Shown one piece after another: positions 1 through 64,000 of a stretch of 64,000 bases of DNA. The notes beneath the pieces are model-generated. The model was not told the DNA's origin. It saw only the letters and a program-made list of their open reading frames with translations, and did no database searches. The DNA comes from Halioglobus sp. (GTDB lineage: Bacteria > Pseudomonadota > Gammaproteobacteria > Pseudomonadales > Halieaceae), in contig JAGRIE010000020.1 in NCBI GenBank assembly GCA_020443425.1, positions 1 through 64,000 on the forward strand. Reading direction: 5' to 3'. The translations under genes and the position numbers were made by a program. Positions within the stretch are counted from its first letter, which is position 1, and every line of letters begins with the position of its first letter.

Positions 1-58
1 GTTTGCTTTGTCATGTTTCACCTCTGTAGCGTAGTTTACTCGCTTCAGTCGGTGTCCA
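1..58 (-). mobile_element. Possible left end of an IS3-family insertion sequence, cut by the window edge
   Basis: On the minus strand an ATG at 14-12 opens a frame reading M-T-K-Q and runs off the window edge. GAGGTG lies five bases upstream as a ribosome binding site. Reading the minus strand from 58, the sequence begins TGGACACC, compatible with the TG-initiated terminal repeat of IS3-family elements, whose OrfA proteins often start MTKQ or MTKR. Only about 58 bases are present, so neither the transposase nor the opposite repeat can be seen. This is a resemblance call; the DNA could also be the 5' end of an unrelated gene. Confidence 0.38.
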
Positions 59-350
59 TCAGTGGTGGGCAGGATCATTATTCTTCTTCACAATTAATGA
101 ATGCCATCAGTTTTCACTGCCCATGCCTTCTCTTATTCAGAGGCTTAAAGGTTGTCTATCCCGGCTTCTTACAAGTTCCAGCCCTAATATCGCAAGCGAA
201 ACCTGACGATTTTTCGAGATCTCTACTCAGCTAGGATAAATGAAGAGCTTCCTACTCAAACCCGTTGTATCGCTTGCTCAGCGTCTCGGCAAACTGTCCA
301 TAGTATTGGGTGCTTTTCATTGTGGCAGGGTAATCCAGATCGGGAATTTA
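59..350. other. AT-richer stretch without a recognised gene
   Basis: No supported coding sequence is visible. Base composition is clearly lower in GC than in the rest of the window. Downstream of the HD-protein stop codon (351-353, minus strand) the same frame continues with a second stop and then 31 sense codons to a stop at 252-254. This could be a decayed C-terminal extension or a 22-codon micro-ORF, but nothing identifies it. The stretch lies between the putative IS end and the first solid gene and may be insertion-associated DNA. Confidence 0.4.
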
Positions 351-827
351 TCAAGCCAGCGAACGCAGGTAAGCCGTCGAAATAAACTCCGGGTGCCTGG
401 CTGCCTTATTGCACAACCTTGCCGCCTCTGGCCGTATACCCACCCGCCCCAGGTCCAGCCGATCCGCATCCCAGCAGGTCATCACCGTCACGTCGGCCAG
501 GGTGTGCCCGTCACTGTGCCCGCGGCAGGCTTCGGTCAGCAGCGCCAGTTCATCCGCGGCGAGCTCGATCAAATCACCGGCAATGTTCTCCGCAATCGCG
601 GCGGCGCGCTCACCGTGCTCGGGGTCGTGGTCATCGTTGTGCCTGCCCAGGTCGTGAATGAAGGCGAAGTACTCCACCACCCGGACATTGGCTCCGGTAT
701 GCTGCGCCAGCAAAAGCCCGTTGTGTCGCACGCGCGACCAGTGGGGCGCGCCGTGAATGCCGTCCCAGTCCAGGCGGAATTCCCTGCGCGCGTAGGCGAT
801 GAGGCGCTGCGTGATCAAACTTGACAT
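351..827 (-). CDS. HD-domain metal-dependent phosphohydrolase
   Basis: A 158-residue cytoplasmic protein of the HD superfamily. An early His lies in the segment GAPHWSRV, the metal-binding HD pair in FIHDLGRHND, and a further HGERAA segment and a Cys-Trp-Asp-Ala-Asp segment supply the later ligands (CWDADRLDL). The order H...HD...H...D is the family signature. Substrate cannot be inferred; relatives hydrolyse nucleotides or other phosphate esters. The ATG at 827 is preceded by the stop of the upstream ARPP-1 gene 27 bases away, on the same strand, so the two are probably co-transcribed. The frame stays open beyond a TGA-TAA double stop, but the domain is complete without that extension. Confidence 0.8.
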   Translation of the reverse strand: MSSLITQRLIAYARREFRLDWDGIHGAPHWSRVRHNGLLLAQHTGANVRVVEYFAFIHDLGRHNDDHDPEHGERAAAIAENIAGDLIELAADELALLTEACRGHSDGHTLADVTVMTCWDADRLDLGRVGIRPEAARLCNKAARHPEFISTAYLRSLA

Positions 828-854
828 AATGTACCCTCCCTGGTCATTTCGCGC

Positions 855-1775
855 TCAGGCCCCGGCCCTGAACGCACAAAGATGCACCACACGATCACGC
901 GCGGCCAGCGCGCCACCGGCAATGGTTTTTGAGTGGATGCGCAGGTCTTCCCCTTCACCCAGTGCCTTGAAGCTGCCCACCCGGGCTGCGGCGACGGCCT
1001 GGAGGAAGTCGGTGATATCGGGGCTGTCATGCGCGGCGACATCCTGCCGCTCCTCGATAGCATCCAGCGCATAGCTGCGGATCAGTTTGGGCATAAGTTT
1101 AGCGCAGGTGGCGCTGACATCGAACAGTTCGATGCCGCGGACCCGCCCGTTGATCGCGAAGCAGGCGCCCACCTGGGTGTCGCTGGTAGTGAAGGCCGCC
1201 ACATACTCCTCCACGGAGCCGGAGAAATGCTCATAGGCGTCGGCGATAGCGCGGGTGCTGGAATCCACTGCCATGCTGGCCATCTTGTTGCTGATATCTT
1301 CCCATACCTCGGTCTGGTCGGAGCTGCGGTCGCCCCAGTCGCGCAGGCTTTCCGTGACACGGGCGGCCTTGCGCGCCCGGCCCTTACTGAAGAAAGTGCG
1401 CTCAGCCGATGCGAACTCGTGCGTGCGATGGCTCCAGCGGCCCTGCTCGACACAGGAGACCGGTATCTCCATGGTTGCGTTGGCGGGCACCAGCAGGGTG
1501 AGGTTGAGGATGCGGTTCTGCTTGGCACCCACCAGTTCCTCACCGTCCAGCAGCAGCACGGCCTTGTCGGCGGTGTTTTTCAACAACAGGGTCGGCACAC
1601 TGCCCGAGTCGGAGACTTCGGTCACGACCGCCAACCCCGCTGCCTGCGCCTCCGATAGCGTGAGATAGTCCGCACGGCCAGTGTTCGCCGCCAGCAGCGG
1701 TGTGACCTGCAGGTTGGCGAAGCGCTGCGCCTCACCCAGGCTGATGGCCTGTAATGCTTTGTTGATTGCCGTCAT
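855..1775 (-). CDS. ARPP-1 (DUF6569) domain protein
   Basis: A 306-residue protein resembling the ARPP-1 family (ARG and Rhodanese-Phosphatase-superfamily-associated protein, DUF6569). Features I associate with the family are LTLSEAQAAGL near residue 38, the LLLDGEELVGAKQNRILN core around residues 75-92, the segment IPVSCVEQGRW near 104-114 and a basic stretch around 130. There is no signal peptide or membrane segment. The biochemical function of the family is unestablished; it was named from comparative genomics. The ATG at 1775 has an excellent AAAGGAG ribosome binding site. The gene is followed after 27 bases by the HD phosphohydrolase, suggesting a two-gene unit. Confidence 0.72.
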   Translation of the reverse strand: MTAINKALQAISLGEAQRFANLQVTPLLAANTGRADYLTLSEAQAAGLAVVTEVSDSGSVPTLLLKNTADKAVLLLDGEELVGAKQNRILNLTLLVPANATMEIPVSCVEQGRWSHRTHEFASAERTFFSKGRARKAARVTESLRDWGDRSSDQTEVWEDISNKMASMAVDSSTRAIADAYEHFSGSVEEYVAAFTTSDTQVGACFAINGRVRGIELFDVSATCAKLMPKLIRSYALDAIEERQDVAAHDSPDITDFLQAVAAARVGSFKALGEGEDLRIHSKTIAGGALAARDRVVHLCAFRAGA

Positions 1776-2101
1776 CGTGAATCTCCTTTCAGTTCAATCA
1801 TCGGCGCGCATCCAAAGCGCGCCGCTCGGTCCTTTTCTGTTACAGCAGGCAAGGCTTCGCCCTGGGCCTGATTGCGTGCTCCCGGCCCGTTCCGGAATGT
1901 CCGATGTTATTTCCAGTGTGCGGTCTGCTTTGGTATTGCGTCTGTTCGCCCTTCCGGCGTGGGTTAGTACCGCAGGGTGTATATACTAGTCATTTATTAC
2001 GACATGTTTAGAGTGTATACATGAACAGGTATCGTTTTCAGGCATATGGCAGTACCACCCTTCGCACAACGACAGCGGCCAACACGCACTAAGGCTCAAC
2101 C
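1776..2101. promoter_or_regulatory. Divergent intergenic region with AT-rich repeat patch
   Basis: This 326-base gap separates the minus-strand ARPP-1/HD pair from the plus-strand MFS gene, so it must hold both promoters. A perfect 7-bp inverted repeat, GGCGCGC and GCGCGCC separated by seven bases, lies at 1803-1823 just upstream of ARPP-1. At 1976-2021 an unusually AT-rich patch carries GTGTATA twice (near 1976 and 2014), reading as a degenerate dyad with TATAC. It is a candidate promoter/operator for the MFS gene. No ORF is supported. Confidence 0.4.
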
Positions 2102-3415
2102 ATGAACACACAGGCAGCGCCTCCGATACGCTCGGACTGGCCCTTCGACATCCGCCGCGTGCCGTTTTACTACGGCTGGCTGATCTGGGTGTTCAGCACG
2201 CTCGGCATTATCATCAGCATCCCCGGGCAGACGATGGGGATGGCGGTATTCACCGACTACCTGATCGAGGCCCTGCACCTGAGCCGCACGCAGCTGTCCA
2301 TGGCCTACCTGATCGGCACGGTCGGTTCATCCCTGTTCCTGACCCGCGCCGGGCGCTGGTACGACCGCATGGGTGGCCGGGTGACGGTCACCGCGGCCAG
2401 CGCCGCGCTCGCGGTGATGCTGGTGTTCATCTCCGCATCCGACAGCCTGGCCGTCCACTTCGGCGGCGGTGTGGCGGTGAGTTTCCTGTTCATCACGCTG
2501 GGGTACTTCGGGGTGCGCTTCCTGGGCCAGGGCATTCTTACCAGCGCCTCGCGCAACGTCCTGCTGGTGTGGTTCGAGAAGCGTCGCGGACTGGTGAGCA
2601 GTGCGCGCGGGGTGTTTGTGAGTTTCGGGTTTGCCGCGGCGCCGCTGGCGCTGGCCTGGATGATAGAGCATGGCGGCTGGCGTGAAGCGCTGTGGGAACT
2701 GGCACTGGCCTGCCTCGTGTTTGCCGGCCTCGCGCTGGTCTTCCTGCGCGACAACCCGAAATCCTGCGGCGTAATCGTCGACGGCCACCGCCACGCGGAC
2801 GAGGCACCCATCACCCGCGAGCAGCCCAGCATCACACTGGAAGACGCCCGCCGCACCCCGGTCTTCTGGCTGGCAACCCTGAGCCTGAGCATGCACTCGC
2901 TGCTCGGCACCGCAGTGACCTTCCACATCGTGTCCATCTTTGCCGAGGCGGGTCGCAGCCAGGCGGAGGCGTTCGCCTACTTCCTGCCCACGGCGGTGTT
3001 CGCCACCACCACCAATCTCCTGTGCGGCTGGCTGGCAGACAAGCGCTCCCTCAAGCCCTTTATGATTCTGATGCTGGGCAGCTTCCTGACCGGCGCGGTG
3101 GGGCTGCTGCACCTGCAGGACAACTGGGGCTATGCGATGCTTGTCGCCGGCTTCGGCATTGGCGGCGGGCTCTGGTCGGTGACCTCCAACCTCGCCTTTA
3201 TCCGCAATTTCGGCCCGCTGCACCTCGGCGAGATCACCGGCCTGTGCACGGCGATCATGGTGTTCGCCAGTGCCATCGGGCCGGCCCTGTTCAGCCTCGG
3301 CGTGGACTTCTTCGGCAGCTACTCCGCGGCGCTGTGGCTGTGCATAGGCGCACTAGTGCTATTGCTCGGCTTTGCGGCCGTGGTAGCGCAGGACACCCCG
3401 CCGGCACGGGTTTAG
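2102..3415 (+). CDS. Major facilitator superfamily (MFS) transporter
   Basis: A 437-residue polytopic membrane protein with about 12 hydrophobic segments in two halves. The loop after the second helix contains RAGRWYDRMGGR, a variant of the MFS motif A (GxLaDRxGrR), and a second copy, GWLADKRSLK, follows helix 8. The central cytoplasmic loop contains DGHRHADEAP. The overall look (PGQTMG in helix 1, an extended N-terminal tail) fits MFS members related to oxalate/formate and monocarboxylate carriers, but substrate cannot be read from sequence. The stop codon overlaps that of the convergent dacB-like gene. No operon partner. Confidence 0.85.
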   Translation: MNTQAAPPIRSDWPFDIRRVPFYYGWLIWVFSTLGIIISIPGQTMGMAVFTDYLIEALHLSRTQLSMAYLIGTVGSSLFLTRAGRWYDRMGGRVTVTAASAALAVMLVFISASDSLAVHFGGGVAVSFLFITLGYFGVRFLGQGILTSASRNVLLVWFEKRRGLVSSARGVFVSFGFAAAPLALAWMIEHGGWREALWELALACLVFAGLALVFLRDNPKSCGVIVDGHRHADEAPITREQPSITLEDARRTPVFWLATLSLSMHSLLGTAVTFHIVSIFAEAGRSQAEAFAYFLPTAVFATTTNLLCGWLADKRSLKPFMILMLGSFLTGAVGLLHLQDNWGYAMLVAGFGIGGGLWSVTSNLAFIRNFGPLHLGEITGLCTAIMVFASAIGPALFSLGVDFFGSYSAALWLCIGALVLLLGFAAVVAQDTPPARV

Positions 3416-5034
3416 TTATCGCGCCAGATGATCGCAGAGATAGTGCCCTGGTCCTGGAACACCTCGATGATATTCTGCACATCCGCACCCAGCGGGGTGT
3501 TGTCCACCCGCAGCGCGTACATCAGCCGGCGGCCGCTGCGGGCATCGATATAGCCTGCAAATGACTGCCCGTTCAGGAGGATGCCGTCCTCGCTGCCGGT
3601 CGCATAGGTGCCCGGCTTGGCGATCACATTGCCCTTTGCGCCGGCCAGGGTCGGGTCGGCCTCGAAGTCCGTGACGAAGGCGAGCGAACCATCCTCGCCC
3701 ATCACCGGCATCGCCTTCAGCAGTGCGGGAAACACCGCCTGTTCGCTGTTGTATTTCAGCATCTGCAGGATGGCCGTGTTGGTGGCCGTGGCGGGCCCGC
3801 CGCCACTGCCGTCAAAGAACAGGAACTCGTCACCGGGAATGCCGATGTCCTGCGTGAGGTGCTCGCGCTCCGCTGCCAGCGCGGCGTCCATGCTGTCCAC
3901 GCCCTCTGTGAGCCCCCACAGCATGAGGCTGGTGTCGGAGCCGATGTTGTAGCTCACCTTCAGCACAAACCTGGCGTACTCGGAGTACGGCAGCGACACC
4001 AGTTCGGCCAGCAGGTCGTCCGGTGAGTAGGAATCCTTTGCCGGTAGCGCGGCCCTGTCGTTGGCGGCGACGGCGGGCACACTGTCGACGCTGACACCGG
4101 CGCGCTCCAGCGCCTCGATGAACACCGTGCGCGCGTAGTTGGCCGGCTCCACGATGCGGAACACCTGCACCAGCGGGAAGGCCTCCGTCAGCGGCGGCAC
4201 AAAATCGACGGCGATGTCACCGATAACACTGCCGCTACAGCCCGCTGTGCCGATACAGTCGGGCAGCTCGGGTATCAGTTCAACGCCCGTGTCCGCACCG
4301 GCGGACACCGTGAGCAGGTTGGAGTCGACGCTGAACGCCTGCGATGCAGGCCGGTGCTCCACCGAGGCCAGCTCACCCGGGCCGGTGGGATTGATAATAA
4401 CATCGACGACATCGTCGTTGACGAAGATGGGGCGCACCAGGAATTCATCGCGAAAATCGAACGGCTGGAACAGGCGGTCATCGATAATCACATCGCCGCT
4501 GATGCGCGTGATACCGGAGGCGGCCACCTGCCGGGCCAGCGCGTCGTAACCCCCCAGTGGGTCAGGCGCCGACAGCTCGGCATTGCCCAGCGAGTTCGCC
4601 TCGTTGTGGTCGTAGTCAGTCACCGCCATGGTGCCGTCGGGGTTGCGGCGGCCGCCCATGGTGAAATCACCGGATGCCACCAGGATGAGATCGCCCTCCA
4701 GCACACCTTCACTGGACACATTGCCCTGCTGGTAGACCGGCGTGCGAAAGGTGTAATCCGGCCCCAGCGCCACCAGTGCCTCACCGATGGTGAACAGCTT
4801 CCTCACCGAGCCGACATAGAGGTTCTCATCCGAGCGCAGGTCGTAGATCACCTCACCGCTGTCCATATCGACAACGCGCAGCGCCCAGGTGGAATCCTGA
4901 TACATGGGTTTGCTGAAGACGGCCGCTATGTCATCCGGTATGCCGGGTGCATACCCTCCTGTGCCACTGTGACTACTGCATCCACCGATCAGTAGCAGGG
5001 CGAAAACGGTCGACAGGCATCTGGCGCGGGACAT
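3412..5034 (-). CDS. D-alanyl-D-alanine carboxypeptidase/endopeptidase, PBP4 (peptidase S13) type, predicted lipoprotein
   Basis: A 540-residue penicillin-binding protein of class C type 4. The signal peptide ends in a lipobox, LIGGC, with Cys19 as lipidation site, so the enzyme is probably membrane-anchored in the periplasm, unlike soluble E. coli PBP4. The three active-site motifs are present: SxxK in VGSVRKLF (nucleophile Ser), SxN in KVSYNIGSD and KxGT in IAKPGTY. Between motifs 1 and 2 there is the large insertion typical of S13. The ATG at 5034 is chosen over the GTG at 5052 because AGAGGAG lies just upstream. It would trim D-Ala or cleave D-Ala-mDAP cross-links in peptidoglycan. Convergent with the MFS gene. 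Confidence 0.88.
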   Translation of the reverse strand: MSRARCLSTVFALLLIGGCSSHSGTGGYAPGIPDDIAAVFSKPMYQDSTWALRVVDMDSGEVIYDLRSDENLYVGSVRKLFTIGEALVALGPDYTFRTPVYQQGNVSSEGVLEGDLILVASGDFTMGGRRNPDGTMAVTDYDHNEANSLGNAELSAPDPLGGYDALARQVAASGITRISGDVIIDDRLFQPFDFRDEFLVRPIFVNDDVVDVIINPTGPGELASVEHRPASQAFSVDSNLLTVSAGADTGVELIPELPDCIGTAGCSGSVIGDIAVDFVPPLTEAFPLVQVFRIVEPANYARTVFIEALERAGVSVDSVPAVAANDRAALPAKDSYSPDDLLAELVSLPYSEYARFVLKVSYNIGSDTSLMLWGLTEGVDSMDAALAAEREHLTQDIGIPGDEFLFFDGSGGGPATATNTAILQMLKYNSEQAVFPALLKAMPVMGEDGSLAFVTDFEADPTLAGAKGNVIAKPGTYATGSEDGILLNGQSFAGYIDARSGRRLMYALRVDNTPLGADVQNIIEVFQDQGTISAIIWRDN

Positions 5035-5144
5035 CGGAAGGGCTCCTCTCACAATACGGGAAGCCGATGATACACAACTGGGTTGCGAGCTTTCAGTGCC
5101 AAGTTCTCAAAAACTCGACTTTTGCCACCGCGCCCCGGCGGGCC

Positions 5145-7748
5145 TCAGCTCAGGTCAGCGCGCGCCCGGTGCAGCGGCGAATCCAGCTCCCAGTTCAGGC
5201 CGAAAGAGTTCAGCTCGCGGTTGATGCCCAGCGCCGCGCGTGTGATGCCGCAGGGGTCACCCACCGTCAGCGACCCCGGACCGAAGCTCGCCAGTCGCGG
5301 TACGCTCTCGGTCCAGCCGCGCCGATTCCCGCTCTCCTTCTCCTCGATCATCGCCGTGAACCAGGCCCCGACATCGCACTCGAGATCGACCCGCTCGGGG
5401 TAGGCCCTGTCGTGCGCGGGCAGGCTGGCCAGTTGCGCAGCCAGCAGCGAGCGCAGTGCGGGGCCGTCCGCCAGGCCCAACTGCTGGCGGAGGTAGCGCC
5501 CGAGCTCTTCAATCACCAGGAACCAGCTCACCGGCGGCGCCATCAGTGACGAGCCGAAATTGCAGAGCACGTTCAGCATGGGCCAGGCGCGGTGCCCCTC
5601 GGTATCGGCCAACAGTTGCTCGTAGAAACTCATTTCATCCAGCGCCGTCTCGTGGCGCACGAACCGTGCGGTGGTCCGCAGCACACCGAAATTCTCGAAA
5701 AAGATATACGCGCTCCGCAGGGCCTGCATTTGCGACAGGTCCGCCTCGGTGTAGCTCGCCGTCGACGCCAGCGTCGCCAGATTGCCCGGTGCCAGCGGCA
5801 CACTGGTTTTAATCTGGTGTGCCTCCACGTAGGAGGGCTCGTTCATCGGGCTGTTCACCAGCAGCGTGGTCATGTTGACGCGCGCCGGCAGCTCGCGGTC
5901 GATACACTGCTGCAGGTCCTCCCGGAACGAGGCCAGTGTCGAGCCCGGCAACCCCATCATCAGCTCGATGGTAAGCGGCAGGGCGGAGCGGCGCATCTCG
6001 ACGGCCAACGCATCGTATTTCTCCGTCTTGATATTGGAGCGGTTGATGGTGTTCAGTGTCACCTCGTCCATGGATTGCAGCGACAGTGAACCCAGCGTCA
6101 GGATCTTCCCCTCTGCAAGCACATCGATAATCTGGCGCAGGTGCGCGACGGTATTCTTGGCGTAGTTGCCGCCAAAGCCGCGGGGATAACCGGTGGCGTT
6201 TTTCAACGCTGCGGCTTTGCGGGCTATATCGACATCGCGCGGGAAAATGCCGAAGTTGGCATCGGCAATGGAGACGGACGCCGCTTGCGCCCGGGCCGTC
6301 CATTCGAGCTCGGCGTTCACGCGCTCGATATCAAACTGACGGATCTTGCTGGCCGTCGCGGAACCCCAGTCGCAGAAGGTACAGCCATAGGGACAGCCCC
6401 GATTTGTCTCCAGGATCACGAACAGGTCATTCACGCCGATGTAGTTGTCGAACAGGCCTGTCAGGTAGGCAGAAGGCAGTACGTTCAGGTCCTTGATGCG
6501 ACCCTGGTTCGGGTTGCGCACAATGCCCCCGGGGCTGCGATAGGTCACCCCCGCCACGCCCTCGAGCACCCCCAGGTCGGGGTTGGGATTACCGATCACA
6601 CTGCGCAACCGGGACAGCGCCTCGGCGCAACTGATCTCGCCCTCCCCCTGTATGGTGACATCGACATGCGGATACTGTTCGAAATAGCGCCGCTGGTCGC
6701 CCTCGTACTTCGGCGTATCCGGCCCGCCGTGAATGGTAATACTGTCAGGGCTCAGGGCCTTGATCCGGGCACTGACCTCGATGCACTGCGCATGGGACCA
6801 GAGGTAGTTGGTGAACAGGTAGATGGCCGGCTCAGCGGTGAACGATGCCAGCCGGTCCGGGTCCCACACCCAGTCGGTGCGAAAATTGTAGAAGCGCTCG
6901 AGTGCACCGTCATCGTGTACTTTGGCATAGGCGACGATGGCGCCGAGGCCGGCGGGTGGACAGACATCAAACGCCACCGGAATGACCTTGGGACGACGCA
7001 CACCGGTCGCCGCCTCGCGCTCGCGCTCTGCATCGTCCTGCTGCTGCGCATTGCGGCGAAACATCTCACGCAGGATCTCACTCGACTTGCCCGCCAGTAT
7101 CGTGCCGGTAAGTTCCGCGCCCGACAGATCGCTGCGCTCGCTGCGCGCGACGATAAGGCGATGGGCGGCAAAATGCGACAACAGCTGCGTGAACCGCACC
7201 CTGTCCACAGCGCCGGCGCCGGCCTCATCACGGTGAGCGTTCAGCGCATCCGATGCCAGTGGATGCTGCACCAGCTGGCTGAGTGCATGCAGTTCCGGGG
7301 CGGTCAGTGGCTCTAGCGCTGTGCCGTCGCGAGTCATGGCCTCAAACCGGTCCTCGCGCAGGCGGAAGGTACACGGCGTCAGCAATGTCAGCGGGCCCTC
7401 TATCAACGCGGCGGGCGACGCCGGCAGCTCACCCGCAGACACAACGGGTTTGTACACGCCCTCCGCGCGGTCGAAGCGCTTCTGGTGCAGCAGCAGCATG
7501 GCCAGTTTCCTGCAGCGGGCGCGCTCGATTTCGTTGAGGGCCGTGGTGTCGAGGTAGGCATCCAGTCCCTCCCGCACATTCGCTATTCTGCGCGCCCCGA
7601 GGGCGGATAACATTTCCAGCTCAGCCAGGGACAGGTCCCACGGCGGTGTTTTGCGGTTGCGTGCCAGCCGGGTTTTTCCATCGGGCTCGATCACGACCAG
7701 CAATCTGGGGTTCGGGTAGATACTGGACGAAACTGGCTCGCTGCCCAT
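5145..7748 (-). CDS. B12-binding-domain radical SAM enzyme with two-part N-terminal extension
   Basis: An 867-residue three-part protein. Residues about 255-375 look like a cobalamin-binding Rossmann fold (YLFTNYLW, ITIHGGPDTPKYEGD, IQGEGE). Residues about 440-680 form a radical SAM barrel with the 4Fe-4S motif CxxxCxxC at C452, C456 and C459 (RGCPYGCTFCDWG), followed by GGNYAKNT and ELMMGLPGST. The C-terminal 180 residues are helical. Residues 1-210 are unusual: two units, each with a short beta-rich start (LLVVIEPDGKTRLA; CTFRLREDRFEAM) and a helical part containing an L-x-x-x-E-L motif, reminiscent of winged-helix peptide-recognition (RRE/PqqD-like) folds. Cobalamin-dependent relatives methylate or rearrange unreactive carbons. 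The substrate is unknown and no precursor peptide gene is visible nearby. Confidence 0.82.
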   Translation of the reverse strand: MGSEPVSSSIYPNPRLLVVIEPDGKTRLARNRKTPPWDLSLAELEMLSALGARRIANVREGLDAYLDTTALNEIERARCRKLAMLLLHQKRFDRAEGVYKPVVSAGELPASPAALIEGPLTLLTPCTFRLREDRFEAMTRDGTALEPLTAPELHALSQLVQHPLASDALNAHRDEAGAGAVDRVRFTQLLSHFAAHRLIVARSERSDLSGAELTGTILAGKSSEILREMFRRNAQQQDDAEREREAATGVRRPKVIPVAFDVCPPAGLGAIVAYAKVHDDGALERFYNFRTDWVWDPDRLASFTAEPAIYLFTNYLWSHAQCIEVSARIKALSPDSITIHGGPDTPKYEGDQRRYFEQYPHVDVTIQGEGEISCAEALSRLRSVIGNPNPDLGVLEGVAGVTYRSPGGIVRNPNQGRIKDLNVLPSAYLTGLFDNYIGVNDLFVILETNRGCPYGCTFCDWGSATASKIRQFDIERVNAELEWTARAQAASVSIADANFGIFPRDVDIARKAAALKNATGYPRGFGGNYAKNTVAHLRQIIDVLAEGKILTLGSLSLQSMDEVTLNTINRSNIKTEKYDALAVEMRRSALPLTIELMMGLPGSTLASFREDLQQCIDRELPARVNMTTLLVNSPMNEPSYVEAHQIKTSVPLAPGNLATLASTASYTEADLSQMQALRSAYIFFENFGVLRTTARFVRHETALDEMSFYEQLLADTEGHRAWPMLNVLCNFGSSLMAPPVSWFLVIEELGRYLRQQLGLADGPALRSLLAAQLASLPAHDRAYPERVDLECDVGAWFTAMIEEKESGNRRGWTESVPRLASFGPGSLTVGDPCGITRAALGINRELNSFGLNWELDSPLHRARADLS

Positions 7749-8015
7749 GCCAACGCCTCTATTGCAATTATCTGTCTGTTAAAGAGCGCTGCCTGAACGC
7801 AGCAGCGCGCGAGTACTGTCCTCACCGGGCAGCGGCCGCCCGCATGTAAGGATCCGGCGGCAGCGTCTGGACGACCGGCTTCTGGCAACAAAGACCCTGC
7901 AGGATAAGCGCGTGGAACGCCTGTTCGGGCCTGCTGCGAGTAGATATCACGGCCCTGTTTTTGTCAATCAGGATTGCGGGTGAGCCGCGGCGCAAAATGT
8001 GGATGGGCGACGCGG

Positions 8016-9437
8016 TCAGGCGCTGCTGCCCTGCTGGCCGGCGAGCTGTGACATGACTTTTTCGTGATCGGCGCGACTGAGGTGCAGGCGGGTGAAGAAG
8101 AAAAAAGCCACCATCGCCAGCACCGTTATCGTGAGCAGTGTGAACCAGCCCAGCGACTGCAACACCGCCTGGCTGACGGCACCCGGTTCAGCGCCCGGCG
8201 CAATCCCCGACAGGTCGATCACAATACCGGCCAGCAGCGAACCGGCGCCGCTGGTGGCCTTGCCGACAAACGAGCCGGCCGCAAACATCACGCCCTCCTG
8301 CCGCCTGCCGGTTGCCAACTGCTGCTCATCCAGTATGTCCGCCCACAGCGACACACTCAGCGCCTGCAGTGACACAATCAACAGCACCGCGACGCCGACA
8401 TTGGCCAGCTGCATCGGGTAGATCAGCGGGTGACCGTTCTCCGGCAGCCAACCGAACAGCCGCGCGCCGAGAAACCACAGCATATTGAGCGCGAGGCCGA
8501 GGCTGACGGCGGCCAACAGCGTCGGCTTGTCAAAGCGCCGGCCCAACCGGCTGAGCACTGCAAACGCCAGCAGCGTGCCGAGCGCGGTGGGCACGATAAA
8601 CCCGGCCAGCTGCTCGGTACTGAACTCCCAGAAGTAGGTGCCGAGGTACAGGCCCAGTGTGGTGTAGACTCCCGCGCACATACCAAAGGCCAGGGTCGCT
8701 CCCATGGACGTCCGGAAATTGCGGTTGCGGAAAATCAGCTTCAGGTCGCCCAGTGGCTGCGTCCAGTTGAAGACAAGCCCCTCTGCAGCCTGCGGCAGCC
8801 GGGGTATGGCGGAGCGCGTCCCCACCACACACACCAGCGTGGTTGCGCCCGCCACCAGCGCCGACAGCACGCCGTACTGCCAGTAGTTCTCCGCCACCAG
8901 GCGCCCGTCGACCCCGTCCTGTTCAGGGAAGAACACTGTGAACGCAATCGCCGGCAGCAACATGCCGGCCAGCCAGCCCATGGTCACCCGCGCCTTGGCA
9001 ATCACCGTGCGCTCGTCGTAGTCGGTCGACAGCTCGGCGCCCATCGCGGAGAAGGGGATGTAGTACAGGGTCAGGAAGGTGCGCAGCAGCACGGAGACGG
9101 CCAGCAACCAGGCGAACATCCCCCACTCACCGAGACCGCCGGGTGGCGCAAACAGCGCCAGGAATAACAGCGCCGTGGGAACCCCCCCCGCCACCAGCAG
9201 CGGATGGCGCCGGCCCCAACGCGTGCGCAGGCTATCGGACCAACTGCCCACAATGGGGTCAGAGACAGCGTCCCAGGTCAGCGCAATAAACATGGCGAGG
9301 CCCGCCAGCGTGCCGCTGAGCCCCTGCACCTGCGTGTAATAGAACACCACGAAATTGACGTAGGCCGCGTCCTTGACGGAGAACGGCATATTGCCGATTG
9401 CGTAGGTCCATTTTTCGGTGGCGGTCAGCCGCTGCAT
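8016..9437 (-). CDS. GPH-family (glycoside-pentoside-hexuronide:cation) sugar symporter
   Basis: A 473-residue membrane protein with about 12 helices. The N-terminal signature of the GPH group is clear: LTATEKWTYAIGNMPF, then FVVFYYTQVQGL, then ALTWDAVSDPIVGSWSD with the cytoplasmic loop RTRWGRRHPLL (the D...P..G...D and R-x-G-R-R-x-P pattern). The loop after helix 4 contains YYIPFSAMGAELS. Such proteins import sugars or glycosides with Na+ or H+. A GH29 fucosidase lies 2 kb away, but on the other strand and separated by other genes, so a link is only speculative. The ATG at 9437 follows an acceptable purine-rich site. Confidence 0.85.
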   Translation of the reverse strand: MQRLTATEKWTYAIGNMPFSVKDAAYVNFVVFYYTQVQGLSGTLAGLAMFIALTWDAVSDPIVGSWSDSLRTRWGRRHPLLVAGGVPTALLFLALFAPPGGLGEWGMFAWLLAVSVLLRTFLTLYYIPFSAMGAELSTDYDERTVIAKARVTMGWLAGMLLPAIAFTVFFPEQDGVDGRLVAENYWQYGVLSALVAGATTLVCVVGTRSAIPRLPQAAEGLVFNWTQPLGDLKLIFRNRNFRTSMGATLAFGMCAGVYTTLGLYLGTYFWEFSTEQLAGFIVPTALGTLLAFAVLSRLGRRFDKPTLLAAVSLGLALNMLWFLGARLFGWLPENGHPLIYPMQLANVGVAVLLIVSLQALSVSLWADILDEQQLATGRRQEGVMFAAGSFVGKATSGAGSLLAGIVIDLSGIAPGAEPGAVSQAVLQSLGWFTLLTITVLAMVAFFFFTRLHLSRADHEKVMSQLAGQQGSSA

Positions 9438-9476
9438 GGGGGAATTACTCTTTGTGGTGACTGTCTGGCGTCACCT

Positions 9477-9668
9477 TCACGCGAAGTGACGTGTCAACCA
9501 GGCGCCGAGAAGCTTGTTAAAAGTAGTCGCTTGCTCCCGCTGCACCCAGTGCCCGGCCTTTTCTATCAGATGCATCTCCAGATTGCTACAGCGCCCGGGC
9601 ATATCGGCGGCGAACTCAAGGCGCAGAGCCGGGTCGCGATTCGCCGTCAGCAGCGCGGCCCTGTAGTA
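9477..9668 (-). pseudogene. C-terminal remnant of an alpha/beta-hydrolase (epoxide hydrolase-like)
   Basis: The minus strand encodes 63 residues without a proper start codon, ending at the TGA at 9479-9477. The segment reads like the last strand-helix part of an alpha/beta hydrolase: ALLTANRDPALR (strand plus the acidic position), then EKAGHWVQRE, where the His would be the catalytic histidine, then a final helix FNKLLGAWLTRHF. The frame is closed upstream by a TAA at 9671-9669, and no nucleophile-elbow (GxSxG) segment is found before it. The bulk of the gene is therefore missing. It sits between a GPH transporter and a TetR gene. The match to the fold is by eye. Confidence 0.62.
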
Positions 9669-9769
9669 TTATTCTCACCGTACAGACGGGCCGGCACTGT
9701 TCGCACAGCGGTTTCACACGCGTGCCCGCACACACAGCCGGTTGCTCCGGTCCAGTTTGTCCAATAGTA

Positions 9770-9781
9770 TGACAAGTGTCA
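9770..9781. promoter_or_regulatory. Candidate TetR operator upstream of the tetR gene
   Basis: TGACAAGTGTCA has perfect arms TGACA and TGTCA separated by two bases, and is followed by AATTT. It lies 80 bases before the TetR start codon. The same element, with the same AATT flank, occurs upstream of the fatty-acid hydroxylase (10529-10540) and, with one damaged arm, the Coq4-like gene (14247-14258). Autoregulation by the adjacent TetR protein is the simplest reading. Confidence 0.5.
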
Positions 9782-9860
9782 ATTTATCGTGGCGCCGGAG
9801 CGGGCAACTGCGTCCAGCCCCCTGCAGCGCCACCCACTGCTTACAAGAGAATGAGTACTT

Positions 9861-10496
9861 ATGGCTACCCGAGCGAGAGGCCGACCGGCACAGAGCGCGA
9901 TCTCCGATACCGACCTGCTGGATGCCGTGCTGCAGGCCTTCGGCGAAAACGGCTATGAGGGCACCTCGATACGGGAAATCGCGCGCCGGCTGGAAGTCAG
10001 CCACAACCTGATCCCGCAGCGCTTCGGCTCCAAAGAGAACCTCTGGTACGCCGCGATCGACCACGGCTTCGGCCGCATCCGCCGCGACCTCCGGCGCGAG
10101 GCCGAGACCATGGGCAGTGACGAGCTGGAGATCATGCGCGGCCTCGTCGCCAGTTTTATCGAGATCAACGCCCTGCACCCCTCGGTGCTGCAGATCATCA
10201 ACCAGGAGGCCAGCCAGCCGGGACCGCGACTGGACTACCTGTTCGACACCTACATCAAGCCGATCCGGGATTTCGGTGAAGCCTGGCTCACACAACTGGC
10301 CGAGCAGGGGCGTATCAAGCCGGTTTCGGTGACCCTGTTCTACTTCCTGATGACCCACGGCGCCGGCGGGGTGTTCGCGCTGCCCGCACTCACGCGGCGA
10401 CTGGCCAAGGGCGCCAGGGGCAAGAACATCGTGTCGATACAGGAGCAGGCACAGAGTGCAGTGAATGTGCTGTTCGACGGGCTGTTGCCGCGCTAG
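9861..10496 (+). CDS. TetR/AcrR-family transcriptional regulator
   Basis: A 211-residue regulator. Residues about 15-65 form the TetR DNA-binding domain: LLDAVLQAFGENGYEGTSI, then IREIARRLEVS and the recognition helix segment HNLIPQRFGSKENLW. The remaining residues form an all-helical ligand-binding domain (MRGLVASFIEINALHPSVLQI; LFYFLMTHGAGGVFALP). The ligand is unknown. The downstream membrane hydroxylase begins about 140 bases later, behind a perfect palindrome resembling the element upstream of this gene, so a self-regulated local regulon is likely. ATG 9861 has AAGAGAATG upstream as a weak ribosome binding site. Confidence 0.9.
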   Translation: MATRARGRPAQSAISDTDLLDAVLQAFGENGYEGTSIREIARRLEVSHNLIPQRFGSKENLWYAAIDHGFGRIRRDLRREAETMGSDELEIMRGLVASFIEINALHPSVLQIINQEASQPGPRLDYLFDTYIKPIRDFGEAWLTQLAEQGRIKPVSVTLFYFLMTHGAGGVFALPALTRRLAKGARGKNIVSIQEQAQSAVNVLFDGLLPR

Positions 10497-10528
10497 CGCG
10501 AGGCGAAGGGTCCCGGATGGCACCAAAT

Positions 10529-10540
10529 TGACAGCTGTCA
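10529..10540. promoter_or_regulatory. Palindromic operator overlapping a -35 box, upstream of the fatty-acid hydroxylase gene
   Basis: TGACAGCTGTCA is a perfect 12-base palindrome. Its first half overlaps TTGACA (10528-10533), a consensus -35 hexamer, with a possible weak -10, CAAACT, 17 bases later (10551-10556). A repressor bound here would block RNA polymerase. The element matches the one upstream of tetR (9770-9781) in both arms. Confidence 0.55.
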
Positions 10541-10636
10541 CTCAATAATTCAAACTGTACCCGGCACGGCGGCTGCGCGACGGAAATGCTATAAGAAATG
10601 TGCAGCCGGACACTGGGCAACGGGAGAGTAGCCGCA

Positions 10637-11590
10637 ATGACTTCTGAGCAGGCAAGGCCGCGCGCGCCGCTGGCGTTCCAGTGGGGCATTTTTCCGCTGG
10701 TGATGGGCTCCGGGATACTGGTGTCCTGGTGGCTGATGCGGGAGGGCATGGAGCCGGCACTGGCCATCCTCGGGCCCCAGTTTGCCGCCTTCATCATCGT
10801 GGCGGTATTCGAACACATCTACCCCTACCACCGCAGCTGGAACGAGAGTCACGCGGATGTCAGTGTGGATGCGCGCCATGCTATTGGCATCGGCCTGCTG
10901 ATTGCCGTTATCACACCGGTGGCCGTCACCATCGGCGTGGCGGTGGGAGGCTGGTTGTCGGACAGGTTCGGCATCGGGCTGTGGCCGACCGAGTGGCCGC
11001 TGGTAGCGCAGATTGTGCTGGTACTGGTGCTCGGCGAGCTGCCGGGTTACTGGATTCATCGCTGGGAACACGAGTGGGAGGGACTGTGGCGGTTCCACGC
11101 CGTGCACCACAGTGCACCGCGGCTGTACTGGCTGAATGCCGGGCGTTTCCACCCCGTGGATTCGCTGATGACATTTGCCCCGTCCTACCTGCTGCTGGTG
11201 ATCATGGGCAGCGGCGAGGAAATGCTGGCCTACTTCGGCGTAATTACCGCCATTCACGGCATTTTCCAGCACGCCAATATCCAGCTGCGCCTCGGTCCGC
11301 TGAACTGGTTTTTCAGTATGGCGGAACTGCACCGCTGGCATCACTCAAAAACACTGCATGAAGCGAATCACAACTACGGCCAGACTGTCAGCGTGTGGGA
11401 CTGGGTGTTCGGCACGCGCTATCTGCCCAAGGACCGGGAGCCACCGGAAGAGATCGGCATCTCCGGCCTCCCGGCCTTCCCGATGACATGGTGGGCACAG
11501 ATCCTGTCGCCCTTCCGCTGGCAGAAGATCAAGCGCGCCAGCGCTGCGCAGGCCGTGGGTCAGGACACTGCGCTGCACGGCATGCAATAA
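10637..11590 (+). CDS. Fatty acid hydroxylase / sterol desaturase superfamily membrane di-iron protein
   Basis: A 317-residue integral membrane protein with about four or five hydrophobic helices and the three histidine clusters of the superfamily: HRWEH, HAVHH and HRWHH, with another conserved His in NAGRFHPVD. These bind a di-iron centre that hydroxylates or desaturates lipids using O2. The ATG at 10637 is preferred to the in-frame start at 10598 because CGGGAGAG lies directly before it and the earlier 13 residues are hydrophilic. The upstream region contains a TetR-type palindrome. The lipid substrate is unknown; the neighbouring Coq4-like gene carries a related upstream element. Confidence 0.87.
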   Translation: MTSEQARPRAPLAFQWGIFPLVMGSGILVSWWLMREGMEPALAILGPQFAAFIIVAVFEHIYPYHRSWNESHADVSVDARHAIGIGLLIAVITPVAVTIGVAVGGWLSDRFGIGLWPTEWPLVAQIVLVLVLGELPGYWIHRWEHEWEGLWRFHAVHHSAPRLYWLNAGRFHPVDSLMTFAPSYLLLVIMGSGEEMLAYFGVITAIHGIFQHANIQLRLGPLNWFFSMAELHRWHHSKTLHEANHNYGQTVSVWDWVFGTRYLPKDREPPEEIGISGLPAFPMTWWAQILSPFRWQKIKRASAAQAVGQDTALHGMQ

Positions 11591-11633
11591 GGCACCACCC
11601 CTACCAGCCCTTTACAATAACAAGGAATCCCGC

Positions 11634-13139
11634 ATGAAAGTCCGCTCCCGTATCCCTCTGGTGCACCGCCTGGCAGCGGTGGCGCTGCTCGCGCTGGCGA
11701 CGGCCTGCTCGGAGCCTGTCTCCGAGGAAACGCTGGCGCGTTCACGCGCGATGCCGCCGTGGTTTGAAGACGCCAAGCTGGGTATTTTCATTCACTGGGG
11801 GCCGGCCTCCGTGCCCGCTTTCGCCTACGGCCCACCGCTGCAGCCGGGCGAGCTGGCGGAGGTCATGTTCGGTGATTCCCCGCGCAAGGAATTGCCCTAT
11901 GCGGAATGGTATCTCAATGCGATGAACTACCCGGATACCGAGACCGCGCGCCACCACGCCGCTACCTATGGCGATGCGCCCTACACTGATTTCGGCAAGA
12001 TCTACGAGCAGCGTGTCAACGCGAACTGGGACCCGGACGCCTGGGCCGAGATGTTTGCCCAGGCGGGCGCCCGATATGTGGTACTGGTCACCAAGCACCA
12101 CGACGGTTACACACTGTGGCCCAGTGATGTCACCAACCCCAACCGCGACGGCTGGGGCTCGCGCCGGGACATGGTCGGCGACCTGGCCGCCGCAGTGCGC
12201 GCCCGCGGCATGCGGTTCGGCACCTACTATTCCACCGGCCTCGACTGGAGCTTTGACATGTACACCGACGGCGACCGCATCCAGGACATCCTGCGCAGCG
12301 CCCCGTCGAGCCAGGCCTATGCCGATTACGTGTACGACCAGATGGTGGAACTGATCGACCGCTACCACCCCGATGTGCTGTGGGCCGATATCGGCTACCC
12401 CTCGAAAGGACGCCAGGGTGAACTGTTCGAATACTATTTTGCCGAGGTGCCGGACGGTGTCGTGAATGACCGCTGGGGCGGGGTGGATGTGCTGGGACAG
12501 ATCGCCGCTATCCCCGGCGCCACCTGGGTGATGAAAAAGCTGGGGCAGATGATGGTGGCCGACCCTGCCGATGCACTGGTGGACGACCCGGCCCGCCCCG
12601 GATTCAAGACCGCCGAGTACGACAGCTTCCCGGACATCCCCCCGTTCAAGTGGGAGGCGACCCGCGGGCTGGGCGGTTCGTTCGCGTTCAACACGCAGGA
12701 GACCGCGGACGATATGCTCAGTGGCGCCGAGCTGGTGGACTTTGTCGTGGACACCGTGTCAAAAAACGGCAATGTGCTGATCAACGTGGGCCCGGACAGC
12801 CACGGCCATATCCCGCAGATACAGCAGGCGCCGCTGCGCGAACTGGGAGACTGGATGGCGGTGAACAGCGAGGCGATCTACGGCACCCGCCCCTGGCAGC
12901 GCTTCGGCAATGAACACGGCCGGGCGCTGCGCTATACGCTGTCGGACGACGCGCTGTATGCGATCGTCCTCGGCGATACGGCCCGCAGCTTCACCATCGA
13001 ATCACCGGACATAGACTGGCAGGGCATTGATGTGCTGGGCGCCGAGGTGATCCGCACAGAGCAGGCGGACGGCATGCTCACCCTGCACGTCGACAGGGCG
13101 CTGCCGGGACCCGCAGTGGTGGTGCGCTACACGCTGTAA
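11634..13139 (+). CDS. Alpha-L-fucosidase (GH29), predicted lipoprotein
   Basis: A 501-residue glycoside hydrolase. An N-terminal signal peptide ends in ALATAC with Cys25 as lipidation site, so the enzyme is exported and membrane-anchored. GH29 landmarks are PPWFEDAKLGIFIHWGPASVP near residues 41-61 (HWG motif), VLVTKHHDGYTLW near 150-162, RGMRFGTYYSTGLDW near 191-205 and DVLWADIGYP, in which Asp252 is the expected catalytic nucleophile. The C-terminal 90 residues form the usual beta-sandwich (VLINVGPDSHGHIP precedes it). It would release alpha-L-fucose from glycans such as algal fucose-containing polysaccharides. RBS AAGGAA precedes the ATG. It follows the hydroxylase by 43 bases and may be co-transcribed. 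Confidence 0.9.
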   Translation: MKVRSRIPLVHRLAAVALLALATACSEPVSEETLARSRAMPPWFEDAKLGIFIHWGPASVPAFAYGPPLQPGELAEVMFGDSPRKELPYAEWYLNAMNYPDTETARHHAATYGDAPYTDFGKIYEQRVNANWDPDAWAEMFAQAGARYVVLVTKHHDGYTLWPSDVTNPNRDGWGSRRDMVGDLAAAVRARGMRFGTYYSTGLDWSFDMYTDGDRIQDILRSAPSSQAYADYVYDQMVELIDRYHPDVLWADIGYPSKGRQGELFEYYFAEVPDGVVNDRWGGVDVLGQIAAIPGATWVMKKLGQMMVADPADALVDDPARPGFKTAEYDSFPDIPPFKWEATRGLGGSFAFNTQETADDMLSGAELVDFVVDTVSKNGNVLINVGPDSHGHIPQIQQAPLRELGDWMAVNSEAIYGTRPWQRFGNEHGRALRYTLSDDALYAIVLGDTARSFTIESPDIDWQGIDVLGAEVIRTEQADGMLTLHVDRALPGPAVVVRYTL

Positions 13140-13168
13140 CACATCCCGCCTTGGGTTCGGCCGGGGGC

Positions 13169-14197
13169 TTACCGGGTGGCCAGCTTCAGCCGACCCTGGC
13201 GCAACTGCAGGTTGTAGCGCAGCAATTGAAAGCCCAGCAGCACCTTCTTGAGAAAGGACGCGTTTTCAACCGACTCCAGCAGGTCAGGCGGAAACACGCT
13301 CTTGTACGTGGGAATACCGTATTTGCTGCGAATATCTTCCAGTGAGGTATTCCACTCCTGCTCCCACTCGATCGCCATCATGTACGGGGTGGCCCTGCCG
13401 TGCTGCCATGCCTCAGTGACAATCTGCATGATCACGGTGAAGGCCTTCGGCTCCTTGGTGGTGGCCATCGCCATACCTGCCGCCAGGAACATCGCCGAGT
13501 AATTGTGGCCGAACTGGGCCAGCTGGAACGCGGAGATCGCGATCTCGTTCGACGAGTGCGTGGTGTAGCCGGCCGCCAGGTGCCAGACATCGTGCATCTG
13601 CAGGATGCGGGCATTCAGGTAGTGCAGCGCGTGCGGTTTGGCGCTGAGCGCGATGGCTTCACGGTCCAGCACTTCCGGGTCGTAGCCGTTTTCCACAATC
13701 ATATTGTAGAGCGACCGGCCCAGGCTGTTTTCCGGGCAACTCGCCAGTGCGGGAATATCGGTGTGGCCGGGTATCGGGCTGGTCAGTGCAATCGCCGCAC
13801 CCGGGTGCTGGCGGGCGTGATGCTCTGCGATGGCCTCGAAGTCGGCATGTACCTCGGAATCCAGGGCCGCCACTGCCACCGTGATGGTCAGCGCATCGTA
13901 CCCCTCGGGCGGCCCCTGCACCACCTCCCAGTATTTCTTCCAGAAGCGCTGTTCCAGCGGCGCTTCAGGCAGGCCTGTGGGCACCTCCGGGGTGGGACCT
14001 GCGCCCAGCCACGCCGATGCGATATTGTCATAAACAGCTTCCGTGGCACCGGGGCAGGAGTAGGCGACCCATGCCATCACACCTGTCAGCAGGATCTGCC
14101 CGGAGGCGTCACCGCGCTTGGCTGCCGCCACGGCCTCGCGGATGGTGCCGGCGTCGGTGTGTTTCGCGGCCTGCTCTATACGTTCACGCATATTCAC
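13169..14197 (-). CDS. Coq4-like protein (ubiquinone biosynthesis COQ4 homologue family)
   Basis: A cytoplasmic protein of about 342 residues. The key motif HDVWH followed by eleven residues and Glu (HDxxH-x11-E) is the zinc-binding signature of the Coq4 family, which in eukaryotes organises coenzyme Q biosynthesis. Around it, LGRSLYNMIVENGYDPEVL and SAFQLAQFGHNYSAMF fit the helical fold. The GTG at 14197 sits seven bases after GAGGAG and is preferred; an ATG at 14191 or a TTG at 14218 are alternatives. At 342 residues it is longer than typical Coq4 (about 230), with an extra N-terminal helical region. It may serve a quinone or a lipid pathway rather than ubiquinone. A degenerate TetR-type element lies about 50 bases upstream. 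Confidence 0.68.
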   Translation of the reverse strand: MNMRERIEQAAKHTDAGTIREAVAAAKRGDASGQILLTGVMAWVAYSCPGATEAVYDNIASAWLGAGPTPEVPTGLPEAPLEQRFWKKYWEVVQGPPEGYDALTITVAVAALDSEVHADFEAIAEHHARQHPGAAIALTSPIPGHTDIPALASCPENSLGRSLYNMIVENGYDPEVLDREAIALSAKPHALHYLNARILQMHDVWHLAAGYTTHSSNEIAISAFQLAQFGHNYSAMFLAAGMAMATTKEPKAFTVIMQIVTEAWQHGRATPYMMAIEWEQEWNTSLEDIRSKYGIPTYKSVFPPDLLESVENASFLKKVLLGFQLLRYNLQLRQGRLKLATR

Positions 14198-14246
14198 AAT
14201 CAGTCTCCTCACTGGCAAGGCAGTGTGCTGCAGCTTCCGCCAATAT

Positions 14247-14258
14247 GTACAGCTGTCA
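14247..14258. promoter_or_regulatory. Degenerate copy of the TetR-type operator upstream of the Coq4-like gene
   Basis: GTACAGCTGTCA matches 10 of 12 positions of the perfect palindrome at 10529-10540, and the flanking AATT is shared. In the orientation of the Coq4-like gene it reads AATTGACAGCTGT, exactly as in front of the hydroxylase gene, again overlapping a TTGACA hexamer. Binding by the TetR protein is inference. Confidence 0.42.
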
Positions 14259-14305
14259 ATTATACAGCCTCAGCGCGCCAGCGCCAGTGCCTCCGGAGGC
14301 CGAAT

Positions 14306-16072
14306 TCAATCGGGATTGGTCACCGTAATCACTGCACTGGAACTGGTGCTGGAACTGGAACTGGAACTGGAACTGGAACTGGTGCTGGTGCTGGTGCTGG
14401 TGACAATAGCGACACTGGATTTGCTGGCATAAGCGGTGGTGCTGAACGACAGCGTGTAACTGCTGCCGACCCAACCGGTCGACGGTAAACTGCCCCACAG
14501 AATGATACGCACCGCGGGGCGGGGGTTTTCGGTGAACGCAGACCACCATCCGTCGGCGGTGGGGTGATAGGTTGTACTCACGATACGCTCAGGCGTCCCG
14601 TCTCCGTCCCTGTCTTCATCACGCCGTATTTCGTAGCCGTCTGCATCACGAACATACGTGTAGATGTAGTCAGGCGAGCCATCGCCGTCGCGGTCGTGGC
14701 TGTGCTGCAGCAGATTGCCGGCATCGTCATAGGCCCGGATAATAATGGTATCCGCTGCGCCATCGGCATTCTTGTCCTCCTCAAGGCGGGTCTGGTTGCC
14801 ATTCGCGTCGTACCAGTAGGTGGCGATTCTGTCGGCGGCGCCATCAGCGTCAGTATCGGATTCATGCGACACCACATTGCCGTTTTCATCAATGGTCCTT
14901 ATGTCGATCACATCCGTCGTGCCATCACCACCGCCGTCTGTCTCTATGCGAAACTGATTGCCGTCCGTGTAGTTGGCAAAGGTTGTGACGGTATCCGCAA
15001 CGCCATCACCGTCGACATCCATTTCCCTTCGAATCAGGTTGCCCAGCGCATCGTAGTCGCTGTCCACTCTCTGGTCCGGCGTCCCATCCGCGTCGGAGTC
15101 AGTCGCGGACCCGACCAGCTGCCGGCTGGCGTTAAAAAAGTATGTGTAGGCGTAGTCCGCGACGCCATCGCCATCATCGTCGAGCTCGTAACCATCCATA
15201 TAGCCGTCGGCGTCGTGATGGTAACTGAGGATATAATCCAGTTTCCCATCGGCTCCCTCGTCAAGCTCGAAGCGAACCGGGTTGCCGTTGGCATCGTAGG
15301 TATGTGTGGTGATGTCCTGTACCGCCCCTCCAACAGCGCGAAAATCTTCCTCGCGATACAATTGGCCCTGGGCATCGAATTCATACTGCGTGGCGGTATC
15401 AGCCACACCATCGGCGTCGCTGTCGACAGTGATACCACTCCTGGCCCGCAGCCGGTCATCGATACCGAGGCTGGCATACACGTGTCTCATCGCTCGCGAC
15501 TGCGCCATGACCTGCCGGTCAGCGGGCAGCAATGCACGCTCCTTGGCGTCTGCCATCACCTGTAAAACGCCCCTGTCCTGGCTGAAGACCTGCCAGGGAA
15601 CATTGAAGTTGACGCTGTCGGGCGAGAACAGCGCGGCCACATCGGGGGCGATCGCGATACCGTTGTCCGGGTCGCCGTCACTGTCCAGCGTTTGCAGGAG
15701 TGTGGCGAGGTTGATGACAGTGCGATATCCCGGCCCATTGCGTGTACTCCAGATTGCCAGCCGCAACTCGCCACCGACAACAGGTTCAGCACCCTCGACC
15801 AGATCGAACAGGCTGACCCTTGCGGCGCCACGGGCATCACCCAGCAACTGGTCGCCCAGGTAAAAACTGACCGTTTCGCCTTCGAGATACGCAAAGGTGC
15901 CACTGTCATCAGTGACGCCGGAGCGGCTCGCGGTGACGTAGCGCACGCCGGACACGGCGCTGTCGATAAACTGCCCTGTCAGTGCAGCGCCGCCGGAACT
16001 GCTGCCACCCCCACCGCAGGCACCTATCAGACTACAAAGAACCCCTGCCGTGAAAATCCTGAATTGCGACAT
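14306..16072 (-). CDS. Lipoprotein with about ten 27-residue DxDxDG / YD-like repeats and a poly-Ser tail
   Basis: A 588-residue predicted surface lipoprotein. The lipobox LIGAC is followed by a Gly/Ser linker. Residues about 30-210 form a beta-rich domain (GQFIDSAVSGVRYVT). Residues about 217-510 contain about ten repeats of 27 residues, each combining an acidic calcium-loop motif (DxDxDGxxD, as in thrombospondin type 3 and dockerin loops) with a YDANGN-type strand resembling Rhs/YD repeats. A Ser/Thr tract of 22 residues follows near the C-terminus. The ATG at 16072, preceded by AGAGG, is chosen over the GTG at 16081. Likely role: calcium-stabilised adhesin or surface scaffold; no enzyme motif is seen. 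No close family recognised. Confidence 0.72.
   Translation of the reverse strand: MSQFRIFTAGVLCSLIGACGGGGSSSGGAALTGQFIDSAVSGVRYVTASRSGVTDDSGTFAYLEGETVSFYLGDQLLGDARGAARVSLFDLVEGAEPVVGGELRLAIWSTRNGPGYRTVINLATLLQTLDSDGDPDNGIAIAPDVAALFSPDSVNFNVPWQVFSQDRGVLQVMADAKERALLPADRQVMAQSRAMRHVYASLGIDDRLRARSGITVDSDADGVADTATQYEFDAQGQLYREEDFRAVGGAVQDITTHTYDANGNPVRFELDEGADGKLDYILSYHHDADGYMDGYELDDDGDGVADYAYTYFFNASRQLVGSATDSDADGTPDQRVDSDYDALGNLIRREMDVDGDGVADTVTTFANYTDGNQFRIETDGGGDGTTDVIDIRTIDENGNVVSHESDTDADGAADRIATYWYDANGNQTRLEEDKNADGAADTIIIRAYDDAGNLLQHSHDRDGDGSPDYIYTYVRDADGYEIRRDEDRDGDGTPERIVSTTYHPTADGWWSAFTENPRPAVRIILWGSLPSTGWVGSSYTLSFSTTAYASKSSVAIVTSTSTSTSSSSSSSSSSSTSSSAVITVTNPD
14336..14401. repeat. Hexanucleotide tandem repeat (GGAACT / GGTGCT) encoding the Ser/Thr tract
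   Basis: About eleven consecutive six-base units, in blocks of GGAACT and GGTGCT on the plus strand, encode alternating Ser-Ser and Ser-Thr pairs on the minus strand. Because the unit length is a multiple of three, copy-number slippage would change tail length but keep the frame. Confidence 0.8.
14546..15424. repeat. Coding repeats of about 81 bases (27 residues), around ten copies
   Basis: Within the lipoprotein gene each unit encodes D-x-D-x-D-G-x-x-D and then an aromatic-rich strand with a YDANGN-like turn. The units are divergent at the DNA level, so this is an old duplication series rather than a recent expansion. The first unit has an insertion of about 28 residues. Confidence 0.65.
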
Positions 16073-16136
16073 AGTCAACACCTCTTAAATCCATTTAATG
16101 TGTTTGTCCGGCACGGGGCCATTGCCCCGCATCAGG

Positions 16137-16889
16137 CTATTCCACGCCGCCGTAGCGCTCATCCCATTTGTCGATAATGGCCTGCAGCGAACCATCCTTT
16201 TGCGCGGCGTCCAGGGCGCGGTTGAACTCCGCGATCATGGTTTCGGCATCAGGCCAGGCGCGGCTCGCGGCAACATGTCGCTCGACCGGGGGCAGCGCAA
16301 TTTCCACCACCGCAAACTGGGTGATCTTGTCGCTGAAAAACTCGTGCAGCTGCATCGCCGCGGTGCGCTGGTCGGCGATGACAAAGTCCACCTTGCCGTC
16401 CAGCAGGTTGAGGAGATTCGGGACCAGCTGGTCCTGCTGCACCAGCGTCAGGTCGGGGATCGCGTCAAAGTCGATACCGTAGGCATAATCTGTCCTGATC
16501 CCGAGGCGGCTGCCGGCCAACTGGTCGAGGCTGGTATAGGTGCCGCGATTCGAACGCAGTTTGAGAATCAACAGCTCACTGCGCAGGTAGGGTTTGCTGA
16601 ACAGCAGGTCCTTGTCCCGCTCTTTCGAGTACCACACCGACGCCAGCGCGTCATAGACGTCGACCTCGGTACCCTCCAGTGCCCTGGACCAGTTCTCGAT
16701 GGTGATCTTCGGGGTGAACGCCGTTTTGGCAAACACAGTTTTCACCAGCTCCAGCGCCAAACCCTGCTCGGGCAATTTGGCGTCGGCATAGGGCGGCGAG
16801 GTGTTCGCCATCAGCGTGAACTCCTGCCCGGCCTGCGCGGTACCACAAAACATTGCCACAACCAGCGACGCCAGAATCCATTTCAACAT
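16137..16889 (-). CDS. Periplasmic substrate-binding protein, family 3 (amino-acid-binding type)
   Basis: A 250-residue secreted protein with a cleavable signal peptide (VVAMFCGTAQA, cleavage after AQA). The fold is SBP_bac_3-like: FTLMANTSPPYADAKLPEQG at the start of the mature chain, a middle part YSKERDKDLLFSKPYLRSELL, then LAGSRLGIRTDYAYG and DGKVDFVIADQRTA. No permease or ATPase gene is adjacent, so it may be an orphan binding protein or a sensor partner rather than part of a local ABC importer. The ATG at 16889 is preferred over the in-frame TTG two codons earlier because AGGGG lies at the right distance. Confidence 0.82.
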   Translation of the reverse strand: MLKWILASLVVAMFCGTAQAGQEFTLMANTSPPYADAKLPEQGLALELVKTVFAKTAFTPKITIENWSRALEGTEVDVYDALASVWYSKERDKDLLFSKPYLRSELLILKLRSNRGTYTSLDQLAGSRLGIRTDYAYGIDFDAIPDLTLVQQDQLVPNLLNLLDGKVDFVIADQRTAAMQLHEFFSDKITQFAVVEIALPPVERHVAASRAWPDAETMIAEFNRALDAAQKDGSLQAIIDKWDERYGGVE

Positions 16890-16954
16890 GTGCAAACCCC
16901 TGTTAGAACATTCACTTTAATGACACTGAACCGCTCCATACGCCGGCCACCACC

Positions 16955-17491
16955 CTACCACATCAAATCATCCGGTATCTGGTAATCCGCGTAGGGATCG
17001 TCCTCATCCACGGCTGTTGGCGTGTACTGGTTCAACACCACTATCACCTGCGCGTCGCGCTGCGCAATCTTCTCCGCCGCCGAGGCCGGCAGTAACTCGT
17101 AGGCGTCATCGAGCCTGGCAATCGCCAACCGCCCGTTGCTCAGCTCCTGCTGGATCCGGGGGGTGACATAGAGCTTCTTGATTTTCGTGCCGTCCTTGAA
17201 CTGGTAGGCCACATCGCCCTGCTCGCGATGGACCCGGTTCATGGTGATGAGCTGCACGATCTGGGCCTTTATCGCCTTCTTCTCGGCCTCTGCCTGCTGC
17301 GCCCTGTTCAGCTCGCGATCGCGCTCGGCCTTTTCCAGCTGCGCGCGCCGGGCCTGCTCCCGGGTCTCGTCGATTTGCACCTGGCCTTTCTGGCGCCCCT
17401 TGGCCGCCTTGCGGTGCTCCTGCTTCAGCTGTTTGGCTTTCTTCTTGTCGACCAGGCCGGATTGGAGAAGTTGATCCTGCAAGGACGCCAT
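16955..17491 (-). CDS. DUF2058 family protein (YaiL-like)
   Basis: A 178-residue soluble, strongly charged protein. It starts MASLQDQLLQSGLVDKKKAK, the typical opening of DUF2058/YaiL proteins, followed by a long Lys/Arg/Glu-rich coiled-coil region (residues about 18-75) and a C-terminal globular part (YQFKDGTKIKKLYVTPRIQ). Annotated relatives are called nucleoprotein/polynucleotide-associated; the molecular function is not established. The longer in-frame start at 17584 would add 31 unlike residues and is rejected. Confidence 0.85.
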   Translation of the reverse strand: MASLQDQLLQSGLVDKKKAKQLKQEHRKAAKGRQKGQVQIDETREQARRAQLEKAERDRELNRAQQAEAEKKAIKAQIVQLITMNRVHREQGDVAYQFKDGTKIKKLYVTPRIQQELSNGRLAIARLDDAYELLPASAAEKIAQRDAQVIVVLNQYTPTAVDEDDPYADYQIPDDLMW

Positions 17492-17645
17492 GCGATTCGC
17501 CTGTTCAATGTTATTGGATGGGCGACAATTATGGTTGTTCCCGGCGCCGCTGGCAAATACGCAGCGGCGCATACCCGCCAGCACTTGCCGCTTACGACGT
17601 CAGTGATATGCTTGCCACTCCCTTCGCCACAGTATCGAGGTTCCC

Positions 17646-18563
17646 TTGGGCAAGAAAAAGCTGTTCTGGTCATTCATCGCTGTCGCCATGGTGGCGATCG
17701 CCGCCATCCAGTTCATACCGGCGCCGGCACTGGTGGTCCCCGCACAGCTGCCGCAGGAGCAACGCGCCGCCCACCGCCTGCTCAACTTTGAGGGCATCCC
17801 CAATTTTCGCGACCTCGGCGGCTATGCCACTGCCGATGGCCGGCAGGTGAAGTGGGGCGTACTGTACCGCGCCGGCACGTTCGCGGAGAGCTCGCGCAGC
17901 GACCTGCAACAGCTGGAACAACTGCAGCTGCAGACGCTGATCGATTTCCGCTCCGCCGCCGAGAAGGAGGCCGAGCCCAATCAACTGCCAGACCCGACCG
18001 GATTCACCGTGGTGGAGATCCCGACGCTGGACGACGGCAACGAGGCCATGGTGCAGGAGATCACCGGGCGTATCGAATCCGGTGATTTCAGCGGTTTCGA
18101 CCCCAACGCGCTGATGCTGGAGGGCAACCGCCAGTTCGCCAGCACTTTCACACCGCAGTTCCGCCAGTTCATCCACACGGTGCTGGATGCGAATGGCGCC
18201 CCTGTCGTGTGGCATTGCAGCGCAGGCAAGGACCGCACCGGGTTTGCCTCCGCCATCCTGCTGCGCATACTCGGCGTGCCGCAGGAGGTGGTGCTGCAGG
18301 ATTATATGGCCAGCAAGGAGCACGCGCTGGAGGCGCGCAAATCACAGGTCACACTGCTGCGCCTGTTCAAGGGCGACGAAGCCGCCGACAAGCTATCAGT
18401 GATGCTGGGCGTGGAGGAAGCGTGGCTGGTGGCGGCCTTTGAGCAGATTGACGCCACCTGGGGCAGCTTCGACAACTATATCCACGAGGGCCTGCAACTC
18501 TCCGATGCCGATATCGCGCAACTGAAGGCGACGCTTCTGAGCCCACCCAGCAGCGGAGTTTAG
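17646..18563 (+). CDS. Membrane-anchored tyrosine/serine phosphatase (Y_phosphatase3 type)
   Basis: A 305-residue protein with one N-terminal hydrophobic segment (about residues 7-28), so the catalytic part probably faces the periplasm. The motif HCSAGKDRTG supplies the Cys-x5-Arg phosphatase loop. FEGIPNFRDLGGYATADG near residue 50 is the family's N-terminal signature and LIDFRSAAEKE its second conserved block. These enzymes remove phosphate from phosphotyrosine or other phosphoesters; the substrate is unknown. The start is a TTG (17646); an ATG at 17688 would cut the membrane segment and is less likely. Transcribed divergently from the DUF2058 gene. Confidence 0.83.
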   Translation: MGKKKLFWSFIAVAMVAIAAIQFIPAPALVVPAQLPQEQRAAHRLLNFEGIPNFRDLGGYATADGRQVKWGVLYRAGTFAESSRSDLQQLEQLQLQTLIDFRSAAEKEAEPNQLPDPTGFTVVEIPTLDDGNEAMVQEITGRIESGDFSGFDPNALMLEGNRQFASTFTPQFRQFIHTVLDANGAPVVWHCSAGKDRTGFASAILLRILGVPQEVVLQDYMASKEHALEARKSQVTLLRLFKGDEAADKLSVMLGVEEAWLVAAFEQIDATWGSFDNYIHEGLQLSDADIAQLKATLLSPPSSGV

Positions 18564-18682
18564 CCCGCTGGTCCAATTTATTGAGCCGCACTGCCAGCGC
18601 GAATCCCTATAATTGGGCGCGCTGGCGAGTCGGTCGCCTGCCCAGAACCTCCCGGTTCGACCCAACACTGAGGCAGCCCACT

Positions 18683-19783
18683 ATGAATTTCGAATTTTCC
18701 GAAGAGCAGCTTTTTATCCGCGACCAGGCGCGCAATTTTCTCAGCCAGGAATGTACGCCCGCGGCGGTGCGCAAGATACTGGATTCAAACGATGCGTTTG
18801 ACCGTGACCTGTGGCAGAAAATTGTCGGCCTGGGCTGGACCGCGATGACCATCCCCGAAAGCCACGGCGGCCTCGGCCTGGGGTACCTGGAGCTGTGCGT
18901 CATTGCCGAGGAACTGGGTCGCGCACTGGCACCCGTGCCGTTCTCGTCCAGCGTGTATCTCGCCACGGAGGCGATCAAGAGCTGCGGCACGCCGGAACAG
19001 AAAGCGCACTACCTGCCGAAGCTGGCCGCGGGTGAGTTGATCGGCACACTGGCGCACCATGAGGGCCTGGGCGCCCCCGCGGTCAATGCCCAGTGGCGCG
19101 ATGGCGCACTGAGCGCGCACAAACTGCCGGTCCCGGACGGGGACATCGCGGACTTCGCAATCATCTCCGCGCGCGACGACAGCGGCCGGCTCGGGCTGTA
19201 TGTCGCGCAACTGGATGTGACCGGCGTAGCGCGCGAGACACTCAACAGCATGGACCCGACGCGCTCACAGGCCCGCCTGATTCTCGATAATGTTGCCGTG
19301 CAACCGCTCGGTGACAGCGCCGCCGGCGACGACGCGCTGGCCGAACTGCTGGATCGCGCGGCGGTACTGCTGGCCTTCGAGCAGATCGGCGGTTGCCAGG
19401 CCGCTATGGACATGGGCATCGCCTATACCAGACAGCGCTATGCCTTCGGTCGACCCATCGCCTCCTTCCAGGCCATCAAACATAAATTCGCCGACATGTT
19501 CGTGGCACTGGAACTGGCCCGCGCCAACGCCTACTACGGCGCCTGCGCACTGGCCGGCGACGCCCCTGACCTGCCGCTGGCCGCCGCCACCGCGCGTGTC
19601 AGCGCCACGGACGCGTTCTACCAGATCAGCAAGGAGAACATCCAGGCCCACGGCGGCATGGGCTTCACCTGGGAGTTTGACTGCCACCTGTACTACCGCC
19701 GCGCGCAGCTGTTGTCAGGCGTGATCGGCACACAGCCCCAGTGGAAAGACAATATCGTACAACACCTGCTGCAGACGGCCTGA
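18683..19783 (+). CDS. Acyl-CoA dehydrogenase family protein (first of a pair)
   Basis: A 366-residue flavoprotein. Start-to-end landmarks: MNFEFSEEQLFIRDQARNFL, AMTIPESHGGLGLGYLELCV, EQIGGCQAAMDMGIAYTRQR (helical domain), YAFGRPIASFQAIKHKFADM and ENIQAHGGMGFTWEFDCHLY. The middle beta domain is shorter than usual and lacks a clear catalytic Glu position. The next gene encodes a second acyl-CoA dehydrogenase starting ten bases later, an arrangement seen in heterotetrameric dehydrogenases acting on steroid or bulky acyl-CoA thioesters, where only one subunit type supplies the base. The ATG at 18683 is supported by GAGGCAG and by the family's N-terminus. Confidence 0.87.
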   Translation: MNFEFSEEQLFIRDQARNFLSQECTPAAVRKILDSNDAFDRDLWQKIVGLGWTAMTIPESHGGLGLGYLELCVIAEELGRALAPVPFSSSVYLATEAIKSCGTPEQKAHYLPKLAAGELIGTLAHHEGLGAPAVNAQWRDGALSAHKLPVPDGDIADFAIISARDDSGRLGLYVAQLDVTGVARETLNSMDPTRSQARLILDNVAVQPLGDSAAGDDALAELLDRAAVLLAFEQIGGCQAAMDMGIAYTRQRYAFGRPIASFQAIKHKFADMFVALELARANAYYGACALAGDAPDLPLAAATARVSATDAFYQISKENIQAHGGMGFTWEFDCHLYYRRAQLLSGVIGTQPQWKDNIVQHLLQTA

Positions 19784-19793
19784 GGAGAACACC

Positions 19794-21020
19794 ATGGATT
19801 TTCAAGACACGGCTGAACTGGCTGCCTTTCGCAGCGAAGTGAAACAGTGGCTGGCGGCCAATGCCACCCGGCGCACAGACACCCACCATATGGGCATGGA
19901 GGGCGAGGCGGCCTTTCGCGAGGCGAAGGCCTGGTACAAGAAAAAGGCCGACGCGGGCCTCGCCTGCCTGACCTGGCCGAAAGAGTACGGCGGCGCCGGC
20001 CTCACGCCAGTGCACGAGGTGGTCTGGCAGCAGGAGGTCGAGCACTACCTGACCCGGGACGCGCAGTTCGTCATCGGCATCGGCAACTGCGGCCCCGCCA
20101 TCATGCATTTTGCCAACGAGGAGGCCAAGCGCGAGCTGCTGCCGCGCATGGCCAGTGCCGAGGATGTCTGGTGCCAGCTGTTCAGCGAGCCCAGCGCCGG
20201 ATCGGATGTGGCCGGGCTGCGCACCCGCGCCGAGCGCGACGGCGACAACTGGAAACTCAACGGCCAGAAAATCTGGACCTCCGGCGCACAGTATTCCGAC
20301 TACGGCGTGGTCCTGACCCGCACCGATCCCACCGTCTCCAAATACCGCGGCCTGACGCTGTTCATGATCGACATGCGCCAGAGCGGCGTGGAGGTGCGGC
20401 CGATCAAGCAGATGGACGGCGGCCAGCATTTCAACGAGGTGTTTTTCAACGACGCCATCGTGCCCGACGCCTACCGCCTCGGCGAGGTCGGTGGCGGCTG
20501 GACGGGGGCCCTCACCGTGCTGATGAGCGAGCGGCTGGCGATCAGCGGCATCCAACCCACCGGTTTCCCGCAGTTCCTGGAGCTGGTGAAGTCACTGGAA
20601 CTGAACGGCAGACCGATTGCCGAGGACCCGCTGGTGCGCGAACGCCTGGCCACCTGGTACAGCCAGTACGCGGGCCTGCAGGCGACCTACAAGCGCATGA
20701 TTACCGCCGTGGCCAAAGGCGGCATCGCCGGAGCCGAAGCGTCGCTGGGCAAGCTGGTTGGCGCGGTGATGAACCAGGAGATCGCCAACTTCTGCTGCCA
20801 GTTGTTCGGCCCCGCCGGCATTATCCAGGACCCGGCCCTGAGCCCGGAGCAGGCCCACTTCCAGGATTCCGTCCTGTTCTCGCCGGGTGTGCGGCTGGCC
20901 GGCGGCACGGACGAGGTGATGCGCAATATCCTGGCGGAGCAGGTGCTGGGGCTGCCGCAGGAACCGCGCGCGGACAAGGGCATCGCCTTCCAGGATATTC
21001 CCACCGGGCCGGCGGGCTAG
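19794..21020 (+). CDS. Acyl-CoA dehydrogenase family protein (second of a pair)
   Basis: A 408-residue flavoprotein. It starts MDFQDTAELAAFRSEVKQWL. Key segments are CLTWPKEYGGAGLTPVHEVV, the flavin-contact region WCQLFSEPSAGSDVAGLRTR, WKLNGQKIWTSGAQYSDYG, and the C-terminal VRLAGGTDEVMRNILAEQVL, typical of the long-chain/bulky substrate group. TGAGGAG before the ATG and a ten-base gap to the previous gene indicate translational coupling. With its partner it would oxidise an acyl-CoA to the enoyl-CoA. The stop overlaps the convergent NSS gene by four bases. Confidence 0.9.
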   Translation: MDFQDTAELAAFRSEVKQWLAANATRRTDTHHMGMEGEAAFREAKAWYKKKADAGLACLTWPKEYGGAGLTPVHEVVWQQEVEHYLTRDAQFVIGIGNCGPAIMHFANEEAKRELLPRMASAEDVWCQLFSEPSAGSDVAGLRTRAERDGDNWKLNGQKIWTSGAQYSDYGVVLTRTDPTVSKYRGLTLFMIDMRQSGVEVRPIKQMDGGQHFNEVFFNDAIVPDAYRLGEVGGGWTGALTVLMSERLAISGIQPTGFPQFLELVKSLELNGRPIAEDPLVRERLATWYSQYAGLQATYKRMITAVAKGGIAGAEASLGKLVGAVMNQEIANFCCQLFGPAGIIQDPALSPEQAHFQDSVLFSPGVRLAGGTDEVMRNILAEQVLGLPQEPRADKGIAFQDIPTGPAG

Positions 21021-22384
21021 CCGAAGACCCCCATCACAAAAATCACCAGCACGGCGGGCGGCACCACGAAGCGGATCAGGACATACCAGAGTGTGTACTC
21101 GGCGCCGCTGCTGCCCAGTTCGTCCTGGCTGGACGCCCGGCTCATGACCCAGCCGGCAAACAGGGCAATAAGCAGGCCGCCCACCGGCAACAGGATCTGG
21201 TTGGAAAAATAATCCATCGCATCATTGAAGTTCTTGCCGACCACTGTCCAGTGATCCATCACGTTGTAGGACAGGATGGACAGCACGCTGAATACCGCGA
21301 TGGATGCCACCAGCAACAGTGCACTGTGGTGCCGGGGCATCTCGAAGCGATCTTCCAGCCAGGAGTTTACCGCCTCCACCAGCCCGACCATGGAGGTGAT
21401 ACCCGCCACCGCCAGCATCAGGAAAAACAGCACTGCAAAGCCGTGGCCGCCGGGCATCTGCGCAAAGCCCACCGGCAGCGTCTTGAAGATCAGGCCGGCG
21501 CCGGCATCCGGGTCCATGCCGTTCTGGAACACCACGGGAAACACCACCAGCCCGGCGAGCAGGGCCACGGCCGTATCCAGCGTCACGATGATCAGCACCG
21601 AGCGCGTAATGGAGACCGTTTTCGGCAGGTAGGAGCCGTACACCATCATGCCCGCCATCGCCGCGCTGAGCGAGAAGAAGGCCTGGCCGATTGCGGCCAG
21701 CACGGTGTCGAAACCGATCTTGCCGAAGTCGGGCGTGAACAGCCAGGTCAGCGCGCGCGAGAAACCGTTGCCCTGCGGGCCCGACGGCGACGCCAGGTAG
21801 TTATAGACGGCAAGGCCGGCCAGCAGCACAAACAACAGCGGCATCAGTACCGTGACGGCGCGCTCGATGCCATCCTTCACCCCCGCGTAGATGATCAGCC
21901 CGGTGATGGCCAGTCCCACCAGCGTCCAGAACAACATACCGACATTACTGTCCAGCACCGCCGCGAACTCCGCGTTGGCGGTGACAGAGTCGAAGCCTAC
22001 AAACCCGGTGGTGATCGCCTTGAACAGGTACCAGAGCACCCAGCCGACCACGACTGCGTAGACGATCTCGATGGTGTAGGCCGCCAACAGGCCCATGCCG
22101 CCCACCAGGCGCCAGTGCCGGGAGCGCCCGCTCTCCGCCGCGACCCTTGTCATGGCGGTGGTGGGACTGCCCTGCCCGCGCCGGCCGATCAGGATTTCAG
22201 CAATCAGGATGGGCGCGCCGATACCGAATGCACAGGCCAGGTAGATCAGCACAAAGGCGGCACCCCCGTTTTCACCCGTGATATACGGGAAGCGCCAGAT
22301 GTTGCCGAGCCCGACCGCAAAACCGACCGAGGCCATCAGAAACCCGAACCGCGAAGACCAGTGCGCGCCGCCCACCGCTGCCAT
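21017..22384 (-). CDS. Neurotransmitter:sodium symporter (NSS/SNF) family transporter
   Basis: A 455-residue membrane protein. The N-terminus SRFGFLMASVGFAVGLGNIW followed by RFPYI and GENGGAAFVLIYL is diagnostic for the NSS family (sodium and substrate sites in helix 1). There are 11-12 helices; conserved residues of the sodium site also appear in QAFFSLSAAMAGMMVYGSYL (helix 6 region). Bacterial members such as LeuT and MhsT import amino acids with Na+. The amino acid is not predictable here. The ATG at 22384 has GGGGAG upstream. Confidence 0.92.
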   Translation of the reverse strand: MAAVGGAHWSSRFGFLMASVGFAVGLGNIWRFPYITGENGGAAFVLIYLACAFGIGAPILIAEILIGRRGQGSPTTAMTRVAAESGRSRHWRLVGGMGLLAAYTIEIVYAVVVGWVLWYLFKAITTGFVGFDSVTANAEFAAVLDSNVGMLFWTLVGLAITGLIIYAGVKDGIERAVTVLMPLLFVLLAGLAVYNYLASPSGPQGNGFSRALTWLFTPDFGKIGFDTVLAAIGQAFFSLSAAMAGMMVYGSYLPKTVSITRSVLIIVTLDTAVALLAGLVVFPVVFQNGMDPDAGAGLIFKTLPVGFAQMPGGHGFAVLFFLMLAVAGITSMVGLVEAVNSWLEDRFEMPRHHSALLLVASIAVFSVLSILSYNVMDHWTVVGKNFNDAMDYFSNQILLPVGGLLIALFAGWVMSRASSQDELGSSGAEYTLWYVLIRFVVPPAVLVIFVMGVFG

Positions 22385-22582
22385 GTGTGACTCCCCCTGC
22401 TGTTGTTATCGACGCAGTCTACACAAATTGCGGCAACGGGTCAGACTGCAAATACCATTCGCACCGTGATGTACCACGACTTTAGCGCAGAATTCGCTCT
22501 GGACAGCACCGTATGCATTCTCTAATGTGCGTGCAGTGACGCCTTCACAGGATGTCGAACCGGATTACAGGATGGACTACCC

Positions 22583-22942
22583 ATGCAACGCCTGATCACT
22601 GCCATTTTATTCACTGCCACGCTCTTCACCGCCAATGCCCACAGCGCTGCCACCGGTACGATGTCGGTCGCCGACTACGAGGCCAGCAAAGCCGACAACA
22701 AGAGCTGGCAGGTCACTCAGGTCTACCTGAATGGCGTCGGGGTGGGTGCGGCATTGACGGCGGCTACCCTGGCACAGAAGAGCAGGCCGACGCTGTTCTG
22801 CCAGCCCGAGGCGATCGAACTCAACAGCAAAAGCTACCTGAAGCTGATCGATGCATTCATCAGGAAAAACGATATTCCAGCCGACACCGCGATCGAGAGC
22901 GTGCTGATCATGGCACTTGTGGTCGCATTCCCCTGCAGCTAG
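22583..22942 (+). CDS. Small exported protein with a Rap1a/Tai-like fold
   Basis: A 119-residue protein with an N-terminal signal peptide (cleavage near AHSA). The mature part reads YLNGVGVGAALTAA, then LFCQPEAIELNSKSYLKLID, then IMALVVAFPC. This pattern, a helix starting Y-x-x-G, an L-F-C-x-P strand and a terminal A-F-P-C with two cysteines that could pair, resembles the Rap1a/Tai immunity-protein domain. In Serratia that family neutralises type VI peptidoglycan amidase effectors, but many members occur without effectors. No effector gene is adjacent here. The family call is from pattern recognition only. Confidence 0.55.
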   Translation: MQRLITAILFTATLFTANAHSAATGTMSVADYEASKADNKSWQVTQVYLNGVGVGAALTAATLAQKSRPTLFCQPEAIELNSKSYLKLIDAFIRKNDIPADTAIESVLIMALVVAFPCS

Positions 22943-22972
22943 GGGCGCACAGCGCGCCGTCGCAGCAGACGG

Positions 22973-24760
22973 TCAGCCCTGCACCGGGCGGGTCGCCCGC
23001 TGCAGCCACTGCCGTTCATCGCCCTGCAACAGCGGGCCGATACTCTCCGCCACCCGCTGGTGGTAGCGGTTAAGCCAGTCGATTTCGCCGGCATCCAGCA
23101 GTGAGACATCGAGCAGGCGCTGGTCAAACGGCACCAGCGTCAGGGTTTCAAACTCCAGCATCGGGACCTCGCCAATGCCGTCGTCACTCTCGCGAACAAC
23201 CTGCAGGTTCTCACAGCGCATGCCGAACGCGCCATCGCGGTAGTAACCCGGCTCATTGCTGACAATCATACCCGGGCGCAGCGCCACGCCATTGTGCGCC
23301 TTGGATATACGCTGTGGCCCCTCGTGCACACTGAGGAACACCCCCACGCCGTGACCGGTGCCGTGATCGTAGTCATAGCCCTCACGCCACAGGAACTGGC
23401 GCGCCAGTGCATCCAGCTGGGTGCCGGTGGTGCCGCGCGGGAACCGCACCTGCGCCAGTGCGATATGCCCCTTCAGTACCAGTGTGAACAGGCGGCGCAC
23501 CTCCGGGCCGGGATCACCGATCGGCACGGTGCGGGTGATATCGGTGGTGCCGTCGGTGTACTGCCCACCGCTGTCGAGCAGATAGACAGTGTCCATCGCG
23601 AGCCGCGCGGGCTCACTGTTGACGTGGTTGTAGTGGCACATGGCAGCGTTGGCGCCAGCGGCAGAGATGGTGCTGAACGAGACCGCGTGGAAGTGCTCGC
23701 CCTGCTGGCGCAGGCTGAGCAGGTGATCCGACAGTTCGGCTTCATCGTGCAGCCGCCCCGCGGCCACCTCGGCGTCCAGCCAGGCCAGGAACCGCACTTC
23801 GGCGACCGCATCGCGCCGGTGCGCATTGCGAGAGCCCGCCAGTTCCACTGCGTTTTTACAGGCTTTTTCCAGCTGTACCGGGTCCTCGCCGTCCACCAGC
23901 ACCGCATCCAGCCGCAGCAGTTCCAGCTGCAGCCAGGCGCTGGCATTCCTCGAGTCCGCCAGCACACGGCGCTGCGTGTAGGCACCCAGCGCAGCGCAGG
24001 CATCGCTCTCGGATAACACGCGCACGCCCTCACCCACATGGTCCTCAAAGCCATCCGGCAGCCGGCGCGGATCGACAAACAGCGTCAGTTCACCGCTGTC
24101 ATCGAGCACTGCGAAACCCTGTACCACCGGCAACTGCGGCATATCGGTACCGCGAATATTGAGCAGCCAGCTGACCGAGTCCGGCGCAAAGATCAGGGCG
24201 GCATCGCAGCCCTGCGCGCGCACCACGGCGGCAAGGCGCTGCCGCTTGGCGCTGCTGGATTCGCCGGTATAGCTCTCGTCGAGCAGCAGCGCCGGGGAGC
24301 ACACCGCCTCCGGCTTGTCCTGCCAGCAGCGATCGACCAGATTGTCCGTGTCGGCGACCAGCTCTATACCGGCTGCATCCAGCGCGGCCCTGGTCTGGCG
24401 ATACCAGTGCAGGCTGTGCAGGCGTGGGTCACAGGCCACCCTGGCGCCGCTGGGCAGGGCCGCCGCCAGCCACTGGGGCTGCGGCTCGTCCATCAGGTGG
24501 TGGTAGGTAAACAGCCCGGCCGGCACCTCGTTGCGCACCTGCACGGTATAGCGGCCGTCGACAAAGATCGCTGCCTGCTCCCGCAGCACCAACACCATAC
24601 CGGCCGACCCGGTGAACCCGCTGATCCAGCGCAGGCGCTCCTTGTGCTCGGGAATGTACTCGCCCAGGTACTCGTCTGCACGGGGTACCACCAGCGCATC
24701 GTAGTCCGCTGCCGCCATCAGTTCCCGCACGGCGGACAGGCGCGCCTCGATCGCAGGCGT
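22973..24760 (-). CDS. Aminopeptidase P family protein (Xaa-Pro aminopeptidase, M24B)
   Basis: A 595-residue cytosolic metallopeptidase with three domains. Two N-terminal creatinase-like domains (GFTGSAGMVLVL near residue 50; FAPDSVSWLLNIRGTD near 200) are followed by the catalytic pita-bread domain. Metal ligands are in YLLDSGGQYTDGTTDITRT (two Asp), the His in GTGHGVGVFLSVHEGP, Glu in SNEPGYY and Glu in CENLQVV. It removes N-terminal residues preceding proline. The ATG at 24760 with GGAG upstream is chosen; the 18-residue upstream extension in the frame is unlike the family. Rubredoxin lies 53 bases upstream on the same strand. Confidence 0.92.
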   Translation of the reverse strand, partial: TPAIEARLSAVRELMAAADYDALVVPRADEYLGEYIPEHKERLRWISGFTGSAGMVLVLREQAAIFVDGRYTVQVRNEVPAGLFTYHHLMDEPQPQWLAAALPSGARVACDPRLHSLHWYRQTRAALDAAGIELVADTDNLVDRCWQDKPEAVCSPALLLDESYTGESSSAKRQRLAAVVRAQGCDAALIFAPDSVSWLLNIRGTDMPQLPVVQGFAVLDDSGELTLFVDPRRLPDGFEDHVGEGVRVLSESDACAALGAYTQRRVLADSRNASAWLQLELLRLDAVLVDGEDPVQLEKACKNAVELAGSRNAHRRDAVAEVRFLAWLDAEVAAGRLHDEAELSDHLLSLRQQGEHFHAVSFSTISAAGANAAMCHYNHVNSEPARLAMDTVYLLDSGGQYTDGTTDITRTVPIGDPGPEVRRLFTLVLKGHIALAQVRFPRGTTGTQLDALARQFLWREGYDYDHGTGHGVGVFLSVHEGPQRISKAHNGVALRPGMIVSNEPGYYRDGAFGMRCENLQVVRESDDGIGEVPMLEFETLTLVPFDQRLLDVSLLDAGEIDWLNRYHQRVAESIGPLLQGDERQWLQRATRPVQG

Positions 24761-24813
24761 CATGCCGCGCCCACTCCGGACAGTCGCGAACTCGGGGGCT
24801 GCGCAGTCAAGCA

Positions 24814-24993
24814 CTACTCCACGTACAGATCGAAATCAGATTTGGAAATTCCGCAATCCGGGCACTCCCAGTCCTCGGGAACATCATCCCAGCGCGTACC
24901 CGGAGGAATACCGTCATCCGGCAGTCCTTCGGCCTCGTCATAAATGAAGCCGCAGATCACACACTCGTATTTCTTGTACTCTGTATTACTCAT
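24814..24993 (-). CDS. Rubredoxin
   Basis: A 59-residue protein below many gene-size cut-offs. The sequence carries the two iron-binding loops, [15 protein letters not shown] (Cys-x2-Cys) and [13 protein letters not shown] (Cys-x2-Cys), separated by a [13 protein letters not shown] linker typical of rubredoxins. It would bind one iron and pass single electrons, for example to alkane or aromatic hydroxylases or oxidative-stress enzymes. It starts at ATG 24993, preceded by AAGAGATAGG, and ends with TAG. The aminopeptidase P gene follows on the same strand, probably without functional relation. Confidence 0.93.
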
Positions 24994-25087
24994 TAGCCTA
25001 TCTCTTCGGTAAAAGTGTTGCTGTTGAAATTATACGTCGCGCCGTGACACTAAAGCCCCGCAGCGGTCAGCGTTGTAACATCATGGC

Positions 25088-25837
25088 CTACAAGTCACCG
25101 GCCAGCACCAGGTTAAAGCCCGATGCCTGGGGTGTCGCAATCAGGGACAGCATCTGCTGCACCTGCGCATCGAGGTCGGTATCACTGCGCAGCTGCACAT
25201 CCACCTCGTAGTGCCGCTGCTCCAGTGCCAGGGTGCCTGTCGCTTCCAGCGGCCCCGACAGCGACAGGATCTCACCCTGCACCGGCCCGCCCTCGGGCTG
25301 CTCGAAATCGAGCGCATAGGTACCCAGCGGCACCAGCCCGCGCGGCGACTTCCAGCCGGCATTTTGCCACACCAGGCGCCCTTTGGCGCTGTAGGGCATA
25401 CCGCCGCGAATCTCCAGCAGTTCAGCCTGCAGGCTGAAGTGGCCGGCCACCGCAACCGGGGCAAACCGCGCCAGCGAGCCCGCCGCCAGCTGTGCCTCAA
25501 GGTCGAGCAACTCCAGGTCCTGCGAACCGCGCAGTATCACCTCCCCGGAAAAGCGCTGGTCGCCCCACACACTGCGCACGCTGAGGTGCGGCGACAGTGT
25601 CAGCAGCGACAGCGGATGCAGCGACCACTGCACGGCGCCGAGCTGGAAATACCCCTGCGGCAGGCGCAACATCACGCCGGTGGCGCTGCCGTTCCAAACA
25701 GTGCCGGACAGCCCGCGCAGCACCACCTGGTCAGCGGGCACCACCAGGCCGAGCAGGCGCGCGGGAGCGGTCATCAGGAGGCTGGCAAAGAGCAGCAGGG
25801 CCAGGGCCGCAGCTCCGACAAGTCGGGACATCTTCAC
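25088..25837 (-). CDS. gspN: Type II secretion system protein N (GspN)
   Basis: A 249-residue protein with one N-terminal membrane helix (LVGAAALALLLFASLLMTAP) and a periplasmic part. PADQVVLRGLSGTVWNGSA and ALDFEQPEGGPVQGEILSLS are typical for GspN, which has an AsmA-like lipid-transfer-like fold. It is the last gene of the gsp operon and starts one base after the gspM stop. GspN is dispensable in some systems; its exact role is not settled. The start is GTG 25837, with an alternative ATG two codons later. Confidence 0.85.
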   Translation of the reverse strand: MKMSRLVGAAALALLLFASLLMTAPARLLGLVVPADQVVLRGLSGTVWNGSATGVMLRLPQGYFQLGAVQWSLHPLSLLTLSPHLSVRSVWGDQRFSGEVILRGSQDLELLDLEAQLAAGSLARFAPVAVAGHFSLQAELLEIRGGMPYSAKGRLVWQNAGWKSPRGLVPLGTYALDFEQPEGGPVQGEILSLSGPLEATGTLALEQRHYEVDVQLRSDTDLDAQVQQMLSLIATPQASGFNLVLAGDL

Positions 25838-25838
25838 A

Positions 25839-26312
25839 CTATCCCGCCTCTGCTATACGCACTGTGACATTGACAAGTCCCGACGCACTGGACTGGGTCA
25901 GGGACACCTCGCGCACCAGCATGTGCTCGGTGTACTCCATCTGGTACAGCCACTTCAGGACATCGTCGAAGGACGCGTTTTCCAGTCGCACCTGGATTTC
26001 GCCGCGACTGTTGGGCTGCAGGCGGATCACCGGCAGTTGCAGGCGGCTGGTGGACTCGTTGATCACCGAGGTGAGGTTGCGGCGACTGCCGGTCTGGACG
26101 CCACCGGCGCGCAGTTGTAACAGCTCTGACACCATCGCATCGACACGCACCTGGGATTCGGCGATGGCCGAATTCTGCAGTGCCATCTGGTCGCGCTTGT
26201 CGGCCAGCGGTGACCACACCAGCATGTACAGCAGATAGAGAACCAGCACCACGCCCAGCACCAACAGGCTCATCTGCTCGCGCTGGTCGAGTTGGGAAAA
26301 CCACTCCTTCAT
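25839..26312 (-). CDS. gspM: Type II secretion system protein M (GspM)
   Basis: A 157-residue inner-membrane protein: a short cytoplasmic start (MKEWFSQLDQREQMSLLVLG), one membrane helix (VLGVVLVLYLLYMLVWSPLA) and a periplasmic ferredoxin-like domain with LENASFDDVLKWLYQMEYTE, the conserved GspM segment. It binds GspL in the inner-membrane platform. The ATG overlaps the gspL stop by four bases. Confidence 0.88.
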   Translation of the reverse strand: MKEWFSQLDQREQMSLLVLGVVLVLYLLYMLVWSPLADKRDQMALQNSAIAESQVRVDAMVSELLQLRAGGVQTGSRRNLTSVINESTSRLQLPVIRLQPNSRGEIQVRLENASFDDVLKWLYQMEYTEHMLVREVSLTQSSASGLVNVTVRIAEAG

Positions 26313-27511
26313 GACCGCTCCGTTACCCGCAGGCGGGCGCTGACGCGTTCGCCCTGGGTGGCACTGCTTTCCATAACCGCTTCCAGGCCCGCCTCACTCA
26401 TGCGACTGCGCAGCTGCTCCACGCCCTCAAAGTCAGCGGCCACGATATTAAGGCGCATTTCGTTGCCCTTGTCGTTGTAGTTGATGCTCGCGATCGAGGT
26501 GCCGGGCATACCGGCTATCGCCCCGCCCACGCGTTCGATCAGGCCGATAAACCCGCTGGGCTGGCCGCTGCCGCCGGCGAGTTCCAGCTGCCGGCGCAAT
26601 TGCTTCTCGGCATCGACCACCGCGCCGCGCGGGACCGCCTGGCGATAGCTCTCCTCCACCGCCGTGCGCAGCGCGAGGTTCTGCGATGCCAGGTTGCGAT
26701 ACTCGGCGTAGACCGCCGCCAGCTGGATAATACAGGCGCCGAGGAATACCGCGGCCACAGCCCGCCACTGCTGCCACCACTGCGCCAGTGGCAGGCGCGG
26801 CGCAAACTCCCCCTGCAGCAGGTTCACCCTGACGGCGGGCACTTCGCTGAGCATCAGCGCGGCGCACAGGTTGCCGCGGCGCCACTGCACCCTGTCGCGC
26901 AGCTCCGCGGGTAGCAGGGCGGTGTCCTCCGCCTGGTCCAGGCCGTAGATCACCACCGCCTGCGGCGCCTCGCCATCTGCCAGCACGCCCTGCAGCAGCG
27001 GCTCAACCAGCTCCCGTTCAACCGTGAAACCCTCGCACTGCCCGGTGCGGACAATGGCGCAGTCACCCTCCATCACCAGACACCATTCACCGGCCTGCCA
27101 CGGCAGCAACAGGGGCTCCGGCATCCACAGCGGGATAGCGGGCAGCCCGTCGAGCAGTTCCTGCCACTGCTGCATCTTCGCTCTCGCCACCACCGCGGCG
27201 GCATAGCGATCATCGTCCAGCGCCGTGTAGGCGAAATGCAGGTTGTCGATATCGGCGGCCACCTGCTCTTCCAGCATGAACGGCAGGGACTGGCTGAGAT
27301 GCTTTTTTTCCTCCGGCGCCACGGCCAGCGTCAGCAGGCGGGCATCGGCACCGGGCACGGCAAAACAGACCTTGATGCGACGCTGCGACAGCGTCGCGCG
27401 CAGACTGTCGCGCACGGCGTCGTCGTCCAGCCACTGTGGCTGGTCGCCGGCACCGGGCGGATACCACGCCAGGCGGCCCCCGACGGGGCGGACTACAGCG
27501 GATTCGCGCAA
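26309..27511 (-). CDS. gspL: Type II secretion system protein L (GspL)
   Basis: A 400-residue bitopic protein. Residues about 1-245 form the cytoplasmic actin-like domain that docks the GspE ATPase (FAVPGADARLLTLAVAPEEK; FMLEEQVAADIDNLHFAY). One membrane helix lies near residues 247-263 (AVAAVFLGACIIQLAAVY), followed by a periplasmic ferredoxin-like domain (GTSIASINYNDKGNEMRLNI). The start is a TTG behind GAGGGG, about 60 bases after gspK; no better start is visible in the frame. The N-terminal part is shorter than in some homologues. Confidence 0.87.
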   Translation of the reverse strand: MRESAVVRPVGGRLAWYPPGAGDQPQWLDDDAVRDSLRATLSQRRIKVCFAVPGADARLLTLAVAPEEKKHLSQSLPFMLEEQVAADIDNLHFAYTALDDDRYAAAVVARAKMQQWQELLDGLPAIPLWMPEPLLLPWQAGEWCLVMEGDCAIVRTGQCEGFTVERELVEPLLQGVLADGEAPQAVVIYGLDQAEDTALLPAELRDRVQWRRGNLCAALMLSEVPAVRVNLLQGEFAPRLPLAQWWQQWRAVAAVFLGACIIQLAAVYAEYRNLASQNLALRTAVEESYRQAVPRGAVVDAEKQLRRQLELAGGSGQPSGFIGLIERVGGAIAGMPGTSIASINYNDKGNEMRLNIVAADFEGVEQLRSRMSEAGLEAVMESSATQGERVSARLRVTERS

Positions 27512-27572
27512 AACGGTGTGCCCCTCACTGCGTAACTCTCACGGTGTATTTCCCTGTCATTGCGGCACCCGA

Positions 27573-28625
27573 CTACAGACTGCCACTGGCCCTGATGAGG
27601 GTGTCAATCTGGCGATTGTGGCGATGGAGCACACTGTACAAGCGCATGTTCCTGTCGGCAACCTCCGCAGTGGCATCCAGCAGAAAGTACGATGAACTCT
27701 GCCCCAGCTGCGAGCGGATGGCGGACATCTTTTCCCGCCTGCCTTCGAACACCGGGTTGTCAATAAAATCGTTGATATCCCTGAAGCCTACCTCTTCGCG
27801 ATACTCGGCCAGCGACAGGCCCTCCTCCGCACTGAGGGGGCTGAGATCCTTGTCGGCGTTGATCGAGCGCAGCACCATCGGTGGCGCCGTGTGGATATTC
27901 AGCTTCGCCGGCGTCTGCGGCCACACGGTCACCCACGGTCGCAGCGCCTCGTAGATCTCCGGCGTCACATAGGCCACTGCGCGCAGCTCACTGACGCTGG
28001 CCATCGGCCGGTTCGCCGCGCGGTAGGCCGGGGTCTGCCCGTAGTAATAATCGTCCTCCGCGCCATCGGCGGAGGGAATGGTATCGGCATCGAGCCAGTC
28101 GCTGATCGATTCGGTGATGGCGATCGCCTCCTGTTGGCTGACCAGTGGTTCCTCCAGCGCCTGCAGCAGCCGGATGAACTGCTCCTGCGCAGCGGTAAAG
28201 CGATTCTCGACACCGGTCTGGCTGCCGCCGGATACCCGGGTGGCGAGCGCGTTCAGGTTGAAACGCCCCTGCAGGTCCTCCAGTTGTCCCTGCATCCAGC
28301 CGATATCGTCCAGCGGGTAGCTGGGTGCTTTCTGGGCCCAGAGGTCCTGCAGGTCATCGCGTTGCAGGCCTTCCGCTTTGTCCTCATCGTAATCCATCAC
28401 CAGCACCATGGCGGCGAGATCCTCGGCGCCGCGCAGGTAGGCCTGCGCCTGCTCGTCGAACAGCAGATTGACGCTGCGCTGGAAGAAGCGGTCAAAATCG
28501 CCCTTCATGGCAACCACCAGCGCGGTGGCCAGGGCAAACACCAGCATGGCGACAATCAGCGCCGCGCCGCGCTGCGAGCGGCGCGCACCGGCGCCGCGCC
28601 GTGAACTACAGTGGTGGCAGTGCAT
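27573..28625 (-). CDS. gspK: Type II secretion minor pseudopilin GspK
   Basis: A 350-residue pseudopilin, the large tip subunit. The prepilin site is RSQRGAALIVAMLVFALATA: Gly followed by a hydrophobic helix, with Glu5 absent as is characteristic for GspK. The globular part contains the SAM-like insertion (GRFNLNALATR; AITESISDWLDAD) and calcium-site acidic residues. Its start overlaps the gspJ end by 20 bases. GspK caps the pseudopilus together with GspI and GspJ. Confidence 0.9.
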   Translation of the reverse strand: MHCHHCSSRRGAGARRSQRGAALIVAMLVFALATALVVAMKGDFDRFFQRSVNLLFDEQAQAYLRGAEDLAAMVLVMDYDEDKAEGLQRDDLQDLWAQKAPSYPLDDIGWMQGQLEDLQGRFNLNALATRVSGGSQTGVENRFTAAQEQFIRLLQALEEPLVSQQEAIAITESISDWLDADTIPSADGAEDDYYYGQTPAYRAANRPMASVSELRAVAYVTPEIYEALRPWVTVWPQTPAKLNIHTAPPMVLRSINADKDLSPLSAEEGLSLAEYREEVGFRDINDFIDNPVFEGRREKMSAIRSQLGQSSSYFLLDATAEVADRNMRLYSVLHRHNRQIDTLIRASGSL

Positions 28626-29259
28626 AGATGCGCCTCACTTCTCCCCAATCCTCCAGTTGCAGCGTCATTTCGATCGCCACCGGCGCTGCCAGGTCCTGGT
28701 CCGGCACACTGGTATCCGCCACCCAGTTCTCGCTCCAGTTGGCCGTGTCGATGGTGGTGCCGCCAGTCTGGACCTGCAGTGCCTCCAGCGCCGGCAAAAA
28801 CGTCAGCAGCAGATCATCCACCTGATCCAGCAGCAACACCGACTGCGGCTCCGTGTCCGCCGCGCGATCCAGCACCGCGTAGGAGTCCCGCCACAGGCCG
28901 CCGTCCTCGAGCCGATAGTTGATGCGCTGCAGGTTGCTGCGCGGATGGTCATTGGGATTATGCCAGCCGGTGCGGGTAAAACTGAGCGGAAACCTCGCCA
29001 GCAGCCCGCCGGTCAGCGCCGGCTCCACCTCGCCGAACTCATCGCGCACAGGCCGGTTGGCGAACTGCCGCAGATCCCGCGAGATAATCATCAGCGCGCG
29101 GTTCACCTCGTAGATGCGGTCGGTATTCTCACGCAGGCGCTCCACACCCGACATCACGGTGGACAGGCTGGTATAGGCAATCATCGACACGAACGCGGTA
29201 ATCGCCATCGCGATCAGCACCTCGATCAGGGTAAAGCCTGACGGCCGTTTTCTGCCCAT
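28606..29259 (-). CDS. gspJ: Type II secretion minor pseudopilin GspJ
   Basis: A 217-residue pseudopilin. After a short basic leader (MGRKRPSG) the prepilin peptidase site GFTLIEVLIAMAITAFVS has Glu5 in place. Downstream ALMIISRDLRQFANRPV and RTGWHNPNDHPRSNLQRINY are typical of GspJ. The ATG at 29259 is selected because upstream codons in this frame have no leader-like features and overlap gspI. It lies 13 bases after the gspI stop. Confidence 0.9.
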   Translation of the reverse strand: MGRKRPSGFTLIEVLIAMAITAFVSMIAYTSLSTVMSGVERLRENTDRIYEVNRALMIISRDLRQFANRPVRDEFGEVEPALTGGLLARFPLSFTRTGWHNPNDHPRSNLQRINYRLEDGGLWRDSYAVLDRAADTEPQSVLLLDQVDDLLLTFLPALEALQVQTGGTTIDTANWSENWVADTSVPDQDLAAPVAIEMTLQLEDWGEVRRIYALPPL

Positions 29260-29272
29260 CGGGGTCAACGCC

Positions 29273-29788
29273 TCATCCTTCAATACCCAGGGACTCGCCG
29301 AGATCCTCAATACTCTCGGGCGGGGTGTCACTGCCGGTGCTACCAGTGCCGGTGTCGCTGCCACTCCCGGTATCGCCGCCGCTCTCCTCAGGCAGGCCGT
29401 CCGGGTCGACCGCCAGGTCGCCAAACAGGGACGCCGTCAACTTGAACAGTGGTTGCTCACGCCGCTCCTCGCTGAGCGCGACGCTGATATCAACCCGGAA
29501 GACCTTGCCGGCCTCTGTCGCGGTCGTCTCCGTCCACCAGTACCAGTCGCGGTCGACAAACTCCTTTTCGCCGCTGTCCTTGCCGGCCTTCAGGTTGCGG
29601 GTGGAGGCGACCACCAGGCGCATCTCGGTCAGCTTGTTCACCGCCACCATTTCCGCCAGCGTCTTGTCGCGCAGGTAGGCGGCGTCGTCGACCTGCTGGT
29701 ACAGCGCCATCAGCAGCGCGGGCAGCGTGATCGCGACAATGGCCAGCGCCACCATCACCTCCACCAGTGTGAACCCACGCGCGCGCAT
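29273..29788 (-). CDS. gspI: Type II secretion minor pseudopilin GspI with acidic Gly/Ser/Thr tail
   Basis: A 171-residue pseudopilin. A three-residue leader MRA-RG precedes the cleavage/helix segment GFTLVEVMVALAIVAITLPA. The body includes AEMVAVNKLTEMRLV, the GspI signature. The ATG overlaps the gspH stop in TGATG. Unusually, the last 40 residues are an acidic low-complexity tail (ESGGDTGSGSDTGTGSTGSD), longer than the GspI proteins known to me, which end shortly after the core. It might be an exposed flexible appendage at the pseudopilus tip. Confidence 0.88.
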   Translation of the reverse strand: MRARGFTLVEVMVALAIVAITLPALLMALYQQVDDAAYLRDKTLAEMVAVNKLTEMRLVVASTRNLKAGKDSGEKEFVDRDWYWWTETTATEAGKVFRVDISVALSEERREQPLFKLTASLFGDLAVDPDGLPEESGGDTGSGSDTGTGSTGSDTPPESIEDLGESLGIEG

Positions 29789-30417
29789 CAGCGATCGTAC
29801 TCCGCATCCTCTGCCTCGCCGCGGCGCAGCAGGTCGAAACGGCCCAGCAGGTCCCACTCCACACGCCACAGCAAATCACCGGACTCCAGGCTGCGGAAAT
29901 TGAGTGCGCCCACCGTGGTTTCACCGCTGGCATAGAAAACCACCTGCGGCCGCACACGGGCCTCGTCCTCCTCGTAGTCGTTGTCCTCCAGCGACAGCTC
30001 GACAACCGGCGCATCCTCCAGCTCCAGTTCCATCGACACCCCCGGCGGCAGCGTCTGCGGCACGAACATATCGCCGCCGTTGACGGGCTCCTCCCAGCCA
30101 TCGATATGGCGCTGCAGCCAGCTGTAGCGGTATACGGTGTCACCGGCCTGCTGTTCCTCCTGCAGCAGCAGGCCGTAATCCACGCCGGTCATCTGCGCCT
30201 CATCCAGCGCATAGCTGGCGACATCGGCGAGGCTGCGCACCTGGGATTGCAACTGGATGTCCTGGCCGCCGGAACTGACCGAGAGATTCACCAGCGTGGT
30301 GACCAGCACCACCACCATCAGCGCCACCAGCAGTTCGAGCAGGCTGAACCCGCGCTGGCGCCGATGCGCCGCAGCGCCGACCGGGGACCCGGACAGCGCT
30401 GCGGGGGGGTTAACCAT
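29788..30417 (-). CDS. gspH: Type II secretion minor pseudopilin GspH
   Basis: A 209-residue pseudopilin. The leader is longer (about 22 residues, basic, HRRQRG) and precedes GFSLLELLVALMVVVLVTTL with Glu5. The body shows QSQVRSLADVASYALDEAQ and GVDYGLLLQEE, as in GspH/XcpU. It lies between the major pseudopilin gspG and gspI, as expected for the conserved gene order. Confidence 0.88.
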   Translation of the reverse strand: MVNPPAALSGSPVGAAAHRRQRGFSLLELLVALMVVVLVTTLVNLSVSSGGQDIQLQSQVRSLADVASYALDEAQMTGVDYGLLLQEEQQAGDTVYRYSWLQRHIDGWEEPVNGGDMFVPQTLPPGVSMELELEDAPVVELSLEDNDYEEDEARVRPQVVFYASGETTVGALNFRSLESGDLLWRVEWDLLGRFDLLRRGEAEDAEYDR

Positions 30418-30423
30418 GCGAAA

Positions 30424-30858
30424 TCAGTCCTCTATTTTCCAGTTGCCGATATCGGCGGCCTGGCCCTCACCGCCGGACAGGCCGTCCGCGCCCAGGGAGT
30501 AGATATCCACCTCGCCGTGCTCACCCGGGCTCAGGTACAGGTAGGGCCGGCCCCAGGGATCGATCGGCAGTTCCGAGAGGTAGCCGCCCTCCTTGAAGTT
30601 GCGCGGCTCGGGGCTGATGGTGCTGGCCTCCACCAATGCCTCCAGGCCCTGCTCGGTGGTCGGGTAGACATAGTTGTCCAGCCGGTAGATTTTCAGCGCC
30701 GTCTCGATCGCCTTGAAATCCGCCTGCGCTTTCTGCACGCGGGCCTCATCGGCGCGATTCAGTACCGTGGGCGCGACCACGCTGATCAGCAAGCCCATGA
30801 TCACCAGTACGACCAGGATTTCCACCAGCGAGAATCCCGCATTGCTTCGTTGTTTCAT
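30424..30858 (-). CDS. gspG: Type II secretion major pseudopilin GspG
   Basis: A 144-residue pseudopilin that polymerises into the pseudopilus. It has a short leader MKQRSNAG, then FSLVEILVVLVIMGLLISVV with Glu5, KAQADFKAIETALKIYRLDN, and the conserved YPTTEQGLEALVEAS and PWGRPYLY segments. The calcium-site Asp residues occur in the C-terminal SLGADGLSGGEGQAADIGNW. Near-perfect family length. Confidence 0.95.
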   Translation of the reverse strand: MKQRSNAGFSLVEILVVLVIMGLLISVVAPTVLNRADEARVQKAQADFKAIETALKIYRLDNYVYPTTEQGLEALVEASTISPEPRNFKEGGYLSELPIDPWGRPYLYLSPGEHGEVDIYSLGADGLSGGEGQAADIGNWKIED

Positions 30859-30861
30859 CGT

Positions 30862-32082
30862 TCAATTCACCATTGTATTGAGATCAAATATCGGTAACAG
30901 AATCGCGAGGACGATGGTCAGCACCATGCCCCCCATAAACACTACCATCAGTGGTTCAAACAGGCTCATCAGCGTGCCCATTGTCATTTCCAGCTCGCGC
31001 TCCTGGTTGGTCGCCGAGCGCTCCAGCATGCTCTCCAGCTCACCGCTGGCCTCACCACTGGCCACCATGTGCACCATCATCGGCGGGAAACGGCCGCTTT
31101 CACGCAGTGCCCGGTTCAGGCTGCTGCCTTCCTGCACGCGCTCCGCCACCTCGATACTGTCCTCGCGCAACACCAGATTGGTCAGCACCTGGCCGGCGAT
31201 ACGCAGTGATTCCAGCAGCGGCACGCCACTGGCCATCAGGATACTGAGCGTAGAGGCAAAGCGGGCGGTATCCATCGCGATCACCACCCGCGACACCCCC
31301 GGCATGCGCAACAGTGTGCGATGCCAGCGCTTTTTCCGCACCGGATTGCGCAGCAGCTGCCGCAGCGCGAAATACACAGCCAGCACCCCCGCCAGCAGGT
31401 AGATGCCATAGTGCTGGAAGAAGTCACTGGTAGCGATTAGACCGCGCGTCAACAGCGGCAGTTCCCGGTGGCTGTGGGAGAATATGCCCACCAGTTCCGG
31501 CACCACAAACACCAGCAGCAGCAGCACCACCGCTATCGCCACCCCGACCAGGATGAACGGGTAGATCATCGCCATTTTCAGCTTCTGGCCGGTGTACTGG
31601 CGCTGCTCGGTGTAGTCCGCCAACTGCTGTAATACCGGGCCGAGGAAACCGGCATGCTCGCCGGCGTGCACCATGGCGCGGTACATCTCATTGAACACGC
31701 GCGGAAACTCGCCCATCGCGTAGGCCAGTGTATGCCCCTCGGCCACGCGCGATCGCACCTGCAACAACATCCCCTTGATGCGGTTGTTGCGGCTCTGTTC
31801 GGCCGCCGCCTGCAGGGCCTCGTCCAGCGGCAGGTTGGCCTCCACCAGCGTCGCCAGCTGGCGGGTGACCAGCGCCAGGTCGCTGACACTGATTCGCGAC
31901 AGCATGGTGGACGGGCGGAAACCGGGGGCGGTGGACTCAGCCTTGTTGGCCTGCGCCACCTCAACCGGCCGCAGGTCCTGGCCGCGCAACTGTGTGCGCA
32001 CCTGGCGCTCGGAATCGCCCTCAAGCACGCCCTTGACGATTTTTCCCTGGGGATTCAGGGCCCGATAGCGGTACGCAGTCAC
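30862..32082 (-). CDS. gspF: Type II secretion inner-membrane platform protein GspF
   Basis: A 406-residue polytopic protein starting MTAYRYRALNPQGKIVKG, with two repeated T2SSF domains (RQLATLVEANLPLDEALQAA; ARFASTLSILMASGVPLLES) and three membrane helices, the last ending GGMVLTIVLAILLPIFDLNT. It couples the GspE ATPase to pseudopilus assembly. The start is GTG 32082; the gspG gene follows after 3 bases. Confidence 0.93.
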   Translation of the reverse strand: MTAYRYRALNPQGKIVKGVLEGDSERQVRTQLRGQDLRPVEVAQANKAESTAPGFRPSTMLSRISVSDLALVTRQLATLVEANLPLDEALQAAAEQSRNNRIKGMLLQVRSRVAEGHTLAYAMGEFPRVFNEMYRAMVHAGEHAGFLGPVLQQLADYTEQRQYTGQKLKMAMIYPFILVGVAIAVVLLLLVFVVPELVGIFSHSHRELPLLTRGLIATSDFFQHYGIYLLAGVLAVYFALRQLLRNPVRKKRWHRTLLRMPGVSRVVIAMDTARFASTLSILMASGVPLLESLRIAGQVLTNLVLREDSIEVAERVQEGSSLNRALRESGRFPPMMVHMVASGEASGELESMLERSATNQERELEMTMGTLMSLFEPLMVVFMGGMVLTIVLAILLPIFDLNTMVN

Positions 32083-32109
32083 AACTCAACCCTGTGCATC
32101 AGCGGCGCA

Positions 32110-33636
32110 TCAGACGATGGAAGTCACGCGCATGACTTCCTCAATGCTGGTCTCGCCCGCCAGGATGCGGCGCCGACCATCGCTCTCGATACCGGGGTAT
32201 TTGCGCCGCGCCACTTTCAGGATGTCCTGTTCATTGGCGCTCTCGTACACCATCTGCCGCACATCGTCATCGATCTCGACCATCTCGTAAATGCCGGTAC
32301 GACCGTGGTAGCCAGTGTATTTGCAGGTTTCACACCCCTTGGCGTGGTGCACCCGGGCAGTGGTGTCACCGGCATCCAGCCGCAGCAGCTCGCGCTCGGC
32401 GGCGTTGGGCTCGGCCTCCACCTTGCAGTCCTTGCACAGCAGCCGCACCAGGCGCTGCGCCATCACCGCGACCAGGCTGGACGACAACAGAAAGGGCTCG
32501 ATCCCCATATCCTTCAAGCGCGTGATCGCGCCGATGGCGGTATTGGTGTGCAGGGTGGACAGCACCAGGTGGCCGGTGAGCGACGCCTGCACGGCGATTT
32601 CGGCCGTCTCCAGATCGCGGATCTCGCCCACCATCACCACGTCCGGGTCCTGCCGCAGGATCGCGCGCAAGCCGCGGGCGAATGTCATATCCACCTTGGC
32701 GTTGACCTGGGTCTGCCCTATCCCGGGCAACATGTACTCGACCGGGTCCTCAATCGTCAGGATATTGCGGGACGTCTCGTTGATCTCGCCCAGCCCGGCG
32801 TAAAGGGTGGTGGTTTTACCCGAGCCGGTGGGACCGGTCACCAGGATAATACCGTGGGGGCTGTGCAGGTGTTTCTTGAACGCGCTCAACACCTGGCTGT
32901 TCATCGCCAACTGGGTCAGCTGCAACTGCCCGGCCGCGGTATCCAGCAGGCGCAGCACCACCCGCTCGCCGTGCGCGGAGGGAATGGTCGACATACGGAT
33001 ATCCACCGCGTGGCCGGCGATACGGACGGAAATCCTGCCGTCCTGCGGCACCCGCTTCTCGGCGATATCCAGCCGCGCCATGACTTTCAGGCGCGACACC
33101 AGCAGCGGCGCCAGCATGCGCTTGGGCGACAGCACCTCGGCCAGCACGCCGTCGACACGGTAGCGCACGCTGAGCCTGTCCTCGAACGTCTCGATGTGGA
33201 TATCCGACGCCTGCTCGCGCACGGCCTGCGAGAGGATGGCATTGATCAGGCGGATGATGGGCGCATCGTCCTCGGTGTCCATCAGGTCACCGGCATCGGG
33301 GATGGCGTCGGCGAGGCGGCTGAGATCGACATCGGCGCCGATATCCTCAGCCATCTGCACGGCCTCGTTGTTATTGCGCTGGTAGGCCAGCGTCAGCCGC
33401 CGCTTGAAATCGGCCTCCGGCACACCCTGCAGCACAAAGGGCCCGCCGAGCAAGCGGCGCAATTCCGTCAGCACCTGCGCTTTCGGCTGCCCCAGATGCA
33501 CCACGAGGGTTGCCCCGTCATCCGCCGCATCGAGCAGCACGCCGTGCTGCTGGGCAAAAGTGAACGGCAGGCCGGGGCGAACCGAGGTGGCCGCAACAGG
33601 CGCCTCCTCCGGCAGCAACTCAGCGGACTCTGTCAC
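32110..33636 (-). CDS. gspE: Type II secretion ATPase GspE
   Basis: A 508-residue cytoplasmic hexameric ATPase. Walker A is in GPTGSGKTTTLYAGL, the Asp box in ILTIEDPVEYMLPGIGQTQV, the Walker B region in LRAILRQDPDVVMVGEIRD and the His box in GHLVLSTLHTNTA. A zinc-binding tetracysteine element is present (CKDC and CETC). The N-terminal domain binds GspL. The GTG at 33636 overlaps the gspD TGA as GTGA, which supports this start over the longer in-frame one lying inside gspD. Confidence 0.94.
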   Translation of the reverse strand: MTESAELLPEEAPVAATSVRPGLPFTFAQQHGVLLDAADDGATLVVHLGQPKAQVLTELRRLLGGPFVLQGVPEADFKRRLTLAYQRNNNEAVQMAEDIGADVDLSRLADAIPDAGDLMDTEDDAPIIRLINAILSQAVREQASDIHIETFEDRLSVRYRVDGVLAEVLSPKRMLAPLLVSRLKVMARLDIAEKRVPQDGRISVRIAGHAVDIRMSTIPSAHGERVVLRLLDTAAGQLQLTQLAMNSQVLSAFKKHLHSPHGIILVTGPTGSGKTTTLYAGLGEINETSRNILTIEDPVEYMLPGIGQTQVNAKVDMTFARGLRAILRQDPDVVMVGEIRDLETAEIAVQASLTGHLVLSTLHTNTAIGAITRLKDMGIEPFLLSSSLVAVMAQRLVRLLCKDCKVEAEPNAAERELLRLDAGDTTARVHHAKGCETCKYTGYHGRTGIYEMVEIDDDVRQMVYESANEQDILKVARRKYPGIESDGRRRILAGETSIEEVMRVTSIV

Positions 33637-35663
33637 CGGCCGTCCACCGGGGGTGCCGGCGCACCCGGACCGTAGGAGGCCGCGTCCACCTCCTTCAGCG
33701 AATCCAGCTCCTTGAGCTGGTCTTTCCACTCATCCATCATCGGCAGGTTGGCGTCGTCGAGATACGTCAGGCCCTGGTCCTTGCGCTGCATCTGCTGGTC
33801 GCGGATGTAGCGGTACTTCTCGGCTGAGGCCCCGGCGAGCGCCTCATTGTCCCTGATAATGGTGGTGCGGATGAAGATCATCAGGTTCTGCTTGGTCACT
33901 TTCTCGGCGTCGCTGCGGAACAGCCGGCCCAGATAGGGGATATCACCCAGCAGCGGCACCTTCTGCTGCGCGTCCTGCACATCGTCCTTGATCAATCCGC
34001 CGAGTACCACAATCTGGCCGTCGACCGCCAGTACCTTGGTCTCGATCTTGCGCTCGTTGGTGATGATGTCCGAGGCGGTATTCGTCACCGACAGCCCGCT
34101 CAGGCTGGAGACCTCCTGCGAGATATCCAGCACCACGGCATCGCCCTCATTGATGTGCGGTGTCACCGTCAGGGTGATACCCACGTTCTCGCGTTCAATG
34201 GTCTGGAACGGGTTGGTCGCGCTGTCCGCCGTCGAGGTGAAGGACCCGGTGACAAATGGCACGTTCTGGCCCACGGTGATATAGGCCTCCTGGTTGTCCA
34301 GCGTCAGCAGGCTCGGCGTGGACAGGATGTTGGCGTTGGATGTCTCCTTCAGTGCATTCAGGATCACCGTCATCGAGAGCCCGTCACTGACCTGCCCCCA
34401 GCCCAGCGAGAGGCCGGGCGTTCCCGCCAGCGCGCCTGCGAGGGTGCCGATATTGATGTCGTCGGTGCCGTCATCCGGCAGCACGGCGGCGGCGATGTTG
34501 CGGGCGCGGGCATCGTCGGCGTTGATATTGCTGCCGTAAAAGCCGCTGTTATCCGCAAACAGCCACTGCAGGCCGAGGTCCTGGCCGTCAATGACCTCCA
34601 TCTCGACAATAATTGCCTCCACCAGCACCTGCGCGCGGCGGATATCGAGGCGCTGTATCACCGCCTCCAGCGCGGCCATCTCGTCGGTATCGGCGGTGAT
34701 AATAAGCGCGTTGGTGCCCTCATCCGCCTCTATCGTGGAGGTGTTGCCGCCGCCGGCCTTGATGCCATCGGCGGGTTCCAGTTCGCTGATGTTCTTCATC
34801 ACGCGCGTCAGCACCTCGGCGATGGCCATCGCATCGGCGTACTCGAGATAGATCACTTTCACATTGCCGCTCTGCTCCAGCGGTGTATCGAGGTGTTCAA
34901 TCAGCCTGCCCATGCGGGCGCGCTCCAGCTCGTCGCCGCTGATCAGTACACTGTTGGTGCGGGTATCGGCGACCAGCAGCGTCTCCTGCTCACCCCCGGC
35001 GGCCTTGGCCTCGGACTTGTTGAGCTGGTCCAGCATCTTCACCACATCCTCTGCGACCGCGTAACGCAGCTTGATGACATCCGTCTGCTGCACAGCAGAC
35101 TTGTCCATACGGTCGATGATGTCCCTGATCTTGTCGATATTGGAGGAGATGTCGGAAATGATAATCGCGTTGCTAGGCGCGTACGCGGCCATATGCGCCT
35201 GCTGCGGCACCAGCGGGCGCAGCACGGGAATCAGTTTGGCGGCGGAGATATTGTCCAGCCGCAACACCTGGGTGACATAGGCCTCCGACGTGCTGGTGGA
35301 ACTGCCATCGCTGACACCGACAGGTGCCGAGCGGGCGTCCTTGTTCTGTATCACCCGCACCACACCGCCGGACGTCACCGCGGCGTAGCCGTGGACATCC
35401 AGGATCGAGAGAAACAGCTCGTACAGCTCACCGGCGGAGACCGGTTTGGACGAGATGACCTTGACCTTTCCCTTCACCGCCGGGTCCACCACAATGGTCT
35501 TGCCGGTCGCTTCAGCGACAAACTTGATCAACTCCTGGATATCGGTGTCATTCAGGTTGACCGTGTAATCCTGCGCCGAGAGCGAGGCACTGCCGAGCAG
35601 CAGCGCCAGCAGCAATGCCAGTGTACGCAAGGGGTGGAACCGGTTTGTCGCATTCACTGACAT
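33633..35663 (-). CDS. gspD: Type II secretion outer-membrane secretin GspD
   Basis: A 676-residue secretin with signal peptide (LALLLALLLGSASLSAQ). N0 domain DYTVNLNDTDIQELIKFVAE, N1-N3 domains (HMAAYAPSNAIIISDISSNI; LLVADTRTNSVLISGD), then the secretin C domain (VEAIIVEMEVIDGQDLGLQW; VGQNVPFVTGSF; VPLLGDIPYLGRLFRS). The C-terminal S-domain region is present, suggesting recognition by a pilotin, but no gspS gene is seen here. The ATG at 35663 follows AAAGGA and is preferred to the upstream ATG. Confidence 0.95.
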   Translation of the reverse strand: MSVNATNRFHPLRTLALLLALLLGSASLSAQDYTVNLNDTDIQELIKFVAEATGKTIVVDPAVKGKVKVISSKPVSAGELYELFLSILDVHGYAAVTSGGVVRVIQNKDARSAPVGVSDGSSTSTSEAYVTQVLRLDNISAAKLIPVLRPLVPQQAHMAAYAPSNAIIISDISSNIDKIRDIIDRMDKSAVQQTDVIKLRYAVAEDVVKMLDQLNKSEAKAAGGEQETLLVADTRTNSVLISGDELERARMGRLIEHLDTPLEQSGNVKVIYLEYADAMAIAEVLTRVMKNISELEPADGIKAGGGNTSTIEADEGTNALIITADTDEMAALEAVIQRLDIRRAQVLVEAIIVEMEVIDGQDLGLQWLFADNSGFYGSNINADDARARNIAAAVLPDDGTDDINIGTLAGALAGTPGLSLGWGQVSDGLSMTVILNALKETSNANILSTPSLLTLDNQEAYITVGQNVPFVTGSFTSTADSATNPFQTIERENVGITLTVTPHINEGDAVVLDISQEVSSLSGLSVTNTASDIITNERKIETKVLAVDGQIVVLGGLIKDDVQDAQQKVPLLGDIPYLGRLFRSDAEKVTKQNLMIFIRTTIIRDNEALAGASAEKYRYIRDQQMQRKDQGLTYLDDANLPMMDEWKDQLKELDSLKEVDAASYGPGAPAPPVDGR

Positions 35664-35683
35664 ATTATCCTTTCTGCAAAATT

Positions 35684-36706
35684 TCACTGGGAGGCACCAC
35701 CGTCCAGGTTCACGCTCAGCGAGATCGGTTGGCCACCGCGCTCCAGCTCAAACACCACTTCTCCCGCAGTGCGCAGGCTGTTGTACAAAACCATGGTATT
35801 GGTAGGGTCATCGAGGCTGATACCGTTGATCCCCGTCACCACATCGCCGGCCTCGAACCCCATCTGGCTGAACTGCTCCGCGTCCGTTCCCGGGTTGATC
35901 CTGTAGCCACGCATGGTCGACCCCTCACGCACCGCGCTGATGCGGACCACCTCTGCCAGCGACTGCGGATTCTGGTACAGGCGCTCGCGGTAGCTCTGGG
36001 CAAGGCTGGCCGTGGTCGGGTCATCGCGCCGCTCCACCTGCGGCACCGGCGCCGGCGCACTGTTTGCGGACGGCATGGGCGGCGCGGGGCCACCGAGATT
36101 GGAATCCTCGTAGAGCACCAGCAACTCATAGGTACCGCCGTTGTCCAGCACCACCTGCCGGGGCATGACCTTGGCCAGGGTCACCTCGCCCGCGAGTGGC
36201 AGCTTGTCCTCCACGGCGTAGACATCCTGCTGGTTATTGCTTTCGATGATGGCGTAACCGAGTCCGTCCTCGGTCGACGACACGATACCACGCAAGGTCA
36301 ACTGTAACCGGGTTTCCTTGGCGCCCTCCTCGATACCGTCGCGGGAGCTGGCCTCGGCCGTTTCCTGCGGCAGCGGGATGTCGACAACCGCTTCGCCGGC
36401 CTCCCCGAACAGGTGCCAGGCCACCAGGCTGTCGATATCGACCGGCTCCGCATCGCGCGTCGAGCCGCCACTGGAAACCGGGTTGATCACCTCGGGATTG
36501 GCCGCGCCGGCGGGCTCGGCGACCGGCACCAGTGCCCAGATGAGCCGCGTCAGTGCCAGCACTGCCCAGATCGCCAACAGGCACAGCAACACCCGGCGCA
36601 GGCGCCGCATCTGGTGGGGCCGGCCCAGGGTATTCAGCACAGCGCCGGTCGCCGCGCTGACACGCGCAGACATTGCACTGGAATTGCTAAGCCATTGGGC
36701 CGACAC
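35684..36706 (-). CDS. gspC: Type II secretion protein GspC with C-terminal PDZ domain
   Basis: A 340-residue bitopic inner-membrane protein. Membrane helix near residues 38-58 (RRVLLCLLAIWAVLALTRLI), periplasmic HR domain (LQLTLRGIVSSTEDGLGYAI; VYAVEDKLPLAGEVTLAKVM) that contacts secretin N0, a Pro-rich linker and a PDZ domain (GYRINPGTDAEQFSQMGFEA; VVTGINGISLDD). First gene of the gsp operon. The operon lacks gspO, so a PilD-type peptidase elsewhere must process the pseudopilins. Confidence 0.92.
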   Translation of the reverse strand: MSAQWLSNSSAMSARVSAATGAVLNTLGRPHQMRRLRRVLLCLLAIWAVLALTRLIWALVPVAEPAGAANPEVINPVSSGGSTRDAEPVDIDSLVAWHLFGEAGEAVVDIPLPQETAEASSRDGIEEGAKETRLQLTLRGIVSSTEDGLGYAIIESNNQQDVYAVEDKLPLAGEVTLAKVMPRQVVLDNGGTYELLVLYEDSNLGGPAPPMPSANSAPAPVPQVERRDDPTTASLAQSYRERLYQNPQSLAEVVRISAVREGSTMRGYRINPGTDAEQFSQMGFEAGDVVTGINGISLDDPTNTMVLYNSLRTAGEVVFELERGGQPISLSVNLDGGASQ

Positions 36707-36764
36707 CGCCTACTCCCCCGAATAACCGGAGAGGAACCCCTCGCCGGTACTTTTAATGCGCCCG

Positions 36765-36770
36765 ATTATA
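36765..36770 (-). promoter_or_regulatory. Candidate -10 box of the gsp operon
   Basis: On the minus strand TATAAT stands 59 bases before the gspC start, inside the 142-base gap after the Kef gene. The -35 candidate sixteen bases further upstream (TTCAAC) is weak. It is the only good hexamer in this gap. Confidence 0.4.
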
Positions 36771-36848
36771 GAGTGCGCAGTTGAAAGTTGAAACCGCTGT
36801 CTCCGGGCATTCACCGACACCGCAAAAGTCCCGGGCAGACTGCCGTTG

Positions 36849-38621
36849 CTAGTCATTCAACCGCCGCAGCTCAGTGGCATCGTGGGCAAACATCTCCTCC
36901 AGCTCCAGCGCCGCCTCCTTGGCCAGCTCGCGCAGCTTCTGCTCGTCATCCTGCACGCGGTGGTAGGCATTGAGACGGGCCTCATCATGCTCGACAAACC
37001 GCCTGACCATATCGGCGGCCTGCCCCGCGTCGACACCGAGGTTCTGAAGTACCGCGCGCGCCATATCGACTGCTGACAGGAAGGTTTCGCGCCGGATCAC
37101 CTCTATGCCAAGGTTCATCAGCCGATAGGCGTGGTTGCGATTGCGCGCCCGGGCGAAGACCTTGAGTGTGGGAAAATGCGAGCGAATAACCGTGGCCGCA
37201 GCGACTGAGGCCTCCACATCGTCGATCGCCAGCACCAGGATGCTGGCGCTGTGTGCGCCTGCGGCCTCCAGCAGATCTATGCGAGAGCCGTCCCCGTAGT
37301 AGATCTCATTGCCGTAGAGGCGCACAAAATCCACCTGCTGGGGGCTGGCGTCCAGCGCTGTGAACGGAATTTTCATAGCGCTGAGAACACGGGCCACCAC
37401 CTGACCGAAGCGTCCGAAACCGACAATGATAACCGGCGACTCCTGCTCTTCTATACGGTCGAACTCCGGCTTTTCGGCGGGGCGACTGTCCCAGCGGTCA
37501 TAGACAATAAAGAGCAGCGGGGTGACCACCATGGACAGCGAGACCGCCACACTGTAAAGCTCTGACTGTGCGGCCGACAGCGCGCCCGCCGCCACAGCGA
37601 CACCGAACAGCACGAACGCGAACTCCCCCCCCTGCGACAGCGCGATGCCCAGTTTCAGTGCATCCCTGGACCCAAGGCCGCTCCAGCGACCCAGACCGAA
37701 CAGCACGGCCAGTTTGATCGCCACGATACCGGCAATGAGCAACATAATTTCCCCGGTATCAGAGGTCACCAGCCCCACATTCAGGGACATCCCCACGGCG
37801 ATGAAGAACAGCCCCAGCAGCAGGCCCTTGAAGGGTTCGATATCAGCTTCGAGCTGGTGACGGTACTCAGAGTCCGCCAGCAATACACCCGCGATGAAGG
37901 CGCCGAGCGCCATCGACAGGCCTGCAACCTCCAGCAGGTACGCCATGCCGAAAGCGACCAGCAGCGCCGTCGCCGTCAGGATCTCACGCACATGACTCAG
38001 CGCCGCGATACGCAGTACCTGGCGCAGCGCAAAGCGCCCGCCGGACACCACCGCCAGCAACACCGCCACCGAGAGGGAGAGCTGCAGCCAGGACACACTT
38101 TCGCCCGTGGCCCGCGAGCCCAGCAACGGCAGCAGCGCCAGCAGCGGCACCACTGCGAGGTCCTGGAACAGCAGGGTCCCGAAGGCGGACCGTCCCCAGC
38201 GCGTCGTCATCTCACCGCGCTCGGCGATCAGCTGCAGCGCGAACGCGGTCGAGGACAGCGCCAGCACCAGCCCCACCACCGCCGCTGTGGCCGGCGACGC
38301 CCCGACCAGCATCGCGAAGCCCGTCAGCAGCGCGGCGCAGATCAGGACCTGCGCACTGCCGAAACCAAAGATCGCCTTGCGCAGCGCCCACAGGCGGGTC
38401 GGGCGCAGTTCGAGGCCGATCACAAACAGCAGCAGGATCACACCGAACTCTGCGACGTGCAGTACCTCCTCGACATGGCCGATCACGCCGAAGCCCCAGG
38501 GACCGACGATGACGCCGGCAGCCAGGTAGCCCAGCACGGCGCCCAACCCCAGCCTTGCCGCCAGTGGTACCAGTATCACGGCCGCCAACAGCAACAGCAT
38601 CAGTTGTTCAAAACCTGGCAT
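36849..38621 (-). CDS. Kef-type monovalent cation:proton antiporter (CPA2) with RCK/TrkA-N domain
   Basis: A 590-residue protein. Residues 1-385 form about 12 helices of a CPA2 exchanger: LGLGAVLGYLAAGVIVGPWG, FGVILLLFVIGLELRPTRLW, and LSSTAFALQLIAERGEM. Residues about 400-520 contain a Rossmann NAD-binding RCK domain (VIIVGFGRFGQVVARVLSAM; GNEIYYGDGSRIDLLEAAGA). The C-terminal end is a helical, acidic tail. By homology to KefB/KefC it would export K+ against H+ under electrophile stress, but no KefF/KefG-type ancillary gene is present. The ATG at 38621 with GAGGT upstream is chosen. Confidence 0.9.
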   Translation of the reverse strand: MPGFEQLMLLLLAAVILVPLAARLGLGAVLGYLAAGVIVGPWGFGVIGHVEEVLHVAEFGVILLLFVIGLELRPTRLWALRKAIFGFGSAQVLICAALLTGFAMLVGASPATAAVVGLVLALSSTAFALQLIAERGEMTTRWGRSAFGTLLFQDLAVVPLLALLPLLGSRATGESVSWLQLSLSVAVLLAVVSGGRFALRQVLRIAALSHVREILTATALLVAFGMAYLLEVAGLSMALGAFIAGVLLADSEYRHQLEADIEPFKGLLLGLFFIAVGMSLNVGLVTSDTGEIMLLIAGIVAIKLAVLFGLGRWSGLGSRDALKLGIALSQGGEFAFVLFGVAVAAGALSAAQSELYSVAVSLSMVVTPLLFIVYDRWDSRPAEKPEFDRIEEQESPVIIVGFGRFGQVVARVLSAMKIPFTALDASPQQVDFVRLYGNEIYYGDGSRIDLLEAAGAHSASILVLAIDDVEASVAAATVIRSHFPTLKVFARARNRNHAYRLMNLGIEVIRRETFLSAVDMARAVLQNLGVDAGQAADMVRRFVEHDEARLNAYHRVQDDEQKLRELAKEAALELEEMFAHDATELRRLND

Positions 38622-38705
38622 AGCGACTGACCTCTTCTTGCGCGGGGGACGCTGTGGTGGCGCGGCCGGCCTGTCGAAGACATCGCGACCAGCGGGGAAA
38701 GGAGA

Positions 38706-38781
<76 letters not shown>

Positions 38782-38879
38782 CAGAAAAACGTGGCATAGT
38801 GTATCCGAGCGGCGCCCGAATTCAACTGCCGGGTGCATGTGCGGCGGCGACGGGGCCCGGTGCCGCTGCCTGGCTGCGG

Positions 38880-39056
38880 CTAAAGGTAGTAATTCAGCAG
38901 CGACAGCACCAGCGACAGGCCGATCAGGGGGTACAGCCAGCGCTGGATGCGGCGCATCTGCTCCGGGTCAGCGGGTTTGGCAAACCGCTCCCCCAGCAGC
39001 ACCATCAGGGCGACACCGGCAAACACCAGCAATAAAAGCAGCAGCAGATTTCCCAT
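38880..39056 (-). CDS. Small two-helix membrane protein (hypothetical)
   Basis: A 58-residue ORF too short for many gene callers. It starts MGNLLLLLLLVFAGVALMVL (helix 1), has a polar loop GERFAKPADPEQMRRIQRW, and a second helix YPLIGLSLVLSLLNYYL. The amphipathic, basic connecting loop and clean stop argue for a real gene. The ATG at 39056 has only a weak ribosome site. No family recognised. It is on the same strand as the SnoaL-like and carbonic anhydrase genes upstream, 63 bases after the SnoaL-like stop. Confidence 0.55.
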   Translation of the reverse strand: MGNLLLLLLLVFAGVALMVLLGERFAKPADPEQMRRIQRWLYPLIGLSLVLSLLNYYL

Positions 39057-39119
39057 CAGTTCACCCGCCTGCCCCCGGTATCGCGACGACCCGCCGGCGC
39101 CTGCCGGCAGCGCAGGCCA

Positions 39120-39635
39120 TCATACCGCCTGCTTGCCCGGGTCATCCAGCGCCACCGGCGCGGCCGCACCGGCGAAAATCACGCGCGCCAACCCTTCGGT
39201 CAAATCAAAAATCTCGGTAGACGTGACCTCGTAGCTGGATGCGGTGATGCGCCACTGGCCGTCCTCGCGCGCGTAGGCATCGTGATAAAACCCGGCCAAC
39301 TGGGTGACGACCTGCCGACGCGTATCAATCATGTGGTAGTAGAGCCCCCAGACGCCGGTGGCATTGTCTGCATCGAGCACCTCGATACGGGGATTCTGGC
39401 CGTGATGCATTTCGACGATATGCGGCTGGCAGGCGAGCTCAGTGAACACGGCCACCATCTTCTCGCGATCATCGAAATTGCCGATGCGGCCATAGCGCAG
39501 GTCTATTGTCCCGGCGGCAAAACACGCCCGCACCAGATCCGGCTGCTTGCTGTCACAGGCGTGAAAGTAACGCGCCTTCAGCTGCCTGATCTCCTCGATG
39601 GCCTCAAGCCGCGCGATTCGCTGCTCCAGCGACAC
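39120..39635 (-). CDS. SnoaL-like / NTF2-fold protein
   Basis: A 171-residue cytoplasmic protein of the SnoaL_4 type. It begins MSLEQRIARLEAIEEIRQLK, typical of the group, followed by ARYFHACDSKQPDLVRACFA, the HHGQNPRIEVLDADNATGVW strand and a C-terminal FYHDAYAREDGQWRITASSY. Members include dehydratases, isomerases and ring hydroxylase small-subunit-like proteins, so the activity is open. GTG start 39635 lies three bases after the carbonic anhydrase stop, so the two are translationally coupled. Confidence 0.8.
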   Translation of the reverse strand: MSLEQRIARLEAIEEIRQLKARYFHACDSKQPDLVRACFAAGTIDLRYGRIGNFDDREKMVAVFTELACQPHIVEMHHGQNPRIEVLDADNATGVWGLYYHMIDTRRQVVTQLAGFYHDAYAREDGQWRITASSYEVTSTEIFDLTEGLARVIFAGAAAPVALDDPGKQAV

Positions 39636-39638
39636 CGG

Positions 39639-40283
39639 CTACTGCTCCGGCGTCGCGATCACACGGTAGGCGTCAGCTATTTGATCGGCGCGCTCCACGG
39701 TGCAATCGAGATCCTTCAGCAGGCCATCCTTCAGGCTGTACACCCAGCCGTGCACCGCCAATGGCTGGCCGCGCTGCCAGGCGTTCTGTACGATCGTAGT
39801 GTGACAGACGTGGGAGACCTGGGTTTTCACATTGAGTTCGCACAGCAATTCCAGCCGCTCTTCCTTGTCCGCTATCGCCTCGATCTTCTTGCGGTGGCGG
39901 TGTTGCACATCCTTGATATTGCGCAGCCAGTTGTCGATCAGGCCGTTGTCAGCGTTTTCGTAGGCCGCCGCAATACCGCCGCAGCCGTAGTGCCCGACCA
40001 CCATAATATGCTTGACCTGCAAGACATCGACGGCGTACTGCAATACGGTCAGGCAGTTGAAATCCGTGTGCACCACCATATTCGCCACATTGCGATGCAC
40101 GAACACTTCACCCGGCATCAGGCCGATAATCTGGTTGGCCGGCACCCGGCTGTCCGAGCAACCGATCCACAGGTATTCCGGGCTCTGTTGCGCCGCAAGT
40201 TTTTCGAAGAAATGGGGGTCGCTGGTCTTGACGCTGCGAGCCCACTCCCGGTTTTTTTCAAACATTTCATCAAGCTTGGTCAT
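39639..40283 (-). CDS. can: Beta-class carbonic anhydrase
   Basis: A 214-residue zinc enzyme interconverting CO2 and bicarbonate in the cytoplasm. Zinc ligands are Cys42 and Asp44 in WIGCSDSRVPANQ and His98, Cys101 in VVGHYGCGGI, with the Asp-Arg dyad (Asp44, Arg46) of the type II, bicarbonate-regulated enzymes such as E. coli Can. FVHRNVANMVVHTDFNCLTV is the conserved second block. Full length, ATG at 40283. Confidence 0.95.
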   Translation of the reverse strand: MTKLDEMFEKNREWARSVKTSDPHFFEKLAAQQSPEYLWIGCSDSRVPANQIIGLMPGEVFVHRNVANMVVHTDFNCLTVLQYAVDVLQVKHIMVVGHYGCGGIAAAYENADNGLIDNWLRNIKDVQHRHRKKIEAIADKEERLELLCELNVKTQVSHVCHTTIVQNAWQRGQPLAVHGWVYSLKDGLLKDLDCTVERADQIADAYRVIATPEQ

Positions 40284-40292
40284 GCAAAACCC

Positions 40293-41435
40293 TTAAAGAA
40301 CCAGTGTAGTAAGACGCGAATGAGCCACGCAGTTGCCGCCACGGGCCTTGGCATCCGCCAGCGCCTTATTGCCGACGGCTTCGATCTGTCTCGCCAGCTG
40401 CACCATATCCACAGCGGGAAACTGCTGCGGCTCCCACGTGATCTGCCCAATACTGAGCGAGACCTGTAACACGGCGCCGCGCCCGTCATCGATCGAGAAC
40501 TGCTCGATATCACCGCGCATACGCTCGGCGATATCCCGGCTGACCATCTCGCCCCCGCCGGGGATCAACACCGCAAACTTCGAGCGACCCAGGCGCGCCA
40601 TTAAATCCGTTGCACGCAGGCTTGAGGAGAGCCGCTCGGCGACCTTCCTGATCACAAACTGACCGCGTCGCACGCCGTAGTGCTGGTAGAGGTCATCAAA
40701 ATCATCGATCTCCATCACCAGCGCCGTCAGCGGTTTCACTGAGCGCCGGGCCCGGGCGATCTCCCGCGCTATCTCGCGCCCGAAGCCGCGGGTATTGCTG
40801 ATCTCTGTCAGCGGATCCAGCAGCGTCAGCTGCGACACCTGCTGGCGGCTGACGGCGGCCTTGAAACAGGCCGAGAGAATTGCCGACAGGTGCGCCAGCA
40901 GATGCTCCTCCTGCTCCCCCAGCACCAGTGAATCATCCTGCAAACCCATATGCAGGCTACCGATCAGGCGTCCGGAGTCCATCAGGGGCATCAGTAGCGC
41001 ATACTCCACGCCGTGTTCGGACTTCAGTATCTCAAACATGCGTGAATCCGTCGCATCTATCAATGCGATATCAGGCTCCACGTCGTACAGTTCCTGGATC
41101 GGGAAGACATCATTCAACAACTGCAGGCTTTTACCGTAGCGCTCCGCGCCGACCAGGATATTTGACAGCACATCGTCCGGGTCATACAACCACAGCTCGG
41201 AGGTCCGGAACGAAAAATGCCGCGGCATGCTGACCAGCAGTATCTCAAACAGCGGCTGCAGGCCCTGGGACTCCAGCACCATCAGTTCCAGTTGATGGGT
41301 CTGCTGGTACAGGTACCGGTTGATCGTCAGCGTTTCGCTGAGCCTGCTCTTGGCAAGTTCGGCGCGAGGTATCACCGGAGGAGCGCCCTCAATCTCCTCG
41401 CTCTGCCCGCCGGCCCCATCAATATTCTCGGTCAT
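40293..41435 (-). CDS. GAF-like sensor with degenerate GGDEF domain
   Basis: A 380-residue soluble protein. Residues about 45-205 resemble a GAF/DUF484-type sensor (PRHFSFRTSELWLYDPDD; YALLMPLMDSGRLIGSLHMG). The C-terminal 170 residues follow the GGDEF fold (LTLLDPLTEISNTRGFGREI; TALVMEIDDFDDLYQHYGVR), but the catalytic GG(D/E)EF signature is replaced by GRSKF in LMARLGRSKFAVLIPGGGE, so diguanylate cyclase activity is unlikely. It could act as a ligand-responsive regulatory module. The ATG at 41435 has GGTGAG in position; the GTG four codons earlier is an alternative. Confidence 0.8.
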   Translation of the reverse strand: MTENIDGAGGQSEEIEGAPPVIPRAELAKSRLSETLTINRYLYQQTHQLELMVLESQGLQPLFEILLVSMPRHFSFRTSELWLYDPDDVLSNILVGAERYGKSLQLLNDVFPIQELYDVEPDIALIDATDSRMFEILKSEHGVEYALLMPLMDSGRLIGSLHMGLQDDSLVLGEQEEHLLAHLSAILSACFKAAVSRQQVSQLTLLDPLTEISNTRGFGREIAREIARARRSVKPLTALVMEIDDFDDLYQHYGVRRGQFVIRKVAERLSSSLRATDLMARLGRSKFAVLIPGGGEMVSRDIAERMRGDIEQFSIDDGRGAVLQVSLSIGQITWEPQQFPAVDMVQLARQIEAVGNKALADAKARGGNCVAHSRLTTLVL

Positions 41436-41542
41436 GGAGACACTCACCTGACGCCCGGCAAGTTGGTATGCAGGGCCAGTTGTTATTGGATAAAGAGTGT
41501 AAGCGGCCTATACTTGCGATGCAATCCTGAGGGGCAATCTCC

Positions 41543-42430
41543 ATGCTTCAATCACTGCCAAGCAATATCCGGCTGAAGCTGGATCAAACACTCGCCCAAT
41601 GGCCGCAGTGGAACTGCGACCCGGTTGTGACCCGGGCGCCGACCATCATCAAGGTACTCGCCTCGGGTATCAGCAATCACAGTATCCTGGTTGAGTCAGA
41701 GCAGCATTTTGTCGTGCGTATTGACGGTATCAAGCCGTCGAAATTCGGCCTGAGTCGCAAAACCGAGTGGCACACACTGCAGGCGGCCTACAACGCAGAA
41801 CTGACACCCCGCCCGTGTTACTTCAACCCCGACCTGGGCTGCCTGGTCACCGACTATCTCGCGCCCGATGTGGCGCAGGGCCTTGTGGTCACCGACGTCG
41901 CGCGCTTGCTGCACAAGATTCACCGCCTGCCGCCGACCCGCCATCGCCTGCACCTCGCCGACCGTATCGCGCGCTATGAAAAACAACTCAAGCGAACGGG
42001 CCAGACGGCCGGTAAATCGCTGCGACAGTTCGAGGGGAAAATATCCGGTATCCTGGACGATATCAGCCAGCAGCCCGGGGAGTCCGTACTCTGTCACAAC
42101 GACCTGCTGCGCGCCAACCGCATCTACAGCGATGGCAAACTGTGGGCCATCGACTGGGAGTACTGCGCCATGGCGAGCCCCTGGTATGATATCGCCGTGA
42201 TTGTAAACGGTGACGCCCTGCCGGCGCACGAGACAGAGGGCCTGCTCAAGGCGTATCTGGGTCGCGCGGCCAACGACTGGGAGCGCAGCATGCTGTACCG
42301 ATACGGCTGTGTGTACCGCTACCTGGAACTGCTGTGGTACCAAGCCCTGGAAAAGCCCATCCTGGACGCCCTCGCCGTCGAGGCGAAATGTGCCGTACTG
42401 GAGTCCATGCTGCAAGAGTCTGCGGCCTAG
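41543..42430 (+). CDS. Choline/aminoglycoside kinase-like phosphotransferase
   Basis: A 295-residue cytosolic enzyme of the APH/ChoK fold. The Brenner-type catalytic loop is VLCHNDLLRANRIY (HxDxxxxN), followed by WAIDWEYCAMASPWYDIAVI, which provides the metal-binding Asp (DWE in place of DFE). The N-terminal lobe contains SGISNHSILVESEQHFVVRI. Relatives phosphorylate choline, ethanolamine, thiamine or sugars. The close similarity of the loop to thiamine kinase and LicA-like proteins is suggestive only. GAGGGGCAATCTCC precedes the ATG. Confidence 0.82.
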   Translation: MLQSLPSNIRLKLDQTLAQWPQWNCDPVVTRAPTIIKVLASGISNHSILVESEQHFVVRIDGIKPSKFGLSRKTEWHTLQAAYNAELTPRPCYFNPDLGCLVTDYLAPDVAQGLVVTDVARLLHKIHRLPPTRHRLHLADRIARYEKQLKRTGQTAGKSLRQFEGKISGILDDISQQPGESVLCHNDLLRANRIYSDGKLWAIDWEYCAMASPWYDIAVIVNGDALPAHETEGLLKAYLGRAANDWERSMLYRYGCVYRYLELLWYQALEKPILDALAVEAKCAVLESMLQESAA

Positions 42431-42457
42431 CGGCCCGCAGCGGCGGCGGGCACCGCG

Positions 42458-42940
42458 CTAGTCGCGAAAATTGGTGAACTGCAGCGGCGCTTTGAAATCT
42501 TCCTTCTTCAGCAGCGCCATCACCTGTTGCAGGTCATCACGCTTCTTTCCGGTGACGCGGACCTGGTCGCCCTGGACCTGCGCCTGCACTTTCATTTTGG
42601 CGTCCTTGATTGTCTTGACGATGGCCCGGCACTGATCGCTGTCCAGGCCATGCCTCAATACCACGGTCTGCCGCACCATCTTGCCGGTGGTCAGCATCTC
42701 ACCGCAGTCCATGGCACCGGGATCTATCTTGCAGTTGATCAGGGCGCTGCGCAGCATGTCCTCCATCTGCGTCACCTGAAACTCGGCCTCGGCCGCCAGC
42801 ACCACACTGCGCCCGTCACGCTCAAAGGATGCCTGCACACCTTTGAAATCAAACCGGTTGTCGACAATCCTTGAGGCCTGGTCCACCGCATTGGTCAGCT
42901 GGTGCAGATCCACTTCGGACACAACATCAAACGAGGGCAT
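42458..42940 (-). CDS. YajQ family nucleotide-binding protein
   Basis: A 160-residue protein with the characteristic start MPSFDVVSEVDLHQLTNAVD and the segments NRFDFKG, MEDMLRSALINCKIDPGAMD, and VRVTGKKRDDLQQVMALLKK at the C-terminus. YajQ proteins bind RNA/nucleotides, and the Xanthomonas and Pseudomonas members bind cyclic-di-GMP and help control transcription. The ATG at 42940 is preceded by AGGAG. Overall length is standard. Confidence 0.95.
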   Translation of the reverse strand: MPSFDVVSEVDLHQLTNAVDQASRIVDNRFDFKGVQASFERDGRSVVLAAEAEFQVTQMEDMLRSALINCKIDPGAMDCGEMLTTGKMVRQTVVLRHGLDSDQCRAIVKTIKDAKMKVQAQVQGDQVRVTGKKRDDLQQVMALLKKEDFKAPLQFTNFRD

Positions 42941-43022
42941 GGCGTACAACTCCTGTTAGCGGGCGAAATCGGGGATACATAGTAATGCGCTGTGGCCAGT
43001 TTTCAATCCCGATGCGACGTTG

Positions 43023-44012
43023 TCAGGTGCCGCCACGCCTCGCCACCAGGGCCTGCGAAGGGTGCGACTCAGGCATCTCATACCCCAGCGCTGCCAGGTC
43101 GAACTTGCACATCTCCTGCAGCGCGCCGTTACTGCGGGCAAACTTCCCGTTTGTCATCGCATACACCCTGGCGCTGAAGCGTCTCTCCAGTATCTCGTTG
43201 ATACTGTCGGGCAAGCGCACAAAATCCAGTCGACGTCTCACCTTGTAAATCCCCTTACCGAAGGACGATGAGAACATCCCCGAATAGTTCAGCGCACTGG
43301 AGATGAAAAAATAATTGAACCAACGCTGGCACAGCGTCCTGCTGATCGGCACACTGGTATTTGCCGCCTTGCGAGTACGGCGCCTTTGCCACAACTTTTC
43401 AAGATCTGTGGATGCACCCGAGAACGCGACAATCTCCTCGGCGAACGCCTGCGGGTCGCTCGAAAGCAGTTCATAGGGAATCACCAGTACATTCCCGTCA
43501 CCGAACAGCTTTTTGTAGTACCCCGCAATCAGCTCAAAACGCAGGTAATCCAGGTTGAACTCCGGGAAGCGGTTGGATACATCCAGCGGTGTCAACAGGC
43601 GATCGAGGGAATGTGGCATGCCCCACTCGATGAGTGTACTGTACAGCGAGCGTATCAGGGATTTCTGCTCACGCGTGACAATCAGCACCTTTCCCTCAGG
43701 AAAAGTCTCGTACAAACGGTCAGCATTCTGACGGGCGTTGAAACCGCCACAGTATATATTGCCCGAGAGGGTCTCCGAGGAAATCACGGGGGTCACGCCC
43801 CGCTCACCGGCGAGGTTCTTTTCGTACCACGCCCTGACACTGCCAGCATCGTACTGAAACGGGGTGGGCGCATTGATGGCCAACTGTATTTCCACATGGT
43901 TCAGCGCCCTGACAAAGCCGAACGCGGGTTTGAACAACCTGCGCTGCAGCCAGGTTGACGCTGTCTTGGGGTAACCGATATGTATCAGAGGGGCATTGTT
44001 ATTCTCATTCAT
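43023..44012 (-). CDS. Sulfotransferase-family protein
   Basis: A 329-residue protein starting MNENNNAPLIHIGYPKTAST with WLQRRLF: the 5'-phosphosulfate loop (PKTASTWLQ) is the PAPS-binding signature. The 3'-phosphate-binding segment is VLIVTREQKSLIRSLYSTLI. Such enzymes add sulfate to carbohydrates, lipids or small molecules; PAPS supply genes are not in the window. No membrane segment is evident. Its base composition is a little lower in GC than its neighbours, consistent with accessory origin. Confidence 0.8.
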   Translation of the reverse strand: MNENNNAPLIHIGYPKTASTWLQRRLFKPAFGFVRALNHVEIQLAINAPTPFQYDAGSVRAWYEKNLAGERGVTPVISSETLSGNIYCGGFNARQNADRLYETFPEGKVLIVTREQKSLIRSLYSTLIEWGMPHSLDRLLTPLDVSNRFPEFNLDYLRFELIAGYYKKLFGDGNVLVIPYELLSSDPQAFAEEIVAFSGASTDLEKLWQRRRTRKAANTSVPISRTLCQRWFNYFFISSALNYSGMFSSSFGKGIYKVRRRLDFVRLPDSINEILERRFSARVYAMTNGKFARSNGALQEMCKFDLAALGYEMPESHPSQALVARRGGT

Positions 44013-44231
44013 GCTGTGCGTCTGCGGCCCTGCGTTTGCGAGTAAAGTTGAGAGACTTTTCCCTGCTGTTACGGCATTCTATGCCCTGGCCCAACGCGAT
44101 GTATAGCCATAAAGCAGGCTGCAGTGGGTTCGCGGCGCGGACAGCTCGCGACAGCGCTCATTTGTTGTGGCACGTTTGAACGCACCGCCCGCGCTGCTCC
44201 ACTGCCAATCACCTCCCTGAGGTTGCACACA

Positions 44232-44840
44232 ATGTACGACCTGATCGGCACCTTCATCTTTTTTTTTGCTGTCATCGACCCGATCGGGACGATACCGGTA
44301 TTCATCGCGGTGACGAGTCGCTATGAAGCGCGAGTCAAGCGCAGGATAGCGATACGCGCGGCGGCCATATCAGCGGTCCTGCTGACGTTTTTCGTGGTGG
44401 TTGGCGAACTCATCCTCACGGCACTGGATATTCCCCTGGCTGCTTTCGAGATAGCGGGCGGCATCGTCCTGTTTATTTTTGCGCTGTCGATGATATTCGG
44501 GGAGAGCAAACCGGAAGCAGAGCTGAAACTGGCTGACAGTGAGCGCGATACGGCTATTTTCCCGCTCGCGGTACCTTCAATAGCGAGCCCGGGCGCCATG
44601 CTCGCGGCCGTACTGCTCACCGAGAACAACCGCTTCAACCTGTGGGAGCAGACACAGACGACGCTCATCATGTACCTGGTGCTGCTGGTGACTCTGGCAC
44701 TGATGCTCGCCGCCAGCTGGATTCATCGGTTTATCGGCACCAGCGGTGCCAGCATTATCAGCAGGGTGATGGGAATGATCCTCGCATCAGTGGCGGTCAC
44801 AGCCGTGCTGGCCGGCATCACCGAGTATTTCTCCTTGTAG
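44232..44840 (+). CDS. MarC family integral membrane protein
   Basis: A 202-residue protein with six hydrophobic segments. The start MYDLIGTFIFFFAVIDPIGT followed by IPVFIAV is characteristic for MarC/UPF0056, as is FPLAVPSIASPGAMLAAVLL. Despite the name, MarC is not established as an antibiotic exporter; the function is uncertain. The ATG at 44232 is chosen: the longer in-frame start would add 36 residues without family resemblance. Confidence 0.9.
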   Translation: MYDLIGTFIFFFAVIDPIGTIPVFIAVTSRYEARVKRRIAIRAAAISAVLLTFFVVVGELILTALDIPLAAFEIAGGIVLFIFALSMIFGESKPEAELKLADSERDTAIFPLAVPSIASPGAMLAAVLLTENNRFNLWEQTQTTLIMYLVLLVTLALMLAASWIHRFIGTSGASIISRVMGMILASVAVTAVLAGITEYFSL

Positions 44841-44973
44841 TTCGCCGCTGGCAGCGACGCCTGGACGGCACAATCCCCTGAACCAGCTCAGCTTATGCAC
44901 CGCTCGACCAACGCAGGCACGGTTTTTCTGTAGTAGAGTAACCGCCAACAATAATTATCCAGGGTGGCTGATC

Positions 44974-47145
44974 ATGACGGCAACCAAACTGACCTTTTGC
45001 TCCTTGTGTGAATCCTTCTGCGGCCTGGAAGTGGACGTAGAGAACAATCGCATCACCGATATCCGACCGGACCCTCTGCACGTGGTCTCCAAGGGCTACG
45101 CCTGCGTCAAGGGCACCAAATTCGAATCCATCCAGCACAGCCCCGACCGCGTGACGGAACCGCTGAAACGTGTCGGTGACCGCTGGCAGGCGATCTCGTG
45201 GGAGCAGGCACTGGACGAAATATCACAAAAAATCAAAGCCATCATCAAGCGGAACGGCCCACAGGCGTTTGGCAATTTTGTCGGCGCACCCGGCGGCAGC
45301 AACCTGATGTCACCTATTTTCCGGGGCGAGTTCTACAAGGGCATAGGCTCCAGCCGCCTGTATGGCACGGGTACCTGCGACACCATGAACAAGTTCCGGG
45401 TCAACGGCGATATGTACGGCTCACCGATGCGGCTGGCGTATCCGGATGTGGATCACACCCACTTCATGATGATTCTCGGCGCCAACCCGAACATTTCCGG
45501 CAATACCCTGTACCACCTGCCGCGCTCGCGCGACCGCTTCGCCGGCATTCTCGCGCGCGGCGGCCGCGTGGTGTGGGTCAACCCGCGCCGGGTCGAATCC
45601 GCGCGCACGGGTGAGCACCTGTTTATCCGCCCCGACACCGATGTGTTTTTCCTCGCCGCATTCTGTAATGAAATCTTTCGCCGCGATGCGATCGACCACG
45701 AGCTGGTGGCGCGGACAATGAAGAACCTGGCAGCGCTGCAGTCGACTGTCGCACCCTGGACACCCGAGCGGCAGGCGCAGGTCACCGGAATTCCGGCCGA
45801 CACCCTGCGCGAACTTGTGGATGCCTATCTCGCCGCCGATGGTGCCGCGCTCAACATGGCGACCGGCGTCAACCAGGGCCGCAGCGGCACCCTGTGCTAC
45901 TGGCTGCTGGAATCCATCTCGGCAATCACCGGCAATTTCGACCGGCAGGGCGGCAACCTGATCGGTGAAGGCATTATTGATTTTGCGCTGCAGGCCAGGG
46001 ACGACCCGGCACTGAAGCTCGGCTTCCACCGCAGCGATGACCTGCCCACGGTGTCAGGCCAACAGCCGGCGGCGATGCTGGCTGATGATATTCTCAGCGG
46101 CGAGGTGCGGGGTCTGTTTGTGGAGGCATCGAACCCTCTGCTGGCGGTACCCAATCCGGGTAACCGCCTGGAACAGGCACTGTCCGAGCTGGAGTTGCTG
46201 GTGTGTATCGACTGGTTCCGCAACGAGACCGGTAACCTCGCCCACTACATCCTGCCTGCGGCCACCTGGATGGAGCGGCCGGGCATGCCGTATGCGCTGC
46301 AGTCCTTTGTCGGCTGCACGCCGACGCCCTACCTCTATGCCGCTGACAAGGTACTGGAGCCGCCACCCGGTGTGCGCGAGGAGTGGTGGATGTACACACG
46401 GCTGGCGGACAAATTCGGCGTCACGCTGATGGGCAACCGTGTGCTCAGCGGCATTCTCAAGCTGGCCGCACGACTCACCCATACACGGCTTGGCTTTATC
46501 AGCGTGCCTAAAATGCTGATCAGCGGCATGTTGAAACAGGCCGGCCAGCCCGACTACAAGGCGATGCTGGACAAACACCCGCACGGGCTGCGCCTGCCGG
46601 ACAATCCGGGCCGCAATTTCCTCGGCACCGACCGGGTGCTCACCCCGGACGGGCGGGTGGACCTCGGGCCGCCGGACTTTGTTCACGCGTTCAATGAACG
46701 TGTGGGGCCGCTGTTCGACGACGAGCTGGCCAATCTCGGAAAAATGAAGCTGATCGGCAAGCGCGAGATCAAGCGCATGAACTCCTCGTCAGCCAATTCA
46801 CCACGGCTGGTGAAGGAGAAGACCAATTACGCCTACATCTCGCCGGTCGATGCCCGCCGACTGGGCGTTGCGGAACTGGATTATGTGGAGGTCAGCAGCC
46901 GCTACGACCGCATCACGATTCCGGTCCGCATCACCGACGAGATGATGCCGGGCGTGGTGGCGATTCCGCAGTGCTGGGGTCACCAGAAGGCCGATGGCCT
47001 GCCCCACGCACAGCAGCACCCGGGTGTGAACTCCAATTTCCTGGCGGGCGACGGCTACGGCAATATAGAGAAACTGTCGGGCATGGCACACCTGTCGGGT
47101 ATCACTGTCGACATCGCGCGCTCGGATCGTATTGCGAGCGCCTGA
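44974..47145 (+). CDS. Molybdopterin-dependent oxidoreductase with N-terminal 4Fe-4S cluster
   Basis: A 723-residue enzyme of the Mo-bis-MGD (DMSO reductase) superfamily. Cys9, Cys12, Cys16 and Cys44 bind the 4Fe-4S cluster (FCSLCESFCGLEV; YACVKG). Molybdopterin segments include GANPNISGNTLYHLPRSR, ARGGRVVWVNPRRVESA and GVNQGRSGTLCYWLLES; Cys135 in YGTGTCDTMNK is a candidate molybdenum ligand. The C-terminal aspartate-decarboxylase-like barrel is present (YISPVDARRLGVAELDYVEV). No Tat signal and no partner subunits are adjacent, so it is probably a soluble cytoplasmic enzyme of unknown substrate. It resembles the assimilatory/formate-dehydrogenase-H branch only generally. Confidence 0.88.
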   Translation: MTATKLTFCSLCESFCGLEVDVENNRITDIRPDPLHVVSKGYACVKGTKFESIQHSPDRVTEPLKRVGDRWQAISWEQALDEISQKIKAIIKRNGPQAFGNFVGAPGGSNLMSPIFRGEFYKGIGSSRLYGTGTCDTMNKFRVNGDMYGSPMRLAYPDVDHTHFMMILGANPNISGNTLYHLPRSRDRFAGILARGGRVVWVNPRRVESARTGEHLFIRPDTDVFFLAAFCNEIFRRDAIDHELVARTMKNLAALQSTVAPWTPERQAQVTGIPADTLRELVDAYLAADGAALNMATGVNQGRSGTLCYWLLESISAITGNFDRQGGNLIGEGIIDFALQARDDPALKLGFHRSDDLPTVSGQQPAAMLADDILSGEVRGLFVEASNPLLAVPNPGNRLEQALSELELLVCIDWFRNETGNLAHYILPAATWMERPGMPYALQSFVGCTPTPYLYAADKVLEPPPGVREEWWMYTRLADKFGVTLMGNRVLSGILKLAARLTHTRLGFISVPKMLISGMLKQAGQPDYKAMLDKHPHGLRLPDNPGRNFLGTDRVLTPDGRVDLGPPDFVHAFNERVGPLFDDELANLGKMKLIGKREIKRMNSSSANSPRLVKEKTNYAYISPVDARRLGVAELDYVEVSSRYDRITIPVRITDEMMPGVVAIPQCWGHQKADGLPHAQQHPGVNSNFLAGDGYGNIEKLSGMAHLSGITVDIARSDRIASA

Positions 47146-47274
47146 GTATTGTCACTGTGCGCACTTTCGCAGGCACCGTCATGATGGCATAGTGCGCCCC
47201 GATTACAGAGGGCGACACAGGAGTTTCCCGGCGATGCGCCGCGACCTGACCACACCGCCACCGCGCGGCTGTTG

Positions 47275-48177
47275 ATGATGATGGGCAAACCCCACTGGCA
47301 TGTGCTCGGCGCGGGCGCGATCGGCTGCCTCTATGCACAGGCGCTGCAGCGCAGTGGCTGCCGGGCAACACTGGTAATGCGCAGCGGCACACCGGCGCAC
47401 CCTGTCTCAGTGATTGTGCAGGAGGACGACCGCCGCCTTGAACAGCAGCTGCCCACCATCACGCCGGAAAGTGATGCCGCTATCTCGCACCTTCTGGTCA
47501 CCACCAAGGCCTACGATGTGCGCGCAGCTGTGGCCGGCGTGGCGCACTTGCTGGCCGATCGCTGCGCGGTGCTGCTGCTGGTCAACGGCCTGGGACTGGC
47601 GGAGCAGCTGCTTCAGGACCGGCCCGGGCTGGACGTGTACTGCGGCACCACGACAGAGGGCGCCTACACCATCGCCGCCCACCATATCCGCCATGCCGGG
47701 CGCGGTGAGACGCGCATCGGCCAGGCCGGCCTGGCCACCCCACCGGGCTGGTTCGCGCAGTGGCAGCGCGCGATCACTCCCTGCGTATGGGATCCACAGA
47801 TTGCCGATGCCCTGTGGTCCAAGCTCGCCGTCAACTGCGTTATCAACCCGCTGACAGCGCTGCACCGCTGCCGCAATGGCGAACTGGCCAGCCGCAGTGT
47901 ACTGGCGCGGGAGGTGGATACCCTGTGTGACGAGGTGGCGCGCGTCAGCCGCGCGGCCGGCTATGCCGCGATCGCCGACTCACTGCCGGCAACAGTGTCC
48001 GCCGTCATCGCCGGCACCGCCGACAACCGCTCGTCCATGCTGCAGGATGTGGAGAGTGGGCGACCCACCGAAATTGACTATATCACCGGCCACCTGTTAA
48101 AAGTGGCGGCGCAACATCATATTGCCGCCCCCCACAGCCAGTCCCTGATGGAGAGGATAAAACATCGTGCTACCTGA
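47275..48177 (+). CDS. panE: Ketopantoate reductase-like protein (2-dehydropantoate 2-reductase)
   Basis: A 300-residue NADPH-dependent enzyme. The dinucleotide-binding loop is HVLGAGAIGCLYAQALQRSG. The catalytic Lys lies in ALWSKLAVNCVINPLTALHR and the conserved SSMLQDVESGRPTEIDYITG closes the C-terminal domain. It reduces ketopantoate to pantoate in coenzyme A biosynthesis. Three ATG codons in tandem (47275, 47278, 47281) follow a TTG, so the exact start is uncertain by a few residues. The following lysoplasmalogenase gene overlaps its 3' end. Confidence 0.87.
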   Translation: MMMGKPHWHVLGAGAIGCLYAQALQRSGCRATLVMRSGTPAHPVSVIVQEDDRRLEQQLPTITPESDAAISHLLVTTKAYDVRAAVAGVAHLLADRCAVLLLVNGLGLAEQLLQDRPGLDVYCGTTTEGAYTIAAHHIRHAGRGETRIGQAGLATPPGWFAQWQRAITPCVWDPQIADALWSKLAVNCVINPLTALHRCRNGELASRSVLAREVDTLCDEVARVSRAAGYAAIADSLPATVSAVIAGTADNRSSMLQDVESGRPTEIDYITGHLLKVAAQHHIAAPHSQSLMERIKHRAT

Positions 48178-48832
48178 ATCCCTGCCGCTGGCGACCCTGT
48201 TGCCCCCGGCCCTGCTGTCACTGGTCGCCACGCTGGCGCTGGTGATCAGTGACTTCCGCGATGTCCGCGCCGGCCGCTACCTGTTCAAGCCGCTGGCCGC
48301 AATCACATTTATCTGGCTGGCGCTGTCGCTGGACGCCACCGACACCCGCTACGGCCAGTGGCTGCTGGCGGCGCTGGCGCTCTGCCTGGTGGGTGATGTG
48401 TGCCTGATGTGGGATGATGAGCGCAGCTTTCTCGCCGGGCTGGCCGCCTTCCTGTGCGGCCACCTGCTGTTCGCGGTGGCCTTTTTCCAACTTCCGGCCA
48501 GCCTCCCCGGCCTCGCGATATCAGCGCTGCCGGTGCTGGTGCTGCTCGGCTCGGTATCGCGCTGGCTGCTCCCTCACGTCAACCGCGAGATGAAAATGCC
48601 GGTGCTGCTCTACATCCTGGTAATCTCGGCGATGCTGCTCTGCGCCGGCATGACTGCCGGCCAACCTGCCGCCGCGCTGATTATCGCCGGCGCCTGGGGT
48701 TTTGCCTGTTCCGACCTGGCGGTGGCGCGGCGCCAGTTCATCCTGCCGGCCTCACGACTGAACGGGGTGTGGGGCACGCCGCTGTACTTCCTGTCGCAGA
48801 TGGTGCTGGCCGGCTCGCTGGCACTCATTTGA
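48167..48832 (+). CDS. YhhN/TMEM86-family membrane protein (lysoplasmalogenase-like)
   Basis: A 221-residue protein with about eight hydrophobic helices. Characteristic segments are RYLFKPLAAITFIW, ALALCLVGDVCLMW with the family Gly-Asp, and SFLAGLAAFLCGHLLFAVAF with the conserved GH. Animal TMEM86B cleaves lysoplasmalogens; bacterial homologues are less studied. GTG start at 48167, overlapping the ketopantoate reductase gene by 11 bases, so translation is likely coupled. The stop is followed by the convergent kinase gene. Confidence 0.87.
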   Translation: MLPESLPLATLLPPALLSLVATLALVISDFRDVRAGRYLFKPLAAITFIWLALSLDATDTRYGQWLLAALALCLVGDVCLMWDDERSFLAGLAAFLCGHLLFAVAFFQLPASLPGLAISALPVLVLLGSVSRWLLPHVNREMKMPVLLYILVISAMLLCAGMTAGQPAAALIIAGAWGFACSDLAVARRQFILPASRLNGVWGTPLYFLSQMVLAGSLALI

Positions 48833-48833
48833 G

Positions 48834-50270
48834 TCAGCGATAAAGTGCCAGCGTGGTGTCCCGCACCACCTCTCTCCACTCCTGCACCGGCATATCGGCC
48901 AGCAGCACGCCCCGCTCACTGGTCCGCTCGCCAGCCTGCTCCCGGCCGACCGTAAACACGCACACGCTTTCAAAGCAGCGCAGCGCCATATCCACGGTGA
49001 CGGCGGCTGCCTCGTTCCAGTTGTCGGGTTGCCCCGACGCGTATAACACCGTGACGGGATAGGCGCCGGTTTTCCCGATGACCCGAATCGGCCCCAGTTG
49101 CTCCGCCACCGCGTCTCTCACCCGCTCCACTATCCAGTCCCGGGAAATATTGCCGGGAAACCTGCCCGCCCCGTGAAAACTGGTTTGCAGCTTGTTGAAC
49201 TGCACCGGCGTCACCGTATTGCGCAGCGCAATCACCACTGGCACTGCAGCCAGTGTGAACACACTCACCGCCAGGGCTGTGCGCGCCGGCCACCGCAGCG
49301 ACTTCAGGCGATGCAGAAACACCGCCCACCGGGTGCCCTGCGGTATCAGCGCGGAGCGACCCTGCTGGCCGAGATCCCGCGGTATTTGCAGCGGTATGTC
49401 ATCGGGCGATTCATGGCGAAAAAACGGCCTCGCTTCGCACAGCAGGCTGTTGTGCAACGATATGGGCAGGGTGCGCAGGACCGTTCGCATCACCTGGCGC
49501 ACCCGGCGGGTATTGCGGGGCCTCCTCCTCGGATCCTTCTCCAGCAGGGCCGAGATAATCGCCACCAGCGGTTCCGGCAGCTCCACATCACCGGACACCA
49601 TTTCGACCAGCGGCCTGGGAGGGTGCTGCAACAGCCTTGTCGGGTCGAGCCTGCCACCGCTGAAGAACGGCTGTTCACCGCATACCATCTGGTACAACAG
49701 CGCGCCCAGCGCAAACAGGTCGGCGCGCTCATCCAGCGGCTGGCCGAGGAACTGCTCCGGCGACAAGGCGGACATGCTGCCGGGCGCCCAGCGGCCGGAG
49801 CGGCTGTCTGCAGTGGTGCGGGAAATCCCGAAATCCGTGAGCTTGGCGCGGCCGCCCTGGGTGATCAGCACATTGCCGGGTTTCACATCCCCGTGCACGA
49901 CATGGTTCTGCCGCGCCAGCGCCAGCGCGCCGGCGATGTCGGCGCCGACTCTCAGCACACTGGCAATCGAGGGACGCGCCCCCGCCAGGAAGTCCGCCAG
50001 GCTGCAACCGGGGACATACTCCATCACCATCGCCAGGTGTGTGCCCGACTCGATCACATCGTGAATCTGGACCACCTTCGGACTCTGGATGCCGGCCACC
50101 AGCTGCGCCTCGCGACGCAGCTCCTTGCGCGCAGCTCGCGTCGGTGGCAGACGGTAGATCTTGATCGCAACCCGCCGCTGCAGGCGCTGGTCATAACCGA
50201 GGTACACACTGCCCTGCCCGCCCCGGTCAATCAGCCTGAGGATGCGGTATGGCCCGACAAGGTTTTCCAA
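48834..50270 (-). CDS. Membrane-anchored Ser/Thr protein kinase (non-RD)
   Basis: A 478-residue Hanks-type kinase. The Gly-rich loop is RGGQGSVYLG (residues 16-25), catalytic Lys37 lies in VAIKIYR, the catalytic loop HGDVKPGN (126-133) has Gly instead of Arg before the Asp, and DFG is at 146-148. One membrane helix follows at about 331-349 and a periplasmic domain of about 130 residues, so it may sense an extracytoplasmic signal. It begins with TTG, with GAGAG six bases upstream, directly downstream and in the same frame as the sigma-54 activator gene, whose TGA is separated by only three sense codons. The two are surely co-expressed. Confidence 0.88.
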   Translation of the reverse strand: MENLVGPYRILRLIDRGGQGSVYLGYDQRLQRRVAIKIYRLPPTRAARKELRREAQLVAGIQSPKVVQIHDVIESGTHLAMVMEYVPGCSLADFLAGARPSIASVLRVGADIAGALALARQNHVVHGDVKPGNVLITQGGRAKLTDFGISRTTADSRSGRWAPGSMSALSPEQFLGQPLDERADLFALGALLYQMVCGEQPFFSGGRLDPTRLLQHPPRPLVEMVSGDVELPEPLVAIISALLEKDPRRRPRNTRRVRQVMRTVLRTLPISLHNSLLCEARPFFRHESPDDIPLQIPRDLGQQGRSALIPQGTRWAVFLHRLKSLRWPARTALAVSVFTLAAVPVVIALRNTVTPVQFNKLQTSFHGAGRFPGNISRDWIVERVRDAVAEQLGPIRVIGKTGAYPVTVLYASGQPDNWNEAAAVTVDMALRCFESVCVFTVGREQAGERTSERGVLLADMPVQEWREVVRDTTLALYR

Positions 50271-50279
50271 AGCGTGCTC

Positions 50280-51842
50280 TCAGCGCTGGGCGCCAGCGAG
50301 TTTTCGCAAGCGATTGCGCAAACTCTTGTGCGACACACGCAGCTCGCGGGCAATGCTGGCGCTATCGCCGGCGTGCTTGTCCATCAGGTGCTGCAGCTGC
50401 TGCGGCGGGATCTCGCTGGCCAGGCAGTACCGCGGCGACGCCTCAATGCGCCGGTATACCGCGGCCCGGGACACCGCCAACTGCTGCGCCACTTTCAACA
50501 CTTCAAAATTGTTGCTGTCCATCGCCTGGTTGAACGTCTCTTCGTCGACTTCCTGCATACTGCGGCGCTTCACCCGACCACAGAACGTAGACGGTGAGCC
50601 GGGTGCCAGCATGGCTGACCGCAGGGTGTCATTCATCACGGGCGTGCGCTCGCTGGACAGCACCACCTGCCTGGCATAGTTGGCCAGCTCCCGGACATTA
50701 CCCGGCCACTGGTAGGACAGGAATGCCAGAAACAACACCGCCCAGGCGGCGATATCCGGCGCGGCACTGTGCGCATCCGGCAACAGGTCGTGGCGCCCCT
50801 CCTCCCCGGCACTGCTGCGCAGGAAATACAGCAGCAGTTCACCGATATCCTCGGGATGCTCACGCAGCGGCGGCAGCAAAATCTCACAGGCACCGAGACG
50901 ATGGCGCAGGGCCGCCTTGAAGTCGCTGCCCTGGCTGTCCAGCGGCGCATCCGTGGCAGAGATGATGCGCACGTCGACACGCCGGATCGGCCCTCCCACG
51001 GCCTGGATCTCCCGCTCCTGCAGTGCGCGCAGCAACTGGGGCTGCACCTCCAGCGCGGCATCGCCGATCTCATCCAGGAACAGGGTTCCACCCTGGGCCT
51101 GCTCAAAGTAACCCGCCACCGCCTGGTTGGCCCCGGTAAACGCGCCCCGGGCGCTGCCAAATAACGCTGAGGCCGCCAGTTCGCTGGGGATGGCAGCCAT
51201 ATTCACACTGACCATCGGATGATGGGCGCGACGGCTGGCGCAGTGGATAGCCGAGGCGACCAGCTCCTTGCCGGTGCCAGTCTCGCCGCGGATAAGCACA
51301 TCCAGATCGCTGTCCGCGGCCCGCGCGACCTGCTCCCGCACCGCAGCCATGCAGGCGCTGCCGCCGCGCAACGGGCAGTTTTTACCTGCCGCCGGGGCGG
51401 ACAACTCACAGCGATGCGCCACACGCAACAGCAGCACAATACTGTGGCCCAGCAGCAGCGGCAGCCCGGTGCGCAGACGCTGCCAATCGACCTCCTCCGT
51501 CTCATACAGTTCAGCCGCCCCCAGGCGGCAGCGGCTGGCGGCCCTGAAGCGATGGATCACCAAGCGCTTGCCCTTGAGAGTGAACTGCAGGGCCCGGCGA
51601 CTGACATAGGGATCATTCAGAGGCGCCGGGGATTGCCCGTCGGCTCCGTGGAAGTCGGGACTGCGGCGGCCCAGTATCCACGGTGCGTTGCCAGACTGTT
51701 GCGGCACCACCGCGCGCTGCCCGATACGGCAGGTATCGGGGTGGAACACAATGGTCAGCACCAGTTCCTGGCCCCCGTACTGGTTGGCCATGGAGGCGAT
51801 GATGGAGGGCAGTGTCACATCGGAGTCGGTTGGAGTCAGCAT
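50280..51842 (-). CDS. FHA-domain sigma-54-dependent transcriptional activator with two C-terminal HTH units
   Basis: A 520-residue regulator. Residues about 35-145 look like an FHA phosphopeptide-binding domain (WILGRRSPDF; DPYVSRRALQFTLKGKRL). The AAA+ domain has Walker A GETGTGKE (186-193), the sigma-54 contact loop GAFTGA (233-238), Walker B GGTLFLDEIGD (251-261) and arginine fingers near 313-316. The C-terminus carries two helix-turn-helix segments (LKVAQQLAVSRAAVYRRIEA at 449-468; ASIARELRVSHKSLRNRLRK at 495-514), whereas one is usual. The neighbouring kinase is the likely phosphorylation partner. A 7-bp inverted repeat stands 24 bases before the start codon. Confidence 0.88.
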   Translation of the reverse strand: MLTPTDSDVTLPSIIASMANQYGGQELVLTIVFHPDTCRIGQRAVVPQQSGNAPWILGRRSPDFHGADGQSPAPLNDPYVSRRALQFTLKGKRLVIHRFRAASRCRLGAAELYETEEVDWQRLRTGLPLLLGHSIVLLLRVAHRCELSAPAAGKNCPLRGGSACMAAVREQVARAADSDLDVLIRGETGTGKELVASAIHCASRRAHHPMVSVNMAAIPSELAASALFGSARGAFTGANQAVAGYFEQAQGGTLFLDEIGDAALEVQPQLLRALQEREIQAVGGPIRRVDVRIISATDAPLDSQGSDFKAALRHRLGACEILLPPLREHPEDIGELLLYFLRSSAGEEGRHDLLPDAHSAAPDIAAWAVLFLAFLSYQWPGNVRELANYARQVVLSSERTPVMNDTLRSAMLAPGSPSTFCGRVKRRSMQEVDEETFNQAMDSNNFEVLKVAQQLAVSRAAVYRRIEASPRYCLASEIPPQQLQHLMDKHAGDSASIARELRVSHKSLRNRLRKLAGAQR

Positions 51843-51865
51843 GAAATCCCTATCCAGCGCGCATG

Positions 51866-51886
51866 TGCAATATTATCGGTATTGCA
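51866..51886. promoter_or_regulatory. Inverted repeat TGCAATA-N7-TATTGCA upstream of the FHA regulator gene
   Basis: Perfect 7-bp arms separated by seven bases lie between the regulator start (51842) and the ampD stop. The dyad is AT-rich in an otherwise GC-rich gap and sits where a promoter should be. It is a good candidate operator, possibly for autoregulation. Confidence 0.5.
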
Positions 51887-51936
51887 ATAAAGCTTAGCAG
51901 CTGCTCGGAATTCCGCGACTCACCGCGGAGAGCGCC

Positions 51937-52500
51937 TCATGCCATGGAGGCTTTGGCCAGCTGTGTACGGTAGCGCGACCAGTCAAAGGCGGGGCCGGGA
52001 TCGGTCTTGCGGCCCGGCGCGATATCGCTGTGACCGGTGATGCGCTGCGCCGACAACCCGGGGTAATACGCTATCAGCTGCGCGCTCAGCGCCACCAGCG
52101 CCTGGTACTGCGCATCGGTGTAGGGATCCTCGTCGCTGCCCTCCAGCTCGACACCGATACTGAAATCATTGCAGTTATCGCGTCCGTCATAGCAGGATTG
52201 CCCGGCGTGCCAGGCGCGGTCATCAAAACTGACAAACTGCAACACCTCGCCGCCGCGCCGAATCAGTATGTGCGCCGACACCTGCAGGCCGCGAATCTCG
52301 GCGAAATACGGATGCTCATCCCAGTCGAGTCGATTGGTGAAAAACCGCTCGATACAGTCGCCCCCGTAGCAGCGCGGCGGCAGTGAGATATTGTGAATGA
52401 CCAGCAGGTCGGGCGCGCAACCGGACGGGCGCGGCCCGTGGTTGGGCGATGGCACGCGGCGCGCTTCCCGCAGCCAACCCTGCTGTATGGCGTCGTTCAT
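51937..52500 (-). CDS. ampD: 1,6-anhydro-N-acetylmuramyl-L-alanine amidase AmpD
   Basis: A 187-residue cytosolic zinc amidase for peptidoglycan recycling. Zinc ligands are the His in LLVIHNISLPP, the His in ITGHSDIAPGRKTDPGPAFDW and the Asp in the same segment. CIERFFTNRLDWDEHPYF and GVELEGSDEDPYTDAQYQAL are the conserved AmpD core. Loss of AmpD raises AmpC beta-lactamase in relatives. It is divergent from nadC, an arrangement common in gammaproteobacteria. Confidence 0.94.
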   Translation of the reverse strand: MNDAIQQGWLREARRVPSPNHGPRPSGCAPDLLVIHNISLPPRCYGGDCIERFFTNRLDWDEHPYFAEIRGLQVSAHILIRRGGEVLQFVSFDDRAWHAGQSCYDGRDNCNDFSIGVELEGSDEDPYTDAQYQALVALSAQLIAYYPGLSAQRITGHSDIAPGRKTDPGPAFDWSRYRTQLAKASMA

Positions 52501-52695
52501 GGCGAGTGGTATCCCGTGCGGCCGGCGCCGCCTGCGTCAACGAAGCGCCCAGTCTAACCAGCCTGCAAGGGTACGTCACCGGCCTTTGCGACCAACCGGT
52601 GCAGCGCGCGGCGACGTTGCCGGGCGCCGGGATTAACAGCGACGGCGGCATACTGCTACAATCGCGCCTCCAGCAAACAGACACGCGCCCTGCCT

Positions 52696-53550
52696 ATGCC
52701 TCCAGTTCACCCGGAAATCATCGCCCCCGACCCCACGGCCGTCGAGCACAATGTCCGCGCCGCGCTGGCGGAAGATATCGGCAGTGGCGATATCACCGCC
52801 GCCCTCATCGCGGCCGATTCCCTGGCCACGGGACGCGTCATCACGCGCGAGGACGGTGTGCTCTGCGGCCAGCCCTGGGTCGACGCCGTGTTTGCCCAGC
52901 TCGACAGCACGGTGCGCATCGAGTGGCACCGCAGGGACGGGCAGTCCATCAGCGCCGGGGACACGCTGTTCACATTCCGGGGGCCGGCGCGCAGCCTGCT
53001 CACGGGCGAACGCTGCGCGCTGAACTTCCTGCAGTTGCTGTCGGGGACCGCCACCACCTGCCAGCGCTACGCCAGCCTCGTAGCCGACACCCATGTGCGC
53101 CTGCTCGATACCCGCAAGACCATCCCCGGCCTGCGCCTGGCGCAAAAATACGCGGTGCGCGCCGGCGGCTGCCACAACCACCGCATCGGCCTGTTCGATG
53201 CCTTCCTGATCAAGGAGAACCATATAGCGGCCTGCGGTGGTATCGGGGCGGCGGTGGCTACCGCGCGCCAACAGGCGCCGGGCAAGCCGGTGGAAGTGGA
53301 GGTCGAAAACTTTGCGGAGCTGGAGCAGGCCCTGGCCGCCGGCTGCGACCGCGTCATGCTGGACAACTTTTCGCTGCAGCAGACCGCCGACGCTGTCGCG
53401 CTGGCAGCCGGCCGGGTCGAGCTCGAGGCCTCCGGCAACGTCACCGAGGACACGCTGTTGGCCATCGCCCGCACCGGCGTGGACTTTATCTCCATCGGCG
53501 CCCTGACCAAGGACTGCCGCGCGCTGGACCTGTCGATGCGGCTGGACTAG
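52696..53550 (+). CDS. nadC: Nicotinate-nucleotide pyrophosphorylase (carboxylating) NadC
   Basis: A 284-residue enzyme making nicotinate mononucleotide from quinolinate and PRPP. Signatures: [20 protein letters not shown] at the N-terminus, [60 protein letters not shown], and at the end [20 protein letters not shown] with [20 protein letters not shown]. All active-site blocks are present and length is typical. ATG 52696; transcribed divergently from ampD. Confidence 0.96.
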
Positions 53551-53573
53551 GCAGCAGCAGCGGCCGCCGGCAG

Positions 53574-54053
53574 CTACAGCAGCGGGCGCTTGCTGACAAT
53601 CACACCGTTGTTGTCGGCATATACATAGTCGCCGGGGGCGATTACAACGCCGCCGAAATGCAGCTCGATATCGCGCTGCCCCACACCCAGTTTCTCGGTC
53701 TTGATCGGACAACAGCCCAGCGCCTGCACGCCCAGTGGCGTGCGGCCGATCTCATCGACATCGCGGATGACACCGTTGATCACCAGCCCGGCCCAGCCGT
53801 TGGCCGCGGCCTTTTCCGCCAGCATATCGCCGAGCAGCGCGCGTCGTCGCGAGCCGCCACCGTCCACCACGATGACACGCCCCCGCCCCGCCTCCTCGAC
53901 GCAGGCCTTCACCAGCGAATTGTCCTCGTGGCATTTGATGGTGACGACCTGCCCGCCGAACTGGCGGATCTCCCCGTAGTTGATCCACGGCAGTTCCAGT
54001 GCGCAGGCCTCGGGCGCGGCATCGGATAGGTCGGGTGTCGATAGCGTAGTCAT
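53574..54053 (-). CDS. rraA: RraA family protein (ribonuclease E inhibitor / aldolase-like fold)
   Basis: A 159-residue protein with the RraA core: [60 protein letters not shown], and [20 protein letters not shown]. RraA binds RNase E and lowers its activity in E. coli; related proteins are 4-hydroxy-4-methyl-2-oxoglutarate aldolases, so the role is inferred from size and order of motifs. It converges with nadC, 23 bases from its stop. Confidence 0.92.
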
Positions 54054-54179
54054 GGCAACTCCTTGGACGCGATAAAGTCTCGCATTATACGGCAGGGGGC
54101 CGCCGATTAAGACACCGCGACCGCATCAGCGCAGCAATCCGGTGCCTGGCAGCGGCGGACAGGCAGCCAGCGCCCAGTA

Positions 54180-54207
54180 TTGGCAAGCGCAGCATTGTGA
54201 GTATAAT
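54180..54207 (+). promoter_or_regulatory. Sigma-70-type promoter of the LysR gene
   Basis: TTGGCA (54180-54185) and a perfect TATAAT (54202-54207) are separated by 16 bases. The expected start of transcription lies about 54214, just before the palindrome at 54237-54251. Confidence 0.65.
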
Positions 54208-54236
54208 TCGCACAACCGATGCGGCGTAAAATTGTC

Positions 54237-54251
54237 ATTCACATAGTGAAT
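54237..54251. promoter_or_regulatory. Perfect palindrome ATTCAC-N3-GTGAAT in the LysR leader
   Basis: Six-base arms around a three-base centre form a typical LysR-type dyad (T-N11-A inside ATTCACATAGTGAAT). It lies between the promoter and the GTG start codon at 54264, suggesting autorepression. Confidence 0.55.
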
Positions 54252-54263
54252 GCGGGGTGGCTC

Positions 54264-55220
54264 GTGAAAGTGAATCGTATTGATCTCAACCTGCTGGTCT
54301 ACCTGGACGCGCTGTTGCGCGAGCGCAACGTCACACAGGCCGCCAACCAGTTAAACCTGTCGCAACCGGCGATGAGCAACGGACTGCGACGCCTGCGCGA
54401 GCTGTTTAACGACCCGCTGCTGGTGCGGACCAGCGAGGGTATGACGCCCACCGAGCGCGCGTTGGAACTGGAGCCCATGGTGCGGGAGGTGCTGGGCAAG
54501 ATCGACCAGGCGGTACAGCCGCGCGGCGATTTCGAGCCCGCCGAGGCGCACCGCGTGTTCCGCATCATGGCCAGCGATTACGCCGAGTCGACACTGCTGC
54601 CCAGTGTGCTCGGCAAACTGCGCACCCAGGCGCCGGGGCTGACGCTGGATATCATGACGCCGTCTGACGTCAGTTTCCTGGATGTGGAGCGAGGCAAGGT
54701 GGACATGGTCATCAACCGCTTCGACTCGATGCCACAGTCCTTCCACCAGATCCACCTGTGGAACGACAGTTTCACCTGCGTACTCAGCCCGAACAACCCC
54801 GTGCTCAAGGATTTCACACTGGAAAACTACCTCAAGGCGAACCATGTCTGGGTCAGCAAGACCGGCATGGGCGTCGGTGTCGGCGTCGATCCCGACGACG
54901 TGCAGCGTCTCGGCTGGGTGGACCTGGCGCTGAATAAACTGGGCAAGAAGCGCCAGATCCGGGTGTTCACGCGACACTACCAGGCGGCGATGACGCTGGC
55001 GGAACAGAACGACCTGATCGTGACCCTGCCGACGCGGGCGGCGCAGCTGAAGCTGAAAAACCCCCGGGTGGTGCTGCGCGAGCCGCCGCTGGAGATTCCG
55101 CCACTGGAGCTCAAAATGGCCTGGAGCCCGCTACTGCAGCACAACCCGGGCAACAAATGGCTGCGCAAACTGATCGCCGACACCGCCAGGGAACTGGACG
55201 GACTGGAGGCCACACCGTAG
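54264..55220 (+). CDS. LysR-family transcriptional regulator
   Basis: A 318-residue regulator. The HTH lies in NLLVYLDALLRERNVTQAAN and QLNLSQPAMSNGLRRLRELF, with the wing DPLLVRTSEGMTPTERA. The rest is the two-lobed effector domain (FRIMASDYAESTLLPSVLGK). The effector region resembles NodD/PcaQ-like groups in having VFTRHYQAAMTLAEQNDLIV. GTG 54264, behind GGGGTGG, matches the normal LysR N-terminus. The next gene on the same strand, malate synthase G, starts 120 bases later, so control of glyoxylate/glycolate use is a plausible role but inference. Confidence 0.9.
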   Translation: MKVNRIDLNLLVYLDALLRERNVTQAANQLNLSQPAMSNGLRRLRELFNDPLLVRTSEGMTPTERALELEPMVREVLGKIDQAVQPRGDFEPAEAHRVFRIMASDYAESTLLPSVLGKLRTQAPGLTLDIMTPSDVSFLDVERGKVDMVINRFDSMPQSFHQIHLWNDSFTCVLSPNNPVLKDFTLENYLKANHVWVSKTGMGVGVGVDPDDVQRLGWVDLALNKLGKKRQIRVFTRHYQAAMTLAEQNDLIVTLPTRAAQLKLKNPRVVLREPPLEIPPLELKMAWSPLLQHNPGNKWLRKLIADTARELDGLEATP

Positions 55221-55343
55221 CGGCATTCACCGTCCTGATGCCGGTGATACAAGCGATTGATTCGCCAATTGCTGGCCTGCCCCCTAAAATCAAGCCAGTG
55301 ATACGGCCGCGGCCGTGCTGGCACACGACAAAGAGGTTTCACT

Positions 55344-57523
55344 ATGACTGATCGCATCCAACGGGGCGGCCTGCAGATTGCACCGGTTCTTCATCAACTG
55401 CTGGAGCAGGACATCGCCCCGGGTACCGGCGTCGCCGCGGACACATTCTGGCAGGGCCTGGAGTCGCTCGTGAGCACGCTGGGGCCGCGCAACCGCGAGC
55501 TGCTGCAGCGGCGCGAGCAGTTACAGGCGCAGATCGACGCCTGGCACCAGGCCAACCCGGGCCCCGGCTATGACCGCGCGGCCTACAAGGCCTTCCTCGA
55601 GGAGATCGGCTACCTGCTGCCCGAGGGGCCGGACTTCCAGATCAGCACCACCGGCGTCGACGAGGAAGTCGCCGTGCTCGCCGGGCCGCAACTGGTGGTG
55701 CCGGTGATGAATGCGCGCTACGCCCTGAACGCCGCCAACGCGCGCTGGGGCAGCCTGTACGATGCCCTGTACGGCACCGATGTGATTCCCGAGGACGGCG
55801 GCGCCGAGCGCGCCGGTGGCTACAACCCGGTGCGCGGCGACAAGGTGATCGCCTATGCCAAACAGTTCCTCGACAGCCACTGCCCGCTCGCCGCCGGCAG
55901 CCACGCCGCCGCCACCGCCTATGCGGTGGTCGACGGCGGCCTGCAGGTGACACTGGCCGGCGGCGAGACCACGGCACTGCGAGACCCCGGGCAACTGCGC
56001 GGCTACAGCGGTGATGCCGCCACCCCGGCCAGCGTACTGCTGCGCCATAACGGCCTGCATATCGAGCTCCAGATCGACCCGTCCAGCCCGATCGGCGCCA
56101 CCGATGCCGCCGGCGTCAAAGACGTGGTGCTGGAAGCGGCACTCACCACCATCCAGGACTGCGAGGACTCTGTCGCGGCCGTCGATGCCGAGGACAAGAC
56201 CGTTGCCTACGGCAACTGGCTGGGCCTGATGCGCGGCGACCTCAGCGACAACTTTGCCAAGGGCGGCAAGACGGTCACCCGCCGGCTCAACGCCGACCGC
56301 GAGTTCACCGCACCCGACGGCAGCGCGCTGGTACTGCCCGGCCGCAGCCTGATGTTTGTGCGCAATGTCGGGCACCTGATGACCACACCGGCAATTCTCG
56401 ATGCCAGCGGCGAGGAGATTCCCGAGGGTATTATGGACGGTTTGTTCACCGCCATGATCGCGCTGCACGACCTGAACAAAACTGCCGGCGACAGCCGCAA
56501 TTCCCGCCAGGGCAGCGTCTACATCGTGAAGCCGAAAATGCACGGACCGGAGGAAGTCGCCTTTACCTGCGAGCTGTTTGACCGCATCGAGGATATCCTC
56601 GGCCTCGCCCGCAACACCCTGAAAGTCGGCATCATGGACGAGGAGCGCCGCACCACCGTCAACCTCAAGGCGTGCATCCGCGCCGCTAAAGAGCGCCTGG
56701 TCTTTATCAACACCGGGTTCCTGGACCGCACCGGCGACGAGATCCATACCAGCATGAAGGCCGGCGCGATGACGCCCAAGGGCGCCATGAAGCAGGAGCC
56801 CTGGATCAACGCCTACGAGGACTGGAATGTCGATGTGGGCCTGCGCTGCGGCCTGCTGGGCAAGGCGCAGATCGGCAAGGGCTTTTTTGGGCCATGCCCG
56901 ACCTGATGGCCGATATGATGAAAAACAAGATCGCCCACCCGCTGGCGGGCGCCAGCACCGCCTGGGTGCCCTCGCCGACAGCGGCGACGCTGCACGCCAT
57001 TCACTACCATGAGGTGAATGTGGCCCAGCGCCAGCAGGACCTGCAGGGCCAGAGCCGCGCCTCACTGGACGACATCCTGTGCATCCCGCTGAAAGGCGCG
57101 GCCGGGCTCAGCGAGGCCGACATCCAGCGCGAGCTCGACAACAACGCCCAGGGCATCCTGGGCTATGTCGTGCGCTGGATCGACCAGGGCGTGGGCTGCT
57201 CCAAGGTACCGGACATCCACCACGTGGGCCTGATGGAGGACCGCGCCACCCTGCGCATCTCCAGCCAACATATCGCCAACTGGCTGCTGCACGGTGTGTG
57301 CACCAAAGCGCAGGTGCGCGAGACCCTGGAGCGCATGGCCGCCGTGGTGGACACGCAGAATGCCGGCGACCCGGCCTACCGCAATATGGCGCCGGACTTT
57401 GACGCCAGCATCGCCTTCCAGGCGGCCTGCGACCTGGTCTTCCTCGGCGAGGAGCAACCCAGCGGTTACACCGAGCCGGTACTGCACGCCCGCCGCCGGG
57501 AAGCGAAAGCGAGCCAGGCATAG
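55344..57523 (+). pseudogene. glcB: Malate synthase G, interrupted by a single frameshift
   Basis: The first frame (55344-56906) encodes MSG up to [12 protein letters not shown]; it then leaves frame at a run of six T (56883-56888) and stops. The remainder (about 56894-57523) continues in the -1 frame with [20 protein letters not shown] and the catalytic-base region [20 protein letters not shown]. Restoring one T would give a 726-residue protein, close to the 723 of E. coli. The N-terminal part keeps [19 protein letters not shown] and [16 protein letters not shown]. Malate synthase condenses glyoxylate and acetyl-CoA. The call is pseudogene or sequencing error; a programmed -1 shift on the T-run is possible but less likely. 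The ATG has AAAGAGG upstream. Confidence 0.85.
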
Positions 57524-57540
57524 CGGCCAGCCCGCGCAAT

Positions 57541-57570
57541 AAAAAAGCCCGGTTTCAACCGGGCTTTTTT
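57541..57570. terminator. Bidirectional rho-independent terminator between glcB and pilA
   Basis: A perfect 12-bp stem, AAAAAAGCCCGG with CCGGGCTTTTTT, around a six-base loop. It has T-runs on both strands, so it can stop transcripts from glcB (plus) and from the pilin gene (minus). Confidence 0.92.
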
Positions 57571-57596
57571 GTTCAGGTAACCGCTCCCGCTACACG

Positions 57597-58091
57597 CTAA
57601 CCACGGCAGTTGGCGGGCAGGTACTTGGCCGGTACTTTCGGTGTGTTGGCGTCACTCGCACCGTTAATACACTCCCAGGTCATGGTGCCATCAGCATTGG
57701 TGGAACCGGACAACTGGAACACCGCGATCGAATCGACACTCTTCTCGGAGCCGTCCCAGGCACTGGTAAACACCCCCGCGCCCAGATGTATCGGAGTGCC
57801 GGCCACCGGTGTGGTGGGATAGATATCCACTTTCCAGAGAATCTCGCTGTAGGCTATCCGGCTGGTGGTATTGATGCCGAAATTCTCTGTTTTGGGTGGG
57901 TATTTCCCATTCGCGGACACATACTCCGACACCGTGGTCTTCGCCTCCGCCAGCGCCGCCAGCGGCTCGGTCATCTTGGAGCGAACAATGTAATCCTGGT
58001 AGGCAGGCAGTGCGATGGCCGCCAGTATGCCGACGATAGCAATTACGATCATCAATTCTATCAGTGTAAAACCGCGTTCGAATGTCTTCAT
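57597..58091 (-). CDS. pilA: Type IV major pilin (PilA), copy 1
   Basis: A 164-residue type IVa pilin. A short basic leader (MKTFERG) is followed by [20 protein letters not shown] with Glu5 and [12 protein letters not shown] in the N-terminal alpha helix. The C-terminal disulfide (D-region) loop is between WEC and the Cys in LPANCRG. There is no terminal Ser of the kind used by TfpO. The ATG at 58091 fits the leader; the longer in-frame start is rejected. A sigma-54 promoter lies about 80-95 bases upstream. It sits just beyond a GT2 and two TMTC-like genes whose other side carries a second pilin copy. Confidence 0.95.
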
Positions 58092-58436
58092 GGTGGAGTC
58101 TCTCTTCTGGTTAGTTATAGGCCCACACATCCTTTGTATGCCCCGGAATGTGTGCGCTTACAGCAGAAAAGCAGATACCGTGCCAACTCAAAAAAAACGC
58201 CGGCATAAATTATTTTTTGTATATATATCAGATAGTTAGGGAAAAAAGGGGATCTGGCAGCGGGATCGGGACGACGCACAGGCAGGCCAGCGCGGCAACG
58301 GCGCAGATTCAGGCTATGACAATTTTTGTCACGTTCGGGCAATTGTTGCCCACCGCAGAGGCCGGCGGTGTCACTGCAGGACGCGGGAGCATTGCGGCGA
58401 TGCCAGCGTCCGGCCCCGGGTCGCCGGGCCGCGGTT
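58092..58436. other. 345-base AT-rich intergenic region carrying the pilA promoter
   Basis: Apart from the sigma-54 promoter at 58170-58185 it contains an AT-rich block at about 58188-58245 (A- and T-runs, TATATATATC), a likely binding region for IHF or an activator such as PilR. No ORF is supported. The right part (58250-58436) shows no further structure to me. Confidence 0.45.
58170..58185 (-). promoter_or_regulatory. Sigma-54 (-24/-12) promoter of pilA copy 1
   Basis: On the minus strand TGGCACG-N4-CTGCT matches the consensus TGGCACG-N4-TTGCA at all positions except the T at -14 and the final base. GG and GC have the correct spacing. It stands about 80 bases before the ATG. Pilin genes in Pseudomonas and relatives use such promoters under PilR. 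Confidence 0.8.
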
Positions 58437-59318
58437 TTACCCGGCGCGGCGATCGTTGGGGTTGGAGGTGTCCTTGAACTGCAGGTTGGTCAGCTGCTCG
58501 GAGAGCAGGCCGATCAGGAACATCACCATGCCCGCAAGTATCAGCAGGGTGCTCATATTGGTAAAGCGCCAGCCCGAACTGACAACGGTGAGGAAGTAAT
58601 TCAGAAAACCGAGCCCGGAGGTGATCACCGCCATCGGGAAATAGATTTTCAGCGGTGAATACAGCGTCCCCACCTTGAAGATAATGAGCAGGAAACGGAT
58701 GCCGTCCTTCATCATGCTGATATGGCTTTTGCCCAGCCGCCGGGACACGGTGATCGGCACGAAACCAACAGAGTAACCGGCGCGAAAAAACGCCATCGTC
58801 GACGTGGTGGGATAGCTGAAACCGTTCGGCAACAGGTACAGGAAACCGAGGAACTTGCGGCGGTTGGCGCAGCGGAAACCGGAGGTGAGATCGTCAATCC
58901 GGCGGTTGACCATCCAGCTGGCGAAGCGGTTGTAAAACGTGTTCGCACTCCAGCGTGCGACACTGGCCTGTGAATCGCGGCCGCTGCGCGCACCGACCAC
59001 CAGATCATAACCTTCGTCCATCTTGTCCAGCAGCCTGCCGACATCTGCCGCACTGTGCTGGCCGTCGCCGTCCATGAATACCAGGTTGTCTCCCTTGGCG
59101 GCGCGCGCCCCCGCTTTCACCGCGGCGCCATTGCCCTTGGAGTACGGGTGGGTGATCACGCGCACGCCGGCGTCCCGGCACACCTGCTCGGTGGCGTCGG
59201 TGGAGCCGTCGTTCACGACAATGATTTCGGCGTCGGGATACAGTTCCGTCAACTCGGGGAGCAGGACCGCGAGGCCCAGCTCCTCATTCTTTGCGGGTAT
59301 GATGATGGACAGTTTCAA
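58437..59318 (-). CDS. GT2 glycosyltransferase, polyprenyl-phosphate-sugar synthase type (DPMS/GtrB-like)
   Basis: A 293-residue protein. GT-A domain starts MKLSIIIPAKNEELGLAVLL; EIIVVNDGSTDATEQVC and the DxD-type motif VFMDGDGQHSAADVGRLLDK bind the sugar nucleotide. DLVVGARSGRDSQ and LTSGFRCANRR follow, as in dolichyl/polyprenyl-phosphate mannose synthases. Two C-terminal membrane helices (KIYFPMAVITSGLGFLNYFL; TLLILAGMVMFLIGLL) anchor it. Its product would be a polyprenyl-phosphate-linked hexose, the usual donor for GT-C transferases. It is the last gene after the two TMTC-like genes, five bases behind the second one. Confidence 0.85.
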   Translation of the reverse strand: MKLSIIIPAKNEELGLAVLLPELTELYPDAEIIVVNDGSTDATEQVCRDAGVRVITHPYSKGNGAAVKAGARAAKGDNLVFMDGDGQHSAADVGRLLDKMDEGYDLVVGARSGRDSQASVARWSANTFYNRFASWMVNRRIDDLTSGFRCANRRKFLGFLYLLPNGFSYPTTSTMAFFRAGYSVGFVPITVSRRLGKSHISMMKDGIRFLLIIFKVGTLYSPLKIYFPMAVITSGLGFLNYFLTVVSSGWRFTNMSTLLILAGMVMFLIGLLSEQLTNLQFKDTSNPNDRRAG

Positions 59319-59323
59319 AGGTA

Positions 59324-61249
59324 TTATTCTCCAGCTCCCGGGTTCTCCAGGTACAGTGACAAGGTCTGTTGCTCACCCACTGTCAACTTACCCTGCTGGT
59401 CCAGTTGTTGCAAAGCGTCGATGGCGGCCTGCGCGGTCTCCACCTTGCCCAGCGCCGTGGCAAAATGCAACTTCATCAGTAACCCGCGCGTGTTGTTCGG
59501 CGACATCGCCAGCAACTGCTCCGTGTAGGCGAGGGCATTATCATACCTTTGCAGGGTATTCTCCAGCACTGCCAGATTGGAATAGATATTGGCGGAGGCC
59601 TTGCGCCTGAAATCGTCCACCAGGAAGATTTCGGCAGCGCGGTCGGCAAACCGCACCCGGTCGAGCTGTGGACAGCGATCGTCCTGCAGCAGGCGTACCA
59701 GTGCCAGCAGCGTGGTGACAGAACTCAGTGGCCGGTCCGGGTTCTCCATGCCCAGTTCGTCGATCACCCCGGGGGCCACCGGTTCATTGGCGATACAGCT
59801 GAGGGCGAGGTTGCGCACCTGGTAATCGCCGTAGCGCTCCTGCAGGCCGGCGGCACCGGCGCTCGCCTCATAGGCGAGCAGGGAGTATTGGTGGGCGGCG
59901 TCGATCTGCCCGAGTCGCGCCATCTCGGTGGCCATATCGATATTCGCGCGCGCAGACATCGGGTGGGCGTTGAGCTGGCTCAGCAGCAGCAGCGAGCGGT
60001 TCGACCACACCTGCACCTGTGAACTGGTCAACATCGACAGCAGCAGCGCACACAGGCCGAGACAGACCAGCAGCGGCGCCGCCGGTTGCGGCCACTTCCG
60101 GGCAATGGCGGCGAACACGCCGCCCAGCGCCAGCACCAGCCCGATGGCAGGGAAATAATTGCGGTGCTCAAAATACAGTTCCAGCGGCCAGACGGTGGAT
60201 TCGATACTGTGGCCGATGACAAACCAGGCGATACCCAGGACAATCCAGCGGCCCGCCCGCCAGCGCAACAGCGCAGCGCAGACCACCGCCAGCAGCAGCC
60301 AGCCGAGCACCGCATAGAGTGTCGACGGCGGTTCCGACAGCGAGCGCGAGAGCACCACGTCATCCTGGTACAGCCCCATCCGGGCCACCTGCGGGTACAC
60401 CCATTGGTAGACATAGTCCCAGACAATGCGCGCCTCGGTGAGCAGGCGCTCCTCCAGCGTGAACGCGCGATTGCGAAAGCGCCCCACCAGGTAATCCCAC
60501 TGCAACACCAGCAGTGCCAGCACAGCGAGCGCACCGCCGGCGATGAGCCCGTAACTGCTGCGCTGCAGCCATGGGATCACAGCGCCGTCGCGACCGGCGC
60601 ACTGCAGCCAAAGCACTTCCAGCAGCAGTAGCACCGGCACCAGCACAATCGCGTTCTCCTTGGCCAGCAGCGCGATGACGAGGAACACCGGCACCGGCAG
60701 GAAACGCCAGGCGCCGGCCCTGCCGGCGATCAGCGCAAACCGCCAGTACAGGTAGCTGATAGCGCCCAGCAGCATGAAGAAGGTGGCCAGCATCGCCATC
60801 CGCTGCACCACGTAGAGTACAGTGCTGACCAGCAGTGGGTGCAGCAGCCAGATCGCGCCCAGCACCACCGCCAGCGCGCGATAACGCGGCACCTCCAGAT
60901 AGCGGAACAACAGCCAGAACAACCAGATGACCAGCCCGCCGTTGAGCAGGTGCAGAACAATATTGACCTTTTTACCGCCGCTGATGCCCTCGTCGAGGAA
61001 CATCTTCTCCAGCACAAAGCTGGTCATAGAGACCGAGCGCCCCAGGGTGCCGGATTTGTCCCCGAAGATATAATCAAACGCGAGTTCAGGCCGCGCTTTC
61101 AAGTCCTCGATCACCAGCACGCTGGAGCGGTCGTCCAGCAATTCGGGGCCGTGGATGCCCGGCCAGTAGAGCCACAGGCCGACCCACATCAGCAGGCCCA
61201 CGCACAGCAGCGCACCGGTAGTCGGCAGCAGTCGGGACAGGGCTGTCAC
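59324..61249 (-). CDS. TMTC/DUF1736-type GT-C membrane glycosyltransferase candidate with helical-repeat domain (B)
   Basis: A 641-residue protein with about 11-12 membrane helices and a C-terminal soluble domain. The first extracytoplasmic loop carries LLDDRSSVLVIED (acidic pair typical of GT-C catalytic sites). The TMTC/DUF1736 features are LNGGLVIWLFWLLF, LLHPLLVSTVLYVVQRMAML, LLAKENAIVLVPVLLLLEVL and YFEHRNYFPAIGLVL. Residues about 440-640 look like TPR-type helical hairpins (YDNALAYTEQLLAMSPNNTR). It overlaps the upstream paralogue by four bases (ATGA). Eukaryotic TMTCs are O-mannosyltransferases using dolichol-P-mannose; bacterial relatives are poorly characterised. A role in pilin O-glycosylation is inferred from position only. 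Confidence 0.75.
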   Translation of the reverse strand: MTALSRLLPTTGALLCVGLLMWVGLWLYWPGIHGPELLDDRSSVLVIEDLKARPELAFDYIFGDKSGTLGRSVSMTSFVLEKMFLDEGISGGKKVNIVLHLLNGGLVIWLFWLLFRYLEVPRYRALAVVLGAIWLLHPLLVSTVLYVVQRMAMLATFFMLLGAISYLYWRFALIAGRAGAWRFLPVPVFLVIALLAKENAIVLVPVLLLLEVLWLQCAGRDGAVIPWLQRSSYGLIAGGALAVLALLVLQWDYLVGRFRNRAFTLEERLLTEARIVWDYVYQWVYPQVARMGLYQDDVVLSRSLSEPPSTLYAVLGWLLLAVVCAALLRWRAGRWIVLGIAWFVIGHSIESTVWPLELYFEHRNYFPAIGLVLALGGVFAAIARKWPQPAAPLLVCLGLCALLLSMLTSSQVQVWSNRSLLLLSQLNAHPMSARANIDMATEMARLGQIDAAHQYSLLAYEASAGAAGLQERYGDYQVRNLALSCIANEPVAPGVIDELGMENPDRPLSSVTTLLALVRLLQDDRCPQLDRVRFADRAAEIFLVDDFRRKASANIYSNLAVLENTLQRYDNALAYTEQLLAMSPNNTRGLLMKLHFATALGKVETAQAAIDALQQLDQQGKLTVGEQQTLSLYLENPGAGE

Positions 61250-63216
61250 TGTTCGAACAGGGCCTTCACAACCGGCAGTTCGCGCCGCAGCGGATCACGC
61301 CGCATCCACTCCCGTATCGACTCATAGGTGCGGTCCAACTGGTCGTTGCCATAGTACTGCGTCAGGTTGACCGCTGCCGCCGTACTGCGCGCGTTCCGCT
61401 GCGCGGCCTGCTGCAACTGCGGCAACAATGCGGCTTTGCGGGTGGGTGCTGTCGCCGTCACGAAGCGGTATTGCAGGCCGACAATCTCTGCCCGGTGCGG
61501 GTAGCGCGCGACCAGTTGCGCCAACAGTTCATCCACGCTGGGCCGGTCCGCCGCCGCGGACGGCGACAGTGAGAAGTCCACCAGCGCCGTCAGCGCGGTC
61601 CGGTCCGAGGACTGTAAACGGCGGGTCTGTGCCAACTCAATCATCGTGTCCAACCAGTTGTTTTCGTCTGCCAAGCCGGGAAAATACAGGGTATCGAGTT
61701 GATATAACATCACCAGTGCCGAGAAATTGCGCGGGTCCAGCTGTCGCATCCTCTCAAAATAGCCGCGCGCAGCCACTGCCAGCGCGCGCTGCTCCTCCTC
61801 ATCCAGCCCCAGCGCCTGTGACTGCTGGAAGCGTTTGAACAGGGCATTACCGTAGAAAAAATTGGCCCGCGCCGACTGCGGGTGATTGATCACATTGAAG
61901 CGCGCCAGTTGCGTTTCATCGCTCCAGGCATTCGTGCGAACCAGCAGCAGTGCCAGCAGCACTGCGAGCACACCCGCCACCGCCATACGCAGGCGCAGCT
62001 GCCTGACCCGCGCGACACCCTTCACCATCCCCAGCGCCGCCAGCGCGGCCAGACCCACACTGGGCAGGTAATTGCGGTGTTCAAACACCATCTCCAGCGG
62101 CAGCACTGTCGACTCCATGCTGTGCGCCACCAGGTAGAACAGGAACGCGAAGGCCAGCATGGGGTAGCGCCGGTGCCACAGCAGGCAGGCACCCAGCACA
62201 GCTGCCCAGCCCAGCAGTGCAACAGCGGTGGACAGTGGCGACAACAGGCTGCGGGAGATGGCGATATCGTCGTGGAAAAAACCCATGCTGGTGATATTGG
62301 GTACCAGCAGCCAGCTGAGGTACTGCCACAGCGCCCTGCCCTGCGTGAACAGCCGCTCGTGCAGCGTGAACTCACGGCCGCCGTAGCGGCCCATCAGGAC
62401 CTCGGGTGCCAGCAGGTAGATGGCGCCCACCAGCAGCACCGGCAGTACCAGCGCCAGCCATGCCAGCGCGACCAGAGCGCGCTGCGAACGGCCAGCCCAG
62501 ATGCCGCGAAACAGTGTGACTTCGACAACGGCAAGCAGCCACGGCAACAGTGCGCCGTTCTCCTTGGACAGCACGGCGGCCAGACCGAGCAGCGCCAGCC
62601 ACAGCGCGGCGGCGATGACCTCCCCAGCGCCAGCGCCGCGCTCCACCCAGCGCAGGCGGTAGCGCGTAAACACCCACAGGCCGGCGAGGGTGAACAACGC
62701 AGACAACTGCGCCATGCGCTGCACCGCGTACAACACCGTCGACACCTGTATCGGGTGCAGCAGCCACAGCGCGGCCGCGAGCAGTGCCACCACGCGGCAC
62801 TGGTAGTCATCCAGGCGGTACACGCGCAGCGCCGGGGCCTGCAGCAGCGCCCGGGTAAACTGGTACAACAACACACCGACCAACAGGTGGATTGCGAGAT
62901 TGGTCGCCTTCAGAGAGAACGGCGTGAAACCGCCCGCGGCGACATGGTTGAGGGCGAACGTCAACATCGCCACCGGTCGATACAGCACACCGGAATCAGC
63001 ACTCAGGGATGCGGTGCGCCAGTCATCGAACCGGGCACCGTCGATCTGCACGCGCTCATTGCCGAGCAGATTGGGTTCGTCGTCAAAGAACAGCGGGCCG
63101 TGCAGCGCGACGCCGTAGGCCAGTGTGCACAGCAGGACGACAAGCAGCGTAAAACACAGGAGTAAACCGCGATCGGCCTTATCGGGGTGTGGGGCAGGTA
63201 CGGCAGGCTCTGGCAT
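61246..63216 (-). CDS. TMTC/DUF1736-type GT-C membrane glycosyltransferase candidate with helical-repeat domain (A)
   Basis: A 656-residue paralogue of the next gene. It has a short cytoplasmic start, one helix, then a loop with the acidic motif LFFDDEPNLLGNERV, FSLKATNLAIHLLVGVLLYQ, LHPIQVSTVLYAVQRMAQLS, LSKENGALLPWLLAVVEVTL and VFEHRNYLPSVGLAALAALG, all family landmarks. The C-terminal 220 residues form TPR-like helices (ARANFFYGNALFKRF; AARGYFERMRQLDPRNF). Two non-identical copies in tandem suggest different acceptors or linkages. ATG 63216; the pilin copy 2 terminator lies just upstream, so this gene is probably served by its own promoter or by readthrough. Confidence 0.75.
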   Translation of the reverse strand: MPEPAVPAPHPDKADRGLLLCFTLLVVLLCTLAYGVALHGPLFFDDEPNLLGNERVQIDGARFDDWRTASLSADSGVLYRPVAMLTFALNHVAAGGFTPFSLKATNLAIHLLVGVLLYQFTRALLQAPALRVYRLDDYQCRVVALLAAALWLLHPIQVSTVLYAVQRMAQLSALFTLAGLWVFTRYRLRWVERGAGAGEVIAAALWLALLGLAAVLSKENGALLPWLLAVVEVTLFRGIWAGRSQRALVALAWLALVLPVLLVGAIYLLAPEVLMGRYGGREFTLHERLFTQGRALWQYLSWLLVPNITSMGFFHDDIAISRSLLSPLSTAVALLGWAAVLGACLLWHRRYPMLAFAFLFYLVAHSMESTVLPLEMVFEHRNYLPSVGLAALAALGMVKGVARVRQLRLRMAVAGVLAVLLALLLVRTNAWSDETQLARFNVINHPQSARANFFYGNALFKRFQQSQALGLDEEEQRALAVAARGYFERMRQLDPRNFSALVMLYQLDTLYFPGLADENNWLDTMIELAQTRRLQSSDRTALTALVDFSLSPSAAADRPSVDELLAQLVARYPHRAEIVGLQYRFVTATAPTRKAALLPQLQQAAQRNARSTAAAVNLTQYYGNDQLDRTYESIREWMRRDPLRRELPVVKALFEQ

Positions 63217-63262
63217 ACGGCTTCGCAGAATCAGTTGAGTCGTTGCAGAGTGTACAACGAAA

Positions 63263-63286
63263 AAAAGCCCGGCATGCCGGGCTTTT
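63263..63286 (-). terminator. Rho-independent terminator of pilin copy 2
   Basis: A perfect 24-base palindrome (AAAAGCCCGGCA / TGCCGGGCTTTT). On the minus strand the stem is followed by a T-run (complement of 63261-63266). It lies 27 bases after the pilin stop codon and before the TMTC-like gene A. Its stem is nearly the same as that of the pilA copy 1 terminator. Confidence 0.85.
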
Positions 63287-63312
63287 CATTGTCGCTTCGT
63301 GCTTAGGTTGTA

Positions 63313-63818
63313 TTAACCGCGGCAGTTGGCTGGCAGGTACTTGGTGGGGATCGGGTCGGCTTTCGCGTTGCCTTCACCGGGCAGGCAAGTCCAGCTCATG
63401 GTGCCGTCCGCATTGGTGCTACCAGACAACTGGAAGCTCAGAGTTTCACCGTCAGTTTTCTCACCACCGTCCCAGACACTGGTGAAGACCCTGGCAACAA
63501 TGTATACCGGCTCGCCCGCAGTCAGAGATGAAGGAAGCACGTCCAGTTCATTGGTGATGTCGCTGGTGCTGATGCGGTTGGAGGTGTTGATACCAAAGGC
63601 AGTCGCGTCAGTTGTAGGGAAACGTCCGTTAGCCGCTACATACTCAGCAACCGTTGTCTTGGCTTCAGCCAGTGCAGCCAGCGGCTCAGACACTTTGGAA
63701 CGCACAATGTAGTCCTGGTAAGCCGGCAGCGCGATGGCCGCCAGAATGCCGACGATCGCGATAACGATCAAAGTTCGATAAGGGTGAAACCCTGTTGAGC
63801 TTTTTTCTGCATAGTCAT
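63313..63818 (-). pseudogene. pilA: Type IV major pilin, copy 2, with a one-base deletion after the prepilin site
   Basis: Start ATG 63818 follows GGAGAAG, and the frame reads MTMQKKAQQGFTLIEL and then hits TGA. Inserting one base restores [21 protein letters not shown] and 168 residues in total; the remaining frame encodes an intact pilin body ([32 protein letters not shown]) with the disulfide loop WTC to LPANCRG. The 506-base span is one short of a multiple of three. The longer frame open to 63831 begins with a nonsense leader lacking the cleavage motif. Either a recently inactivated paralogue or a base error. It has its own sigma-54 promoter and terminator. Confidence 0.85.
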
Positions 63819-63898
63819 GATACTTCTCCACTTTAAGTTAACACATGCGCCGGCGGTTGTTTGCCCATCAAGCGCAAGCCGTTTGCACAGTGAGAGAG

Positions 63899-63914
63899 AG
63901 CAGGTTGCGTGCCA
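63899..63914 (-). promoter_or_regulatory. Sigma-54 (-24/-12) promoter of pilin copy 2
   Basis: Minus-strand TGGCACG-N4-CTGCT is the same motif as at 58170-58185 (invariant GG and GC correctly spaced). It stands about 80-95 bases before the start codon of pilin copy 2, the same distance as in copy 1. Confidence 0.8.
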
Positions 63915-64000
63915 AGTTCAATTCTCAACGAAAAACTATTTTTATTTTTCTTTAATTTCAACAACTTAAAATCACTCAACCGATACAGCGCGGAGGAAAC

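Follow-up and report, generated by a model that had tools for sequence, protein, structure and literature searches.

Genes and signals of the island

The window, that is, the whole 64-kb stretch of Halioglobus sp. DNA analysed here, carries on its minus strand an island whose open reading frames follow one another, in the order of transcription, as a pilin gene, T1, T2, a GT2 gene and a second pilin gene (Table 1). All five genes of the initial annotation were found, with paralogous type IV pilins on either side of T1-T2-GT2, and the three inner genes form the tight run that had been described, T1 and T2 overlapping by 4 bases and T2 and GT2 lying 5 bases apart. Sigma-54-like sites were confirmed for both pilin genes as well: a scan of the 64 kb with the strict pattern TGGCA[CT][GA]-N4-[TC]TGC gave exactly two matches, both on the minus strand, one at 63914 and one at 58185, each upstream of a pilin gene. 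Among 17 loci of relatives, a strict site was found at comparable spacing in 5 (L132-L135 and L144), and two others have a looser form of the site. A terminator-like stem-loop stands between the upstream pilin gene and T1, an arrangement that counts against the module reading.

Table 1. Features of the island, in the order of transcription
Feature	Coordinates	Strand	Evidence
Sigma-54-like -24/-12 element TGGCACG-N4-CTGCT, 5' of upstream pilin	63899..63914	-	Strict pattern
Upstream type IV pilin gene	63313..63818	-	PF00114, E 8.6e-17 for P0005 (63313-63831)
Intrinsic-terminator-like stem-loop with T run, between upstream pilin and T1	63259..63286	-	By eye
T1 (P0001, 656 aa): GT-C membrane domain (about residues 1-440), then C-terminal TPR-like helices	61246..63216	-	
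T2 (P0002, 641 aa), GTG start, paralogue of T1	59324..61249	-	BLASTP, E 3e-52 to T1
GT2, polyprenyl-phosphate-sugar-synthase-like (P0003, 293 aa), TTG start	58437..59318	-	PF00535, E 5.6e-30
Sigma-54-like -24/-12 element, 5' of downstream pilin	58170..58185	-	Strict pattern
Downstream type IV pilin gene (P0004), intact	57597..58091	-	PF00114, E 1.2e-13; N_methyl, E 2.9e-9
Intrinsic-terminator-like stem-loop with T run, 3' of downstream pilin	57541..57570	-	By eye

The two pilins of the window are 62% identical across 159 residues, both match the Pfam family Pilin and both end in CRG. For the downstream pilin, 58091 is a better start than 58130. Read from the ATG at 63818, the upstream pilin runs into a stop 16 codons on, within the conserved N-terminal segment, and the remainder is open in a different frame (P0005); relatives carry an intact pilin at the equivalent position. 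The malate synthase G gene of the window is likewise broken in frame (ORFs 55344-56906 and 56894-57523), whereas in Halioglobus japonicus (locus L133) it is a single 725-aa gene; this suggests indel errors in this assembly.

In H. japonicus the island is flanked by malate synthase G and by a divergent run made up of a 167-aa ORF without a Pfam match, a pilin gene and then PilB-, PilC- and PilD-type genes. Cultured relatives that carry the same island are Haliea salexigens (L139), Pseudohalioglobus lutimaris (L138) and Haliea alexandrii (L140). A third, divergent pilin gene was also found on the contig of the window, just past its end (L051:10842-11324). The site of the island is a type IV pilus locus. 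The closest T loci among the best matches listed belong to Halioglobus, at 73% and 69% identity.

Fold, motifs and family status of T1 and T2

T1 and T2 are paralogues with 30% identity. The model of T1 (pLDDT 93) predicts a GT-C membrane domain followed by TPR-like helices, and its best structural matches were an oligosaccharyltransferase, ArnT and Pmt4 (VIA-align). The GT-C nature claimed for T1 is therefore supported by a predicted fold of high confidence, with a multi-helix membrane domain of the STT3/ArnT/PMT type. A single-sequence AlphaFold2 model was poor (pLDDT 50.9) and was discarded. The acidic pair of the first external loop, D45 and D46, is invariant in 39 aligned members (alignment A4), with conservation of 0.99 and 0.98, respectively, across 102 members, and T2 retains the DD, KE and EHRNY motifs in alignment A4. 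Identities as a Wzy-type polysaccharide polymerase and as a pure TPR scaffold were both weighed for the T proteins and dismissed.

Searched against Pfam, P0001 gave no match, and P0002 gave TPR_19 under its cut-off (E 8e-4) together with other sub-threshold matches, mainly to TPR families. DUF1736 (PF08409) was found neither in P0001 or P0002 at E up to 1 nor in 39 N-terminal members of the T family at E up to 10, where all 20 matched families were seen, and it was absent among the best 25 of 68 families for 68 full-length members. Genome searches for DUF1736 in the own genome and in 299 genomes of the phylum came back empty, as they did in control genomes, so these searches do not demonstrate its absence. 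The "TMTC/DUF1736-like" label of the initial annotation thus stands for the shape of the proteins and falls, by the Pfam profile, for membership in DUF1736; judged at the sequence level, "TMTC" is here a resemblance and denotes no family membership. No PDB entry was matched by P0001 or by a profile of the N-terminal membrane domain in sequence searches, while a full-length T profile gave 378 matches, the best 60 of which fall on the TPR part. Across Pfam and NCBIfam, no family was matched by the membrane domain in more than 2 of 39 members, and the best E values (0.0022 and 0.0039) were read as chance.

Phylogenetically, T1 and T2 separate into a clade of 20 rows and one of 18 (SH-aLRT 99 each), both made up of Halieaceae or unplaced gammaproteobacterial records. 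Since the two are kept as separate conserved orthologues in Halieaceae, their roles probably differ.

The GT2 of the island

In a family alignment of 29 GT2 sequences (A3; mean column identity 63%), D83 and D85 are invariant, and two hydrophobic segments were recognized by eye in the C-terminal part. Relatives of the GT2 in the PDB are sll0501, an ArnC-type transferase and dolichol-P-mannose synthase. The best NCBIfam match is AglJ, at 113 bits against a cut-off of 325 bits, so the sugar cannot be named from it.

Distribution of T and its association with pilins and GT2

Homologues of T, found by a search with T1, occur in 84 of 274 genomes of the class, the own genome included (~31%). Besides the own locus (L051, excluded from the counts), 99 loci were fetched, 97 of which hold a T ORF, L130 and L131 having none above threshold; three weak or fragmentary places (G120:C108, G061:C3 near 373912 and G183:C99) were omitted from this class set. 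Pilin ORFs were called with a regular expression for class III signal segments, aided by BLAST to P0004. A same-strand pilin ORF lies within 3 kb upstream of T in 53 of the 72 assessable clusters (those whose T is long and preceded by 1 kb or more of sequence); the other 19 had no nearby pilin-like ORF, and a relaxed motif rescued none of them. A P0003-like GT2 follows within 1.5 kb in 58 of 84 clusters with at least 1.2 kb downstream and was not found there in 26, and 37 of the 65 clusters assessable for both have both the pilin and the GT2. Around T, 81 pilin ORFs were counted in 318 kb (up to 2 kb away) versus 4 in 783 kb (2-8 kb away), which is an approximately fifty-fold enrichment, and within 3 kb of T 81 pilin ORFs are on the same strand versus 1 on the opposite strand.

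A second set comprised the best 80 of at least 588 confirmed stretches and, with just these 80 retained, leans towards close relatives. There the upstream pilin was found in 62/70 clusters (8/70 without), the GT2 in 52/71 (19/71 without) and both in 40/61. The initial annotation had named a genome survey for pilin neighbours as one test that could refute it; in both sets the outcome for the most part left it unrefuted, and the 19/72 and 8/70 clusters without a pilin speak the other way.

The GT2, scored as a close P0003 relative at E up to 1e-60, tracks T across the 274 genomes (both in 74, T only in 10, GT2 only in 2 and neither in 188), in agreement with its proposed role as the partner of T. 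The distance matrices of T, GT2 and pilin from 45 loci are correlated (Mantel r 0.65-0.73; partial Mantel r for T versus pilin given GT2, 0.27), which is not proof of coevolution because shared descent alone would produce such correlations. Within the order, a profile of the T membrane domain matched in 61 of 293 genomes, some via the divergent group alone (see below), and no T match was found in this sample in the other genome of the same genus (G737) or in two genomes of the same family (G591 and G812). The distribution of the T family is patchy even among close kin.

Serine or threonine is the last residue in just 11 of 65 T-linked upstream pilins, which makes a C-terminal acceptor as in TfpO/TfpM unlikely; the acceptor sites would then probably be internal.

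Divergent relatives and pilin loci of Pseudomonadaceae

In a tree of 122 rows, calculated by a quick method from the first 470 residues of each protein, a branch with SH-aLRT 98 sets the 103 T rows apart from the rest. Most members of the divergent group resemble generic bacterial GT-C/TPR proteins (for example L232-L241, L243 and L244), which have the same architecture as T; eight of them aligned with T at a profile-profile probability of 99.9 (E 2.2e-33, 374 columns). Unlike T, these generic proteins fall outside the T branch, and those scanned have no directly adjoining ORF with a pilin motif. PMT_2 (PF13231) was narrowly missed by 2 of 10 divergent proteins scanned (25.3 and 24.7 against 26.1 bits), near-matches that hint at a link to protein mannosyltransferases.

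Among 50 sampled pilin loci of Pseudomonadaceae, one (L291) has a true T with an adjoining GT2. In four others (L289, L309, L313 and L316) the pilin is followed by a GT-C/TPR-like protein of ~640 aa; three of these match the T profile directly, and the L289 protein was grouped by alignment only (37% identical to that of L313). Locus L245, from another family of the order, has a protein of this same type, and a search with the L313 protein found no match in 18 genomes of genus g474. A protein of ~543 aa that matches the T profile occupies the pilin locus in L335, L337 and L338. Proteins of both types stand in the position of tfpW as given in the parts of PMC12369383 at hand, and the three of the ~543-aa type are taken as candidate TfpW proteins. 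In profile-profile comparison with T, the ~640-aa type reached a probability of 99.1 and the ~543-aa type one of 98.8 (hhalign, E 1.3e-16). A P0003-like GT2 was lacking from the fetched flanks of all seven Pseudomonadaceae loci of the two types and from those of L245. Used as a D-Araf pathway marker, ALO (PF04030) failed to discriminate between genomes that have a candidate TfpW and those that do not.

Proposed function and alternatives

Taking together the computed gene order, conservation, T1 fold prediction, motifs and pilin and GT2 association, we consider that the island probably represents a pilin O-glycosylation module using a polyprenyl-P-sugar donor. On the cytoplasmic face, the GT2 would load one sugar onto polyprenyl phosphate. 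The lipid-P-sugar would then be turned to the periplasmic side by a putative flippase; no flippase gene was found in the island, and GtrA gave two matches in the own genome, both on other contigs. At E up to 0.001, GtrA was found in 8 of 12 T-bearing genomes, in 7 of them above the cut-off, and the other 4 gave no match. On the periplasmic side, T1 and T2, as presumed transferases, would pass the sugar to hydroxyl side chains of the adjoining pilins, before or during pilus assembly. The two might divide the work by acting on different sites, on different pilins, or on the first versus the second sugar.

T1 and T2 could instead act on some other glycan of the periplasm, for example O-antigen, in the style of the three-component Gtr systems, the pilin neighbours being incidental. 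The core of three-component glycan-modifying systems is a GT2 plus a GT-C, as the excerpted text of PMC11127046 describes, and the 19/72 clusters without a nearby pilin would fit such a role; seven pilin-less clusters (L046, L048, L059, L060, L076, L085 and L119) have a same-strand P0003-like GT2, ~2 kb off in L048, and another (L121) has one on the other strand. Against this stand the fifty-fold concentration of pilin ORFs around T and their near-uniform orientation, the lack of GtrA in the island and the location of the island, in a close relative, at a PilB-PilC-PilD-type locus, and we give this reading only a small chance. The chance that the T proteins are TfpW orthologues attaching D-arabinofuranose appears slimmer. 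They do share the position beside pilA, and the proteins of L335, L337 and L338 are distantly homologous to T (98.8, E 1.3e-16), but T stands on its own branch relative to proteins of this type and usually comes with a GT2 synthase, whereas the candidate-TfpW flanks have no P0003-like GT2; moreover, D-Araf is made by a ubiA-containing cluster according to the portion of PMC12369383 available.

It is less probable again that the T proteins are non-enzymatic helpers of pilin assembly, like the accessory proteins TfpY and FimB, with the TPR part binding pilins. The predicted GT-C fold of T, with conserved charged residues at the positions expected for lipid-P-sugar and metal binding, and its tight coupling to a sugar synthase point to an enzyme; pilin adjacency by itself cannot tell an enzyme from a helper, and TfpY-like proteins are indeed helpers linked to pilA in the part of PMC11841053 consulted. 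Least probable, and hardly credible to us, is that they belong to the PglL/TfpO/TfpM/PglS type of O-oligosaccharyltransferase and draw on undecaprenyl-PP glycans: P0001 and P0002 match no Wzy_C or WaaL-type Pfam family, the T1 model structurally resembles GT-C enzymes (STT3, ArnT and Pmt types), and a Ser/Thr end is rare among the T-linked pilins (11/65). This holds even though such enzymes can likewise be linked to pilins, as stated in the text extracts of PMC12645811, and genes that by eye look like Wzy/WaaL adjoin pilins in Pseudomonadaceae.

Returning to the pilin O-glycosylation module, a wider proposal can be offered tentatively, with somewhat more doubt than confidence. The T proteins would constitute a large undescribed class of pilin O-glycosyltransferases, possibly the commonest pilin-modifying system in Gammaproteobacteria, forming a compact module together with a polyprenyl-P-sugar synthase of its own and drawn from a bacterial GT-C/TPR stock shared with TMTC-like enzymes; through the tandem T1/T2, neighbouring pilins would receive a two-step or two-site sugar code. 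Although T is present in ~31% of the genomes sampled from the class, no Pfam or NCBIfam family covers its membrane domain. If the island functions in the way predicted, many environmental bacteria modify their pili by a system for which no assay was found in openly licensed literature, and TMTC-shaped GT-C/TPR enzymes would gain a bacterial model in the T system. Pili serve as adhesins, as motors and as receptors for phages. Sugars on pilins reportedly aid Pseudomonas in evading pilus phages, according to the sections of PMC11841053 at hand.

Comparison with known systems

O-oligosaccharyltransferases of the TfpO/PglL type use undecaprenyl-PP oligosaccharides as donors. TfpO, TfpM, PglL and PglS share with the proposed T system the glycosylation of pilins; in the available part of PMC12645811, TfpO, TfpM and PglS are often encoded near their target, and the four enzymes have WaaL-like domains, which Pfam searches did not find in T. 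The Gtr-type systems (GtrA-GtrB-GT-C) likewise combine a GT2 polyprenyl-P-sugar synthase with a GT-C, and a GtrB-like GT2 is present in the island; unlike them, the island has no GtrA, and T usually stands next to a pilin instead of in a glycan locus.

In eukaryotic TMTC1-4, which are O-mannosyltransferases (GT105), a GT-C domain is followed by TPRs, as in T. The TMTC motifs given in the partial text of PMC7801869 are M1 DD, M2 SHKSYRP, M3 RxD, M4 KE(T/Q)xxT, M5 DW and M7 ERxxY. Compared by eye with these published motifs, T has, in matching order, DD in the first loop, a conserved KE pair and a motif resembling E-x-R-x-Y; M2, M3, M5 and M7 differ in detail, with M2 reduced to RP, M3 to QRM and M7 to EHRNY, and DW was not seen in T. 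TMTC1-4 also differ in having acceptors other than those proposed for T, and their DUF1736 is not matched by the window proteins.

The nearest counterpart is TfpW, the title of a 2008 paper on which (Kus) reportedly places it in the GT-C family. In Pseudomonas paraeruginosa, TfpW is an arabinosyltransferase of group IV pilin loci, is encoded beside pilA and acts on that pilin, as far as the portions of PMC11841053 and PMC12369383 at hand describe it. The suggestion of the initial annotation that this might be an undescribed class of pilin glycosyltransferase is not supported as regards the kind of enzyme, because TfpW is already published, in the same partial sources, as a pilin-linked GT-C transferase, and distant T homologues occupy its position. 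No description of the T family or of a module of pilin, GT-C/TPR protein and GT2 was found in openly licensed literature, and the T system is apparently an undescribed large variant of an already known type. Like tfpW, the T gene adjoins a pilin gene, in the window as well as in 53/72 and 62/70 loci of relatives. The Pseudomonadaceae proteins in the TfpW position, the positional candidates on which this sequence comparison rests while TfpW itself is known here by description, are distant homologues of T with a TPR-like tail (by eye). T differs from these candidate TfpW loci in standing on a separate branch (SH-aLRT 98), in usually having its own GT2 and in sometimes occurring in tandem.

Gene content around the island and at related loci

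The predicted pilin glycosyltransferases of the T family (GT-C/TPR-like membrane proteins) are encoded by three consecutive genes in some loci (L085, L153 and L164) and by four ORFs in a row, some of them fragmentary, in L095; such runs would fit a stepwise or multi-site glycan code. No pilin-like ORF was found near the T family members at L044, L098, L111, L112, L121-L124, L126 and L128, and these members may act on pilins encoded elsewhere or on other acceptors. In two genomes of the order (L234 and L236), the surroundings of a pilin-linked T gene, within about 10 kb, also contain several GT-C/TPR genes of the generic type as well as additional GT2 genes, which makes this region a glycosyltransferase cluster.

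Shortly beyond the right end of the window lies a third type IV pilin gene, transcribed divergently. At the corresponding place in Halioglobus japonicus (L133), a divergent pilin is followed by PilB-, PilC- and PilD-type genes. Malate synthase G is a single 725-aa gene in a relative but two overlapping ORFs in the window. Together with that of the upstream pilin, this makes two frame breaks, which may reflect indel errors in the assembly.

Features beside the island
Feature	Coordinates	Details
Malate synthase G, two overlapping ORFs	55344-57523	Split near T6 run 56883-56888
Third type IV pilin	L051:10842-11324 (about 64842-65324 of the window's own contig, past the 64-kb stretch)	Divergently transcribed; PF00114, E 2.2e-14

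Comparison with other pilin-adjacent lineages

Two more GT-C/TPR-like lineages adjoin pilins, one of about 543 aa (L335, L337 and L338) and one of about 640 aa (L289, L309, L313, L316 and L245). In the nearby stretches of these eight loci, no GT2 gene resembling P0003, the polyprenyl-phosphate-sugar-synthase-like protein of the window, was found. The longer lineage may be undescribed, and the shorter may correspond to TfpW, the published pilin-linked GT-C arabinosyltransferase of Pseudomonas paraeruginosa.
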